Of a stretch of DNA of 64,000 nt, positions 1-64,000 are shown in pieces. The position numbers were made by a program, and so were the translations under genes. A model generated the notes under the pieces. It was given only the letters and a program-made list of their open reading frames with translations. It had not been told where the DNA came from and did not search any database. The stretch comes from Rubrivivax sp. (GTDB lineage: Bacteria > Pseudomonadota > Gammaproteobacteria > Burkholderiales > Burkholderiaceae_C). Position 1 is the stretch's first letter. Each line of letters begins with the position of its first letter. Where the stretch lies: positions 48,651 through 112,650 of the forward strand of contig JAJTDE010000004.1 in NCBI GenBank assembly GCA_021298085.1, given 5' to 3'.

Positions 1-1
1 C

Positions 2-583
2 TGCCAGCCCACCAGTGCCAGCCAGATCTTCCACCTGTTGCGCCGCCAGATGGTGCGCCCGTTCCGCAAGCCACTGATCATCTTTTCGCCCAAGAGCCTG
101 CTGCGCAACAAGGACGCCACCAGCCCGCTGACCGAGTTTGTGAAGGGTGAGTTCAAGACGGTCATCAGTTCGCAGCGCGAGGAAGTGGTGCCGGAGAAGG
201 TCAAGCGCATCATCTGCTGCTCGGGCAAGGTCGCCTACGACCTCATCCGCAAGCGCGAGGAAAAGAAGGCCTGGGATGTGGCCATCCTGCGTGTGGAACA
301 GCTCTATCCGTTCCCGCACAAGGCATTCGCTGCCGAGATGAAGCGCTTCCCCAACGCCACCGAGGTGGTGTGGTGCCAGGATGAACCGCAGAACCAGGGT
401 GCCTGGTTCTTCATCCAGCACCAGATCCACGAAAACATGCTGGACGGCCAGCGGCTCGGTTATGCCGGCCGCCCCGCCAGCGCGTCGCCCGCCGTGGGCT
501 ACAGCCACCTCCACCAGGATCAGCAGAAGTCCTTGCTCGACCAGGCCTTCGCCAAGATCAAGGGCTTTGTCCTCACCAAGTAA
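2..583 (+). CDS. sucA: 2-oxoglutarate dehydrogenase E1 component, C-terminal part (5' truncated by window)
   Basis: Translation ...KSLLRNKDATSPLTEF...VERVEQLYPFP-like...VVWCQDEPQNQGAWFFIQH... matches the OGDH E1 C-terminus; followed by sucB and lpdA. Confidence 0.95.
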   Translation, partial: CQPTSASQIFHLLRRQMVRPFRKPLIIFSPKSLLRNKDATSPLTEFVKGEFKTVISSQREEVVPEKVKRIICCSGKVAYDLIRKREEKKAWDVAILRVEQLYPFPHKAFAAEMKRFPNATEVVWCQDEPQNQGAWFFIQHQIHENMLDGQRLGYAGRPASASPAVGYSHLHQDQQKSLLDQAFAKIKGFVLTK

Positions 584-715
584 CGCCAACCCGGTTGCTT
601 CGCGCCGGGTTGCCTGGCCTGCACAGCACCTGTCCTCGGGCCGCGCCCGAGGCACCGGGTGCCTGCATGCCGGGTTGGCGCGGGGCCTCAAACCCCTCAC
701 CTCATCGTAACTATC

Positions 716-1990
716 ATGGCAATCGTAGACGTCAAGGTTCCGCAGCTTTCCGAATCCGTGGCTGAAGCCACCCTGCTGCAGTGGAAGAAAAAGCCCGGTG
801 AAGCCGTGGCCATCGATGAAATCCTCATCGAGATCGAGACCGACAAGGTCGTGCTGGAAGTACCGGCACCGGCTGCCGGTGTGATGGCCGCGCACGTCGT
901 GGCCGACGGCGGTACCGTCGTGTCTGACCAGGTTATCGCCACCATCGACACCGAAGGCAAGGCGGGTGCTGCGGCGCCTGCACCCGCAGCCGCTGCAGCG
1001 GTCGCCCCCGCGCCGGCTGCTTCCGCCGTACCGGCTTCGGGTGGCGCCAAGTCCGACGTGGTCATGCCCGCGGCCGCCAAGCTGATGGCCGACAACCAGC
1101 TCGCCCCGGGCTCCGTGGCCGGCACTGGCCGCGATGGCCGGGTGACCAAGGGCGACGTCCTGGGTGCGGTGGCCGCTGGCACGGCATCCCCCAAGCCGGC
1201 GGCTGCTCCGGCGGTGGCCGTGGCCGCCCCGCCGGCCGTGGCCAAGCCGCTGCCCGCCGTCGCCGCCCCCGCTGCGCAGCACCTGGGTGACCGCCCTGAA
1301 CAGCGCGTGCCGATGTCGCGTCTGCGCGCCCGGGTGGCCGAACGCCTGCTGCAGAGCCAGGCCACCAACGCCATCCTGACCACCTTCAACGAGGTCAACA
1401 TGGCCCCGCTGATGGAGATGCGCAAGAAGTTCCAGGAGAAGTTTGAGAAGGAGCACGGCGTCAAGCTCGGCTTCATGAGCTTCTTTGTCAAGGCGGCGGT
1501 GGCCGCGTTGAAGAAGTACCCGGTGCTCAACGCCAGCGTGGACGGCAACGACATCGTCTACCACGGCTACTTCGACATCGGCATCGCGGTGGGTTCGCCG
1601 CGCGGCCTGGTGGTGCCCATCCTGCGCAACGCCGATCAGATGAGCTTTGCCGACATCGAGAAGAAGATCGCCGAATATGGCGTGAAGGCCCGTGACGGCA
1701 AGCTGTCGATGGATGAACTGTCCGGTGGCACCTTCTCGATCAGCAATGGCGGTGTCTTCGGCTCGATGTTGTCGACCCCCATCATCAACCCGCCGCAGTC
1801 GGCCATCCTCGGCGTGCACGCCACCAAGGACCGTGCCGTGGTGGAGAACGGTCAGGTGGTTGTCCGCCCGATCAACTACCTGGCCATGTCCTATGACCAC
1901 CGCATCATCGACGGCCGTGAGGCCGTGCTGGGCCTGGTCACGATGAAGGAAGCGCTGGAAGACCCGGCTCGCCTGCTGTTCGACATCTGA
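716..1990 (+). CDS. sucB: Dihydrolipoamide succinyltransferase E2 of the 2-oxoglutarate dehydrogenase complex
   Basis: [20 protein letters not shown] lipoyl domain with ETDKV motif, catalytic domain ending [16 protein letters not shown] at 716. Confidence 0.96.
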
Positions 1991-2010
1991 GAAAGCTGAC
2001 GACTGACACC

Positions 2011-3438
2011 ATGAGCAAGACATTCGACGTCATCGTCATCGGCGGCGGGCCCGGTGGCTACATCGCCGCCATCCGCGCGGCGCAGCTGGGATTCAACACC
2101 GCCTGCATCGACGAGTGGAAGAACAGCAAGGGCGGCCCAGCACCGGGCGGCACCTGCACCAACGTGGGCTGCATCCCGAGCAAGGCGCTGCTGCAGAGCA
2201 GTGAGCACTTCGAGCACGCCGGCCATGCCTTTGCCGACCACGGTATCGGCCTGAAGGACCTCAGCATCGACGTGCCGAAGATGCTGGCCCGCAAGGACAC
2301 CGTCGTGAAGCAGAACAACGACGGCATCCTCTACCTGTTCAAGAAGAACAAGGTGAGCTTCTTCCACGGCCGGGGTTCCTTCGTGAAGGCCGTCGACGGC
2401 GGCTATGAAGTCCAGGTGGCCGGTGCCACCGCCGAGACCCTGGTGGCCAAGCAGGTCATCGTGGCCACGGGTTCCAACGCACGGGCCTTGCCCGGCACGC
2501 CGTTTGACGAGGAGAACATCCTCAGCAACGACGGCGCGCTGCGGGTGGGCGCGGTGCCGAAGAAGCTGGGTCTCATCGGTTCAGGCGTCATTGGTCTGGA
2601 GATGGGTTCAGTCTGGCGCCGCCTCGGCGCCGAGGTCACCATCCTGGAAGGCCTGCCGACCTTCCTCGGTGCCGTGGACGAGCAGATTGCCAAGGAGGCT
2701 CACAAGGCCTTCACCAAGCAGGGCCTGAAGATCGAGCTGGGCGTGAAGGTGGGCGAGATCAAGGTCGGCAAGAAGGGTGTCAGCGTGGCGTTCACCAACG
2801 CCAAGGGCGATGCCCAGACGCTGGATGTTGACAAGCTCATCGTCTCCATCGGCCGCGTGCCCAATACCGTGGGCCTCAATGCCGAGGCGGTTGGCCTGGC
2901 GCTCGATGAGCGCGGGGCCATCGTGGTGGACGCCGAGTGCCGCACCAACCTGCCCGGTGTCTGGGCGGTGGGTGACGTGGTGCGGGGCCCCATGCTCGCG
3001 CACAAGGCCGAGGAAGAAGGTGTGGCGGTGGCTGAACGCATTGCCGGCCAGCACGGGCACGTCAACTTCAACACCATTCCCTGGGTGATCTACACCAGCC
3101 CGGAAATCGCCTGGGTGGGCGAGACCGAGCAGCAGCTGAAGGCCCGCGGTGCCGCCTACAAGTCCGGCAGCTTTCCGTTCATGGCCAATGGCCGCGCACG
3201 GGCGCTGGGCGACACCACCGGCATGGTCAAGATGCTGGCCGACGCCAAGACCGACGAGATCCTCGGGGTTCACATCGTCGGCCCGATGGCCAGCGAACTG
3301 ATCGCCGAAGCCGTGGTGGCGATGGAATTCAAGGCCAGCAGCGAGGACATCGCCCGCATCTGCCACGCCCACCCGTCGCTCAGCGAGAGCACCAAGGAAG
3401 CGGCGCTGGCGGTCGACAAGCGCACCTTGAACTTCTGA
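2011..3438 (+). CDS. lpdA: Dihydrolipoyl dehydrogenase E3
   Basis: FAD motif [17 protein letters not shown], redox disulfide [17 protein letters not shown]-terminal HAHPSLSE. Confidence 0.97.
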
Positions 3439-3610
3439 GGCCTGGGGCGGGTCGTGCAGCCTGGGCACCCCGCGGTCAACGCAGAACCGGGCGCGCTGGC
3501 CGCCGCCCGGGACGCCTTCGCGTCCAATCGCCTTGGCGACTGCGTCGCCATCCGTTCCTTTGATTGGTCGGGTGCCTCGCCGGCCTGATGCCTCGGAGTG
3601 CGGTGTCCTG

Positions 3611-4711
3611 ATGTCCCATGTGCGCCAGTTGTACGAAGCCACCCTGGCCGAGCGCGGCTACCGCAGCGACGCTGCGCAGCTGCGGGCGATTGAAGCCCTG
3701 GAGCGCTGCGAGCGTGAGTGGGCCGAGTACAAGTCGCGCCGCAGCAATGCGCTGGCCAAGCTGATCAGCCGTCCACCCATCCCCAAGGGCGTGTACATGT
3801 ACGGCGGGGTAGGGCGGGGCAAGAGCTTCCTCATGGACTGCTTCTTCCAGTCCGTTCCGCTGACCCGCAAGACACGCCTGCACTTCCATGAATTCATGCG
3901 CGAGGTGCACCGTGAACTGCAGGAGCTCAAGGGCCAGCAGAACCCACTGGATGAACTGGGCAAGCGCATCGCTCGGCGCTTCCGTCTGATCTGCTTTGAC
4001 GAGTTCCACGTGGCCGACGTGACCGACGCGATGATCCTGCACCGCCTGCTGGACTCGATGTTTGCCAACCGCGTCAGCATCGTCACGACCTCCAACTTTC
4101 ACCCTGATGCGCTGTACCCCAACGGCCTGCACCGCGACCGCATCCTGCCGGCGATCGAACTGCTCAAGCAGAAGCTGGAGGTCATCAATGTCGACGCCGG
4201 CACCGACTACCGCCAGCGCACCCTGGAGCAGCTTCAGCTGTACCACAGCCCGCTGGGCGAGCAGGCCGAGCAGGCCATGGAAGCTGCCTTCGACGAGCTG
4301 ACCGAAGCCAAGGACGAAGACCGCGTGCTGCGCATCGAGCACCGCGAGCTGCGCACCGTGCGCCGTGCCGGCGGGGTGGTGTGGTTCGATTTCAAAACCC
4401 TCTGCGGCGGGCCTCGCTCCCAGAACGACTACCTGGAGCTGGCGTCCCGGTTTCACACGGTGCTGCTGTCCAACGTGCCGCAGATGCCACCCCGCATGGC
4501 CAGCGAGGCGCGGCGCTTCACCTGGCTGGTGGATGTGCTGTACGACAGGAATGTCAAATTGGTGATGTCAGCAGCCACGGCGCCCGAGCTGCTCTACACC
4601 GAAGGGCCGTTGTCGCACGAGTTTCCGCGCACAGTGTCCCGGTTGACGGAGATGCAGTCGGCGGAATACCTGTCACGCCAGCGCCGGGTGGTGGACACCT
4701 CGCTGACATGA
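3611..4711 (+). CDS. zapE: AFG1-family ATPase / cell division protein ZapE
   Basis: Walker A GGVGRGKSFLMD, CFDEFHVADVTDAMIL, TSNFHPDALYPNGLHRDRILPAI; ATG at 3611. Confidence 0.93.
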   Translation: MSHVRQLYEATLAERGYRSDAAQLRAIEALERCEREWAEYKSRRSNALAKLISRPPIPKGVYMYGGVGRGKSFLMDCFFQSVPLTRKTRLHFHEFMREVHRELQELKGQQNPLDELGKRIARRFRLICFDEFHVADVTDAMILHRLLDSMFANRVSIVTTSNFHPDALYPNGLHRDRILPAIELLKQKLEVINVDAGTDYRQRTLEQLQLYHSPLGEQAEQAMEAAFDELTEAKDEDRVLRIEHRELRTVRRAGGVVWFDFKTLCGGPRSQNDYLELASRFHTVLLSNVPQMPPRMASEARRFTWLVDVLYDRNVKLVMSAATAPELLYTEGPLSHEFPRTVSRLTEMQSAEYLSRQRRVVDTSLT

Positions 4712-4727
4712 CACGCCACTGGGTGGC

Positions 4728-5495
4728 TCAGGCCAGGCTTTCCAACCGAACGATCGCCAGGGAGATGTTGTCGCCGCCCCCCCGCGCCCGTTGCCGCGCC
4801 TTGGACACCAGCATTTCGCCGGCCTCGCGGGGCGGCAGGGCCTGCACGATGGCCCCCAGCTCGCGTGAGCTGAAGTAGTGCCACAGGCCATCGCTGCAAG
4901 CCACCAGGGCATCCTGTGGCTGGACGGAATCGATGCGCCAGAGCGCCAGCGGAGGGTCCTGCTCGGTGCCGAGGCAGCCTGTCAGCAGGTTGCTCTGGGG
5001 GTGGACGGCGGCCTCGTCCTCGGTGAGCTTCCCGTCGTCGATCAGCCGCTGCACAAAGGAATGGTCGCTGGTGCGCCGCAGCAGTTCAGTGCCGCGGAAG
5101 TGGTAGACGCGTGAATCGCCCGCATGCACCACATGCGCGCTGCGATCAGGCATCAGCAGGAAGGCCGCCACGGTGCTGTGCGGCTCTTCTTCTGAAGAAA
5201 TGGCCGTCAGTTTGATCATCAGGTGCGACTCCATGACCAGGCGCGTCAGCATTTCAGCGGGGTCGTCCAGCGACGGCACGAAGCGGTCGTAGGTCTGGCG
5301 TGCCGTCAGCTGCACCTGGTCGGCCGCCTTTCGGCCACCGCTCTTGCCACCCATGCCGTCGGCTACCACGGCCAGTACGCAGCCCGGTTCGCGCGGGTGC
5401 GGCAGGATGACCACCTGGTCCTGCTGGTAGGCACGGTCACCCTTGTGCAGTGCCGTGCTGGCGGTCAATCGGTGCGCGGGCTGCTTGGTGGCCAT
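4728..5495 (-). CDS. PP2C-family serine/threonine protein phosphatase
   Basis: VVADGMGGKSGG, VHAGDSRVYHFRG, ACSDGLWHYFSSRE motifs. Confidence 0.92.
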   Translation of the reverse strand: MATKQPAHRLTASTALHKGDRAYQQDQVVILPHPREPGCVLAVVADGMGGKSGGRKAADQVQLTARQTYDRFVPSLDDPAEMLTRLVMESHLMIKLTAISSEEEPHSTVAAFLLMPDRSAHVVHAGDSRVYHFRGTELLRRTSDHSFVQRLIDDGKLTEDEAAVHPQSNLLTGCLGTEQDPPLALWRIDSVQPQDALVACSDGLWHYFSSRELGAIVQALPPREAGEMLVSKARQRARGGGDNISLAIVRLESLA

Positions 5496-5554
5496 GGTGG
5501 GGGACTATAAACTTGCAGGTCACTGCCAGCGCGCACCAACATCGGCTCCCTTCC

Positions 5555-5758
5555 TTGGACAACAACCTGCATTCACCCGCTCGTCGACTGATCGAGTTGC
5601 GCATCGAGCATGCCGATCTCGACAGCCTGATCGACCGCGCCGCGGGTGAGCAGCCACTGGACGACCTGATGCTCAGGCGGCTGAAGAAGCGCCGGCTCGC
5701 CCTGCGCGACCAGATCGCCCAGCTTGAAAACCGCCTGGAACCGCCGGAGCCCGCCTGA
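5555..5758 (+). CDS. DUF465/YdcH-family small protein
   Basis: IELRIEHADLDSLIDRAAGEQPLDDLMLRRLKKRRLALRDQIAQLE is typical of YdcH; TTG start at 5555 is tentative. Confidence 0.7.
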   Translation: MDNNLHSPARRLIELRIEHADLDSLIDRAAGEQPLDDLMLRRLKKRRLALRDQIAQLENRLEPPEPA

Positions 5759-7746
5759 GCGACGCTGCTGAACCCACGGAGCTCGCACTGCAGGCGCAGT
5801 GGGCGCTGAGCGCTCAGGGCCCACTCGCGTCCGCCAGCCCCGGCTTTCTGCCCCGCGAAGGGCAAGGGCGGATGGCGGCCGCGGTGGCGCAGGCGCTGCA
5901 GGATCGTTCCACGCTGGTGGTGGAAGCCGGCACGGGCGTCGGCAAGACCTTCGCCTACCTTGTCCCGCTGCTGCTCAGTGGCTGCAAGGCACTGGTGAGC
6001 ACCGCCACCAAGAGCCTGCAGGATCAACTCTTCCTGCGCGATCTTCCGCGCCTGAAGGCGGCGCTGGGCGTTCCCCTGAAGTTGGCTCTGCTCAAGGGCC
6101 GGGGCAGCTACCTCTGTCCGCATCGGCTGGACCAGGCCCGCCAGTCGGCCGAGCTGCCTGACCGCTTTGCCTTGCGCACGCTGGCGCGTGTCGAGACCTG
6201 GGCCATCGCCACACGCACCGGAGACCTGGCCGAGATCGACGGCCTGGATGACCGCTCTCCGGTCATTCCGCTGGTGACCTCGACACGCGACAACTGCCTG
6301 GGCAGCGAATGCCCGCGCCTGACCGAATGCCACGTGCTGCGTGCCCGTCGCGATGCGCTGGCCGCTGATGTCGTGGTGATCAACCACCACCTGTTCTTTG
6401 CCGATCTGGCCTTGCGCGACAGTGGTGTGGCGGAGCTGCTGCCGGCCGTTGAGGCGGTGGTGTTCGATGAGGCGCACCAGCTGACAGACGCCGGGCTGCA
6501 GTTCCTCGGGCAGCAGCTGGCGGTGGCGGCCTGCCTCGACCTGGCGCGAGATGTGCTGGCCAGTGGGCTGCAGCATGCGCGCGGCCTGCAGCCCTGGGCC
6601 GAATGCTGTGGCACCTTCGAGGCCGCTGCCCGTGCGCTGAGGCTTGCCTGTGCTGGCGAACTGCATGAGCTTCGCGGGGTGGTCAAGCTGCGGTGGAAAG
6701 AACGTGCCGAGGCGCCCGAGCTGCTGACCGCATTGGACCAGTTGGTGGCCGGCGCTGAACGGCTCTCTCAGGCGGTTGTCGCGGTCGAAGGCACAGCGCC
6801 CGATTTCACGCGCTTGGCCGAACGACTGGCCGCGGTGTGCAGCCAGGCCCGGCGGTTTGCTGCCGAGACGCCGGATGGCCGCGTGCGCTGGATCGATGTG
6901 TCGGCCCACAGCGCACGGCTGGTGGAATCGCCCCTGGACATCCGCGAGATGTTGTCAGAACAGCGTCGCCATGCTGAAAAGGCGTGGGTGTTCACCTCGG
7001 CCACCCTCGGTGACGACGAGGCCCTGAGCTGGTTTGTGCAGTCGGCGGGCCTGGAGGACGCCGTGGCCTTGCGGGTGGGAAGCCCGTTCGACTACGCCCG
7101 ACAGGCCAGGCTGTGGGTGCCTACGCGCTTCCCCAAGCCCAACGAGGCGGGCCACCCGCTGGCGGTCGGCCAGCTGGCGGCACGCTGCGCCAGCGCGCTG
7201 AACGGGCGCTGCTTTGTGCTCACGACCACCTTGCGCGTGCTGCCGCTGATTGCGCAGGCCATGGGCGAGGCCCTGCGCGCGACCGGCTCGCGCATTGAAC
7301 TGCTGGTCCAGGGTACGCAGCCGCGTCGAAGCCTCATGCAGCAGTTTGGTGACGGCGTGGGCAAGGTCCTGCTGGGCTCGCAGAGTTTCTGGGAGGGGAT
7401 CGATGTCCCGGGTGATGCCCTGCAGTGCGTGCTGATCGACAAGCTGCCGTTCCCGCCACCCAATGACCCCTTGATCGAGGCGCGCGGACGCCAGATCACG
7501 CTGGCCGGTGGCAATGCCTTCGAGCAGCAGTTTGTGTCAGAGGCCGCCATCTCGCTGAAGCAAGGTGGCGGCCGCCTCATTCGCACCGAGGCCGACCGCG
7601 GGCTGCTCGTCGTCTGTGACCCGCGCCTGAGGCAGATGGGCTACGGACGGCGGCTGACGGCGGCGCTGCCGCCGATGACCGCGGTGGACAGCGAAGCCGA
7701 TGCGCTGGCGTGGCTGGCCGAGCTGTCAGCGGCGCATCGCCGGTGA
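5755..7746 (+). CDS. ATP-dependent DNA helicase, DinG/YoaA (XPD-like) family
   Basis: FLPREGQGRMAAAVAQAL Q-like motif, VEAGTGVGKTFAYLVPLL Walker A, FDEAHQ, GSQSFWEGIDVPG, QGGGRLIR; only in-frame start covering the Q motif is CTG 5755 (first ATG is 5872). Confidence 0.88.
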   Translation: MSDAAEPTELALQAQWALSAQGPLASASPGFLPREGQGRMAAAVAQALQDRSTLVVEAGTGVGKTFAYLVPLLLSGCKALVSTATKSLQDQLFLRDLPRLKAALGVPLKLALLKGRGSYLCPHRLDQARQSAELPDRFALRTLARVETWAIATRTGDLAEIDGLDDRSPVIPLVTSTRDNCLGSECPRLTECHVLRARRDALAADVVVINHHLFFADLALRDSGVAELLPAVEAVVFDEAHQLTDAGLQFLGQQLAVAACLDLARDVLASGLQHARGLQPWAECCGTFEAAARALRLACAGELHELRGVVKLRWKERAEAPELLTALDQLVAGAERLSQAVVAVEGTAPDFTRLAERLAAVCSQARRFAAETPDGRVRWIDVSAHSARLVESPLDIREMLSEQRRHAEKAWVFTSATLGDDEALSWFVQSAGLEDAVALRVGSPFDYARQARLWVPTRFPKPNEAGHPLAVGQLAARCASALNGRCFVLTTTLRVLPLIAQAMGEALRATGSRIELLVQGTQPRRSLMQQFGDGVGKVLLGSQSFWEGIDVPGDALQCVLIDKLPFPPPNDPLIEARGRQITLAGGNAFEQQFVSEAAISLKQGGGRLIRTEADRGLLVVCDPRLRQMGYGRRLTAALPPMTAVDSEADALAWLAELSAAHRR

Positions 7747-7766
7747 CACGCAGGCCGTGACGCCTT

Positions 7767-8567
7767 TCACCAGAGTTGCCACCAGGGCCTCTTGGGGGTG
7801 TCCAGGCCGAGCTGGCGCTGTGGGAAGTTCTTGGCCAGCACGCGCTGGGCGTCATCGCGCAGTTCCTTCAGGCCCAGCCGCTCGTAGCTGAGCACCATGA
7901 GCACCAGCGCGTCGGCCGTGCTGGGGGTCTGCGGGAACTCGGTGAGCGATTGCTTGGCGCGGTTGGCGGCAGCCAGATAGGCCCCGCGCCGGTAGTAGTA
8001 GCGGGCCACCTGAACCTCATGCTCGGCGAGCATGTTGACGATGTAGTCCATGCGGACCCGGGCGTCGGCCGTGTACTTCGAGTCGGGGAATTGATCAACC
8101 AGCTGCTTGAAGCTCTGGTGTGCCTCGCGCGAGGCGCGCTGATCACGTTCGGCCAGGCGCTGACCGGCCAGATTGCCAAACAGCCCCAGGTTGTCGTTGA
8201 AGTTGATCAGGCCGCGCAGGTACAGGCCGTAGTCATAGGCGGGGCTGGACGGATGCAGGCGCAGGAAACGGTCTGTCGTGGCCAGTGAGGTGGTCCTTTC
8301 GCCCGATTTCCACTGGGCATAGGCCAACCGCAGCAGCGCCTGCTGGCCCAGCAGGGTGCCAGAGGCCGCCGCTTCGACACGTTCGAAGCCCTTGATGGCG
8401 CGGTCGTAGGCGCCGCTTTCCAGCTCCTGCTGCGCCTCGGCATAGAGACGGTTGGGGTCGTTGGCGTTGGCGACGTTGGTGTTGCCGCAGGCGCCAAGCA
8501 CGGCGAGCGACAAGATACACGTCAACAAACACAGAGGCCGGGCAAAGAGCCGCGCAGAATTGGGCAT
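7767..8567 (-). CDS. bamD: Outer membrane assembly lipoprotein BamD
   Basis: Lipobox LAVLGACG, RLYAEAQQELESGAYDRAIKGFE, FPDSKYTADARVRMDYIVNMLAEHEVQVARYYYRRGAYLAAANRAK. Confidence 0.95.
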   Translation of the reverse strand: MPNSARLFARPLCLLTCILSLAVLGACGNTNVANANDPNRLYAEAQQELESGAYDRAIKGFERVEAAASGTLLGQQALLRLAYAQWKSGERTTSLATTDRFLRLHPSSPAYDYGLYLRGLINFNDNLGLFGNLAGQRLAERDQRASREAHQSFKQLVDQFPDSKYTADARVRMDYIVNMLAEHEVQVARYYYRRGAYLAAANRAKQSLTEFPQTPSTADALVLMVLSYERLGLKELRDDAQRVLAKNFPQRQLGLDTPKRPWWQLW

Positions 8568-8600
8568 GGCGACACACCGGCACGCAGCCAGCATTCCATC

Positions 8601-9683
8601 GTGAAAAACGCTTTTGATTATAGGGAGGGCCCCTCCGCTGCGCCGGCGACAGCCGCAGACAGCAGCGCGGACGACTGGGCCGACGATGGCGCTGACGCCG
8701 CGGATACGGTTGATCGGCAGCACTGGGTCGTCGAGGGGCAGGCTCATGGGCAGCGCCTGGACCGTTGCCTGGCTGAGCGCATCACTGCGTTCTCGCGCAG
8801 CCACCTGCAGCAGTTGATCGAGCAGGGGCATGTGCAGCTGGCAGGACGCGCCTGCACCCAGTCGTCCAAGCGCGTGCAGGCCGGCCAGGCGATTGACGTG
8901 GAGCTCATCCCCACCGCGCAGACCCTGGCCTTCCGGCCACAGGCGATGTCGCTGCCGGTGGTGTTCGAGGACGAACACCTGATCGTCATCGACAAGCCGG
9001 CAGGGCTGGTGGTGCATCCCGGCGCCGGCAATTGGTCAGGCACCTTGCTCAACGGGCTGTTGGCCCACCACGCAGGGGCTGCCCAGCTGCCGCGCGCCGG
9101 CATCGTTCACCGCCTGGACAAGGGCACCACCGGGCTGATGGTCGTTGGCAAGACGCTGGTGGCATGTACCGGGCTGGTGCGCGCCATCGCGGCCCGGGAT
9201 GTGCGACGGGAGTACCTGGCGATCTGCCATGGGCGCGTGAGCGAAAGCGCCTTCAGCCTGGAGGGCTCGATTGGCAGGGATATTCGTTCACGCCTGCGCA
9301 TGGCCGTCACTGCCCATGGCAAGCCCGCGCGCACAGACGTCCAGTGGCTGGCCGGCGAAGGCCGCTGCAGCGCCGTGCAGTGCCGTCTGCACAGTGGCCG
9401 CACCCATCAGATACGTGTGCACCTGTCGCACGCGGGTTACCCCTTGGTCGCCGATGAGCTGTACGGTGGTGTGGCCGCGCTGGGGCTGACCAGACCCGCG
9501 CTGCATGCGCAGCGGCTGGCGTTTCTGCACCCCATATCGGGTGAAGCCCTCGACTTCACCGCAGCACTGCCGCCTGACTTTGCGCAAGCCTGGCAGGCGG
9601 TCGGCGCACCCACGGCGCCGTACTGTGATTACAATCAGGCTGTTTCCAGTGCTGAACGCCAGGTAATCGCTGGCACGCCCTGA
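8601..9683 (+). CDS. rluD: 23S rRNA pseudouridine synthase RluD
   Basis: S4-like N-domain, VIDKPAGLVVHPGAGNWSGTLLNGLLAHH, GIVHRLDKGTTGLMVVGKT, SGRTHQIRVHLSHAGYPLVADELYGG; GTG start at 8601 uncertain. Confidence 0.94.
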   Translation: MKNAFDYREGPSAAPATAADSSADDWADDGADAADTVDRQHWVVEGQAHGQRLDRCLAERITAFSRSHLQQLIEQGHVQLAGRACTQSSKRVQAGQAIDVELIPTAQTLAFRPQAMSLPVVFEDEHLIVIDKPAGLVVHPGAGNWSGTLLNGLLAHHAGAAQLPRAGIVHRLDKGTTGLMVVGKTLVACTGLVRAIAARDVRREYLAICHGRVSESAFSLEGSIGRDIRSRLRMAVTAHGKPARTDVQWLAGEGRCSAVQCRLHSGRTHQIRVHLSHAGYPLVADELYGGVAALGLTRPALHAQRLAFLHPISGEALDFTAALPPDFAQAWQAVGAPTAPYCDYNQAVSSAERQVIAGTP

Positions 9684-9892
9684 TGAATGCTGGCAGGGTT
9701 GCCCTGTGGCATCCGGCCATGCGCCCCCTGCGCGTGGCGAGATCCGCCGGCACCCCTCGTACCCACCACACGGTCCTCCAGACGCGTGTTTGAAGGCCCG
9801 GGCACGGCTTCCAAGTCTGCCTGCCTGCCCTTGGCAACCCCACCCCTTTTGCATCGCTGCAGCCCCGGCGCGAGGCGCCACAACCGAACCCG

Positions 9893-10603
9893 ATGAACAC
9901 CCAAGAGGCCAAACGTGTGCTGGAAACGGCACTCATCTGTGCAACCGCGCCCCTGCATCTGCGCGACATGCGCCTGCTGTTTGACGACGAGCTGGGCACC
10001 GACACCCTGCGCAGCCTGTTGGATGACCTGGCCGGTGATTGGCAGGGGCGAGGCGTTGAATTGGTGACCCTGGCCAGCGGCTGGCGCTTCCAGAGCCGGC
10101 CTGACATGCGTGTCTTCCTGGACCGTCTGCACCCGGAGAAGCCGCCCAAGTATTCGCGTGCCGTGATGGAGACCCTGGCGATCATTGCCTACCGCCAACC
10201 GGTCACCCGAGGCGACATCGAAGACATCCGTGGCGTGACCGTCACCAGCCAGATCGTCAAGCAACTCGAAGACCGCGGCTGGATCGAAGCCATCGGCTAC
10301 CGTGAATCACCAGGCCGGCCGGCGCTCTACGCCACCACTCGGCAGTTTCTGGACGACCTCGGGCTGTCCAGCCTGGAACAGCTGCCCGAGCTCGATCTCT
10401 TCGGCGAATCCCCCCGCCCAGAGCTGTCCGCTGGCCATGCGCCGCCGCCGGACGACGCCCAGACATCCTTGATCCCTGTGCTCGAAGCCCCATCGCCCGA
10501 GCCGGCGTCGCCCCCTGAGCAGGGCCTGACCGGCCCCGACGAACTCCCTCACACCCCCCCGCAAGCCTCCGAGAATGGCCATGACCGACCCGAAGCCGTC
10601 TGA
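9893..10603 (+). CDS. scpB: Segregation and condensation protein B
   Basis: [47 protein letters not shown]. Confidence 0.94.
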
Positions 10604-12860
10604 TACTGCCGAGACGCCCCCGCTGCCCGCGGGAGACGCTGCCGAAGCCGCGCCCAAGCGGCGCCGTCGGCGCACGCCGGCTGCAGCCGCGTCCGACGGA
10701 GCACCCGACGGTGCGTCCCAGCGCCTGGCGTCGAGCGACGCCGACGGGCCGAGCGTGGCGGCCGCTGAACGGCCTGCTCGTGAGGCCGTCGGTGGGCCGA
10801 CTGCGGAAGCCGGCAGCAGCGATACCGGTGCCGAGCCTGGCCGCCGCGCTGGTGCGGGCGACAGCGGAGAGGAAACCGGGGCCACGGAGGGCGGCGCGCA
10901 GGCCGATGGGCGTCGCAAGCGTCACCGCAACCGGCGCCGCAACCGGCGCGGGCGGGACGACGCTGCACCGGCAGGCGCTGACGCCGCGGGCGTCGGGGGC
11001 GCGAGCGTCCCGCTGCCTGCCCCGGCCACCTTGCCCCGTGGCGATGCCAACGAGTGGTTTGCGGCCGTGCTGTCTGGAGCCTACGACGACGACGCGGCAG
11101 CCGCCGCTGTCGACGGCACGGGGGCCGGCGAAACACTGCCAGCTGCGGATGCGTTGGCGCTGGCCGAAGCTGCACCGATCGAGCCGGTCTCGACTGCGCC
11201 GACGGATGAACGGGTGGGCGTCGAAACCGACAGCGAAACCGACACCGGCACGCAGGAGGCGCTCCAGGCGTCCGACGATGGCCAGCCGGCAGCACCCTCA
11301 AACCACGGCACTGGCACGGCGGCAGCCGCCGACGGCCGCCGCGTGCTGCTGCCCGACTCTGACGCGCCCAAGCTGCAGAAGGTGCTGGCCCAGGCCGGCG
11401 TGGGTTCGCGTCGGGACCTGGAATCGATCATTGCCAGCGGGCGAGTGCAGGTGAATGGCCAGCCGGCCCATGTCGGTCAGCGCATCAAGCAGGGCGACCG
11501 CGTCACCGTGGATGGCAAGCCCGTTCGGGTGCGCATCCAGCCGCTGCCTGCGCGGGTGATCGCCTACCACAAGCCCGTGGGTGAAGTGGTCACTCACGAT
11601 GATCCTCAGGCCCGCCCTACCGTGTTCCGCCGCCTGCCGCGCCTGCCGCAGGGCAAGTGGCAATCGGTGGGCCGGCTGGACATCAACACCGAGGGCCTGC
11701 TGCTGTTCACCAACAGCGGTGACCTGGCCAACCGCCTGATGCACCCACGCTTTGGCGTCGAGCGCGAGTACGCCGTGCGCGTGCTGGGTTCGTTGGATGA
11801 CGCTGAACGGCAGCGCCTGCTCGATGGCGTCGAGATCGACGGGCAGGCTGCAGCGTTCAGCAGCATCACCGACGGGGGTGGTGAAGGTGTGAACCGCTGG
11901 TACCGCGTGGTGATCCACGAAGGGCGTAACCGGGAGGTCCGGCGCCTGTTCGAATCGGTGGGCAAGGCCGTGAGCCGCCTGATCCGCATTCGCTACGGTG
12001 TGGTGGTGCTGCCCAGGGGCCTGAAGCGCGGCGCCTGGGTGGACATGAGCGCCGACGATGTCCAGGCGCTGCGTGCTGTCACCGGCATGCCGGAACGGCC
12101 CCCGAAGGCCGTGCGGGCGCCAGCCGGGAAGCCGACGGGGCGCAACAACGGGCGCAGCCAGGAGCCACGGGGCGACCGGCAGGCCCGTCAGGGTGGGCGT
12201 GACGGCGCCAGGGAGCGTCCGCGTGACCTCGGTGCCCCGCCGGTGCCTGGCGACGAGAACCGTCGCCCGCCGCGCGGCCCGCAGGCCGATCGTCCTGAAC
12301 GGCAAGGCCGCGGACGCCGCGCCGGCAAGCCGGAGTTCTCACAGAACTTCGGGCCCGACGGCCGCCCGTTGAAGCAAAGCGATCTCCACGTGGCCGATTT
12401 CGACGACGGCATCGACGCTGATACCCCTGTCGGCCCCATTCCGAACCCGCTGCAGCAGACCTTCGACAAGCGGGCCTTCCAGCAATCGAAGCGCTCGGCC
12501 CGCGAGTACAGCGACGACGGCCCCATTCCGAACCCGTTGCAGCAGACCTACGACAAGCGTGCCGTGGCGGGTGATCGCAAGCCCAAGCGCGAGTACGGCG
12601 ACGACGGCCCCATTCCCAATCCGCTGCAGCAGACCTACGACAAGCGCTTTGCCTCGTCCAGCCAGCCGCTGGGCAAACCCGCGGGTGCCCGCAAGGGGCG
12701 TGGCGGTGGTGGCGGCGGCGGTGGCAAGGGCAAGGCCGGCGGTCCGGCTCAGCCTGACCCCATGCGCACAGCAGTCGGTTATATCGGCGGTGATACCTTC
12801 ATGAACAAGCTGCGGGGCGCTGCCAAGGGCAACCGCGGGCGAGGTGGCAAGGGCCGCTGA
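10575..12860 (+). CDS. rluB: 23S rRNA pseudouridine synthase RluB with long Ala/Asp/Arg-rich N-terminal extension and repeat-containing C-terminal tail
   Basis: S4 domain [59 protein letters not shown]; overlaps the 3' end of scpB. Confidence 0.93.
12432..12647 (+). repeat. Three in-frame tandem repeats (period 87 nt = 29 aa) within rlu[11 protein letters not shown][FY]DKR...
   Basis: Units start at 12432, 12519 and 12606; exact 87-nt spacing. Confidence 0.95.
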
Positions 12861-12950
12861 TCACCAGGCGGTGCCCTGGGGTGCTGGCGCGCCACCCGAC
12901 AGCCGGTGCACCCGGCTGCGGGGCCTCTCCCATGGGGCGACGTCGGCCCC

Positions 12951-12970
12951 GTAGAATGTGCTGTTTTGTC
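12951..12970 (+). promoter_or_regulatory. Putative sigma70 -10 region for ndk (TAGAAT ... GTTTT)
   Basis: gTAGAATgtgctGTTTTgtc; same layout as upstream of hisZ, rpsB and rpsF. Confidence 0.5.
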
Positions 12971-12997
12971 AAGACGAGAGTCTCAGGAGAATTCAAC

Positions 12998-13423
12998 ATG
13001 GCCATCGAACGCACGCTGTCGATCATCAAACCCGACGCGGTCGCGAAGAATGTCATTGGGCAGATCCTTGCCCGTTTTGAGGGAGCCGGCCTGAAGGTGG
13101 TTGCCGCCAAGATGGTGCACCTGTCGCGTGGCGAGGCTGAAGCCTTCTATGCCGTGCACAAGGCGCGTCCCTTCTTCAATGACCTGGTGAGCTTCATGAT
13201 CTCCGGGCCCGTGATGATCCAGGCGCTCGAAGGTGAAGGCGCGATCGCCAAGAACCGCGAGCTGATGGGCGCCACTGACCCGAAGAAGGCCGAAAAAGGC
13301 ACCATCCGCGCCGATTTCGCCGACAGCATCGACGCCAACGCCGTGCACGGCTCCGATGCCCCCGAAACGGCTGCCGTGGAAGTGGCGTTCTTCTTCCCTG
13401 GCATGAACGTCTACGCGCGCTGA
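12998..13423 (+). CDS. ndk: Nucleoside diphosphate kinase
   Basis: [43 protein letters not shown]. Confidence 0.97.
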
Positions 13424-13473
13424 GCGCGGCTTTGCACGCGTCCAGCGCGGCTTGACGGCGGGGTGGCCACACG

Positions 13474-14649
13474 ATGCTGAACCTGCTTGGTCTCGACCTC
13501 GACGCGCTGGCCGCGTTCTGCGAAAGCCTGGGCGAAAAGCGCTTTCGCGCGGTCCAGCTGTACCGGTGGATCCATCAGCGCGGTGCCGCTGATTTCGCCC
13601 AGATGACCGACCTGGCCAAGGCCTTCCGCGAGAAGCTGGCCGGCCGTGCGGTCGTCTCGGGCCTGCCCTTGCTCACGGAGCAAGCCTCGGCCGACGGCAC
13701 CATCAAGTGGTTGTTCGATGTCGGCGGCGGCAATGCCGTCGAGACTGTCTACATCCCCGAGGCCGACCGCGCCACCCTGTGCGTGTCGTCTCAGGCGGGC
13801 TGCGCGGTGGGGTGCCGCTTCTGCTCCACCGGGCATCAGGGCTTCAGCCGCAACCTGGACGCCGGCGAGATCCTGGCACAGCTCTGGTTTGCAGAGCACC
13901 GCGTGCGCGCGTCACGTGGCCTGAAGCCCGGTGAGCGGGCCATCGACAACGTGGTGATGATGGGCATGGGCGAGCCGCTGCAGAACTATGCCGCGCTGGT
14001 GCCCGCGCTGAAGACCATGCTGGACGACCATGCCTACGGCTTGTCGCGTCGCCGCGTCACGGTGTCGACGTCTGGCGTGGTGCCGATGATTGACCGCCTG
14101 ATGCAGGACTGCCCGGTGGCATTGGCCGTGTCGCTGCATGCGCCCAACAACGCGCTTCGTGACCAGCTCGTTCCCCTGAACCGCAAGTACCCGCTGGACG
14201 AGCTGATGCAGTCCTGTGCGCGCTACCTGGCTGCTGCGCCGCGCGACTTCATCACCTTCGAATACTGCATGCTCGATGGTGTCAACGACTCCCCTCAGCA
14301 GGCACGCGAACTGCTCGACCTTGTCCGCGGGTTGGGCGACGAATCCCGCACCGCAGTGGCGTGCAAGTTCAACCTCATCCCCTTCAACCCGTTTCCCGCC
14401 TCGGGCTTGCGGCGCTCACCGCGTGAGCGGGTGCTGGCCTTCGGCCAGGTGCTCAACGAGGGCGGGATCGTGACGACGATCCGCAAGACACGGGGTGACG
14501 ACATCGACGCAGCATGTGGTCAACTGGCCGGCGAGGTGCAGGACCGAACGCAGGTGGATCAGCGCATGCGCCGCCAGCCTGTGACCGTTCATCGCCGAGC
14601 TGCCCCGCCTTCCTTTGCCGCTGCCTCCACCGAAGTGCCTCGCCCATGA
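13474..14649 (+). CDS. rlmN: 23S rRNA/tRNA m2A methyltransferase RlmN (radical SAM)
   Basis: [59 protein letters not shown]. Confidence 0.96.
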
Positions 14650-15452
14650 GCCCCATTGCTGTGCTGAGCCGCGTGTCCTGTGTGTGGGCTGCCGTGCTGC
14701 TGGTGGGCTGTGCCGCGGGGCCGGCCGCCCTGGAGGCCGCGCCCGCCGATCTCAAGACCGCGTCCGACCAGACCAACGCCGACCGCATCGCCCAGGCACG
14801 CCTCGAGCTCGCCGTGGCCTACTTCGGCCGCAATCAGCTCAACACCGCGCTGGATGAGGTGAAGCAGGCGCTCGACGCCCGCCCGGATCTCCCCGAGGCC
14901 CTGAGCCTGCGTGGCTTGATCTATGCCGCCATGTCGGAGAACAGCCTGGCCGAATCCAGTTTCAGGCGTGCTGCCGCGCTGGCGCCCGGTGACGGCGACA
15001 ACCTCCACAACTATGCGTGGTTCCTCTGCCAGCAGCGCCGTTTTGACGAAGCCGACGCCCTGTTTGCCAGGGCGCTGGGCCTCCCCCAGTACCGCAGCTT
15101 CTCGCGCACGATGCTGGCCCAGGGCGCCTGCCAGGCCCGTGCCGGTCGCTTGCAGAAGGCCGATGCCACCTTGTCCCGGGCCTATGAACTCGATCCGAGC
15201 AGTGCGGCGGTGGCCTACAACCTGACCGAAGTGCTGTTTCGCCTGGGCGAATTCGAGCGGGCTCGTTTCTACATTCGCCGTGTCAACCTGCGGTCGGAGA
15301 CCACCAATGCGCAAAGCCTGTGGCTGGCCGCCAAGGTGGAACATCGCCTGCGCAACCCCCCGCAAGTCCAGGCCTTGGGGCAGCAGCTGAAGGAGCGCTT
15401 TCCTCAATCGCCTGAGGCCCTGCTGTTCGAGAAAGGGCGTTTCGATGACTGA
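14646..15452 (+). CDS. TPR lipoprotein, type IV pilus biogenesis PilF/PilW-like
   Basis: Lipobox [11 protein letters not shown] array, position rlmN-pilF-rodZ-ispG; ATGA overlap with rlmN stop. Confidence 0.88.
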
Positions 15453-16392
15453 TCGAACTGACGCGGGCGCCGGCGGCGCAACGGCTGTGCCGTCAGGCCA
15501 CAGCGCGGGTCGGCAATTGCGCGAGGCGCGTGAGCGGCAGGGTCTGCACATCGCTGTGCTGGCGGCCGCCATCAAGGTGTCGCCGCGCAAGCTTGATGCG
15601 CTCGAGAACGACCGCTACGACGAGCTGCCCGACATCACCTTTACCCGCGCACTCACCATGACCGTGTGCCGTGCGCTCAAGATCGATGTCCAGCCCGTGT
15701 TGGCCGCATTGCCCGCGCCAAAGACAGGCGCGCTGGACAGTGCCTTTGACGGCTTGAACATGCCCTTCCGCGGCAAGGACTCGCGCCGCGGCGATTTCCT
15801 CCCGGGTTGGGTGCCACGCACGCCGCTGCTGTGGGGGGCCGTGGTGTTGCTGGTGCTGGCGGGTCTGGTCATCTACTGGCCGGCCAGCCCTTCGATGGCG
15901 CCTCTCGCCTCGACTGCAGAGACGGTCACGGCCGCTGTGCCGACAGCGGTGACGGGGGTGGTTGAGGATGCCGCCAAGGGCCTGGTCACAAACCCGCTGG
16001 CGAACCCGGCACAGCCGGCGGTGTTGCCCCCGGTGGCCCCGGGAGCTTCCGCACCACCGTTGCCCGGCAGCCTGGCGGCCTCAGCTGCGGCTGGGCAGCT
16101 GGTGCCTGACACCGCGGCGCGCCCGCCCGCGCTGCCACCGACCGTCATGCCATCGGGGCAGGGCGCCACGCTGAGCGTCAGTGAACCGGTGTGGCTGGAG
16201 GTCATTGATGGCTCCGGCCAGGTGGTCTTCCAGCGCACGGTCCAGCCCGGCGAAGTGATGAACTTCGACCAGCGGCCACCGCTCAAGATGAAGGTGGGCA
16301 ACGTGGCTGCGGCCCGGTTGCTCTGGAAGGGCGAACCCGTCGACCTGGCGCCCATGACCAAGGGCAACGTCGCCCGTGTCGAGTTGAAGTGA
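15445..16392 (+). CDS. RodZ-like helix-turn-helix membrane protein (DUF4115 C-terminal domain)
   Basis: [42 protein letters not shown], one TM segment, [21 protein letters not shown]. Confidence 0.85.
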
Positions 16393-16408
16393 GATTTCTA
16401 GGAAGGCA

Positions 16409-17692
16409 ATGGCCATGGTTCAGTCCTCGCATCCAGACTGGGTAGAGCCTGCACTGCCGCGGGCACGCCGTTCGCGCCAGGCCCGCATCGTGTGGGGCAG
16501 CCGCGTGGTCACCGTGGGGGGTGATGCGCCGGTGCGTGTGCAGTCCATGACCAACACCGACACCGAAGATGCCATTGCCACGGCGATCCAGGTCAAGGAA
16601 TTGGCGCAGGCGGGTTCGGAGATCGTCCGGATCACGGTCAACACGCCCGAAGCCGCGAAGGCCGTGCCCTATGTGCGTGAACAGCTGGACCGCATGGGCA
16701 TCGACGTCCCGCTGGTCGGCGATTTCCACTACAACGGCCACACCCTCCTCAGCGATTACCCCGCCTGTGCCGAGGCCCTGAGCAAGTACCGCATCAACCC
16801 TGGCAACGTGGGCCGCGGCCGCAAGAAGGACGTGCAGTTTGCGCAGATGGTGGAAGCCGCCCTGCGCTACGACCGCCCGGTGCGCATTGGCGTCAACTGG
16901 GGGAGTCTTGACCAGGACCTGCTGGCCGGCATGATGGACGAGAACGCGCTGCGCGCCCAGCCCTGGGACGCCCGGCAGGTCATGTACCAGGCGCTGATCG
17001 AATCGGCGCTGCAGTCGGCCGGAGAAGCAGTGCGTCTGGGCATGGCGCCGGAACAGGTGCTCATCAGCTGCAAGGTTAGCGGTGTGCAGGATCTCATCAG
17101 CGTCTACCGTGGCCTGGCAGCCCGCACCGACCACCCGCTTCACCTGGGCCTGACCGAAGCTGGCATGGGGACCAAGGGCACGGTGGCCTCGGCCACGGCC
17201 ATGGGCATCCTGCTGCAGGAGGGCATTGGCGACACCATTCGTGTCAGCCTGACGCCCCAGCCCGGTGAGTCGCGCACCCAGGAAGTGGCGGTGGCACTCG
17301 AGATCCTGCAGTCGCTGGGCCTGCGCACCTTCAACCCCAGCGTCACGGCCTGCCCAGGCTGCGGGCGAACCACCAGCACCGTCTTCCAGGAGCTGGCCAA
17401 GCAGATCGACGACCACCTGCGCGCGATGATGCCCATCTGGAAGAGCCGCTACCCCGGGGTCGAGAAGCTCAAGGTGGCGGTCATGGGCTGCATCGTCAAC
17501 GGCCCTGGCGAGAGCAAGCATGCCGACATCGGCATCAGCCTGCCGGGCACCGGTGAAGCTCCGGCCGCACCGGTGTTCATCGACGGCGAGAAGGCGCTCA
17601 CCCTCCGCGGTGAAGGCATCGCCCAGGAGTTCCACAAGCTGGTTGAAGGTTACATCGAACGGCGATTCGGCTCGGTGACCAGCGCGCATTGA
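16409..17692 (+). CDS. ispG: (E)-4-hydroxy-3-methylbut-2-enyl-diphosphate synthase
   Basis: [75 protein letters not shown]. Confidence 0.97.
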
Positions 17693-17796
17693 CGCCGACG
17701 CACGGTGTTGCCGCCCGGCGCGGCCAGCGGTCTGCACGCGGCTGAGCCACTTTCCATCGCACTGCTTTTTGCGCACCCGCGGGTGCGTCACGTCAT

Positions 17797-19089
17797 ATGG
17801 CCGAATCCTTGAGAGCCGTCAAAGGCATGAACGACATCCTGCCGCCGGAATCGGCGCGCTGGGAACGTTTCGAAGCCGCCGTCAGAACGGTCATGGCGCG
17901 GTATGGCTACCAGGCCTTCCGCACACCCATCGTTGAGCCGACAGCGCTGTTTGTCCGGGGGCTGGGCGAAGTCACGGACATCGTCGAGAAGGAGATGTAT
18001 TCCTTCGAAGACAGCATGAACGGCGACAAGCTGACGCTGCGGCCCGAGGCCACGGCCGGCATGGTGCGTGCCGTCAATGAACACAACGCGCTCTACAACG
18101 GGCCGCTGCGGGTCTGGCAGATGGGGCCGATGTTTCGCCACGAGCGGCCGCAGAAAGGCCGCTACCGGCAGTTTCACCAGCTGGATGTCGAGGCCTTCGG
18201 CCTCGCCGGCCCGGACGTCGACGCCGAGCTGATCCTGATGGTGCGCGCCTTGTGGGCCGAGCTGGGCCTGCGGGTGGGCGAGCACCTCAGCCTCGAGCTG
18301 AACTCGCTCGGGCAGGCGCCCGAACGGGCGGCGCACCGCGCGGCGCTGATTGCCCACTTCGAGGCGCACGCCGATGCCCTGGATGATGACGCCCGACGTC
18401 GGCTGCACAGCAACCCGCTGCGCATCCTGGACAGCAAGAACCCGGCGATGCAGTCCGTCATTGCGTCGGCGCCGCGCCTGATGGACTACCTGGGCGAAGC
18501 CTCGGTGCGCCACTTTGACGGCGTGCGCGCCATCCTCGATGCTGCCGGCCTGCCTTACACCGTCAACCCCCGGCTGGTGCGGGGAATGGACTACTACAAC
18601 CTCACGGTGTTCGAGTGGGTGACACCGCACCTCGGTTCGCAGTCCACCGTGTGTGGTGGAGGCCGCTACGACCAGCTCATCGAGTCGCTGGGCGGCAAGC
18701 CCGCACCTGGCGTCGGCTTCGGGCTGGGCATCGAACGGCTGCTGCTGCTGCTGGAGGCGGTGGTGCCGCCCGCGCCGGCAGCGGTGCCCGACGCCTATGC
18801 GGTGGTGCCCGACAGCGAGACCGCCCCCCTGGTTCTGCCGGTGCTGGAGCAGCTGCGCGCCAGCGGGCTGAGCGTGCTGATGCATGCTGGCGGCGGCAGC
18901 ATGAAATCCCAGTTCAAGCGTGCCGACGCCAGCGGTGCTCGCGTCGCGCTGATCTTCGGTGCCGACGAGCTGGCGGCCGGGCAGGTGGCGGTCAAGCCGC
19001 TGCGCCAGGCCGATGGCAGCGGCGCTGCGCAGCAGTTGCTGCCGCTGTCAAACGCTGCCGAATGGGCGCAGACGCTGCGCAACGCATAA
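17797..19089 (+). CDS. hisS: Histidyl-tRNA synthetase
   Basis: [53 protein letters not shown]. Confidence 0.97.
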
Positions 19090-19116
19090 TCCCCGGTTCA
19101 TCTGTTAGGCGCACCC

Positions 19117-19785
19117 ATGGCCACTCAACTCGACCTGCAAGAGCAGGAGCAGCTGGATACCCTCAAGGTTTTCTGGCGGCAGTACGGCAACCTCATCACC
19201 TGGACACTGACCCTCTGCCTGGCGGCATTCGCTGGCTGGAGCGGCTGGCAGTGGTACCAGCGCGACCAGGCCGTGAAGGCAGGCGCGATGTTCGACGAGG
19301 TCGATCGTGCGGTCCAAGCGGCCGAAGTCGACAAGGCAGCACGACTGTTTGCCGAACTGAAGCAACGTTATGGCAGCACCACATTTACGCCGCAGGCGGC
19401 CTTGGGGCTGGCCCGTCTGCAGCTGGACAAGGGCAAGGCCGATGACGCCAAGGCCTTGCTGAAATGGGTGGCCGAAAGCGCCAAGGAACCCGAGTACCAG
19501 GCTGCTGCGCAGTTGCGCCTGGCCGGCATCGCGTTGGATGAGAAGAAGTTTGACGACGCACTGAAGGCGCTGGACGCCGTCAAGGCGCCGACCTTCGACG
19601 CCCTGGTGGCCGACCGCCGTGGCGATGTGCTGCTGGCGCAGGGCAAGCGTGCCGAGGCCTTGGCCGCGTACCAGGCAGCCTACAAGGGCATGGACGAGAA
19701 GGTGGAGTACCGTCGTCTGATCGAGGCCAAGCTGACATCGCTGGGCGCAGCACCTGACAAGCCCGCCGCGGAGGCTCGCCCATGA
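19117..19785 (+). CDS. YfgM-like tetratricopeptide membrane protein (SecYEG/BamB-associated family)
   Basis: LDLQEQEQLDTLKVFWRQYGNLITW, TM, TPR; between hisS and bamB. Confidence 0.88.
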   Translation: MATQLDLQEQEQLDTLKVFWRQYGNLITWTLTLCLAAFAGWSGWQWYQRDQAVKAGAMFDEVDRAVQAAEVDKAARLFAELKQRYGSTTFTPQAALGLARLQLDKGKADDAKALLKWVAESAKEPEYQAAAQLRLAGIALDEKKFDDALKALDAVKAPTFDALVADRRGDVLLAQGKRAEALAAYQAAYKGMDEKVEYRRLIEAKLTSLGAAPDKPAAEARP

Positions 19786-20909
19786 CCTCGTTCACATCAA
19801 CGTGGGTGCGTGCCGGCCTGTGTGCGGTGACCGTGGCCGTCCTGGCCGGTTGCGCGAGCGACAAACCCAAGCCCAGCCCACTGGAGGCGCTGACGCCCAA
19901 GATCGCCGGCCGTCAGGTCTGGCAGGCCAGCGTCGGCTCAGTCGGTTTCCCCATGCGGGTGGCGGTGCGCGACGGCCGATTTGTCGCCGCCGGGGGTGAT
20001 GGCACCGTGCTCGCCCTGGATGCGTCGACGGGCCGTGAGCTCTGGCGCGGCAGCGCCGGCCAGCGCCTGTCGGCCGGTGTCGGCAGTGACGGCCGCTACG
20101 CCGCGGTGGTGACCGTGGGCAACGAAGTGGTCGCCATGGACGCTGGCAAGGAGCTCTGGCGCGCACGGCTGCCCGCACGCACCGTGACACCACCCCTGGT
20201 GGCGGGCGAGCGCGTGTTTGTCATGACGGTGGACCGCGTGGTGCATGCCTTTGACGTGCTGGACGGCCGCCGCCTGTGGGTGTTGCAGCGCAGCACCGAC
20301 CCGCTCACGCTGGGCCAACCGGGTGTGCTCACCGCCGTAGGCGACACCTTGGTGGTGGGCCAAGGCCCGCGCCTGACCGGGGTGGACCCGCTGCGCGGCA
20401 CGGTGCGCTGGGAGGTTCCGATGGCGTCGCCGCGCGGAACCAACGAAGTTGAACGCCTGGCCGATCTGGTCGGCCCGCCGATGCGCCTGGGCACCACCCT
20501 GTGCGTGCGCGCCTTCCAGTCCACCGTGGGTTGTGCCGATGCGGCACGCGGCACGCTGCTGTGGACACGCAACCTCGGTGGTGCGCAGTCGGCCGGCGGA
20601 GGCGCAGAGGTCGTGGTGGCCGCCGATGCCTCGGACCGCATCAGCGCCTACCGCCAGGCCAATGGCGACCTGGCCTGGACCAACGAAAGCCTGCGCCATC
20701 GGGCCCTCGGCGGCTTTGTCGGTGCGGGTCGCTCGGTGGTGGTCGGTGACCTCGAAGGGCAGGTCCACTTCCTGGACCGCGACTCCGGCCAGGTCGTGCT
20801 GCGCCTGCCCACGGATGGCTCACCCGTCCAGGGTGCACCGGTGTTGTCCGGCACCACGCTCCTCGTGGCCACGCGCAACGGCGGGCTGTTCGCGTTCCGT
20901 CCCGAATGA
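19782..20909 (+). CDS. bamB: Outer membrane assembly lipoprotein BamB
   Basis: Lipobox LAGCAS, PQQ-like beta-propeller repeats; between yfgM and der. Confidence 0.93.
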   Translation: MTSFTSTWVRAGLCAVTVAVLAGCASDKPKPSPLEALTPKIAGRQVWQASVGSVGFPMRVAVRDGRFVAAGGDGTVLALDASTGRELWRGSAGQRLSAGVGSDGRYAAVVTVGNEVVAMDAGKELWRARLPARTVTPPLVAGERVFVMTVDRVVHAFDVLDGRRLWVLQRSTDPLTLGQPGVLTAVGDTLVVGQGPRLTGVDPLRGTVRWEVPMASPRGTNEVERLADLVGPPMRLGTTLCVRAFQSTVGCADAARGTLLWTRNLGGAQSAGGGAEVVVAADASDRISAYRQANGDLAWTNESLRHRALGGFVGAGRSVVVGDLEGQVHFLDRDSGQVVLRLPTDGSPVQGAPVLSGTTLLVATRNGGLFAFRPE

Positions 20910-20981
20910 CACCCATGGCGCGCCATCGCCCGCGGCAGGCCTGTCGCGGCGAGGGCTTTTCTTGAGACAGGTCCCATCACC

Positions 20982-22337
20982 ATGAAGCCGGTTATCGCCA
21001 TCGTCGGCCGGCCCAATGTCGGCAAGTCGACCCTGTTCAACCGCGTCACCAAGAGCCGCGATGCCATCGTCGCTGACTTCGCCGGGCTGACGCGTGACCG
21101 CCACTACGGCGACGCACGCCTCGGTTCCCGGGAATTCATCGTCATCGACACCGGAGGCTTCGAGCCCGAAAAGCCCAGCGGCATCGTCCTGGAAATGGCC
21201 AAGCAGACACGGCAGGCGGTGGCCGAGGCCGACGTCGTCATCTTTGTGGTGGACGTGCGTGCCGGGCTGTCGGCGCAGGACCACGACATCGCACAGTACC
21301 TGCGCAGCCAGCGCAAGCGGGTCATCCTGGCGGCGAACAAGGCCGAGGGCATGTCGGAATCGCCCTTGCTGGCGGAGTTCCACGAGCTGGGCATTGGCGA
21401 TCCCGTGCCCATCTCGTCGGCCCATGGCCAGGGTATTCGCAGCCTGCTGGAAGGGGCGCTCGACAGCCTGGGTCTGATTGATGAAGAACTGCCCGACGAG
21501 CCGGGCGACGGACAGGCCAGTGACAAGGATGATTCCCCCATCCGCCTGGCGGTGGCTGGCCGGCCCAATGTGGGCAAGAGCACACTGATCAATACCTGGC
21601 TGGGCGAAGAGCGACTGGTGGCCTATGACCAACCCGGCACCACACGCGACGCCATCCATGTGCCCTTCGAGCGCGACGGCCAGCGCTTTGACCTCATTGA
21701 CACAGCAGGCCTGCGCCGCAAGGGCAAGGTCTTTGAGGCCATCGAGAAGTTCTCGGTGGTGAAGACACTGCAGGCGATAGCCGATGCCAACGTGGTGCTG
21801 CTGCTGATCGATGCCACACAGGGTGTCAGCGATCAGGACGCCCACATTGCCGGTTACATCCTCGAATCCGGCCGCGCCGTGGTGATTGCCATCAACAAGT
21901 GGGACGCGGTGGACAGTTACCAGCGCCAGTTGCTGGAGCGTTCCATTGACCAGCGCCTGGCGTTCCTGCGCTTCGCCGAGGTGCTGCGCATCTCCGCCCT
22001 GAAGCGGCAAGGGCTGGGTCCGGTCTGGAAAGCCATTGCCAACGCCCATGCGTCAGCGGTGCGCAAGTTGTCGACACCGCAGCTCACCCGCCTGCTGCAC
22101 GACGCCGTGGAACACCAGCAGCCGCCACGGGCCGGGCGCTTCAGGCCCAAGTTGCGTTACGCCCACCAAGGCGGCATGAACCCGCCGGTGATCGTGGTGC
22201 ACGGCAACTCGCTGGAACATGTCTCAGACAGCTACAAGCGGTACCTGGAAGGCCGCTTTCGGGACCACTTCAAGCTCGTGGGAACGCCGCTGCGCATCGA
22301 GATGCGTTCGTCCAGCAACCCGTTCGACGAAGCCTGA
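20982..22337 (+). CDS. der: GTPase Der (EngA)
   Basis: Two G domains ([26 protein letters not shown]), C-terminal KH-like domain. Confidence 0.97.
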
Positions 22338-22443
22338 CGCAACCCCAAGCTCCCTGGCCATCGCCGTCACTGCAGCCCTTGAAGTCGGTGGCACCGGCAC
22401 CATGTGGTAAGGTCCTTCCTCCCCCAATATCACGGAGCATATC

Positions 22444-22686
22444 GTGAGCAATAAAGGCCAGCTTCTCCAAGATCCGTTCCTCAATCTTTTGCGCAAGGAA
22501 CATATTCCGGTGTCCATCTATCTCGTCAATGGCATCAAGCTGCAAGGGCACATCGAGTCCTTCGACCAGTACGTCGTGCTGTTGCGCAATACGGTCACGC
22601 AGATGGTGTACAAGCACGCCATCTCGACGGTGGTTCCAGGGCGTGCAGTCAACTTCCACGCCAACGAGCCGGGTGAGCAGGGCTGA
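22444..22686 (+). CDS. hfq: RNA chaperone Hfq
   Basis: [68 protein letters not shown] start. Confidence 0.98.
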
Positions 22687-22772
22687 TTCCCCGTTGGGTC
22701 CGTCTCACCTCCACCGATCCCCCGCAGCCCCCAGGGCACACACCCTGTGCAGGCTGCCACCTGAGGCCTTCC

Positions 22773-23963
22773 ATGGGCGCTGATGGCGCTAATGCTTCAC
22801 CTGCCACACGGGCCATTCTGGTCGGTGTGGACTTTGGTCCTGGTGCCTCTTTCGACCCCACCTTGGAAGAGCTGGCGCTGCTGGCGTCATCGGCCGGTGA
22901 CGAGCCCGTCGCCCGTGTGACGGCCAAGCGGCGCTCCCCCGATGCCGCACTGTTCGTTGGGTCCGGCAAGGCCGATGAAATCAAGGCCCTGGTGCAGGAC
23001 ACACAGGCCCATGGGGTCATCTTCGACCAGGCCTTGAGCCCGGTTCAACAGCGTAACCTTGAGCGACACCTGGGGGTTCCGGTCTCTGACCGCACCGCGC
23101 TGATCCTCGACATCTTTGCCGCGCGGGCGCGCAGCCACGAGGGCAAGCTTCAGGTTGAGCTCGCGCAGCTGCAGTACATCGCCACACGCCTGGTGCGGCG
23201 CTGGAGCCACCTTGAGCGGCAGACGGGTGGCATTGGCTTGCGTGGCGGCCCCGGTGAAACCCAGATCGAACTGGATCGCCGGATGATCGGCGAACGCATC
23301 AAGTCGGTGAAGCAGCGGCTGGAGAAGGTCAAGCGCCAACGCGGCACCCAACGGCGTGCCCGTGAACGCCGGGGCGTGTTCCGCGTATCGCTGGTGGGCT
23401 ACACCAACGCCGGCAAGTCCACGCTGTTCAACGCACTGACGAAGGCGCGCAGCTATGCCGCTGACCAGCTCTTCGCCACGCTGGACACCACCACCCGCGC
23501 GCTGTGGCTGCAGGACGCCGCCGCGTCGGTCTCGCTGTCTGACACGGTCGGTTTTATCCGAGACCTCCCGCACAAGCTCGTTGAGGCCTTCCAGGCGACC
23601 CTGTCCGAAGCCGCCGACGCCGACCTTCTCCTGCACGTGATCGATGCATCCAGCCCCAACCTGCATGAGCAGCAGCAGGAGGTTGAGCGGGTGCTGGTGG
23701 AGATTGGCGCGGAACGGGTCCCCCAGATCCTGGTCTACAACAAGATTGACCTCCTTGACGAGGATCAGCAGCCGCGGAGTCCCTGCGACATGGTTGAACT
23801 GGCGCCCGGGCTACAGTGCCCGCGTGTGTTTGTCAGTGCAGTCGCAGGCACGGGGCTTGACCACCTCCGTTCCACCATCGCGCAAGCGGTGGGCAACAGC
23901 GTTTCCCACACGGCTCACGCCAGCACCAGTGGCGCCGAACCGAATTCATTCCTACCCGCATGA
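22773..23963 (+). CDS. hflX: GTPase HflX
   Basis: GPGETQIELDRRMIGERI, VGYTNAGKSTLFNAL, SDTVGFIRDLPHKLVEAF; downstream of hfq. Confidence 0.96.
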   Translation: MGADGANASPATRAILVGVDFGPGASFDPTLEELALLASSAGDEPVARVTAKRRSPDAALFVGSGKADEIKALVQDTQAHGVIFDQALSPVQQRNLERHLGVPVSDRTALILDIFAARARSHEGKLQVELAQLQYIATRLVRRWSHLERQTGGIGLRGGPGETQIELDRRMIGERIKSVKQRLEKVKRQRGTQRRARERRGVFRVSLVGYTNAGKSTLFNALTKARSYAADQLFATLDTTTRALWLQDAAASVSLSDTVGFIRDLPHKLVEAFQATLSEAADADLLLHVIDASSPNLHEQQQEVERVLVEIGAERVPQILVYNKIDLLDEDQQPRSPCDMVELAPGLQCPRVFVSAVAGTGLDHLRSTIAQAVGNSVSHTAHASTSGAEPNSFLPA

Positions 23964-23970
23964 GCCTCTC

Positions 23971-25242
23971 ATGAGCATGCCCAGCATTTCCTTCCGACCC
24001 CTGTTGACCAGGCTCCGTGCCTGGAGCGGCAAGCCGGGTCCTATCCTCAATAACGGCCGAAACGATGGCCCGCCTGACCTTGACGAACTGTGGCGCGACT
24101 TCAACCGCAAGTTGAACGGCCTGTTTGGTGGCGCAAAAGGGGGGCGGCCTTCGGGCTCTGAGCCACCACCCGCCGGGGGCGGTGGCGGCGGGCCCCAGTT
24201 CCAGCCCAACATGAAGAGTGCCGGGATCGGCTTTGTGCTGATCGGCGGTGTGGCCCTCCTGGTGTGGCTGGGCAGTGGCTTCTACATCGTCCAGGAAGGC
24301 CAGCAGGCGGTGGTGACCACCTTTGGCCGCTACAGCCACACGAAGGACGCCGGCATCAGCTGGCGGGGGCCCTACCCGTTCCAGGCCCACGAAACGGTGG
24401 CCGTGACCCAGCTGCGCTCGGTGGAAGTGGGGCGCTCCAGCGTCGTGCCCGCTACCGGTCTGCGCGACTCGTCCATGCTCACGCAGGACGAGAACATCGT
24501 CGACATCCGCTTCACGGTGCAGTACCGCCTGAAGGACGCGCGCGCCTACCTGTTCGAGAACAACCAGCCCGACAGCGCGGTGGTGATGGCGGCGGAATCG
24601 GCGGTGCGTGAAATCGTCGGCCGCAGCAAGGTCGACTCCGTGCTCTATGAGCAGCGCGACGCCATCGCGGTGGACCTGGCCAAGTCGGTCCAGGCACAGC
24701 TCGACCGCCTGAATGCCGGCATCATCGTGACCGGCATCAACGTGCAGAACGTGCAGGTGCCCGAGCAGGTTCAGCAGGCCTTCAACGACGCCGTAAAGGC
24801 CGGTGCCGACCGCGACCGCTTCAAGAATGAAGGCCAGGCCTACGCCAACGACATCATCCCCAAGGCCCGCGGTACCGCAGCGCGTCTGAAGGAAGAGTCT
24901 GAAGGCTACAAGGCCCGTGTGGTGGCGCAGGCCGAAGGTGATGCACAGCGCTTCCGTTCCGTGCTGACCGAATACCAGAAGTCGCCGGGTGTGACGCGCG
25001 ACCGCCTCTACCTGGAAACCATGCAGCAGGTCTATTCCAACGTGTCCAAGGTCATGGTGGACAGCCGAAGCGGCAGCAACCTGCTGTACCTGCCTCTGGA
25101 CAAGCTGATCCAGCAATCCCAGGTGCCAGCCGCAGCGGCCCCCGCCGCGACCGATGTGGCCACGCCGGCGGCCGCGCCCGCGGCCGCGGCCGACGCTCGC
25201 TCCCGTGACAACGCCCGCAGCCGTGACCGCGAAGGTCGCTGA
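23971..25242 (+). CDS. hflK: FtsH protease regulator HflK (SPFH domain)
   Basis: Pro/Gly-rich N-term, TM, YIVQEGQQAVVTTFGRY, SPFH domain; ATG at 23971. Confidence 0.95.
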   Translation: MSMPSISFRPLLTRLRAWSGKPGPILNNGRNDGPPDLDELWRDFNRKLNGLFGGAKGGRPSGSEPPPAGGGGGGPQFQPNMKSAGIGFVLIGGVALLVWLGSGFYIVQEGQQAVVTTFGRYSHTKDAGISWRGPYPFQAHETVAVTQLRSVEVGRSSVVPATGLRDSSMLTQDENIVDIRFTVQYRLKDARAYLFENNQPDSAVVMAAESAVREIVGRSKVDSVLYEQRDAIAVDLAKSVQAQLDRLNAGIIVTGINVQNVQVPEQVQQAFNDAVKAGADRDRFKNEGQAYANDIIPKARGTAARLKEESEGYKARVVAQAEGDAQRFRSVLTEYQKSPGVTRDRLYLETMQQVYSNVSKVMVDSRSGSNLLYLPLDKLIQQSQVPAAAAPAATDVATPAAAPAAAADARSRDNARSRDREGR

Positions 25243-25262
25243 GCCCGGGGAGGAAACAAGAC

Positions 25263-26122
25263 ATGAACAAGATTGGCATGGTGGGTTCGGGCTTGCTGCT
25301 GGCGCTGATGCTGGCGGCCTCGACCCTCTTTGTGGTGGATCAGCGCCAGGTGGCGGTGATCTATGCGCTGGGTGAGATCAAGGAAGTGGTGACCGAGCCC
25401 GGGCTCAACGTCAAGCTGCCCCCGACAGCCCGGAGACGCGTCCGATCTTTACGGCCGAGAAGAAGAGCCTGGTGATCGATTGGCTCGTGAAGTGGCGCAT
25501 CACCGAACCGCGTCAGTTCATCCGAAACAACGGCACGGATTTCCGCAACCTGGAGAACCGCCTCAGCCCTGTGGTGCAGGCCGCGTTCAACGAGGAAGTG
25601 ACCAAGCGGACCGTGCGGGGTGTGTTGGCCGAAGAGCGCGAAAAGGTGATGACCGATGTCCGAGCCCGGTTGGCCGATGAAGCCAAGTCGTTTGGTATCG
25701 AGATCATCGACGTGCGCATCAAGCGGGTCGACTTCGTGGCCGACATCACCGATGCCGTCTATCGCCGCATGCAGTCTGAACGGCAGCAAGTGGCCAACGA
25801 GTTGCGGTCGCAAGGTGCGGCCGAGGGCGAGAAGATCCGCGCTGACGCCGAGCGGCAGCGCGAGGTGATCGTTGCCGAGGCCTACCGCGATGCGCAGAAG
25901 ATCAAGGGTGAGGGCGATGCGCAGGCGTCAGCCCTCTACGCCGACGCCTTCGGACGCGACCCGCAGTTTGCCCAGTTCTACCGCAGCCTCGAGGCCTACC
26001 GCGCCAGCTTCCGCAATCGCTCAGACGTGATGGTGCTCGACCCGAGCAGCGAGTTCTTCAGGGCCATGCGGGGTGGTGCCATCTCGGCGCCGGCGGCCGT
26101 GGCGCCTGCTGTTCGCCGTTGA
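25263..26122 (+). pseudogene. hflC: HflC (FtsH protease regulator, SPFH domain), disrupted by apparent internal deletion/frameshift at about 25421-25424 (or a sequence error)
   Basis: Frame 1 (25263..): MNKIGMVGSGLLLALMLAASTLFVVDQRQVAVIYALGEIKEVVTEPGLNVKLPP; continues in a different frame from gac 25424: DSPETRPIFTAEKKSLVIDWLVKWRITEPRQFIRNNGTDFRN... Confidence 0.85.
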
Positions 26123-26138
26123 GCTCCCGCGCAGGGCC

Positions 26139-26327
26139 ATGTGGGATGGAATCCTCCTGGCGCTGGCCTTGGTGTTGATCGTCGAGGGGCTTCTGCCCTT
26201 CGCCAGCCCCGGGGGCTGGCGCAAGACCTTTGAGCGGGTCTTGCAGCTCAGCGATGGCCAGCTCCGCTTCATGGGGCTGTGCAGCCTGTTGGCGGGCCTG
26301 TTGCTGTTGTGGCTTGTCCGTGGTTGA
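26139..26327 (+). CDS. DUF2065 family small inner-membrane protein
   Basis: MWDGILLALALVLIVEGLLPFASPGGWRKTFERVLQLSDGQLRFMGLCSLLAGLLLLWLVRG, between hflC and hisZ. Confidence 0.85.
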   Translation: MWDGILLALALVLIVEGLLPFASPGGWRKTFERVLQLSDGQLRFMGLCSLLAGLLLLWLVRG

Positions 26328-26354
26328 AACCGGCTGTTGCCAGGGTTTGCCCCC

Positions 26355-26371
26355 GTAGAATCGCGGTTTTT
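26355..26371 (+). promoter_or_regulatory. Putative -10 region for hisZ-purA
   Basis: gTAGAATcgcGGTTTTT; 12 nt before the hisZ ATG. Confidence 0.45.
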
Positions 26372-26382
26372 AACCACGTCCC

Positions 26383-27552
26383 ATGTCACGAGCCTGGCTC
26401 TTGCCTGAGCACCTTGCCGATGTCCTGCCGGCACAGGCGCGTCGTACCGAAACACTCCGCCGCCGCATGCTCGACCAAGCGGTGGGCCGTGGTTTTGAAC
26501 TGGTCATCCCGCCGCTGCTCGAGCACCTGGAGTCGCTGCTGTCGGGCACCGGCCGTGAACTGGACCTGCACACCTTCAAGCTGGTCGACCAACTCAGTGG
26601 GCGCTCGCTCGGATTGAGGGCTGACACCACGCCGCAGGCAGCCCGCATCGACGCGCACCTGCTCAACCGCTCCGGTGTCACGCGCCTGTGCTACTGTGGG
26701 CCCGTGCTTCACACGCGCCCGCAATCGCTGCAGGGTTCGAGGGAGGCGCTGCAATTTGGTGCCGAGCTCTTTGGCCACGCAGGCCTCGAAGCTGACCTGG
26801 AAATCCAGGAACTGGCCATCGATGTCCTGGCCGATGCCTCGGTTGACCGGCTGACCATCGACATGGCCGATGCCCGGATCCTGCGGGGCGTACTGGCGGG
26901 TGTGCCACTGGATGCGATGGCCCTTCAGGAAGTGGCCAAGGCCCTCAGCACCAAGGACGCATCGGCGCTGGCTGTGCTCAGTGAACGTTTCCCGGAGGCG
27001 GCGCGGCAGGCCCTGGGTGAGCTGCTCAAGCTCTTCGGTGGTGCTGACGTGCTGGACGCCGCAGAACGGCTGCTGCCCCAGCGCCCCGTGATCACCGAGG
27101 CCCTGCGCGACCTTCGCTGGCTGGCCACGCAGCTGTCGCGGGCCTTCCCCTCGCTCACCATCGGCTTCGACCTCGGTGACATGGGCGGCTATGCGTACTA
27201 CAGCGGAGCCCGCTTTGCCCTCTATGGCGGGCGTTCTCCGGATGCGCTGGCCCGCGGCGGCCGCTACGACGAGGTGGGCGCGGTCTTCGGACGCAACCGC
27301 CCGGCCGTCGGTTTCAGCGTGGTCGATCTGAAAGAGCTCGCCCTGCGGGTTCCGGACGTGCCGCCAGCCGGCGCGGTCAGGGTAGCCTGGGGCGAAGACC
27401 CGGAGCTGCGCGCCGCCGTCCGGCGTCTGCGTGATGCCGGCGAAACCGTTGTCTGGGCCCTCCCGGGGGACGCGCCCACACCCGCTGACGGCCCACGCTG
27501 CGACCGCGAACTTCGGCAGGTCGCCGGCCGCTGGGTGTTGCATGCCCTGTGA
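26383..27552 (+). CDS. hisZ: ATP phosphoribosyltransferase regulatory subunit
   Basis: HisRS-like without anticodon-binding domain; LRADTTPQAARIDAH; located before purA. Confidence 0.93.
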   Translation: MSRAWLLPEHLADVLPAQARRTETLRRRMLDQAVGRGFELVIPPLLEHLESLLSGTGRELDLHTFKLVDQLSGRSLGLRADTTPQAARIDAHLLNRSGVTRLCYCGPVLHTRPQSLQGSREALQFGAELFGHAGLEADLEIQELAIDVLADASVDRLTIDMADARILRGVLAGVPLDAMALQEVAKALSTKDASALAVLSERFPEAARQALGELLKLFGGADVLDAAERLLPQRPVITEALRDLRWLATQLSRAFPSLTIGFDLGDMGGYAYYSGARFALYGGRSPDALARGGRYDEVGAVFGRNRPAVGFSVVDLKELALRVPDVPPAGAVRVAWGEDPELRAAVRRLRDAGETVVWALPGDAPTPADGPRCDRELRQVAGRWVLHAL

Positions 27553-27622
27553 CCAGCCGGCCCCTGCCGTGTGGCTGGTTGCCCTGTGCAGCCGGTGCCT
27601 GAGCACCCATCCCATCACTTGA

Positions 27623-28984
<1,362 letters not shown>

Positions 28985-29030
28985 CGCCAGCGGCCTGGCC
29001 ACCCTCAACCCGCAGCAACGCCATACCACC

Positions 29031-29552
29031 ATGCTCACCGACGACGGCAAGCACCTCTACGTTTCCTGGGACGAATACCACATGCTGATCGAGCGCCTGG
29101 CGCTCAAGGTGTCCAACTCAGGCTGGGACTTTGACCAGATCCTGTGTCTGGCGCGTGGCGGCATGCGCCCTGGCGACGTGTTGTCCAGGGTCTTCGACAA
29201 GCCGTTGGCCATCATGTCGACCAGTTCTTACCGCGCAGAGGCCGGCACCATCCAGGGCCGCCTGGACATGGCCAAGTACATCACGATGCCCAAGGGCGAA
29301 CTGGCCGGCCGGGTGCTGCTGGTGGATGATCTTGCCGACTCGGGTGTGACGCTGCGGGCGGTGGTCGACCGACTGCGCAGCATGCCCTCCATCGCGGAAC
29401 TGCGGTCTGCCGTCATCTGGGTGAAGGGCGTGTCGTCCTACACCCCCGACTACTTTGTCGAGACCTTGCCATCCAGCCCGTGGATTCATCAACCCTTCGA
29501 GGAATACGACAACCTGCGGCCCGACAAGCTGGCCAAGAAGTTTGTCGTTTGA
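29031..29552 (+). CDS. Phosphoribosyltransferase family protein
   Basis: PRPP-binding motif RVLLVDDLADSGVTLRAVV; ILCLARGGMRPGDVLSR. Confidence 0.9.
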   Translation: MLTDDGKHLYVSWDEYHMLIERLALKVSNSGWDFDQILCLARGGMRPGDVLSRVFDKPLAIMSTSSYRAEAGTIQGRLDMAKYITMPKGELAGRVLLVDDLADSGVTLRAVVDRLRSMPSIAELRSAVIWVKGVSSYTPDYFVETLPSSPWIHQPFEEYDNLRPDKLAKKFVV

Positions 29553-29583
29553 CTTGCGCATTCATCGACGCAAGCCGCCAAAG

Positions 29584-29610
29584 AAAAAGCCGGCACACGG
29601 CCGGCTTTTT
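29584..29610. terminator. Rho-independent terminator (bidirectional): AAAAAGCCGG-loop-CCGGCTTTTT
   Basis: Perfect 10-bp stem with A/T tracts, between the phosphoribosyltransferase (+) and tRNA-Leu (-). Confidence 0.85.
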
Positions 29611-29614
29611 GTGT

Positions 29615-29699
<85 letters not shown>

Positions 29700-29730
29700 C
29701 TTCAGGAACCCAGGACTTTAGCACGAAAAA

Positions 29731-32088
29731 ATGAAAACACGCGACGAGACCGTAAAAACAGCATCACAGGCCTTGCTCAGCGAGGTCGAGGGCCGCATCG
29801 AGGGGCACCGCGATGGCCACGGCTTCGTCGTCCGCCACGATGGCGAGCCCTCCATCTACCTACCGCCCCAGGACATGCGCAACGTGATGCACGGTGACAC
29901 CGTGCGTGCGCGCATCCTGCGCTACGACAGGAAAGGGCGTCCCGAGGGGCGTGTCCTGGACATCGTGGCGCGGCGCGAAGCGCCCATCATCGGCCGCCTG
30001 CTCAACGAAGGCGGCGGTTGGCTCGTCGCCCCTGAAGACAGACGTTATGGGCAGGATATCCTGATTCCCAAGAACGGCATCGGCACCGCCCTGGCGGGCC
30101 AGGTGGTCTCGGTCGAACTCACCGAGCCTCCGTCGCTGCATGCACAGCCAGTCGGCCGCGTGGTCGAGGTCCTGGGTGACATCGACGACCCCGGCATGGA
30201 AATCGAGATTGCGGTGCGCAAGTACGCGGTCCCGCACCAGTTCTCGCCGGCGACCCTGGCCCAGGCCGCGGCCCTGCCCGACGCCTTGCGCGCCACCGAC
30301 CTTCGTCACCGGGTTGACCTTCGGGATGTCGCGCTGGTCACCATCGATGGTGAAGATGCCCGCGACTTCGATGACGCGGTGTACTGCGAGCCCTATCGCT
30401 GGGGCCGCGGCCGTCAGGCTCAGGAGGGCTGGCGCCTGCTGGTAGCCATCGCCGACGTCAGCCACTATGTGAAGCCTGGCGAGCCCCTGGACGCCGATGC
30501 CTACGAGCGGGCCACCTCGGTGTATTTCCCGCGCCGCGTCATCCCGATGCTGCCCGAGAAGCTCTCCAACGGCCTGTGCTCCTTGAACCCCAACCAGGAC
30601 CGTCTGTGCATGGTCTGCGACATGGTGGTGCGCGCCGATGGCGAGATCGAGGCCTACCAGTTCTACCCGGCGGTGATGCACTCTCAGGCGCGCTTCACGT
30701 ACACGGAAGTCGCGGCCATCCTGGCCAACACCCGGGGCCCTGAGGCCGCCAAGCGGGGGCCGCTGGTGGAGCACCTGATCCACCTGCATGAGGTCTACCG
30801 CGCGTTGCTGAAGCAGCGCGCACGGCGTGGAGCGGTGGACTTCGAGACCACCGAGACGCAGATCGTCTGTGACGACGCTGGGCACATCCTGCGCATCGTG
30901 CCGCGCACCCGCAATGAGGCGCACCGCCTGATCGAGGAATCGATGCTGGCCGCCAACGTGTGTTCCGCCGAGTTCCTGCAGCAGAGTAATCATCCAGCGC
31001 TGTTCCGGGTGCATGAGGGCCCCACACCCGAGAAGCGTCTGGCGCTGCAGAACTACCTGAAGGCACTGGGCCTGGGGTTCAGCCTGAGTGACGAGCCCAC
31101 GCCCGGGGAGCTGCAGGCCATTGCCAAGGCGACCCACGACCGCCCCGACGCGGTGCAGATTCACCAGATGCTGCTGCGTTCGATGCAGCAGGCCGTCTAC
31201 ACCCCCGTCAACAACGGACACTTCGGTCTGGCCTATACCGCCTACACCCACTTCACGAGCCCGATCCGGCGCTACCCGGATCTTCTGGTCCACCGCGCCA
31301 TCAAGGCGGTTCTGTCCAAGAAGAAGTACCTGTTCGAGCCGATCGGCAAGATGGCGGAGGCGCCGTTGCGGCGCGGTGCCAAGCCATCGCGCGCAGCCCC
31401 CAAGGCCGCGAAGGATCTGACACCCTGGGAAATCGCCGGTGCACACACCAGTGCCTGCGAACGACGGGCCGACGAGGCCTCGCGCGACGTCGAGGCCTGG
31501 CTGAAGTGCAAGTTCATGCGCGAGCACCTCGGTGAAGAGTATTCGGGCACGGTGTCGTCGGTGGCAGCGTTTGGCGTGTTTGTCACGCTGGATGAACTGT
31601 ATGTCGACGGCCTGGTGCACATCACCGAGCTGGGCGGCGAGTACTACAAGTTCGACGAACTCCGCCAGGAGCTCCGCGGCGAGCGAAGTGGCATGCGATA
31701 CGCCGTGGGGACCGCGCTGCGGGTGCAGGTCAGCCGGGTTGACCTGGATGGCCGGCGCATCGATTTCCGGCTGGTCCGCGAGGCGGATGGCGAACGCCTG
31801 CTGACCCGCACAAGGAGCGGTCGCGCGGGGGCGCCAGCGGCAGACGCACCCGTGGGTGAGGCGGGTTCAGGTGCCCGCGGCACGGTGGCGCCAGGAAGCT
31901 CCGCCGAGGCCGAGCTGCAAGCCATCCAGCAGCAGGACAGGCAAGCCCGCGCGGGCGCCAGGAAGGCCCGTCAGAGCACCGCGCGCTCGACGGCACGCGC
32001 CCCAGGCAAGGCCGCCGGTGCCAAGAAGTCGGGTCGCAGCCCATCCGCGCAGGAGGGCGCCAAGCGCGCAAGCCGCAAGAAGCGCTGA
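29731..32088 (+). CDS. rnr: Ribonuclease R
   Basis: RNB domain VTIDGEDARDFDDAVYCE, YTHFTSPIRRYPDLLVHRAI, S1 domain, basic C-tail. Confidence 0.96.
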   Translation: MKTRDETVKTASQALLSEVEGRIEGHRDGHGFVVRHDGEPSIYLPPQDMRNVMHGDTVRARILRYDRKGRPEGRVLDIVARREAPIIGRLLNEGGGWLVAPEDRRYGQDILIPKNGIGTALAGQVVSVELTEPPSLHAQPVGRVVEVLGDIDDPGMEIEIAVRKYAVPHQFSPATLAQAAALPDALRATDLRHRVDLRDVALVTIDGEDARDFDDAVYCEPYRWGRGRQAQEGWRLLVAIADVSHYVKPGEPLDADAYERATSVYFPRRVIPMLPEKLSNGLCSLNPNQDRLCMVCDMVVRADGEIEAYQFYPAVMHSQARFTYTEVAAILANTRGPEAAKRGPLVEHLIHLHEVYRALLKQRARRGAVDFETTETQIVCDDAGHILRIVPRTRNEAHRLIEESMLAANVCSAEFLQQSNHPALFRVHEGPTPEKRLALQNYLKALGLGFSLSDEPTPGELQAIAKATHDRPDAVQIHQMLLRSMQQAVYTPVNNGHFGLAYTAYTHFTSPIRRYPDLLVHRAIKAVLSKKKYLFEPIGKMAEAPLRRGAKPSRAAPKAAKDLTPWEIAGAHTSACERRADEASRDVEAWLKCKFMREHLGEEYSGTVSSVAAFGVFVTLDELYVDGLVHITELGGEYYKFDELRQELRGERSGMRYAVGTALRVQVSRVDLDGRRIDFRLVREADGERLLTRTRSGRAGAPAADAPVGEAGSGARGTVAPGSSAEAELQAIQQQDRQARAGARKARQSTARSTARAPGKAAGAKKSGRSPSAQEGAKRASRKKR

Positions 32089-32095
32089 GCGGGCA

Positions 32096-33691
32096 TCAGG
32101 CCCGCACGAGCGCCGTGCCGTCGCCTGCCAGCCGGTGCATGGCAGACACCAGGTCGAGCGCGCGCGAGGCCTCCAGCGGTGATTGGTCGGCAGCAGCCCC
32201 ATGCAGCCAGGCTGCAGCGCACGTGCACCGCAGGGCCAGCGCCCAGACACCGGTCGGCCCGCCATCACCCGGTGAGCCACGCCAGCGGGCCATCAGGCCG
32301 CCAATCCAGCCGGCTAGCACATCGCCGCTGCCGCCATGCGCCAGTGCGGCGTTGCCGGTGCTATTCACCCACGCTGGCTGTCCCGGCACACAGATCACGG
32401 AACCCGAGCCCTTGAGCAATGTGACGCTGCGGTAGCGCTCGGCCAGGCTGGCGGCTGCCTTGAGGCGGTCGCGCTGGATGTCCTGGGTGTGCACGCCCAG
32501 AAGGCGGGCGGCCTCCAGGGGATGCGGTGTCAGCACGGTGGTATGGCCTCGGCTGGCGCGGTCGGCCAGCAGCGTCTGCAGTTCGGGTGCGACAGCAATC
32601 GCATTGAGTGCGTCGGCGTCCAGCACGAGGGCGTGGGTCTGCGCCAGCAGGGCCGGCAGCACATCGGCCACGGCGTCGCCGCCCCCGCAGCCACAGACCA
32701 CGGTGGTTCGGGCCAGGTCTCGCGCCTCCCAGCGCCAGGCCTGGTCGACCCACAGCCACTCCGGACGTGTGACGTCCCCGCTGGGGGCGAGCGGGTCCAG
32801 CAGGCTGACCAACGTCCGGCCAGCACCCGCGGCCTGCGCGGCATGCGCGGCCAGGCGCGCCGCACCCAGCATGCCCGGCGCACCCCCGATGATCAGGACA
32901 TCGCCGAAGCTGCCCTTGTGGCGGTCATGCAGGACATCCGTGCGCTGGGCTTCGTGCCAGGGCCCGCCGCTCAGCCAGGCGCTGGCAGCCTGACCAACGG
33001 GCCAGTGCGATGTGCTGCCGAGGTCTGCGAACCAGAGGTGGCCGCACAGGGCCCGGCCTTGCCCGGTGAACAGGCCGGGCTTCAGCGTCAGCAGGCTGAG
33101 GGTCTCATCGGCCTGGACGCAGGGCTCGCCCCAGGCCATGCCGGTGTCGGCGCTCATGCCAGAGGGCACATCCACCGACAGCACCGGGCAACCAACGGCC
33201 CTGAGCTGTTGCAGACGCTTCACGGCCAGCGCCATCGGGCCGGTGGGCGCGCGGCTGCAGCCCAGGCCGAGCAGGGCGTCCAGGGCCAGATCGGGCGGGT
33301 CGTCTGCGGGGTACGGGTCGTGCTCGGCGGCGTAGTCAGGTTCGACCCACCGAACGCCGGCCGATTGGGCGCGCTGCCGTCCCTCGGCGATGTCGGTCGG
33401 CCAAGGCGCTGGGCCGGGCATCCACCAGACGGTCACCCGATGGCCGCAGGCGGCCAACTCAGCCGCGGCGTGCAGGCCGTCTCCGCCGTTGCCGCCCGGC
33501 CCTGCAGCCACCCAAATGTGCCGCGCCTGCGGATGCAGTGCGCGCACCCACCGAGCCACCGCGAGGCCGGCCCGCCGCATCAAGGTGCCCGGGGGCAGGG
33601 CGGCGGCCGACGCCTGTTCGATGAGCCGCGATGACGCAACGCTGTGCAAGGCCTGGTGGCGGCGCGCTGGAAGCACACGCTGGATGATCAC
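32096..33691 (-). CDS. nnrD: Bifunctional NAD(P)H-hydrate epimerase / ADP-dependent dehydratase (YjeF type)
   Basis: N-domain AAGPGGNGGDGLHAAAELAACGH; C-domain KGSGSVICVPG, NSTGNAALAHGGSGDVLAGWIGGL; GTG start at 33691 (VIIQRVLPARRHQALHSVASSRLIEQ). Confidence 0.92.
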   Translation of the reverse strand: MIIQRVLPARRHQALHSVASSRLIEQASAAALPPGTLMRRAGLAVARWVRALHPQARHIWVAAGPGGNGGDGLHAAAELAACGHRVTVWWMPGPAPWPTDIAEGRQRAQSAGVRWVEPDYAAEHDPYPADDPPDLALDALLGLGCSRAPTGPMALAVKRLQQLRAVGCPVLSVDVPSGMSADTGMAWGEPCVQADETLSLLTLKPGLFTGQGRALCGHLWFADLGSTSHWPVGQAASAWLSGGPWHEAQRTDVLHDRHKGSFGDVLIIGGAPGMLGAARLAAHAAQAAGAGRTLVSLLDPLAPSGDVTRPEWLWVDQAWRWEARDLARTTVVCGCGGGDAVADVLPALLAQTHALVLDADALNAIAVAPELQTLLADRASRGHTTVLTPHPLEAARLLGVHTQDIQRDRLKAAASLAERYRSVTLLKGSGSVICVPGQPAWVNSTGNAALAHGGSGDVLAGWIGGLMARWRGSPGDGGPTGVWALALRCTCAAAWLHGAAADQSPLEASRALDLVSAMHRLAGDGTALVRA

Positions 33692-33767
33692 CGTCGTCCC
33701 CTTGTGAGGCCCACCATGGACTTGCTCCGTGACACGGCACGCCGCAGCATCGCGCCCTGTTTGCCGT

Positions 33768-35057
33768 TCACCGCAACCGCTCCAGGCCCAGGCCTTCTGG
33801 GTCGATCTGAGGGCTGCGCCCGCCGAGCAGGTCGGCCACCAGGCGGGCACTGCCGCAGGACAGTGCCCAGCCGCTGCCGCCATGGGCCAGGTTGAGCCAC
33901 AGACCTGGCAGCGGTGCGCGGCCGATCACCGGCGGACCGTCGGGCAGCATGGGGCGAGCGCCCTTCCAGTGCTGCACCTTGGCCAGTTCAGCGGCGCCTG
34001 GGTACCAGTCTTCGAGGACCTTGTAGAGCGTGCGCAGCGGGGCGTCACCCAGCACATCGGCCGCTGTGCCCAGCTCGGCAATGCCCGCCACCCGGACGCG
34101 CTGGCCCAGCCGGGTGATCGATACCTTGTAGCGCTCGTCCATCACGCCACTGCGGGGGCCAGGGTCGGGTGAACCGTCGCGCTGGCGGACGGGCGCGGTC
34201 AACGAGTAGCCCCAGATCGACGCGGTTGGCAGCCGTGCACCCACACTGCGCGCCAACGCCGCCGGTACCTGGCCCGTGCAGAGCACCGCGGCGTCAAAGG
34301 TTTCCTCGCCTCGCGGGCGGGACTTCGGTGCGTCGTCCGGGCTTCGCCAGCTGATCCGCAGCCCCGAATTCCGCTGACCGGGGTTGACCAAGCTGGTGAT
34401 GTCGGTGCCAAAACGGAACGTGGCGCCCCGTTCCTGGGCCCTGGACTTGATCGCGTGGGCAAACTGCCGGCAGTTGCCCACCAGATCGTGGGGCAGCCAC
34501 AGCGCGGCGTGCAGCGGGGTGTGCGGGCTGAGTGCCGGCTCGATCTCACGGGCCTGCTGAGGCCCGAGCAACTGGTGCTCGACACCCAGTTCCTGCAGCA
34601 CCGGCAGGCCCTTGGATACCCGCGCGGTGTCGGTCTTGCTGCGCAGCAGGGTCATGTAGCCCTTGCGCAGGTCGTACTCCAGGCCGTGGACCAGCGTCAA
34701 TGCCTCCAGCCGTTCGCGGCTGTAGATGGCCAGGCGCTGCATGCGCCGCCGATTGAGCTGGTGCGTCGAGTGGGTGCAGGCGGCCAGAAACCGCAACATC
34801 CAGCCGGGCATGCCAAGCGTGCCCGAGCCGAAACGCACGGCGCTGTCCGGCGACAGCAGCCCACCCAGCGCCTTGATCGGCATCCAGGGGGCGGCCCAGG
34901 GGCTCACATACCCGGGTGCCACGACGCCTGCGTTGGCGAAGCTCGATTCGGTGGCGACCGACTGGCGTCGCTCGAAGACCACGACCTCATGGCCGTCAGC
35001 CGCCAGCTCGTAAGCCGTGGTGACGCCGATGATTCCGGCGCCGATGACCGCGATGCG
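33768..35057 (-). CDS. dadA: D-amino acid dehydrogenase (FAD-dependent)
   Basis: RIAVIGAGIIGVTTAYELAADGHEVVVFERR, GHGG-like LAHGGSGWALSCGSARLVADLLGG; TTG start 35057 inferred. Confidence 0.9.
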   Translation of the reverse strand, partial: RIAVIGAGIIGVTTAYELAADGHEVVVFERRQSVATESSFANAGVVAPGYVSPWAAPWMPIKALGGLLSPDSAVRFGSGTLGMPGWMLRFLAACTHSTHQLNRRRMQRLAIYSRERLEALTLVHGLEYDLRKGYMTLLRSKTDTARVSKGLPVLQELGVEHQLLGPQQAREIEPALSPHTPLHAALWLPHDLVGNCRQFAHAIKSRAQERGATFRFGTDITSLVNPGQRNSGLRISWRSPDDAPKSRPRGEETFDAAVLCTGQVPAALARSVGARLPTASIWGYSLTAPVRQRDGSPDPGPRSGVMDERYKVSITRLGQRVRVAGIAELGTAADVLGDAPLRTLYKVLEDWYPGAAELAKVQHWKGARPMLPDGPPVIGRAPLPGLWLNLAHGGSGWALSCGSARLVADLLGGRSPQIDPEGLGLERLR

Positions 35058-35123
35058 CAATGCAACAACTCCTGCCTGCCCGGGCCCCGCGGGCTGCATG
35101 GGCCCTGGTGTGCCTGTGGCGTG

Positions 35124-35141
35124 TTAGAATCTCGCGGTTTT
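35124..35141 (+). promoter_or_regulatory. Putative -10 region for the rpsB-tsf operon
   Basis: TTAGAATctcgcGGTTTT, about 430 nt upstream of the rpsB ATG. Confidence 0.5.
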
Positions 35142-35554
35142 GCTGAATGCTGCCGGCGAGTGTCGGGTTAATGAGGGCTCAGTCAGTTCCCAGTTAAATC
35201 TGGGTGCTTCTGCGCACTCAAGCGTGCTGGCGAATGCTTGGATACCAGTCAGCTGGAACCTCGAATTCTCAGCGATGCAGGCCCGACAACGCTCAAGACG
35301 CGCACAAAAGGTGTGTCCTGGCTGGCTGTGCAGTGCGGCATAAACAACGCAGCAACGTGAAGACGCGGTCGCTCATGAGAACTCACTCCCCTCTGTGCGA
35401 TGGCACCTTCGCCTGCTGGAACTGGCGAATTCGGCAACCGAACGGTGTCGGACACCCTTTCATGAAGCCCAACCTGATGTGCACATGCGCCGGTTGAGCC
35501 TGGTGGGGGTGCCTGATTCAAGCCCGAATTTGAGACCCAACCTTCGGAGTAATC
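35131..35554 (+). promoter_or_regulatory. Long (about 420 nt) presumed 5' leader of rpsB
   Basis: No convincing ORF between the putative promoter and rpsB; contains several inverted repeats (e.g. CCCAGttaaatCTGGG 35189-35204, GGTGTCgGACACC 35444-35456). Confidence 0.45.
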
Positions 35555-36298
35555 ATGACTGTCTCCATGCGTGAAATGCTGGAAGCCGGTGTCCACTTCG
35601 GACACCAGACGCGCTTCTGGAATCCCAAGATGGCCCCGTACATCTACGGCCATCGCAACAAGATCCACATCATCAACCTCGAGAAGACGCAGCCGCTCTT
35701 CAACGACGCGATGAAGTTCATCCGCCAGCTGGCCAGCCGTCGCGGCACCATCCTGATGGTCGGTACCAAGCGCCAGGCCCGTGAGGTCGTTGCGCAGGAA
35801 GCGCTGCGCGCTGGCATGCCCTTTGTCGACCAGCGCTGGCTGGGCGGCATGCTGACCAACTTCAAGACGGTCAAGGGTTCGCTGAAGAAGCTCAAGGAAA
35901 TGCAGGCCACCCGTGACGCCGGCACCGAGAGCATGATCAAGAAGGAAGCGCTGATGTTTGACCGCGAGCTGAGCAAGCTCGAGAAGGACATCGGCGGCAT
36001 TCAGGAAATGAATGCCCTGCCTGACGCCATCTTCATCATCGACGTCGGCTACCACAAGATTGCCGTGGCCGAGGCCAACAAGCTGGGCATTCCCGTGATT
36101 GGCGTGGTGGACACCAACCACTCCCCTCTGGGCATCCAGTACGTCATCCCAGGCAATGACGACTCGGCCAAGGCCGTGGCGCTGTACGCCCGTGCAGTGG
36201 CCGATGCCGTGCTGGAAGGCAAGGCCAACGCCACCACTGAAGTCGTGGCCGCCGCGAGCGAAGGCGACGAATTTGTCGAGGTTCAGGAAGGCGCCTGA
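35555..36298 (+). CDS. rpsB: 30S ribosomal protein S2
   Basis: [32 protein letters not shown]. Confidence 0.98.
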
Positions 36299-36425
36299 TC
36301 TGAAGGGTTAGGCTTTGTGCCTGGCCTGACCGAACCCACCTCACCAACATCCCGCGGGCGGCGCCTGCGTGGCCGGCAGATCCGGTTGCGCCCGCCGCCC
36401 GATGCATTGAACAAGGAGTAACGAC

Positions 36426-37322
36426 ATGGCTGCAATCACCGCCGGCATGGTGGCAGAGCTGCGCGCGAAGACTGACGCGCCGATGATGGAGTGCAAGAAG
36501 GCACTGACCGAGGCCGAGGGCGACATGGGTCGCGCCGAGGAGATCCTGCGCGTCAAGTTGGGCAACAAGGCCGGCAAGGCCGCCTCACGCATCACGGCTG
36601 AAGGCGTGGTCGCGGCTGCCGTCGACGGCAGCACCGGCGCCCTGCTGGAAATCAACTGCGAGACCGACTTTGTCTCCAAGAACGAGACCTTCCTCGCGTT
36701 TGCCAAGTCGTGTGCCGCCCTGGTGGCCTCGGGCAACCCGGCCGATGTGGCAGCGCTGTCGCTGATGCCGCTGGCCATGGAAGGCTTCGGGCCAACCGTC
36801 GAGGACGTGCGCAAGGGCCTGATCGGCAAGATCGGCGAAAACATGACCATCCGCCGCTTCAAGCGCTATGCGGGCGGTGGCCAACTGGCCCATTACCTGC
36901 ACGGCACCCGCATCGGCGTGATGGTCGAGTTCGAGGGCAGCGACGTGGCCGCCAAGGACGCCGCCATGCACATCGCCGCCATGAAGCCGGCTGCGCTGTC
37001 GGGCGCCAACGTGCCGGCCGATCTGGTCGACAAGGAACGCCGCATCGCCGCCGAGAAGGCCGCGGAATCGGGCAAGCCGGCAGAGATCGTCGCCAAGATG
37101 GTTGAAGGCTCGGTCCAGAAGTTCCTCAAGGAAGTGTCGCTGCTGGATCAGGTCTTTGTGAAGGCTGCCGACGGCAAGCAGACCGTGGCCGCCTACCTGA
37201 GCGCCACGGGCACTGCCGTGAAGGGCTTCACCCTGTATGTCGTGGGTGAGGGCATCGAGAAGAAGGTCGACGACTTTGCTGCCGAAGTGGCGGCCCAGGT
37301 GGCGGCGGCCAAGGGCGCCTGA
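36426..37322 (+). CDS. tsf: Elongation factor Ts
   Basis: [45 protein letters not shown]-like. Confidence 0.97.
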
Positions 37323-37429
37323 GCCTGGGGGAGCCCACCGGGCCCCTTGAAAGCGATGGAAGTACCGGGGCGCACAGGCGCCCCGGCTTACACTTGAGGC
37401 CAAATTTTTCCGACACAGCAGGACCCCGA

Positions 37430-38140
37430 ATGCCCGCGTACCAGCGCATCCTCTTGAAGCTCTCCGGTGAGGCCCTGATGGGCGACGATGCCTACGGCAT
37501 CAACCGTGCCACGATCGTCCGCATGGTTCAGGAAGTGCGCGAAGTGACCGCGCTGGGTTGTGAGGTGGCGGTGGTCATCGGCGGCGGCAACATCTTTCGG
37601 GGTGTCGCTGGCGGCTCTGTCGGGATGGACCGTGCCACGGCCGATTACATGGGCATGCTCGCCACAGTGATGAACTCCCTGGCCCTGGCCGACACCATGC
37701 GCCAGGAGGGCATGACGGCACGTGTGATGTCGGCCATCAGCATCGACCAGGTGGTCGAGCCCTATGTCAGGCCCAAGGCGCTGCAGTACCTCGAAGAGGG
37801 CAAGGTGGTGGTGTTTGCGGCCGGCACCGGCAACCCGTTCTTCACCACCGACACCGCCGCCGCGCTGCGAGGCGCTGAGATGGGTGCACAGATCGTCCTG
37901 AAGGCGACGAAGGTCGACGGCGTCTACTCCGCCGACCCCAAGAAGGACCCGACGGCCACCCGCTACAGCACCATCAGCTTCGACGAGGCCATTGCCAAGA
38001 ACCTGCAGGTGATGGACGCCACGGCCTTTGCGCTGTGCCGTGACCAGCGCCTGCCGATCAAGGTGTTCTCGATCTTCAAGCCCGGCGCCCTCAAGCGGGT
38101 TGTCCAGGGCGAGGACGAAGGCACGCTGGTACACGTTTGA
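37430..38140 (+). CDS. pyrH: UMP kinase
   Basis: [48 protein letters not shown]. Confidence 0.97.
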
Positions 38141-38192
38141 CCACTGGCCCCAGGGCCGCATGCGGTCGTGTTGACCGCCCGAGATTGCCACC

Positions 38193-38753
38193 ATGACGAT
38201 TTCCGACATCCGCAAGAACGCCGAGACAAAGATGGGCAAGTCCATCGAGTCCTTCAAGGCTGAACTCCAGAAGATCCGCACCGGGCGGGCGCACCCGGGC
38301 ATCCTGGACCAGGTCCAGGTGGATTACTACGGCTCCATGGTGCCGATCAGCCAGGTGGCCAATGTGTCCTTGCTGGACGCTCGAACCATCAGCGTCCAGC
38401 CCTGGGAAAAGGGCATGGGGTCCAAGATCGAGAAGGCCATTCGCGAATCAGACCTCGGCTTGAACCCCTCGTCGCAGGGCGATCTGCTTCGCGTGCCCAT
38501 GCCCGCACTCACCGAAGAGCGCCGCAAGGACCTCACCAAGGTGGTTCGGCATGCGGGCGAAGACTGCAAGGTGGCTGTGCGCAACCTGCGCCGCGAGGCC
38601 AACGAACAACTGAAGAAGTTGCTCAAGGACAAGGCGGTCTCGGAGGACGAGGAACGCCGCGCGCAGGAAGAGGTGCAGCGCCTGACGGACCGCGTCATCA
38701 CCGAAGTTGATCGCCTGGTTCACAGCAAGGAAGGCGAGATCATGGCCGTCTGA
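38193..38753 (+). CDS. frr: Ribosome recycling factor
   Basis: [15 protein letters not shown]-like, [32 protein letters not shown]. Confidence 0.97.
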
Positions 38754-38846
38754 CGGCCCGGTTGCTGTACAGCACGCGCCCGTCCCTTTTTGCGCCCCGT
38801 CAAAGGCGAACTCTGCTCCGGCAGCCCCTCACCACACACCCACACC

Positions 38847-39578
38847 ATGTCGTCGGTTGCTCAGCAGGACATTCCCCAGCACGTGGCCATCGTCATGGAT
38901 GGCAACGGGCGCTGGGCCAAGAAGCGCTTCATGCCTCGCTTTTTCGGGCACAAGGCCGGGGTCGATACCTTGGTGAAGGTGGTCAACCACTTTGCCGACC
39001 GGGGCGTCAAGTACCTGACGGTCTACGCCTTTTCCTCGGAAAACTGGAAGCGGCCTGAGGATGAAGTCTCCGGGCTGATGGGCCTGGTGCTGGTGGCGGT
39101 GTCGAAGTACCTCACCAAGATGGCGGCCGATGGGATTCGCATCCGCATCATCGGCAACCGCGAGACGGTCTCCCAGAAGCTGCGAGATGCCTGGGAGCAG
39201 GCTGAATCCGTCACCGAAGGCAATTCGCGCATCACCTTGTCGGTGGCCTTCAACTACGGCGGCCGCTGGGACATTGTTCAGGCCTGCCAGCGCCTGCTGC
39301 GCGAAGGTGTCCCGCCGTCGGAGGTCAATGAAGAGACCCTGGGGCGCTATACCGCCCTGTCGTATGCGCCCGAACTGGACCTGTTCATCCGCACGGGTGG
39401 TGAATTGCGCATCAGCAACTTCCTGCTCTGGCAGACCGCCTATGCCGAGATGTTCTTCACCGATTGCCTGTGGCCTGATTTCGGGAAAGAGGAGATCGAC
39501 CGCGCACTGGCGGCCTATGCGGCCCGCGACCGTCGCTACGGTGGCTTGCGGCCTGCGCCGCTTGTCGCCCACGCCTGA
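38847..39578 (+). CDS. uppS: Isoprenyl transferase / undecaprenyl diphosphate synthase
   Basis: HVAIVMDGNGRWAKKR, YLTVYAFSSENWKRPEDEV, DLFIRTGGELRISNFLLWQ. Confidence 0.96.
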   Translation: MSSVAQQDIPQHVAIVMDGNGRWAKKRFMPRFFGHKAGVDTLVKVVNHFADRGVKYLTVYAFSSENWKRPEDEVSGLMGLVLVAVSKYLTKMAADGIRIRIIGNRETVSQKLRDAWEQAESVTEGNSRITLSVAFNYGGRWDIVQACQRLLREGVPPSEVNEETLGRYTALSYAPELDLFIRTGGELRISNFLLWQTAYAEMFFTDCLWPDFGKEEIDRALAAYAARDRRYGGLRPAPLVAHA

Positions 39579-39589
39579 GGTTGGCCACG

Positions 39590-40435
39590 ATGCTGCTGCA
39601 GCGCATCGTCACAGCCGTGGTGCTGCTGGGGCTGCTGCTGCCCACGTTGTGGCTGTCCATCGAGTGGCCGTTTCTGGCCTTCACCCTGCTGTTGCTGGCG
39701 GCTGCGGGCTGGGAGTGGGGCCGCCTCAACGGTTATGGGATGGCCGCATCGCTGGCCGGTGGCGCGTTGGTGGCGGCGGGCTGCGTGTTGGGCTGGATGG
39801 TCGGCTGGACGCGGGCAGCGCCGGCCGCGCTGTGGTGGGTGGCGACCGCCTGCTGGGTGCTGGGTGGCGCATGGGCGTTGAAGGCTGGCCCATCCGGCTG
39901 GCCACGTCTGCCGCGCACGCTGCGGTGGCTGTTTGGCATTGGGGCGCTGTGGGTGGCCTGGATGGCCCTGGCCAGCGCCAAGTCCTGGGGTCTGGTGTTC
40001 CTGGTGTCCACCCTGTGTGTGGTCTGGGTCGCGGACATCGGCGCGTACTTTGGCGGCCGACGCTTTGGCCGGCGCAAGTTGGCGCCCACCATCAGCCCAG
40101 GCAAGAGCTGGGAAGGTGTCTACAGCGGTGCCATCGGGGTGCTGCTGATGGCGGGCATCTGGCTCACGGTGGAGCTGCAAGGTGAGCGCGTGGGTGCCAG
40201 CCTGTTTGGCCTGCTGTGGCAGCAGGCCGGAACGGTGCTGGGCACGCTGATGCTGCTCGCCCTGGTGGGCATGAGCGTGGTGGGCGACCTTGTCGAGTCG
40301 CTGGTGAAGCGGGCGGCCGGCGCCAAGGATTCGTCCCGGTTGCTGCCGGGACATGGCGGTGTGCTGGACAGGGTTGACGCGCTGTTGCCAACATTGCCGG
40401 TGGCCATGGCCTTCGGCCATTGGGGCGTCAGCTGA
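39590..40435 (+). CDS. cdsA: Phosphatidate cytidylyltransferase
   Basis: Multi-TM; FGRRKLAPTISPGKSWEGVYSGA, GDLVESLVKRAAGAKDSSRLLPGHGGVLDRVD. Confidence 0.95.
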   Translation: MLLQRIVTAVVLLGLLLPTLWLSIEWPFLAFTLLLLAAAGWEWGRLNGYGMAASLAGGALVAAGCVLGWMVGWTRAAPAALWWVATACWVLGGAWALKAGPSGWPRLPRTLRWLFGIGALWVAWMALASAKSWGLVFLVSTLCVVWVADIGAYFGGRRFGRRKLAPTISPGKSWEGVYSGAIGVLLMAGIWLTVELQGERVGASLFGLLWQQAGTVLGTLMLLALVGMSVVGDLVESLVKRAAGAKDSSRLLPGHGGVLDRVDALLPTLPVAMAFGHWGVS

Positions 40436-40451
40436 ACGGGGTCGTGTTCTC

Positions 40452-41648
40452 ATGAATGTTTCCGCACCACAGCGGGTGGTTGTGCTGGGCTCGACGGGCT
40501 CTGTCGGCGCCCACACGCTGGATGTCATCCAGCGTCACCCGGGCCGCTTCGAGGCCTTTGCGTTGTCGGCCCAGCGCCGGGTCGACGAGCTGGCCGAGCA
40601 GTGCCGCGTCCATCGGCCACGTTACGCCGTCGTGCCGACCGATGCCACGGCGCAGGTGCTGCGGGAACGGCTCTCCGGGACGGGTGTGCGCACCGAAGTC
40701 CTGGTGGGTGAACAGGCCTTGTCGGACGTGGCGTCCCACCCGGACACCGACAGCGTGATGGCCGCCATCGTTGGCGCGGCAGGGCTGGCGCCCTGCATGG
40801 CCGCAGCGCGCGCGGGCAAGCGGCTTTTGCTGGCCAACAAGGAAGCGCTGGTCCTGGGCGGGGCCGTGTTCATGCGGGCCGTGGCCGAGGGTGGCGCGCA
40901 GCTGCTGCCCATCGACAGCGAGCACTCGGCCATCTTCCAGTGCCTTCCACTGGACCGGGCTCAGTGGCCAACGTTCATCGACCACATCGTGCTGACGGCC
41001 TCTGGTGGCCCGTTCAGAACCCGTGACCCCGCCAGTCTGTCGGCTGTGACGCCCGACCAGGCCTGCGCACACCCCAACTGGGTCATGGGCCGCAAGATCT
41101 CCGTGGACTCGGCCACCATGATGAACAAGGCGCTGGAGGTCATCGAGGCGCGCTGGTTGTTCGACCTCCCGCCAGAGCGCATTCGGGTGGTGATTCACCC
41201 GCAGAGCATCATCCACTCCATGGTGGTGTCACGCGACAACTCCGTGCTGGCCCAGCTGGGCACACCCGACATGCGCGTTCCCATCGCCTACGGCCTGTCG
41301 TACCCCGAGCGCATCACCTCGGGCGCACAGGCCCTGGACTTCCTCAGCCTGTCGGCGCTGACATTCGAAGAGGCCGACGAGAAGCGCTTCCCTGGGCTTC
41401 ACCTGGCGTATGAGGTGCTGCGAGGGCCGGAAGGTGGCAGCGTGGTGCTCAATGCCGCCAATGAGGTGGCTGTGGCAGCGTTCCTGGACGAACGGGTGCC
41501 GTTCACCGCCATTCATCGCATCAACCGGCTCACGCTGGACACGCTGTACGCGCGGCTTCAGCCGGCCTCTGACATCCAAGGGCTGCTTGAACTCGATGCA
41601 TTGGCGCGGCGCGCCGCCCTGGCACTGGCCGAGGAGTGCCGTCTGTGA
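40452..41648 (+). CDS. dxr: 1-deoxy-D-xylulose 5-phosphate reductoisomerase
   Basis: VVVLGSTGSVGAHTLDVI, LLANKEALVLGG, MGRKISVDSATMMNKALEVIEA. Confidence 0.97.
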   Translation: MNVSAPQRVVVLGSTGSVGAHTLDVIQRHPGRFEAFALSAQRRVDELAEQCRVHRPRYAVVPTDATAQVLRERLSGTGVRTEVLVGEQALSDVASHPDTDSVMAAIVGAAGLAPCMAAARAGKRLLLANKEALVLGGAVFMRAVAEGGAQLLPIDSEHSAIFQCLPLDRAQWPTFIDHIVLTASGGPFRTRDPASLSAVTPDQACAHPNWVMGRKISVDSATMMNKALEVIEARWLFDLPPERIRVVIHPQSIIHSMVVSRDNSVLAQLGTPDMRVPIAYGLSYPERITSGAQALDFLSLSALTFEEADEKRFPGLHLAYEVLRGPEGGSVVLNAANEVAVAAFLDERVPFTAIHRINRLTLDTLYARLQPASDIQGLLELDALARRAALALAEECRL

Positions 41649-43024
41649 TCACCACGCTCCTGGCCTTTGTGGTGACGCTCGGCGTGCTCATCGTGGTGCA
41701 CGAGTACGGCCACTACCGCGTGGCGGTCGCCTGCAACGTCAAGGTGCTCAGGTTTTCCGTCGGCTTTGGCAAGGCGCTGTGGAGCCGCCGCTGGGGTCCG
41801 GACAACACCGAGTTCACGCTGGCGGCGATACCGCTGGGCGGCTATGTGCGCATGCTCGACGAACGTGAAGGCAATGTCGCCCCCTCGGAACTTGAACGGG
41901 CGTTCAACCGGCGTCCGCTGTGGCAGCGCGCCGCGGTCGTGGCCGCCGGGCCTCTGGCCAACCTGGCCCTGGCGGTGCTCTTGTACGCCGCGGCCCAGTG
42001 GGTTGGCATCTCGGAGCCCAAGGCCATCCTGAGCGCACCGGTGGCTGGCAGCGTGGCCGAACGTTCAGGACTGCGCACCGGCGACTGGGTGCGCGAATGG
42101 TCGATGGATGGCCAGGATTGGCAGCCCATCGAGTCGATGAGCGACCTGCGCTGGCAGGCCACACAGGCGACGCTGGCGTCGCGCACGCTGCACCTCAGCG
42201 TCACCGACCGTGAAGGGCGAGGCCGGCGAACCCTCGTGCTGGACACGGCCTCCTTGCAGGCGCGTGATGTCGACGCTCAGCTGATGCGCAGGCTGGGCCT
42301 GGGTGCACCCTTTGCCGACCCGGTGATTGGCGAGGTCAAGGCCGAGGGGCCGGCCGCTGCGGCAGGTCTGCAGCTGGGTGACCGTGTCGTGTCCGTGGAT
42401 GGTGTCGTGGTGGCGGACGCGCAGTCGCTGCGCGACCGAATCCGCGCCGCCGTGAAGGACAGTCAGCCCGTCCCGATGGCCTGGACCCTGGAACGCGCCG
42501 GTCGCACCATGAACCTCGCGGTGACGCCACGCGTGGTCACCGCACAAGGGCCTGACGCGCTGCCGGTGGGCCGCATCGACGCGTTTGTCGGTCAGCAGCC
42601 CGAGATGGTGCTGGTGAGCAAGGGCCCCTTGGAAGCCTTGGTCACCGGCTGGGACAAGACCTGGGAGATGTCGGCACTGACGGTCAAGATGATTGGCCGC
42701 ATGCTCATCGGCGAAGCCTCGCTGAAGAATCTCAGCGGGCCCATCACCATCGCCGATGCCGCAGGGCAATCGGTCCAGCAGGGCCTGGCCTTCTACCTGG
42801 GCTTTCTGGCACTGGTGAGCGTGAGTCTGGGTGTCCTGAACCTGCTCCCGCTGCCGATGCTCGACGGCGGACACCTGATGTATTATCTTTTTGAGGCAGT
42901 AACCGGACGTGCCGTGCCGGACCTTTGGCTCGACCGTTTGCAGCGCGGGGGTATCGCAGTGCTGCTGGTGATGATGTCGGTCGCCCTCTTCAACGACGTT
43001 GCCCGCTTGTTGGGCCTGCACTGA
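41645..43024 (+). CDS. rseP: RIP zinc metalloprotease RseP
   Basis: HEYGHYRVA (HExxH), PDZ domains, NLLPLPMLDGGHLMYYLFE; GTG overlaps dxr stop. Confidence 0.95.
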   Translation: MITTLLAFVVTLGVLIVVHEYGHYRVAVACNVKVLRFSVGFGKALWSRRWGPDNTEFTLAAIPLGGYVRMLDEREGNVAPSELERAFNRRPLWQRAAVVAAGPLANLALAVLLYAAAQWVGISEPKAILSAPVAGSVAERSGLRTGDWVREWSMDGQDWQPIESMSDLRWQATQATLASRTLHLSVTDREGRGRRTLVLDTASLQARDVDAQLMRRLGLGAPFADPVIGEVKAEGPAAAAGLQLGDRVVSVDGVVVADAQSLRDRIRAAVKDSQPVPMAWTLERAGRTMNLAVTPRVVTAQGPDALPVGRIDAFVGQQPEMVLVSKGPLEALVTGWDKTWEMSALTVKMIGRMLIGEASLKNLSGPITIADAAGQSVQQGLAFYLGFLALVSVSLGVLNLLPLPMLDGGHLMYYLFEAVTGRAVPDLWLDRLQRGGIAVLLVMMSVALFNDVARLLGLH

Positions 43025-43030
43025 ACGCTG

Positions 43031-45334
43031 ATGATTCCTTTCCGATTTGATGGTCGGCTGCACGCGACGGCCACCGTGGTGGCGGTCGCACTCGCGGCAG
43101 CGGCACCCTTGGCCCATGCGGTAGAGCCTTTCCCCATCAAGGACATCCGCATCGAAGGCTTGCAACGGGCTGATCCTGGCACTGTCTTTGCGGCGCTGCC
43201 CTTTCGCATCAGTGACACCTACACCGACGAGAAGGCTGCGCTGGCGCTCAGAGCCCTGTTTGCGACCGGCTTGTTCAAGGACGTTCGCATCGAGATCGAC
43301 GGGCAGATCGTCGTGGTGGTGGTGGATGAACGCGCGGTCATTGCGACGGTCGACTTTGCCGGCCTGAAGGAGTTCGACAAGGACACCCTGCTGAAGTCGC
43401 TGAAAGATGCCGGCATCGGTGAAGGCCTGCCGTTTGACCGCGCACTGGTGGACAAGGCCGAACAGGAAATCAAGCGGCAGTACCTTTCGCGGAGCCTGTA
43501 CGGTGCCGAGGTGGTGACCACCATCACCCCGCTGGAGCGCAACCGGGTCAATGTCACCTTCACGATGAGCGAGGGTGACGCCGCCAAGATCCGCGACATC
43601 CGCATCATCGGGACGAAGGTGTTCAGCGAGTCCTCGCTGCTGTCACTGATGGACCTCACCACGGGGGGATGGCTCACCTGGTATACCAAATCAGACCGTT
43701 ATTCCCGCGTCAAGCTGAATGCGGATCTGGAAACCCTTCGGGCGCATTACCTCAACAACGGCTACCTGGAATTCCAAGTCGAGTCCACGCAGGTCACGAT
43801 CTCGCCGGACAAGCAGAGCATCGACATCGCGATTTCCGTCTCCGAAGGCCAGCGCTACAACGTGACCGGCGTTCGGCTTGAAGGCCAGTACCTGGGCCGC
43901 GAAGACGAGTTCAAGGCACTGGTCCGCATCAAGCCGGGGCAGGCTTACCGGGGTGAAGACGTCAACGCCACCACGCGTGTATTCACGGATCGCTTTGGCA
44001 CGTTCGGCTACGCGTTTGCCCGTGTGGATGCCCGGCCGGAAGTCGACCGTACCAATGGTCAGGTGGTGGTGGTGCTGACGGCCGACCCGCAGCGCCGTGT
44101 CTACGTCCGCCGCATCGAGATGGCCGGCAATTCGCGCACCCGCGACGAAGTCATTCGCCGTGAGTTCCGTCAGCTGGAATCGTCCTGGTACGACGCCAAC
44201 CGCATCAAGCTGTCGGTGGACCGTGTCAAGCGGCTCGACTACTTCAAGGACGTCAACATCGAGACGGTGGAGGTGGCCGGCCAGCCTGACCTGGTCGACC
44301 TGATGGTGACCGTCGAGGAGCGTGCCACGGGCAACCTGCTGGTGGGTGCTGGTTACTCGACGGCTGACCGCCTGTCGTTCACCGCCTCGCTGAAGCAGGA
44401 CAACGTGTTTGGCTCCGGCAACTACCTGGGCTTCGAGGTCAACACCAGCAAGAACAACCGGTCGGCGCTGATCAGCACGGTGGATCCGTACTTCACGGTT
44501 GACGGTATCTCCCGAGCCATCGATGTGTTCTACCGCACCAGCAAGCCCTACAACAGCCTGGGCAACCAGTACCAGCTGGCCACGCCGGGGGCCGCCATCC
44601 GCTTTGGGGTTCCCTTCTCGGAATCGGATACCGTGTTCTTCGGCATTGGCGCCGAGCGCACCGACATCAAGGCCGCGACGGCCATTCCGAACAGCTACTT
44701 CCTCTACCGCGAGCTCTACGGTGCCAGCAGCACGGCTTTCCCCTTGACACTCGGCTGGCAGCGCGATCAGCGAGACAGCGTACTGACACCCACCCGTGGT
44801 CGGTACTACCGTGTGAACGTTGAGTGGAGCATTGCCGGTGATGTCCGCTACCTTCGCAGCAACCTGCAGTGGCAGCAGTATTGGCCGCTGCCGCTGAAGA
44901 TGTCGTTTGGCCTGAATACCGAGCTCGGCTGGGGCAAGGGTTTTGGTAGCAAACCGTTCCCGCTGTTCAAGAACTTCTACGGCGGCGGGTTGGGTTCGGT
45001 GCGTGTCTTCGAGCAGGGTTCGCTGGGCGTGATTGACCCGACGGGTGCCTTCATCGGTGGCGCCAAGCGGTTCAACATCAATGCCGAGCTGTATTTCCCG
45101 GTACCGGGTACCGGCAATGACAAGTCGTTGCGCATCTTTGCCTTCGCTGATGCCGGCAATGTCTGGCGCGAATCGGAGAAGATCACGGGTGACAGCCTTC
45201 GGTCCTCAGCGGGCCTTGGCTTGAGTTGGATCTCCCCGGTGGGCCCGTTGAAGCTCAGCTGGGGCAATCCGATCCAGGCCAAGCCCACAGATAGAATCCA
45301 GAAGTTCCAATTCCAGATCGGCACTGCCTTTTGA
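43031..45334 (+). CDS. bamA: Outer membrane protein assembly factor BamA
   Basis: Signal peptide, five POTRA-like repeats, C-terminal Omp85 barrel ending FQFQIGTAF. Confidence 0.97.
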   Translation: MIPFRFDGRLHATATVVAVALAAAAPLAHAVEPFPIKDIRIEGLQRADPGTVFAALPFRISDTYTDEKAALALRALFATGLFKDVRIEIDGQIVVVVVDERAVIATVDFAGLKEFDKDTLLKSLKDAGIGEGLPFDRALVDKAEQEIKRQYLSRSLYGAEVVTTITPLERNRVNVTFTMSEGDAAKIRDIRIIGTKVFSESSLLSLMDLTTGGWLTWYTKSDRYSRVKLNADLETLRAHYLNNGYLEFQVESTQVTISPDKQSIDIAISVSEGQRYNVTGVRLEGQYLGREDEFKALVRIKPGQAYRGEDVNATTRVFTDRFGTFGYAFARVDARPEVDRTNGQVVVVLTADPQRRVYVRRIEMAGNSRTRDEVIRREFRQLESSWYDANRIKLSVDRVKRLDYFKDVNIETVEVAGQPDLVDLMVTVEERATGNLLVGAGYSTADRLSFTASLKQDNVFGSGNYLGFEVNTSKNNRSALISTVDPYFTVDGISRAIDVFYRTSKPYNSLGNQYQLATPGAAIRFGVPFSESDTVFFGIGAERTDIKAATAIPNSYFLYRELYGASSTAFPLTLGWQRDQRDSVLTPTRGRYYRVNVEWSIAGDVRYLRSNLQWQQYWPLPLKMSFGLNTELGWGKGFGSKPFPLFKNFYGGGLGSVRVFEQGSLGVIDPTGAFIGGAKRFNINAELYFPVPGTGNDKSLRIFAFADAGNVWRESEKITGDSLRSSAGLGLSWISPVGPLKLSWGNPIQAKPTDRIQKFQFQIGTAF

Positions 45335-45336
45335 AC

Positions 45337-45849
45337 ATGATCACCATTCGTACCCTTGTCGCCAGCGTCGCTTTGGTGGTAGCTGCCGTGCCTGCCCTGG
45401 CGCAGGAATTGAAGATCGGGTACGTGAACAGCGAAAAGGTGCTGCGTGAAGCGGCCCCGGCGAAGGCCGCGCAGACCAAGCTCGAAACGGAGTTTGGCCG
45501 GCGCGAAAAGGAACTCAACGACCAGGCCGCCCGCCTGAAGGCCGCGGCCGACAAGCTGGACAAGGACGGCCCCACGCTCAGCGAGGCCGAGAAGAACCGG
45601 CGGCAGCGCGAGCTGATCGAACAGGACCGTGATCTCCAGCGCAAGCGCCGGGAGTTCCAGGAAGACCTGAACCAGCGCAAGAACGAGGAACTGGCGTCCA
45701 TCGTTGAGCGCGCCAACCGCGCCATCCGGCAAATCTTCGAAGCCGAAAAGTTTGACCTGATCCTGCAAGACCAGGCGGTCGTGATGGCCGGCCCTCGCGT
45801 GGACATCACCGACAAGGTCATCCGCGTCCTCAACGGCCCGGCGCGCTGA
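45337..45849 (+). CDS. skp: Periplasmic chaperone Skp/OmpH
   Basis: Signal peptide, KIGYVNSEKVLREAAPAKAAQTKLE, coiled coil; between bamA and lpxD. Confidence 0.94.
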   Translation: MITIRTLVASVALVVAAVPALAQELKIGYVNSEKVLREAAPAKAAQTKLETEFGRREKELNDQAARLKAAADKLDKDGPTLSEAEKNRRQRELIEQDRDLQRKRREFQEDLNQRKNEELASIVERANRAIRQIFEAEKFDLILQDQAVVMAGPRVDITDKVIRVLNGPAR

Positions 45850-45890
45850 GCCGCGCCGCTGGGTGCTGAGCCAGGGTCTGGGGCTGCAGC

Positions 45891-46925
45891 ATGGGCGAGG
45901 TCATCACCGACGCCCGTGCCCTGTCAGAGCTTCTGCAGGCAGAGCTTCTGGGTGACGGCAGCACCCCCATCCTGCGCCTGGGCACACTGGAACACGCCGA
46001 CGCACAGACGCTGTCCTTCCTGGCCAACCCGAAGTACCGGGCCCAGCTGGACACCTCAGCCGCCGGCTGCGTGATCGTTGCACCGGCCTGGCGCGATGCA
46101 GTGGTGGGCCGTCGTGCCGCCTTGCTGCACTCAGACCCCTACCTGGCCTTTGCACGGTTGACCCAATGGTGGGCACAGCAGGTACGCCCACCACGCTTAC
46201 CTGGCATTCATCCGTCTGCCGTCGTCGAGCCGGGCGCCGTGGTGCACGCCACCGCGCAGGTGGGTCCCATGGCCTACGTTGGTGCCCACGCCCGCATCGA
46301 CGCGCATGCCAGCCTGGGCCCGCATGTGGTGGTGGAAGCTGGTGCCCAGGTGGGTGAAGGCACCCAGCTGCGCGCCCGGGTGGTGCTCGGCGAGGCCTGC
46401 CGTATCGGGCGCCAGGGACTGGTGCACGCCGGCGCCGTCATCGGTGCCGACGGCTTCGGGTTTGCGCCTGAGGCAGGACGTTGGACCAAGATCGAACAAC
46501 TTGGCGCAGTGCGCATTGACGACCACGTCGAGATCGGCGCCAACACCTGCGTCGACCGCGGTGCGCTGGAAGACACCGTGCTGGAGGAGGGCGTCAAGCT
46601 CGACAACCTCATCCAGATCGGCCACAACGTCAAGGTGGGTGCCCATACCGCCATGGCCGGCTGCGTGGGCATTGCCGGCAGCGCCCGCATCGGCAGGCAC
46701 TGCACGCTGGGTGGCGGGGCCATCATCCTGGGCCACCTGGAGCTCGCCGATCATGTGCACATCTCGGCGGCCACGGTGGTGTCGCGCTCCATCCTCAAGC
46801 CGGGGCAGTACAGCGGCGTGTTTCCCTTCGACGACAATGCGTCCTGGGAAAAGAATGCGGCAACCCTGAGACAACTGCATGCACTGCGCGACCGCATTCG
46901 TGCACTGGAAAAGAGAGTGCCATGA
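45891..46925 (+). CDS. lpxD: UDP-3-O-acylglucosamine N-acyltransferase
   Basis: Left-handed beta-helix hexapeptides, [42 protein letters not shown]. Confidence 0.96.
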
Positions 46926-47374
46926 GCACGATTACGTTGGACATCCATGAAGTCATCAAGCGGCTGCCGCACCGCTTCCCGTTCCTGCTCGTTGACCGCG
47001 TGCTGGAACTGGAAAAGGGCGCCACGATCAAGGCGTTGAAGAACGTCACGATCAACGAACCGTTTTTTCCGGGGCACTTCCCCAACCGGCCGGTGATGCC
47101 CGGGGTGTTGATGCTGGAGGCGCTGGCCCAAGCCGCCGCGGTGTTGTCGTTCGAGACACTGGGCGAGCTGCCCGATGCCAACACCGTCTACTACTTCGCG
47201 GGCATTGATGGCGCGCGCTTCAAGCGGCCTGTCGAGCCGGGTGACCAACTGATCCTGGACGTTAGATTGCTGCGCGCCAAGGCCGGCATCTACAAGTATT
47301 CCGGCAAGGCCTCGGTCAATGGCGAGATGTGTGCTGAAGCCGAGTTGATGTGCGCGATGCGTCGTCTCAGCTGA
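46922..47374 (+). CDS. fabZ: 3-hydroxyacyl-ACP dehydratase FabZ
   Basis: [49 protein letters not shown]. Confidence 0.97.
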
Positions 47375-47381
47375 GAGTCCG

Positions 47382-48212
47382 ATGCCTGAGTCGACTCCTC
47401 CGTCAGGAACGCCTGCCGTGTTGATTCACCCGACGGCGGTCATCGACCCCTCCGCTGAACTCGACAGCAGTGTCGTGGTGGGCGCCTACGCCGTGATCGG
47501 GGCGGGTGTTCGTGTGGGGGCTGGCACGCAGATTGGCCCGCATTGCGTCATCGAAGGGCCGACCACCATCGGCAGCGACAACCGCATCCATGGCCACAGC
47601 TCATTGGGCGGTGCTCCACAGGACATGAAGTACCGCGGCGAGCCCACTGAATTGCACATCGGCCACCGCAACACCATCCGCGAGTTCTGCACCTTCAACC
47701 GCGGCACCGCGCAGGATGCCGGCGTCACGCGGCTGGGTGACGACAACTGGGTGATGGCCTATGTGCACCTGGCGCATGACGTGCAGGTGGGCAACCGCAC
47801 CATCCTGGCCAACAACGCCACGCTGGCGGGCCACGTGCATGTGGGCGACTGGGTCATCGTCGGTGGGTTGACGGGCGTCCACCAGTTCTGCCGCATCGGT
47901 GCCCATGCCATGACGGGTTTCCAGAGCCATGTCTCGCAGGATGTGCCGCCCTACATGATGGTGTCTGGCAACCCGCTGGGGGTGCACGGATTCAACATCG
48001 AAGGCTTGCGTCGACGCGGCTTTTCGCGGGAGCGCATCGGCCTGGTCAAGCAGATGCACCGGCTGCTGTACCGGGATGGTCTGACGCTGGAACGTGCGCG
48101 TGACGCCATTGCCGCGCTGAAGGGAAGCGTGCCCGATGACGCGCAGGCCGACGAGGACATCGCCCGCCTGCTGGATTTCCTGGCCGCCTCGACGCGCGGC
48201 ATCGTGCGTTAG
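47382..48212 (+). CDS. lpxA: UDP-N-acetylglucosamine O-acyltransferase
   Basis: [63 protein letters not shown]. Confidence 0.97.
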
Positions 48213-48229
48213 CCGCACGGGCTGACACC

Positions 48230-49378
48230 ATGCCTGCTGATGCACCGCCGCGCCTGGCCATGGTGGCCGGCGAGGCCTCGGGTGACCTGCTGGCCGGCCT
48301 GCTGATGGGCGGGTTGAAGGCGCGTTGGCCTGGCCTGCAGTCGCAGGGGATCGGTGGCCCACGCATGGTCGCCCAGGGCCTGGAGGCCTGGTGGCCCAGC
48401 GAGCGACTGGCCGTGCGAGGCTATGTCGAGGTGCTGCGCCATTACCGCGGCATCAAGGCCATCCGTGACGCGCTGGGTGACCGCCTGCTGGCTGAGCGGC
48501 CCACCGCCTTCATTGGCATCGATGCGCCCGATTTCAACCTGGGCCTGGAGGCACGCCTGAAAGCCTCGGGCATCCGGACTGTCCACTTTGTGTGCCCGTC
48601 CATCTGGGCCTGGCGCGGAGGCCGTGCCAAGACGCTGTCGCGCAGCGCCGACCACGTCCTGTGCCTGTTCCCCTTTGAGCCCGCCCTGCTGCGTGAACAT
48701 GGTGTGGCAGCGACGTATGTCGGGCACCCGCTGGCCGATGCCATCCCGCTGGAGGTGCCCCGCGACGCGGCGCGTCAGGCGCTGGGGCTGGCGCCCGCTG
48801 AGACCGTGGTGGCCTTGCTGCCGGGCAGCCGGCGCTCCGAGATCGAGACCATCGCGCCCACGCTGCTGCGCGCGGCGGCTGAACTGGCACGCCGGCGCCA
48901 GGGCCTGCGGTTTGTGCTGCCCGTGGTGCCGGGCCTTCGCCCCACCGTGGACGCTGCGCTGCAGGGCGTGGGTGAGGTGCCCGGCCTGCAGCTGCTGGAT
49001 GGGCAGTCCCACCGCGCGCTGGCGGCCTGCGACCTGACCTTGATCGCCAGTGGCACCGCCACCCTGGAAGCGGCGCTGTTCAAGCGCCCCATGGTCATCA
49101 CCTACCGCATGAACCCCTTGACCTGGGCCCTGATGAAGCGCATGGCCTACCAGCCCTGGGTGGGTCTGCCCAACATCCTCAGCCGTGAGTTCATCGTGCC
49201 GGAGCTGATCCAGGAACGCTGTACACCGCAGGCCCTGGCCGACGAGGCCCTGCGCTGGCTGGACCAGCCTGCGCGGGGTGACGCACTGGCTGAACGCCTG
49301 ACAGCCCTTCACCTCCAGCTGCGCCAAAACACCGCCGAACGTGCCGCCGATGCCATCGCAGAAGTCATTGACGCCTGA
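48230..49378 (+). CDS. lpxB: Lipid-A-disaccharide synthase
   Basis: [43 protein letters not shown]. Confidence 0.96.
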
Positions 49379-50051
49379 ACGGCGACGCCGCGACAAGCCC
49401 GTGCCGGCCGCACACCTGTGGCCGGGCAAGGGCCTGGCTGCGGGTGTTGATGAAGCCGGACGCGGGCCGCTGGCAGGGCCCGTCTTTGCTGCCGCGGTGA
49501 TCCTGGACGACCGCAAGCCGATCGACGGGCTGGCCGATTCCAAGCAGCTCGCCGAACCCGCCCGCGAGCGCTTGTTCGACGAGATCTGTGCCAAGGCCTT
49601 GTGTGTGTGCGTGGCGCAGGCCAGTACCGAAGAGATCGACCGGTTCAACATCCTGCAAGCCACAATGCTGGCCATGCACCGTGCCGTCAATGGCTTGCGC
49701 ATCCTGCCGGCCCGGGTGCTGGTGGACGGCAACCGCCGGCCGCCCCTGAGCATGCCGTGCGAGGCGGTGGTCAAGGGCGATGGCAAGGTGTCGGAGATTG
49801 CGGCGGCCTCGATCCTGGCCAAGGTCTCACGCGACCGCTGGTGCCTGGCGCTGGACGCGCGCTGGCCGGGCTACGGCTTTGCCCAGCACAAGGGCTACCC
49901 GACACCCGAGCACCTGCAGCAGCTGCGGCATCTGGGGCCCAGCCCGGAGCATCGCCGCAGCTTTGCGCCGGTGCGTGCGCTGTTGCCGCCAGGCACCGTG
50001 CCGTCCAGCCTGCCGCTGCCCCTTGGGTTTGAGCAGGAGAGCAGGGCATGA
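49350..50051 (+). CDS. rnhB: Ribonuclease HII
   Basis: [49 protein letters not shown]; start codon uncertain (overlaps lpxB). Confidence 0.95.
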
Positions 50052-50830
50052 CGGCGTCGGCGCCCAGGCTCGTGCAATCGGCCCAGAACGCGCTGGTGCA
50101 ACGGGTGCGGAAGCTGGCCGCCGACGCCAGCGGCTACCGGCGGCTGGGCCAGTGCTGGTTGGAAGGTGAGCACCTGGCCACCGCGGCCGGACAGCGAGGG
50201 CAACGCGCGGCCGTGGCCGTCCTGGCCGAGAGTGCCTGCCTGCGGGCCGACCTGGTGCACCTGGCACAGCAGGCCGAAGACAGCATCTGCATCCCCGATG
50301 CGCTGTGGGCCAGCCTGTCGAGCGTTCCCGCGGCCCAGGGCATTGGCTGGCTGTGCGCCCTGCCGGCGTCACCGGGCATCGATCCTGCCTTGGCGACCGT
50401 GGTGCTGGACCGTCTGCAGGACGCCGGCAATGTGGGCAGCATCCTGCGCTCCGCCGCAGCCCTGGGTGTGGCCCAGGTGGTGGCGATCCGAGGCACCGCC
50501 GCGCTGTGGTCGCCCAAGGTGCTGCGGGCTGGCATGGGTGCGCACGGGGCCCTTCGCCTGGTGGAAGGCGTTGAACCCGAAGCCGTGATGGCCCTGCCGT
50601 GGACGCTGGTGAGCACCAGCTCACACGGCGGCCAGCCCCTGCCCGTGGCCGCCCTGCCGGTGCCATGCGCCTGGGTGTTTGGCAATGAAGGGCAGGGCGT
50701 CAGCGAGGCACTGATGGCCCGCTGCGCGCTGCGGGTTTGCATACCGCAGCCGGGCGGCGAGGAGTCTCTGAATGCCGCCGCAGCGGCCGCCATCTGCCTG
50801 TACGAGGCCTCGCGTCGGCTGCACGGCTGA
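50048..50830 (+). CDS. TrmH/SpoU-family RNA 2'-O-methyltransferase
   Basis: [66 protein letters not shown]. Confidence 0.92.
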
Positions 50831-50874
50831 CGGCAGCGCCTGGATGGGCGCGCTCGGGCCCTGTCAGCGCGTGC

Positions 50875-51699
50875 TCAGTAGATCAGTCGGTCGGGCTTGA
50901 TGTCGCGCAGGATGGTGGTGGCGATCTCCTCGATCGACTTGTGCGTCGACGACAGCCAGCCAATGCCTTCACGTCGCATCATCGATTCGGCGGCACTGAC
51001 CTCGTAGCGGCAGTTGGGCAGAGACGCGTACTTGCTGTCCGGGCGCCGTTCATGGCGGATCTGCGACAGCCGCTCAGGGTCGATGGTGAGCCCGAAGCAC
51101 TTGGCCTTGTAGGGCGCCAGTGACGACGGCAACCGTCCGCGTTCAAAGTCTTCAGGAATCAGCGGGTAGTTGGCGGCCTTCACGCCGTGCTGCATCGCCA
51201 GGTACAGGCTGGTGGGCGTCTTGCCCGAGCGGCTCACGCCCACCAGGATCACGTCGGCGGTGTTGAGGTTGCGTGCTGACTGCCCGTCGTCGTGGGCCAG
51301 GGAGAAGTTGATCGCCTCGATGCGTTCGTTGTATTCCTCGCTCTTGGCGGCGTCGGAAAACCGCCCCACGCGGTGGTTGGAGGTCATGCCGAACTCTGCC
51401 TCGAGCGGCTCGACGAAGGTGCGGATCATGTCCAGCACCAGCGCCTTGCAGGACGGCCCTGTCAGCACGTCGCGCACGGAGGTGTTGACCAGGGTGATGA
51501 AGGCGATGGGCCTGACACCCTCGGCACGGGCCGTCTCCTCGATTTCCTTCACCACGGACCAGGCCTTGTCGATGGTGTCGATGAAGGGCCGTCGCACGTG
51601 CCGCGGCTTGACCGCGAACTGCGCGAGGATGGAGTTCCCGAAGGTTTCCGCGGTGATGCCGGTACCGTCTGAGACAAAAAAGACCGTTCTGTTGGGCAT
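50875..51699 (-). CDS. ppsR: PEP synthase regulatory protein (kinase/pyrophosphorylase, DUF299)
   Basis: VFFVSDGTGITAETFGNSILAQF, ILVGVSRSGKTPTSLYLAMQHGVKAANYPL; divergent from ppsA. Confidence 0.95.
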   Translation of the reverse strand: MPNRTVFFVSDGTGITAETFGNSILAQFAVKPRHVRRPFIDTIDKAWSVVKEIEETARAEGVRPIAFITLVNTSVRDVLTGPSCKALVLDMIRTFVEPLEAEFGMTSNHRVGRFSDAAKSEEYNERIEAINFSLAHDDGQSARNLNTADVILVGVSRSGKTPTSLYLAMQHGVKAANYPLIPEDFERGRLPSSLAPYKAKCFGLTIDPERLSQIRHERRPDSKYASLPNCRYEVSAAESMMRREGIGWLSSTHKSIEEIATTILRDIKPDRLIY

Positions 51700-51916
51700 G
51701 GTGTGCCGTGGCCAAGGGGGGTGAAGTAGGGGCCATCATAGAAAAGATCTCCCTACAATCGGCCGCAATATCCTGCCACCCCCTGATGAGCGACGCCATG
51801 CCCAGCCCCGACCAACAGCCAGAAACGGCTGCGGCGCGCGTTTGTGTCCATCCCGGGCGCACCCCTCGGGTGAGGCGTGTGAAGGCAGCCGGTTTTTTAC
51901 TTCACGGAGCTTTCCC

Positions 51917-54316
51917 ATGTCTGCAACCCCACTGTCGACCGCCCTGGTCGTGCCGTTTGAACACCTGAGAATGACCGATGTCGAGGTGGTCGGCGGCAAG
52001 AACGCCTCCCTCGGCGAGATGATCAGCCAACTGGCCGCCACAGGCGTGCGGGTGCCCGGCGGTTTTGCCACGACGGCGCACGCCTTCCGACAGTTTCTGG
52101 CGCATGGCGGCCTGGCCGCGAAGATCGCGCAGAAGCTGGCCACGCTCGACACCGACGATGTTCGCGCCCTCGCCGAAGCGGGCGCCGAAATCCGCCAGTG
52201 GGTCATCGATACACCCTTCCCGGCCGACCTGGAAGCCGCCATCCGTGCCGAGTTTGCTCGCCTGACGGCCGACAACCCGGGCGCGTCGTTTGCGGTGCGT
52301 TCGTCGGCCACGGCCGAAGACCTGCCCGATGCGTCCTTTGCCGGCCAGCAGGAGACCTTCCTGAATGTGAGCGGCATCGACGACGTGCTGCACCGCATGA
52401 AGGAGGTGTTTGCCTCGCTCTACAACGATCGCGCCATCAGCTACCGCGTGCACAAGGGTTTTGCGCACAACGACGTGGCCCTGTCGGCGGGTGTCCAGCG
52501 CATGGTCCGGTCTGACCTGGGTTCTGCCGGCGTGATGTTCACCATCGACACCGAAAGCGGCTTCTCCGAGGTGGTGTTCATCACCTCCAGCTATGGCCTG
52601 GGCGAAACCGTGGTCCAAGGCGCCGTCAACCCCGACGAGTTCTACGTGCACAAGGCCGCGTTGCGCGCCGGCAAGCTGGCCGTCATCCGCCGCACGCTCG
52701 GTTCCAAGCTGATCCGCATGGAGTTTGCGTCAGACGAGGAAAAGGCTGCGTCGGGCAAGCTGGTTCGCACCGTGGACACCCCGCCAGAACAGCGCAACCG
52801 CTACTCGCTCAACGACGCCGAGGTGACCGAACTCGCTCGCTATGCGCTCATCATCGAGCAGCATTACGGCCGTCCGATGGACATCGAGTGGGGCAAGGAC
52901 GGCGCCGACGGGCGCCTGTACATCCTCCAGGCCCGCCCTGAGACCGTCAAGAGCCAGTCGGCAGGCCAGGTGGAACAGCGCTTCAAGCTCAAGGGCACCG
53001 GCACCATCCTGACCGAGGGCAGGGCCATCGGCCAGAAGATTGGTACGGGCCGGGTGCGCCTGGTGCACTCGCTCAACGACATGGACAAGGTCCAGGCCGG
53101 TGACGTGCTGGTCACCGACATGACCGACCCGAACTGGGAACCCGTCATGAAGCGGGCCAGCGCCATCGTCACCAACCGCGGCGGGCGCACCTGCCACGCG
53201 GCCATCATCGCGCGTGAGCTCGGCATTCCCGCGGTGGTCGGGTGCGGCGACGCCACCGAGAAGCTCAGCGATGGCAGCCTCGTCACCGTGGCCTGCTCCG
53301 AAGGGGACACCGGCTTCATCTTTGATGGCCTGCTGGAAACGGAAGTCAACGAGGTCAAGCGTGGCGAGATGCCGTACTGCCCCATCAAGATCATGATGAA
53401 CGTGGGCAACCCGCAACTCGCGTTTGACTTTGCGCAGATGCCGAATTCAGGCGTGGGGCTGGCACGGCTGGAATTCATCATCAACAACAACATCGGCGTG
53501 CACCCGAAGGCCATCCTCGACTACCCCAACGTCGACCCGGAGCTGAAGAAGGCCGTCGAATCGGTAGCCCGTGGCCATGCCTCACCCCGTGCCTTCTACG
53601 TGGACAAGCTGGTGGAAGGCGTGGCCACGATCGCCGCCGCCTTCTGGCCCAAGCCGGTCATCGTGCGCCTGTCGGATTTCAAGAGCAATGAATACCGCAA
53701 GCTGATTGGTGGCACCCGCTACGAGCCCGACGAGGAAAACCCGATGCTGGGCTTCCGCGGCGCCAGCCGCTATATCAGCGGCGAGTTCAGCGACGCCTTT
53801 GCGATGGAGTGCGAAGCGCTGCGACGTGTCCGCACGGAGATGGGCCTGACCAACGTCGAGATCATGGTGCCGTTTGTGCGCACCGTGCGCCAGGCCGAGC
53901 GTGTGGCTGAGATGCTTGCTGAACGGGGCCTCAAGCGGGGCGACAACGGCCTGCGCCTGATCATGATGTGCGAGGTGCCCAGCAACGCCATCCTGGCCGA
54001 CCAGTTCCTGAACCACTTCGACGGCATGTCCATCGGCTCGAATGACCTGACCCAGCTCACGCTGGGGCTGGACCGTGATTCAGGTCTCGAGCAGCTGGCC
54101 GGTGACTTCGACGAGCGCGACCCGGCCGTCAAGGCCATGATCTCGCGCGCCATCGCGGCCTGCCGCGCTACGGGCAAGTACGTGGGGATCTGCGGGCAGG
54201 GCCCCAGCGATCACCCGGACTTTGCCGAGTGGCTGGCCCAGGAAGGTATTGCGTCGATCTCCCTCAACCCCGATACGGTGGTCGACACCTGGGAGCGTCT
54301 GGCGGCGTTGCGCTGA
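51917..54316 (+). CDS. ppsA: Phosphoenolpyruvate synthase
   Basis: [42 protein letters not shown]-terminal [32 protein letters not shown]. Confidence 0.97.
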
Positions 54317-54570
54317 TAGCCCAGCAGCGGCCGGCTCGGTGCCGGCCGCGGGCGATTGCCGTCGTTGGAGGGAACTTCCTCGATCAGGTTCTTCCAGGCC
54401 AGCTCGATCAGCCACTCACGGGCCTGCGGCCCCAGCAGCCGACAGATCTCGTCATCGCTCAGCGTGCCATTGACGAGGATGAGCGCCGCGCGCTGGCGCG
54501 GGCTCAGGCGGTGGCTGCGAAGGGCCATCTCCTGTCGGCCCTTCGGGGTCTTTCGGTGGCATCGGGACAT
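54211..54570 (-). CDS. Hypothetical small protein; 3' end overlaps ppsA antisense
   Basis: [71 protein letters not shown]...; non-repetitive, HTH-like composition; start could be 54639, 54570 or 54528. Confidence 0.45.
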
Positions 54571-54657
54571 GAACGTGGGCAGGCCGGGGGGTGGCGCAAA
54601 GGGTGGCTGCGCCCTGGCGATACGGGTACAAGGGCTCATCTTGCGCCAGCTTGATGC

Positions 54658-54674
54658 CTAGGGCGTATCCCTAG
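54658..54674. promoter_or_regulatory. 17-bp palindrome CTAGGGCGTATCCCTAG (putative operator)
   Basis: CTAGG-N7-CCTAG; same layout as 57468-57484. Confidence 0.5.
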
Positions 54675-54717
54675 TGAGGCGGACGTCCAACCCCGGACAT
54701 CAGGGGTTGCGCCAGGC

Positions 54718-55365
54718 TCAGGAAGCCGAGTTGTGCAGCCAGCGCGCGTTTTGCGCCATCCGCTGCAGCGGGCGAAAGGCCAGCCCGTGCCCGCGCTCCT
54801 GCCAGCGGCGCAGGGCCAGCAGCGCCAGTTGTGCGGTGGCCAGCGCGTCGGCCGCCGCCTGGTGCCGAGCCAGGCAGGTGATGCCGAATGCCTGAAGCCA
54901 GTCGTCGAGTGCCCGGTGGCTGTTGGTGTGCCACAGCTCCCTGAGCACCGGCGCCAGGTCCAGCCACGGGTTGTCCGGCTTGGCCAGGCCTGCCTTGTCA
55001 AAGGCCCGGTCCAGCATGACCTCGTCAAAGGCACTGTGATAGCCCAGCAGCGGTGAGGTCGCCGCCCAGGCCTGGAAGTCGCGCAGCGCCTGGGCAGGCT
55101 CCACACCGTCGCGCTGTGCTTGCACGCCAATGCCATGCAGCAGGATGTTGTCCTTGTCGAGCACTGGCGTGGCAGGCCGCAGGAAGACGGCAAAGCTGTC
55201 GCTGAGCTGGATCTGGGGCTGAGGCTGGGTCATGTCGATGGCCACTCCCGCGATCGCCAGCAGCTCGGCCGCGTGGGGGTCGAGCCCACTGGTTTCGACG
55301 TCCACGACCAGCCAGCGTGAATCATTCAGCGCGGCGGGGTTGGACCAGGGCCAGCGCCACGTCAT
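54718..55365 (-). CDS. DnaQ-like 3'-5' exonuclease
   Basis: LVVDVETSGLDPHAAELLAIAGVAID, LLGYHSAFDEVMLDRAF, HQAAADALATAQLALL. Confidence 0.9.
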   Translation of the reverse strand: MTWRWPWSNPAALNDSRWLVVDVETSGLDPHAAELLAIAGVAIDMTQPQPQIQLSDSFAVFLRPATPVLDKDNILLHGIGVQAQRDGVEPAQALRDFQAWAATSPLLGYHSAFDEVMLDRAFDKAGLAKPDNPWLDLAPVLRELWHTNSHRALDDWLQAFGITCLARHQAAADALATAQLALLALRRWQERGHGLAFRPLQRMAQNARWLHNSAS

Positions 55366-57275
55366 CGCTGGTAGTCCATTTCGAGGCGCTGCTGAAGCTG
55401 ACGTGCGATGCGCAGCGCGTCGCGCAGCACACGCTGGTCAATGGTGTTGAGTTCAGCCACCGGCAGACAGTTGGGGTTGTCCATGGGCCGTGTGGTCTCA
55501 GGGTCCATCTGGATGCGCAGCCTGAGCGACTGCAGGAATTCGAACGCAGTGACCCAGGCCTGCCATTCGCTGGGCGGTATCGCCTGGGCTTGCCCGTAGG
55601 CCTGTAGACGGTCGCGTGTGTTGGTGGCGGCGATGCCCGACGCCAACGCATAGATGCGAGCGGCGTCGACGATGATCGCCGTGCCCTGCAGCTTGAGGTC
55701 GACAACCGCCTGGCCGTCGACGTCCCGGGTTTCCACACTGCCCCGCCAGTTCAGGGGCGGCCGGCTGCGCAGGGCGTTCAAGGCCAGCTGCTTCATGAAG
55801 CGGGGCAGGCGCGCGGCGTGTTCGGCGATGTGCGTGCGCAGCTGCCCGGCCATCCCGGTGGCGCCGGCGATGCCGCGCAGATCAAAGAAGATGCTGGCGT
55901 TGAGCAGGTCCTCCGGCGCACCGTGCTGCATCCAGTGGTCGAAGCGGGCCAGCCACTCGTGCTGGGTGAGGCAGCAGTCGGGGTTGGAGGCCATCACCTT
56001 GCCCTTGCACAGCGGGTAACCGCACGCATCGAGCGCCTCGTTGGCGTCCAGCGCCATCGCCAGCCAGCGCTGGCGTTCATCGGCGGTGGTGTCATCGGCG
56101 AGCACCAGCCCGTTGTCCTGGTCGGTGGCGATGGTCTGTTCGCTCCGCCCTTCAGAGCCGAATGCCAGCCAGCAGGCGCGCTGCATGTCCAAACCGTGCT
56201 GCTGGGCCAGCAGCTGCACCAGGCGTTCGGCCAGGACATCGTTCAGGTGGGAAATCAGTGCCGTCAGCTGCCGGGCTTGCACCCCCTGGCCGATCAGGCT
56301 GCGCGCCAAGGCGCGGATCTGCGGTGCTGCGGCACGCAGGGCCGAAGTGTCCTTGGCGTAGCGCAGCTCGCTGCTGACCTGCTTGAGCGACAGGCGCTGC
56401 AGCGCAAACAGATCGCGCTCGCTGACGATGCTGACCAGCTTCTCACCGTCCATGATGGGCACGTGCCGGATGCCGTGGGCCGACATCGTCAAGGCAGCGT
56501 CCTGGACGGTCTGTTCAACACCCAGGGTGAGCACGGGCGCCGACATGACGTCCGACACCGGGCTGTCCAGCGGCACCTGGGGCAGGGTGATCCGGCCGAG
56601 CACGTCATGCCGGGTGACGATGCCCAGCGGGGCGCCGGTTCCGTCACCCACCAACACCGAACCGACCCGTTGCTGCTGCATCTGCTCAAGGGCTTCGCGC
56701 AGCAGCGTGTCGGGCCTGACACAAAGGGGCTGTCGGCGTGCGAGGCTGCCGAGGCTGGCTTCAAAGCTCTGCTGGGCCAATGTCTGCGACGCCATCTGGG
56801 CCTGCAAGGCCTGGCGGGACAAGTCCAGCAGCTGGACGATGCGCCGGTTGAGGAAATCCGCCAGCGGTGCACTGTGGCGAGCCAGTGTCTCGAGCGTCTC
56901 CACCGGAATCGCGAGGCAGAAGGTGTCGCCTTCGGCGGTGTAGTGAGACGTCACGGCCCGGCGTGCCAGTGCGGCGCCCACCGGGAACAGGTCACCTTCG
57001 TCGTAGCGGAAGTTTCCAGCGGATTCTGCCAGCCCTCGCCGCCCGATGATGCCGCCCTGCATCACGCACATCACCTGCGTCACGGCGCCGCTGGCGGGTG
57101 TCAGCACCGGCTCATCGGGTGCGAAGTAACGCATCGTGGCAGCGGTGGCCAGCCCGACCAACTGATCAGGCTGCATCTGGGCAAATGGCGCGTGTGCGGC
57201 GAGCTGACGTGCCAGGCCGCTCACCAGCTGCGATGATGGGGTGGTCTTCGCGCGGACGGATTGGGCAGTGGGCAT
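55362..57275 (-). CDS. Cyclic nucleotide-binding / CBS-pair / DUF294 nucleotidyltransferase-like protein
   Basis: cNMP-like N-domain, two CBS motifs (GIVTRHDVLGRI, HGIRHVPIMDGEKLVSIVSERDLFA), FGSEGRSEQTIATDQDNGLV nucleotidyltransferase motif. Confidence 0.92.
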   Translation of the reverse strand: MPTAQSVRAKTTPSSQLVSGLARQLAAHAPFAQMQPDQLVGLATAATMRYFAPDEPVLTPASGAVTQVMCVMQGGIIGRRGLAESAGNFRYDEGDLFPVGAALARRAVTSHYTAEGDTFCLAIPVETLETLARHSAPLADFLNRRIVQLLDLSRQALQAQMASQTLAQQSFEASLGSLARRQPLCVRPDTLLREALEQMQQQRVGSVLVGDGTGAPLGIVTRHDVLGRITLPQVPLDSPVSDVMSAPVLTLGVEQTVQDAALTMSAHGIRHVPIMDGEKLVSIVSERDLFALQRLSLKQVSSELRYAKDTSALRAAAPQIRALARSLIGQGVQARQLTALISHLNDVLAERLVQLLAQQHGLDMQRACWLAFGSEGRSEQTIATDQDNGLVLADDTTADERQRWLAMALDANEALDACGYPLCKGKVMASNPDCCLTQHEWLARFDHWMQHGAPEDLLNASIFFDLRGIAGATGMAGQLRTHIAEHAARLPRFMKQLALNALRSRPPLNWRGSVETRDVDGQAVVDLKLQGTAIIVDAARIYALASGIAATNTRDRLQAYGQAQAIPPSEWQAWVTAFEFLQSLRLRIQMDPETTRPMDNPNCLPVAELNTIDQRVLRDALRIARQLQQRLEMDYQR

Positions 57276-57467
57276 GGCGGCTCTCAGGCTGCACGCAGCG
57301 CAAGTGCGGATGGGCACATGGTATGCGAGCTGTTGATGGATGCGCGACACGAGTTGGCGGCCGTATTGGGCCGAGCTGGCCTGTCTGCCGCGTGGGCCTG
57401 GCGCAGGGTTTATGCGCACAGGGCTTTCACCCGTTTGCGGGGAGGGCAGTTCGAGGCCGGGGTGTCT

Positions 57468-57484
57468 CTAGGTGGAACACCTAG
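57468..57484. promoter_or_regulatory. 17-bp palindrome CTAGGTGGAACACCTAG (putative operator) in the divergent intergenic region
   Basis: Perfect 7-bp arms with 3-nt spacer; CTAGG-N7-CCTAG. Confidence 0.55.
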
Positions 57485-57569
57485 GGAGGTCTGCCCGGGG
57501 TTGGGCTGTTCAGTCAGAAACCGGTAAGCGCCCATTGACCATGATGTGAGCACTTGTGAGAAATGACAA

Positions 57570-57866
57570 ATGCTCGCCTTTCTGAACGCCGCCCAATTGG
57601 TTCTGTACATCGCTCTGCTGGCCCTGTTGGGTCAGGGGGTTTTGTTCGTCCTGGCCGGTGAAGGGCGTGACGGCAACTTCTTCTACGGACTGTTCAAGGT
57701 CATCACCAAACCTTTCACCTGGGTGGCGCGCAAGCTGACGCCGCGAAAGGTGGCCGATCAGCATGTTCCCTTCGTCGCGTTTTTCCTGTTGTTGGTGCTT
57801 TACGCCGTGGTGACCCTCGAAAAGATCAGCTATTGCGTCAATGCGCAGATGGTGGGCTGCACATGA
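57570..57866 (+). CDS. Small membrane protein, two predicted TM segments
   Basis: MLAFLNAAQLVLYIALLALLGQGVLFVLAGEGRDGNFFYGLFKVITKPFTWVARKLTPRKVADQHVPFVAFFLLLVLYAVVTLEKISYCVNAQMVGCT; translationally coupled to the TPR gene. Confidence 0.75.
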   Translation: MLAFLNAAQLVLYIALLALLGQGVLFVLAGEGRDGNFFYGLFKVITKPFTWVARKLTPRKVADQHVPFVAFFLLLVLYAVVTLEKISYCVNAQMVGCT

Positions 57867-58441
57867 ACTTGCTTTCACATGCCTTTCTCAAGTGGCAGGC
57901 GATGCTCTGGTACGCGTTGGGCATGACAGACCGTGCCTGCCGCACCTACGACCGCCTGCTGGAACAATGGCCGAATGACGCCAAAGCCCTGGCTGCGCGT
58001 ACCCATCTCCATGCGCAGGACAAGCGCCTGAGCCTGGCGCTCGCCGATTCAGAGCGCCTGGTGGCGCTGAAGCCCGAGGACGCACGTGCCTGGTTCAACC
58101 ATGGCTACCTGCTGGAACTCGCCGAGCAGTGGGACGCAGCCCTCGCCGCCTTTGAACGCTCGGTGACCCTCTCTCCCAAGCTGGACCGCGCCTGGTATGG
58201 CATGGGCCTGGTGCTGATCAGGCTGCAGCGTTATGACGATGCGGTGGAGGCGCTTCAGCGCAACACCGAGCTGCAGCCGATGAGTCCTTATGGCTGGTAC
58301 CAGCTGGCGCGGGTGCATGTTGATCGGCAGCAGCCTGAAGAGGCCTTGAAGGTGATCAAGCACCTCAAGGGCTTCGAGCCCAAGGTGGCTGCGCAACTCG
58401 AGCGTGAAACAGGTTTGATCGTCGGTCAGGCCAGTGCCTGA
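57863..58441 (+). CDS. Tetratricopeptide repeat protein
   Basis: TPR-like units (ARAWFNHGYLLELAEQWDAALAAFERSVTLSPKLDRAWYGMGLVLIRLQRYDDAVEAL); ATGA overlap. Confidence 0.88.
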   Translation: MNLLSHAFLKWQAMLWYALGMTDRACRTYDRLLEQWPNDAKALAARTHLHAQDKRLSLALADSERLVALKPEDARAWFNHGYLLELAEQWDAALAAFERSVTLSPKLDRAWYGMGLVLIRLQRYDDAVEALQRNTELQPMSPYGWYQLARVHVDRQQPEEALKVIKHLKGFEPKVAAQLERETGLIVGQASA

Positions 58442-58566
58442 GGGCCGCGCGGGCAAATGTGTGTGAGCAGGCGCGCGCGAGCGCGGGCAGTTCCGGCTGG
58501 CCAAACCGGAAGACATGAAGATCGGCCCGTTGAGGGTGTGTTCAACTTAACAAGAGGGGTACTGCA

Positions 58567-58821
58567 ATGCAGGTGAGTGAAAACCACCAGCGTTACTGGC
58601 AGAAGAACTTGCGGATCACAGGCATCCTGCTGTTCATCTGGTTTGTGGTGACGTATGTGGTCGCGTTTTTCGCGCGCGACTTGAGCTTTTCTTTCTTTGG
58701 GTGGCCATTCAGCTTCTGGGTTGGTTCCCAGGGGTCGCTGGTCGTCTATGTGCTCATCATTGGTTTCTATGCTCGTTACATGAACAAGCTGGACCAAGAG
58801 CACGGCGTGGCGGAGGACTGA
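58567..58821 (+). CDS. DUF4212 protein, sodium/substrate symporter small subunit
   Basis: ENHQRYWQKNLRITGILLFIWFVVTYVVAFFARDLSFSFFGWPFSFWVGSQGSLVVYVLIIGFYARYMNKLD. Confidence 0.93.
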   Translation: MQVSENHQRYWQKNLRITGILLFIWFVVTYVVAFFARDLSFSFFGWPFSFWVGSQGSLVVYVLIIGFYARYMNKLDQEHGVAED

Positions 58822-58825
58822 CACC

Positions 58826-60961
58826 ATGGCAGGCTTGAATTTTGAAGCGAATCCCGCGTCTTCCTCGAAAGAGGCTAACGCGGCATTCAAGAAGCAGCTG
58901 AACAAGGTGTACGCCTGGTACACGGGCGGCTTTGTCGTCTTCGTGATCCTGCTGGCGATCGCCGAGCAGATGGGGCTGCAGCGCGGGGCGATCGGCATGA
59001 TCTTCCTGCTGGCCACCGTGGCGCTGTATGCCGGCATCGGCATCATGAGCCGCACCAACGACGCCTCGGAGTACTACGTGGCCGGGCGGCGCGTGCCCGC
59101 CATCTACAACGGCATGGCCACCGGCGCCGACTGGATGAGCGCTGCCTCGTTCATTGGCATGGCCGGTACGCTCTACCTGAGCGGTTACGGCGGTCTGGCC
59201 TTCATCATGGGCTGGACGGGCGGTTACTGCCTGGTGGCGCTGTTCCTGGCGCCGTACCTTCGCAAGTTTGGCCAGTTCACGATCCCTGACTTCCTGGGTG
59301 CACGCTACGAAGGTAACGCCGCACGCCTGGTGGGCATCGTCATCGCCATCATCTGCTCCTTCGTGTACGTGGTGGCGCAGATCTATGGCGTGGGCCTGAT
59401 CACCACCCGTCTGTCGGGGCTGCCGTTTGAAATCGGCATCTTCGTGGGCCTGGGTGGTATTCTGGTCTGCTCGTTCCTGGGCGGCATGCGTGCCGTGACC
59501 TGGACGCAGGTGGCGCAGTACATCATCCTGATCATTGCCTACCTGATTCCGCTGGTCTGGCTGTCGGTCAAGCAGACGGGTGTGCCGATTCCTCAGGTCA
59601 TCTATGGTTACCAGCTGGAGAAGATCACGGCGCGTGAAGCCCAGCTGATCGCCGACCCGAAGGAAAAGGAAGTCATTGCTGTCTTCAAGAAGCAATCTGA
59701 CGACCTGGCCGCCAAGCTGAAGGATGTGCCTGCCGCGCTCGCCGCCGACAAGGCTGCAGCTGCCAAGAAGGTTGAAGACCTGAAGGCCGCCAATGCCCCG
59801 GCGACGGACGTTCAGGCTGCCGAGAAGGCGCTGGCTGCCTTGCCCAAGGACGATGCCGCCGCCAAGGACTCGTGGACCAAAGCCAAGGCCGCTGCCGATG
59901 GGCGAACCAAAGATCTGGCCGGCATGCCGCGCCACGCCCAGCAGTTCGCGGGCAATCCTGACGGCGATGCCAAGGCCCAGAAGACCTACGACGAGTCTCG
60001 TCGCAACTTCCTGGCACTGGTGTTCTGCTTGATGGTCGGTACGGCTGCCCTGCCGCACATCCTGATGCGCTACTACACCACGCCTTCCGTGAAGGAAGCG
60101 CGTGAGTCGGTGACCTGGTCGCTGTTCTTCATCTTCCTGCTGTACTTCTCGGCCCCGGCCCTGGCCGTGCTCGTGAAGTACGAGGTGTTCAACGTCCTGG
60201 TCGGCACGCCGTTTGACAAGCTGCCTGGCTGGATCGCGGCGTGGAACAAGGTGGACCCTTCGTTGTTGAGCGTCTCTGACATCAACAAGGATGGCATCTT
60301 CCAGCTGGGTGAAATGCGCATTGGTGGCGACATCATCGTGTTGGCCACGCCGGAAATCGGCGGTCTGCCCTATGTCATCTCCGGCATGGTGGCCGCTGGT
60401 GGCTTGGCGGCTGCGCTGTCAACCGCTGACGGCCTGCTGCTGACCATCGCCAACGCGCTGTCGCACGACCTGTACTACAAGATGATCGACCCCAATGCGT
60501 CTACCAGCCGCCGGGTGATGATCTCCAAGTCGCTGCTGTTGATTGTTGCCGTGGCTGCCGCGTATGTGGCCTACACGGTGTATGTCACCAAGCAGGCTGA
60601 CATCTTGTTCCTGGTGTCTGCGGCGTTCTCGTTCGCTGCGGCGGGCTTCTTCCCGGCCCTGGTGCTGGGGGTGTTCTGGAAACGGGCCACCAAGTGGGGT
60701 GCCGTGTTGGGCATGATCGCCGGCTTCGGCGTCACGTTCTACTACATGGCCACCAACCACGCCTGGATGCGCAGCATCTTCGGTGTCACCCAGCCGGTTG
60801 ACCTGTGGTACGGCATCCTGCCGATCTCCGCGGGTGTGTTTGGTGTTCCGATCGGCTTTGCGGTCATCATCATCGTGAGCCTGTTGACCCCCGCGCCGAA
60901 GTCTGACATTCAGGAACTGGTGGAGCACGTGCGCTACCCGAACCTGCGGCCAGCACGCTGA
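58826..60961 (+). CDS. Sodium:solute symporter large subunit (VC_2705-type / ActP-related)
   Basis: SSS family TM pattern, RRVPAIYNGMATGADWMSAASFIGMAGTLYLSGYGGLAF, follows the DUF4212 subunit; carries an internal hydrophilic insertion. Confidence 0.92.
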   Translation: MAGLNFEANPASSSKEANAAFKKQLNKVYAWYTGGFVVFVILLAIAEQMGLQRGAIGMIFLLATVALYAGIGIMSRTNDASEYYVAGRRVPAIYNGMATGADWMSAASFIGMAGTLYLSGYGGLAFIMGWTGGYCLVALFLAPYLRKFGQFTIPDFLGARYEGNAARLVGIVIAIICSFVYVVAQIYGVGLITTRLSGLPFEIGIFVGLGGILVCSFLGGMRAVTWTQVAQYIILIIAYLIPLVWLSVKQTGVPIPQVIYGYQLEKITAREAQLIADPKEKEVIAVFKKQSDDLAAKLKDVPAALAADKAAAAKKVEDLKAANAPATDVQAAEKALAALPKDDAAAKDSWTKAKAAADGRTKDLAGMPRHAQQFAGNPDGDAKAQKTYDESRRNFLALVFCLMVGTAALPHILMRYYTTPSVKEARESVTWSLFFIFLLYFSAPALAVLVKYEVFNVLVGTPFDKLPGWIAAWNKVDPSLLSVSDINKDGIFQLGEMRIGGDIIVLATPEIGGLPYVISGMVAAGGLAAALSTADGLLLTIANALSHDLYYKMIDPNASTSRRVMISKSLLLIVAVAAAYVAYTVYVTKQADILFLVSAAFSFAAAGFFPALVLGVFWKRATKWGAVLGMIAGFGVTFYYMATNHAWMRSIFGVTQPVDLWYGILPISAGVFGVPIGFAVIIIVSLLTPAPKSDIQELVEHVRYPNLRPAR

Positions 60962-61045
60962 GCCTCTGACGACCGCGGGCTTGCCCCGCGTGTCGCCCGG
61001 CGCCGTCGTTCGGCGCTTGCCGGGCGCTGAGGCCCCTAGCCCTTC

Positions 61046-61080
61046 AAGGCCCCTGCGGAAACGCCGGGGCCTTTCTTCTT
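61046..61080 (+). terminator. Rho-independent terminator AAGGCCCC-loop-GGGGCCTT-TCTTCTTT after the symporter
   Basis: 8-bp GC-rich stem followed by a T-rich tract. Confidence 0.8.
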
Positions 61081-61081
61081 T

Positions 61082-61111
61082 CCAGGCCCCCACGGTGACG
61101 CGGGGGCCTGG
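61082..61111. repeat. Second perfect hairpin CCAGGCCCCC-N10-GGGGGCCTGG adjacent to the terminator
   Basis: Perfect 10-bp inverted repeat, no strong T tract. Confidence 0.7.
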
Positions 61112-61123
61112 TTCATTTGTGCG

Positions 61124-61140
61124 CTAGAATGTCGGGTTTT
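61124..61140 (+). promoter_or_regulatory. Putative -10 region for the rpsF operon
   Basis: CTAGAATgtcGGGTTTT. Confidence 0.5.
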
Positions 61141-61143
61141 CCT

Positions 61144-61184
61144 CTTGCCGCACCTGCTGCACGCTGAATTCATCAGCTTGCAAG
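61144..61184 (+). promoter_or_regulatory. Candidate S6:S18-type leader hairpin upstream of rpsF
   Basis: CTTGC...GCAAG outer helix, GCTGA-attca-TCAGC inner helix, CCG within the asymmetric 5' internal loop. Confidence 0.45.
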
Positions 61185-61250
61185 ACGCCTGCAGGGCGGC
61201 TTCCGTTCATCGCGCCATGAAGGTGGCCGCGGAATCCACAAGGAGTGTTC

Positions 61251-61613
61251 ATGCGTCATTACGAGATCATCCTCTTGATCCACCCGGATCAGAGCGAACA
61301 GGTTCCTGCCATGCTGGAACGCTACAAGACCCTGGTCACCAATGGCGGTGGCAAGGTGCATCGGGTGGAAGACTGGGGCCGCCGCCAACTGGCCTACATG
61401 ATCCAGAAGCTTGCGAAGGCCCATTACCTGTGCCTGAACATCGAGTGCACCTCCGAGGTGCTGACTGAGATTGAGACAGGCTTCCGCTTCAACGACGCCG
61501 TGCTGCGCCACCTGACGGTGGCCAAGAGCAAGGCCGAGACCACACCTTCGGTGATGATGAAGGCTGTCGAGCGCGAGGAATCACGCAAGGCCGCCCCGGA
61601 GCCGCAGGCCTGA
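61251..61613 (+). CDS. rpsF: 30S ribosomal protein S6
   Basis: [26 protein letters not shown]. Confidence 0.98.
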
Positions 61614-61656
61614 ACCTTCCCACTGCTGCTGCCTTCTGCTGCGCGATGGTGTGCCG

Positions 61657-61938
61657 ATGAACCGCCTGGTTCTGAGCGCCACCCTCGAAGAGCGGGGAGC
61701 GTTGCGTTACACACCCGCCGGGCTGCCCGCCCTGGATCTGAACCTGGCCCATGTGTCAGAGGTCAGCCAAGAAGGGCAGGCGCGCAAGGTGAACCTGCAG
61801 ATTCGGGCCTTGGTCATCGGTGAACTCACCGGCAAGGTACAAGGTCTTCATCTCGGTTCACAGGCTGTGTTTGCAGGCTTCTTGGCAGCTGCCCGGAATG
61901 GTCGAGGTTTGTTGTTTCACATCACTGAACTGGGCTGA
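61657..61938 (+). CDS. priB: Primosomal replication protein N (PriB)
   Basis: MNRLVLSATLEERGALRYTPAGLPALDLNLAH; between rpsF and rpsR. Confidence 0.94.
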   Translation: MNRLVLSATLEERGALRYTPAGLPALDLNLAHVSEVSQEGQARKVNLQIRALVIGELTGKVQGLHLGSQAVFAGFLAAARNGRGLLFHITELG

Positions 61939-62015
61939 ACGCGCAAGGCTGGCAGCAGCTGCCCCCGCATTCGGCACACCCGTAACGTTTCATCGAAGAA
62001 TTTAGGAGTTCCACC

Positions 62016-62300
62016 ATGGCACCTCCACGTGGCAAAGGCTCGAAAGACCGCCGTCCCAAGCGCAACCAACAGTCGCTGTTGTTCCGCCGCAAGCGTTTCT
62101 GCCGCTTCACGGTGGCAGGCGTCGAAGAGATCGACTACAAGGACATCGACACCCTGCGCGACTTTGTCGGCGAGAACGGCAAGATCACGCCGGCCCGCCT
62201 GACGGGTACCCGCGCCATCTACCAGCGTCAGCTCACGACGGCCATCAAGCGTGCGCGCTTCCTGGCCCTGCTGCCGTACTCTGACCAGCACCGCGTCTGA
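62016..62300 (+). CDS. rpsR: 30S ribosomal protein S18
   Basis: [67 protein letters not shown]. Confidence 0.98.
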
Positions 62301-62316
62301 TCCAGGAGCCCACACC

Positions 62317-62769
62317 ATGCAAGTGATCCTTCTCGACAAAGTGGCCAACCTGGGCAACCTGGGTGACGTGGTCAAGGTCAAGGACGGCTATGCCCGCAAC
62401 TTCCTGATCCCGACAAAACGTGCGCGCCGAGCCACCGACGTCGCCATCAAGGAATTTGAGGCCAAGCGCGCCGAGCTGGAAAAGTCGGCCGCTGAAAAGC
62501 TGGCAGCTGCCCAGGCGCTGGGCGAGCAGATGTCTGGCAAGACGGTTCGCATCGCCCAGAAGGCCGGTGTGGATGGCCGCCTGTTCGGCTCTGTCACCAA
62601 CAACGACATCGCTGAAGGCCTGAACAAGATTGGCCTGAAGGTGGCCAAGGCCCAGGTGCGCATGCCCAACGGCCCGATCAAGACCGTGGGTGACCACGCT
62701 GTTCAGGTGGCTCCGCACCACGATGTGGTGGTGGATGTCACCGTGAGCGTGTTTGCACTGGTCGACTGA
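62317..62769 (+). CDS. rplI: 50S ribosomal protein L9
   Basis: [32 protein letters not shown]. Confidence 0.98.
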
Positions 62770-62786
62770 GCTTCCCAGGCTCATGG

Positions 62787-62812
62787 AAAAGCCGGCCTCG
62801 AGCCGGCTTTTT
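62787..62812 (+). terminator. Rho-independent terminator AAAAGCCGGC-loop-GCCGGCTTTTT
   Basis: 10-bp stem followed by T tract after rplI. Confidence 0.9.
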
Positions 62813-62934
62813 GTTGCCTAAAGCGCCTCGCCCCAGCGCTCCTGCACTTCTCCCCCGCCCACCCACAGTTTGTGCACAGCGTGTGCACAGCTTGTTCACT
62901 TGGCGCGGGTGCCAGCCTGCCTATCATCCTGCCC

Positions 62935-64000
62935 ATGAACTCTCCGCTCGATGCCTTTGAGCCGACACCGGCCCCGCAAGACGAGGTGGCGCGCCTGCGT
63001 GTGCCACCGCACTCGATCGAAGCCGAGCAGAGTGTGCTGGGCGGCCTGTTGCTGGACAACATGGCCTGGGACCGGGCCGCCGATCTGCTCACCGAGAGCG
63101 ATTTCTACCGCTGGGAGCACCGGCATATCTACGCAGCCATTGCCAGCCTGGTGTCGGGCAGCAAACCCGCCGATGTGGTGACGGTTCATGAGGTGCTGCA
63201 GGGGCTGGGCAAGGCCGACGATTGCGGCGGCACGCCCTACCTCAACGCACTGGCGCAGAGTGTGCCCAGCGCTGCCAATGTCAGGCGTTATGCCGAGATC
63301 GTCAGGGAACGCTCCGTCCTGCGCAAGCTGATCACCGCCAGCGATGAGATTGCAACCACCGCGTTCAACCCGAAGGGGGTTCCGGTGTCGCAGATCCTGG
63401 ACGAGGCCGAATCCCGTATCTTCCGCATCGGCGAAGAGGGCTCCCGCTCCAACAGCGGTTTCCAGTCGATGGACAGGCTGGTGTCGACCTTGCTGGCGCG
63501 TGTCGATGAGCTCTATGAAAACGGCTCTGAAGACGTCACCGGGATCCGCAGCGGCTTCTTTGACATGGACCGCATGACTGCCGGCCTGCAAAAGGGTGAC
63601 CTCATCGTCCTGGCCGCGCGCCCATCGATGGGCAAGACCGCCTTCGCCTTGAACATCGCCGAGAACGTCGCCGTGCAGGAGGGGCTGCCGGTGGCCGTGT
63701 TCTCCATGGAAATGGGTGCTGCACAGTTGGCGCTGCGTCTGGTGGGCTCCCTGGGCCGCATCGACCAGCAGCACCTGCGCACTGGCAAGCTGCGTGACGA
63801 TGAATTCGAACGTTTGCCGGTGGCGGCCACCAAGCTGGCCGCGGCGCCCATGTTCATTGACGAGACACCCGGGCTCAACCCGGCTGAGCTGCGTGCCCGC
63901 GCGCGCCGACTGGCCAGGCAGTACGGCGGGACGCTGGGCCTGATCGTCGTCGACTACCTGCAGTTGATGAGCGGCAGCAGCAGCAATGAGGAAAACCGCG
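62935..64000 (+). CDS. dnaB: Replicative DNA helicase DnaB (3' truncated by window)
   Basis: RVPPHSIEAEQSVLGGLLLDN, LAARPSMGKTAFALNIAENVA, LIVVDYLQLMSG. Confidence 0.97.
   Translation, partial: MNSPLDAFEPTPAPQDEVARLRVPPHSIEAEQSVLGGLLLDNMAWDRAADLLTESDFYRWEHRHIYAAIASLVSGSKPADVVTVHEVLQGLGKADDCGGTPYLNALAQSVPSAANVRRYAEIVRERSVLRKLITASDEIATTAFNPKGVPVSQILDEAESRIFRIGEEGSRSNSGFQSMDRLVSTLLARVDELYENGSEDVTGIRSGFFDMDRMTAGLQKGDLIVLAARPSMGKTAFALNIAENVAVQEGLPVAVFSMEMGAAQLALRLVGSLGRIDQQHLRTGKLRDDEFERLPVAATKLAAAPMFIDETPGLNPAELRARARRLARQYGGTLGLIVVDYLQLMSGSSSNEENR

Follow-up and report, generated by a model that had tools for sequence, protein, structure and literature searches.

Two perfect palindromes near a VC_2705-type symporter operon in Rubrivivax sp.: one appears to be the local copy of a conserved promoter element

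Do two perfect palindromes of the same layout, lying 2.8 kb apart, mark the sites of one regulator, or are they of different nature? The question is raised by a stretch of 64,000 nucleotides of Rubrivivax sp. DNA, hereafter the window, in which the initial annotation had noticed CTAGG-N7-CCTAG at two places. Both were recovered with exactly the same coordinates and letters: site 1 (CTAGGGCGTATCCCTAG, 54658-54674) and site 2 (CTAGGTGGAACACCTAG, 57468-57484), neither being assigned to a strand. The pattern occurs twice in the window versus 0.00 times expected from dinucleotide shuffles, and the claim that the 64 kb hold no other exact copy was confirmed by the window scan and by the genome-wide scan that had been proposed, as the 5.06-Mb assembly contains no exact match besides sites 1 and 2. 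Allowing one mismatch adds four further matches across the assembly. When up to two are tolerated, the window has 14 matches versus 11.8 expected, which is no excess, so that the signal comes from the exact copies. Such a perfect 17-bp palindrome is rare because CTAG is strongly under-represented in the genome: it was counted 79 times in the 686 kb examined and 10 times in the window (66% GC), where four of the 10 fall within the two palindromes. A search of 71 other genus members gave 27 exact copies (about 0.4 per genome), a rate from which post hoc arithmetic gives a chance of roughly 5e-4 that, given one match, another falls within 2.8 kb of it. At 29656, the window has a third CTAG-N9-CTAG, which was discarded as a further site, being the anticodon arm of tRNA-Leu(CAG), and the recurring CTAGGTTCAGGTCCTAG among the matches at order level was set aside as resembling the same arm, by analogy with the tRNA of the window. 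In relatives, exact copies lie near the starts of TonB-dependent receptor genes in three cases (L029, L037 and L040) and near the start of hemA in two others (L027 and L039).

Site 2 precedes a plus-strand operon that begins with a small membrane protein of 98 aa (57570-57866) belonging to no Pfam or NCBIfam family, followed by a TPR protein recognized by its domain match (57863-58441), the DUF4212 small subunit of a symporter (58567-58821; PF13937) and a sodium/solute symporter of the VC_2705 family (58826-60961). Both subunits exceed the cut-offs of their families (101.7 versus 26.05 bits for TIGR03647 and 788.8 versus 320.75 bits for TIGR03648), which identifies a two-subunit VC_2705 symporter operon. 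On the minus strand are encoded a CBS-DUF294-DUF294_C protein (55362-57275), identified by Pfam and synteny and divergent here, and a 3'-5' exonuclease of the RNase_T fold (54718-55365; PF00929). The canonical order in relatives is ppsR (minus strand), ppsA, two upstream elements A and B, small membrane protein, TPR protein, DUF4212, symporter, DUF294, exonuclease and rpsF, with all genes after ppsR on the plus strand and DUF294 second to last in the operon. The window and one relative, G038, differ in that the DUF294-exonuclease pair is encoded on the minus strand and separates ppsA from the operon.

The footprinting set was defined by the first operon gene, found in 43 of the 71 genus genomes searched, the window's own included, and in 16 named loci including Rubrivivax MAGs, Comamonas and Rhodocyclales. 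Upstream of these orthologues, two blocks of DNA are conserved, elements A and B. In relatives, element A has the form TAGGG-WAAS-NCCTA, TAGG and CCTA being six bases apart as a rule; site 2 sits at its position with seven bases instead of six, a form also carried by G011 (CTAGGGGAAAGACCTAG). Element A starts 43-44 bp ahead of element B in most genus members. Of the 35 B-bearing promoters, 26 have the core of A (GGGNAANNCC) at -42 or -41 relative to B, versus 0.03 expected. The orthologous promoters thus present an inverted-repeat layout of about 5-4-5 with partly symmetric arms, five full pairs being formed in 7 of the 26 copies. Since most relatives carry the six-base spacing and arms that are only partly symmetric, the perfect N7 palindrome is, as judged from the orthologous promoters, a local variant of element A, and CTAGG-N7-CCTAG itself was abandoned as a functional consensus. 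Conservation of the site at orthologous promoters, on which the earlier proposal depended, was observed in most genus members and supports site 2 as putative regulatory DNA. A palindrome that strikes by its perfection can therefore be an incidental form of a site that is looser and widely conserved.

The arms of element A co-vary in some relatives (TCAGG/CCTGA, ATAGG/CCTAT, TTAGG/CCTAA), and a change of spacing from six to seven would be easier for a hairpin loop, as if the palindromes acted as RNA hairpins (attenuator or terminator) and not as protein sites. This explanation is scarcely credible, however, given that RNAalifold returned no consensus structure, that the presumed -10 comes downstream of A, that the full five-pair arms are missing in 19 of the 26 copies and that neither site has a T-run terminator. 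A dimeric regulator, as initially proposed, is plausible at element A; the LuxR/NarL type suggested for it is unsupported and amounts to a guess. Palindromes of the NreC-type NarL/LuxR regulators have the layout TAGGG-N4-CCCTA. Element A is like them in its 5-4-5 arrangement, a likeness that covers layout alone, and unlike them in being imperfectly symmetric in most relatives; NreC-type sites are GC-rich palindromes (PMC5694512).

The second block had been overlooked in the initial annotation. In the window, element B (57513-57528, plus strand; GTCAGAAACCGGTAAG) is an 11-bp direct repeat, GTCAG-AAACCG-GTAAG, of which the consensus is GTMAG-N6-GTAAG. It is present in 35 of the 43 orthologous upstream regions of the genus and invariant across 33 aligned promoters, save for GTAAG or GTCAG in the first unit. 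The pattern has three matches genome-wide, the two others (L105 and L106) being rejected as both lie within coding frames. About 10 bp after B, relatives carry a weak -10-like MAASAGT, whose counterpart in the window, CCATGAT (57539-57545, plus strand), is degenerate and placed by position only; the Comamonas loci retain B with a better -10 and have no element A. Pho boxes and other sites of the OmpR family consist of two direct units spaced by an 11-bp step; they replace the -35 and end up about 10 bp before the -10. Element B shares this tandem geometry in its direct units, its 11-bp step, its 10 bp to the -10 and its -35 position. It differs from the Pho box in its unit, GTMAG and not GTCAT, and in its genes, which concern carboxylates and not phosphate, binding at B being only predicted. 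On the opposite strand, a sigma-70-like match (TTGTCA-17-CATCAT, 57541-57569, minus strand) covers the presumed plus-strand -10, so that the divergent DUF294 promoter may overlap that of the operon after rearrangement.

Elements A and B come apart in four rearranged relatives. In G008, G011 and G054, a block encoding an SLC5-type kinase, a stand-alone receiver, an exonuclease and DUF294 is inserted between the TPR and DUF4212 genes (L268:1896-8560, L272:2095-8706 and L269:4869-11526, respectively), and G038 exhibits a longer TPR-DUF4212 gap. In all four, B is found directly before the DUF4212-symporter pair, and A is still located ahead of the small membrane gene, where G008 additionally retains a B. 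Because of this separation, element B would belong to the symporter and element A to the small-membrane/TPR promoter, the rearranged genomes serving as natural experiments that link each element to its gene. The same genomes bear on the idea that one regulator binds A and B as a composite site in which A, lying upstream, is auxiliary. Such an arrangement would fit the fixed spacing of 43-44 bp, about four helical turns, and the GTAAG that some copies of A share with B, but it is made distinctly unlikely by the clean separation in these four relatives, by the Comamonas loci with B and without A, and by actP promoters that likewise have B units and no A.

The genome's own classical DUF485-actP operon is preceded by GTCAG-N6-GTCAG, 10 bp ahead of a similar -10, and further GTMAG-like units follow upstream at 11-bp steps. 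Among 30 actP loci examined in the genus, 20 have the exact GTCAG-N6-GTCAG at this distance from the -10, and nine more have it with one mismatch. The genome was scanned for B by profile searches, using a profile built from both promoter sets (symporter operon and actP), and the three best sites genome-wide are those of actP (E 0.010), the symporter operon (0.013) and prpE (0.038), the last starting 67 bp upstream of this propionate--CoA ligase gene. As actP and the symporter operon had built the profile, prpE is the sole independent match. When a composite A+B profile was used for the genome scan, the symporter operon alone clearly scored. The occurrence of B before actP, the symporter operon and prpE suggests, at the level of sequence, a short-chain-carboxylate regulon; the link to carboxylate uptake first drawn from the palindromes is retained through element B, and a two-site regulon of sites 1 and 2 is unsupported.

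With a probability of about 0.6, we favour a two-element promoter in which site 2, the local element A, is a putative regulator-binding site of the small-membrane/TPR/DUF4212/VC_2705-symporter operon, B is the putative site of a second regulator, and site 1 is a palindrome separate from the copy of element A. The second regulator would bind B at the -35 position and recruit RNA polymerase to the weak -10, an OmpR/PhoB-type winged-helix response regulator being the closest candidate by site geometry, with the SLC5-type kinase as its likely, unproven sensor. Since B is also found before the actP operon and prpE, it probably switches on genes for the uptake and activation of short-chain carboxylates. 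The target of A would be the small-membrane/TPR promoter and that of B the symporter, the usual gene order placing both at one promoter. The sequences themselves show the conservation, the spacing, the separability of A and B and the set of genes that carry B; we infer protein binding, the direction of regulation, the family of the regulator and the nature of the inducing acids. Three observations count against this account: the window's own copy is atypical, A having N7 spacing and the -10 being degenerate; prpE, the one match independent of the profile, has an E of 0.04; and the receiver beside the SLC5-type kinase lacks a DNA-binding domain.

At the actP locus (L171:5735-14941, G000 C2), DUF485-actP is followed by genes for CBS-DUF294, an SLC5-type kinase, a receiver that stands alone and a large protein of the exonuclease type. 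This is a second cluster in which these families accompany a symporter, and a block of the same kind as that inserted in the symporter operon of three relatives. In Pseudomonas fluorescens, CrbS/CrbR controls an acetate regulon through ACTU, a 17-bp inverted repeat (PMC5715377). The two systems have in common actP, acs, the gene of a DUF294 signalling protein and related genes, an SLC5-type sensor kinase, and a regulator site that adjoins the -35/-10 region (PMC5715377); as for a CrbR-type partner, the kinase and receiver of the actP locus were found. The short-chain-carboxylate regulon suggested by the B profile would be comparable to that of CrbR. Unlike ACTU, however, B is an 11-bp direct repeat, and the receiver beside the kinase at the actP locus was found to have no DNA-binding domain, that of LuxR included. 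The ACTU motif was rejected here, its best promoter score being 3.0 versus 14.9-24.8 at known sites, and when scored against the Pseudomonas sites it is absent at actP and prpE. Similarly, in Sinorhizobium an SLC5/STAC kinase of the RpuS/RpuR system controls the pyruvate symporter gene mctP through a direct-repeat promoter element (PMC9100948). A carboxylate symporter, a direct repeat in the promoter and no recognisable -35 are shared with this system (PMC9100948), whereas in Sinorhizobium the repeat extends from -80 to -43 and B, with its step of 11 bp, occupies the -35 position; RpuR is moreover of the LuxR type (PMC9100948), unlike the regulator proposed for B.

The wider proposal of an undescribed Burkholderiales regulon for short-chain carboxylates, with GTMAG-N6-GTMAG at the -35 before actP, the VC_2705 symporter operon and prpE, the SLC5-type kinase and stand-alone receiver as input, and A tuning the small-membrane/TPR genes, is tentative and falls slightly short of even odds. 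Element B carries the prediction, made from sequence, that DUF4212-containing VC_2705 symporters are co-regulated with acetate and propionate genes. Literature searches found no paper mentioning DUF4212, and they also returned nothing on GTCAG/GTAAG direct repeats or on a beta-proteobacterial actP regulator.

Site 1, a perfect palindrome of the form CTAGGG-N5-CCCTAG, lies in the ppsA/exonuclease gap of the rearranged order, between genes moved by the rearrangement. The small ORF beside it (54211-54570, minus strand) is a shortened member of the KTAKG..EIETR..LILVDG family; ppsA, encoded on the opposite strand, overlaps the 3' end of this ORF. A link to ppsA and a gluconeogenic regulon, suggested from this proximity, was not borne out: ppsA reads towards site 1 and ends before it, and in most relatives it simply precedes the operon. 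G038, the only syntenic relative, has in the same gap TCCCTAGGGTGAGGCGAACG where the window has TCCCTAGTGAGGCGGACG, the right half and flank being kept and the left half absent, and the palindrome is absent at 23 paralogous loci of the small minus-strand ORF family. Site 1 was also rejected as a duplicate of site 2, as their flanks share only CCTAGnGAGG, which is too little.

Site 1 could thus be a chance palindrome, without function, in DNA reshuffled by the rearrangement. We give this an even chance: the lack of a footprint in G038 and at the paralogous loci and the frequency of N6/N7 palindromes of such type in the genus (about 0.4 per genome) speak for it, and its closeness to site 2 and the scarcity of CTAG speak against it. 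That closeness, about 5e-4 by post hoc calculation, is also the main argument for one dimeric regulator binding both palindromes and co-controlling the genes around them. They are the only exact sites of the genome, both fall outside the main genes, and the type recurs at promoters, since some relatives have similar exact palindromes upstream of hemA or of genes for TonB receptors. This shared regulon is nevertheless unlikely, as the conserved form of site 2 has N6 spacing and imperfect arms, and site 1 is broken in its sole syntenic relative and missing at the promoters of its neighbour gene's paralogues; of the two sites, only site 2 has a footprint. Apart from these two sites, an N6 form (CTAGGGTTACTCCTAG, G000 C156:36082) was observed immediately ahead of a TATACT-like -10, at some distance upstream of an Ala-rich ORF that resembles a lipoprotein.
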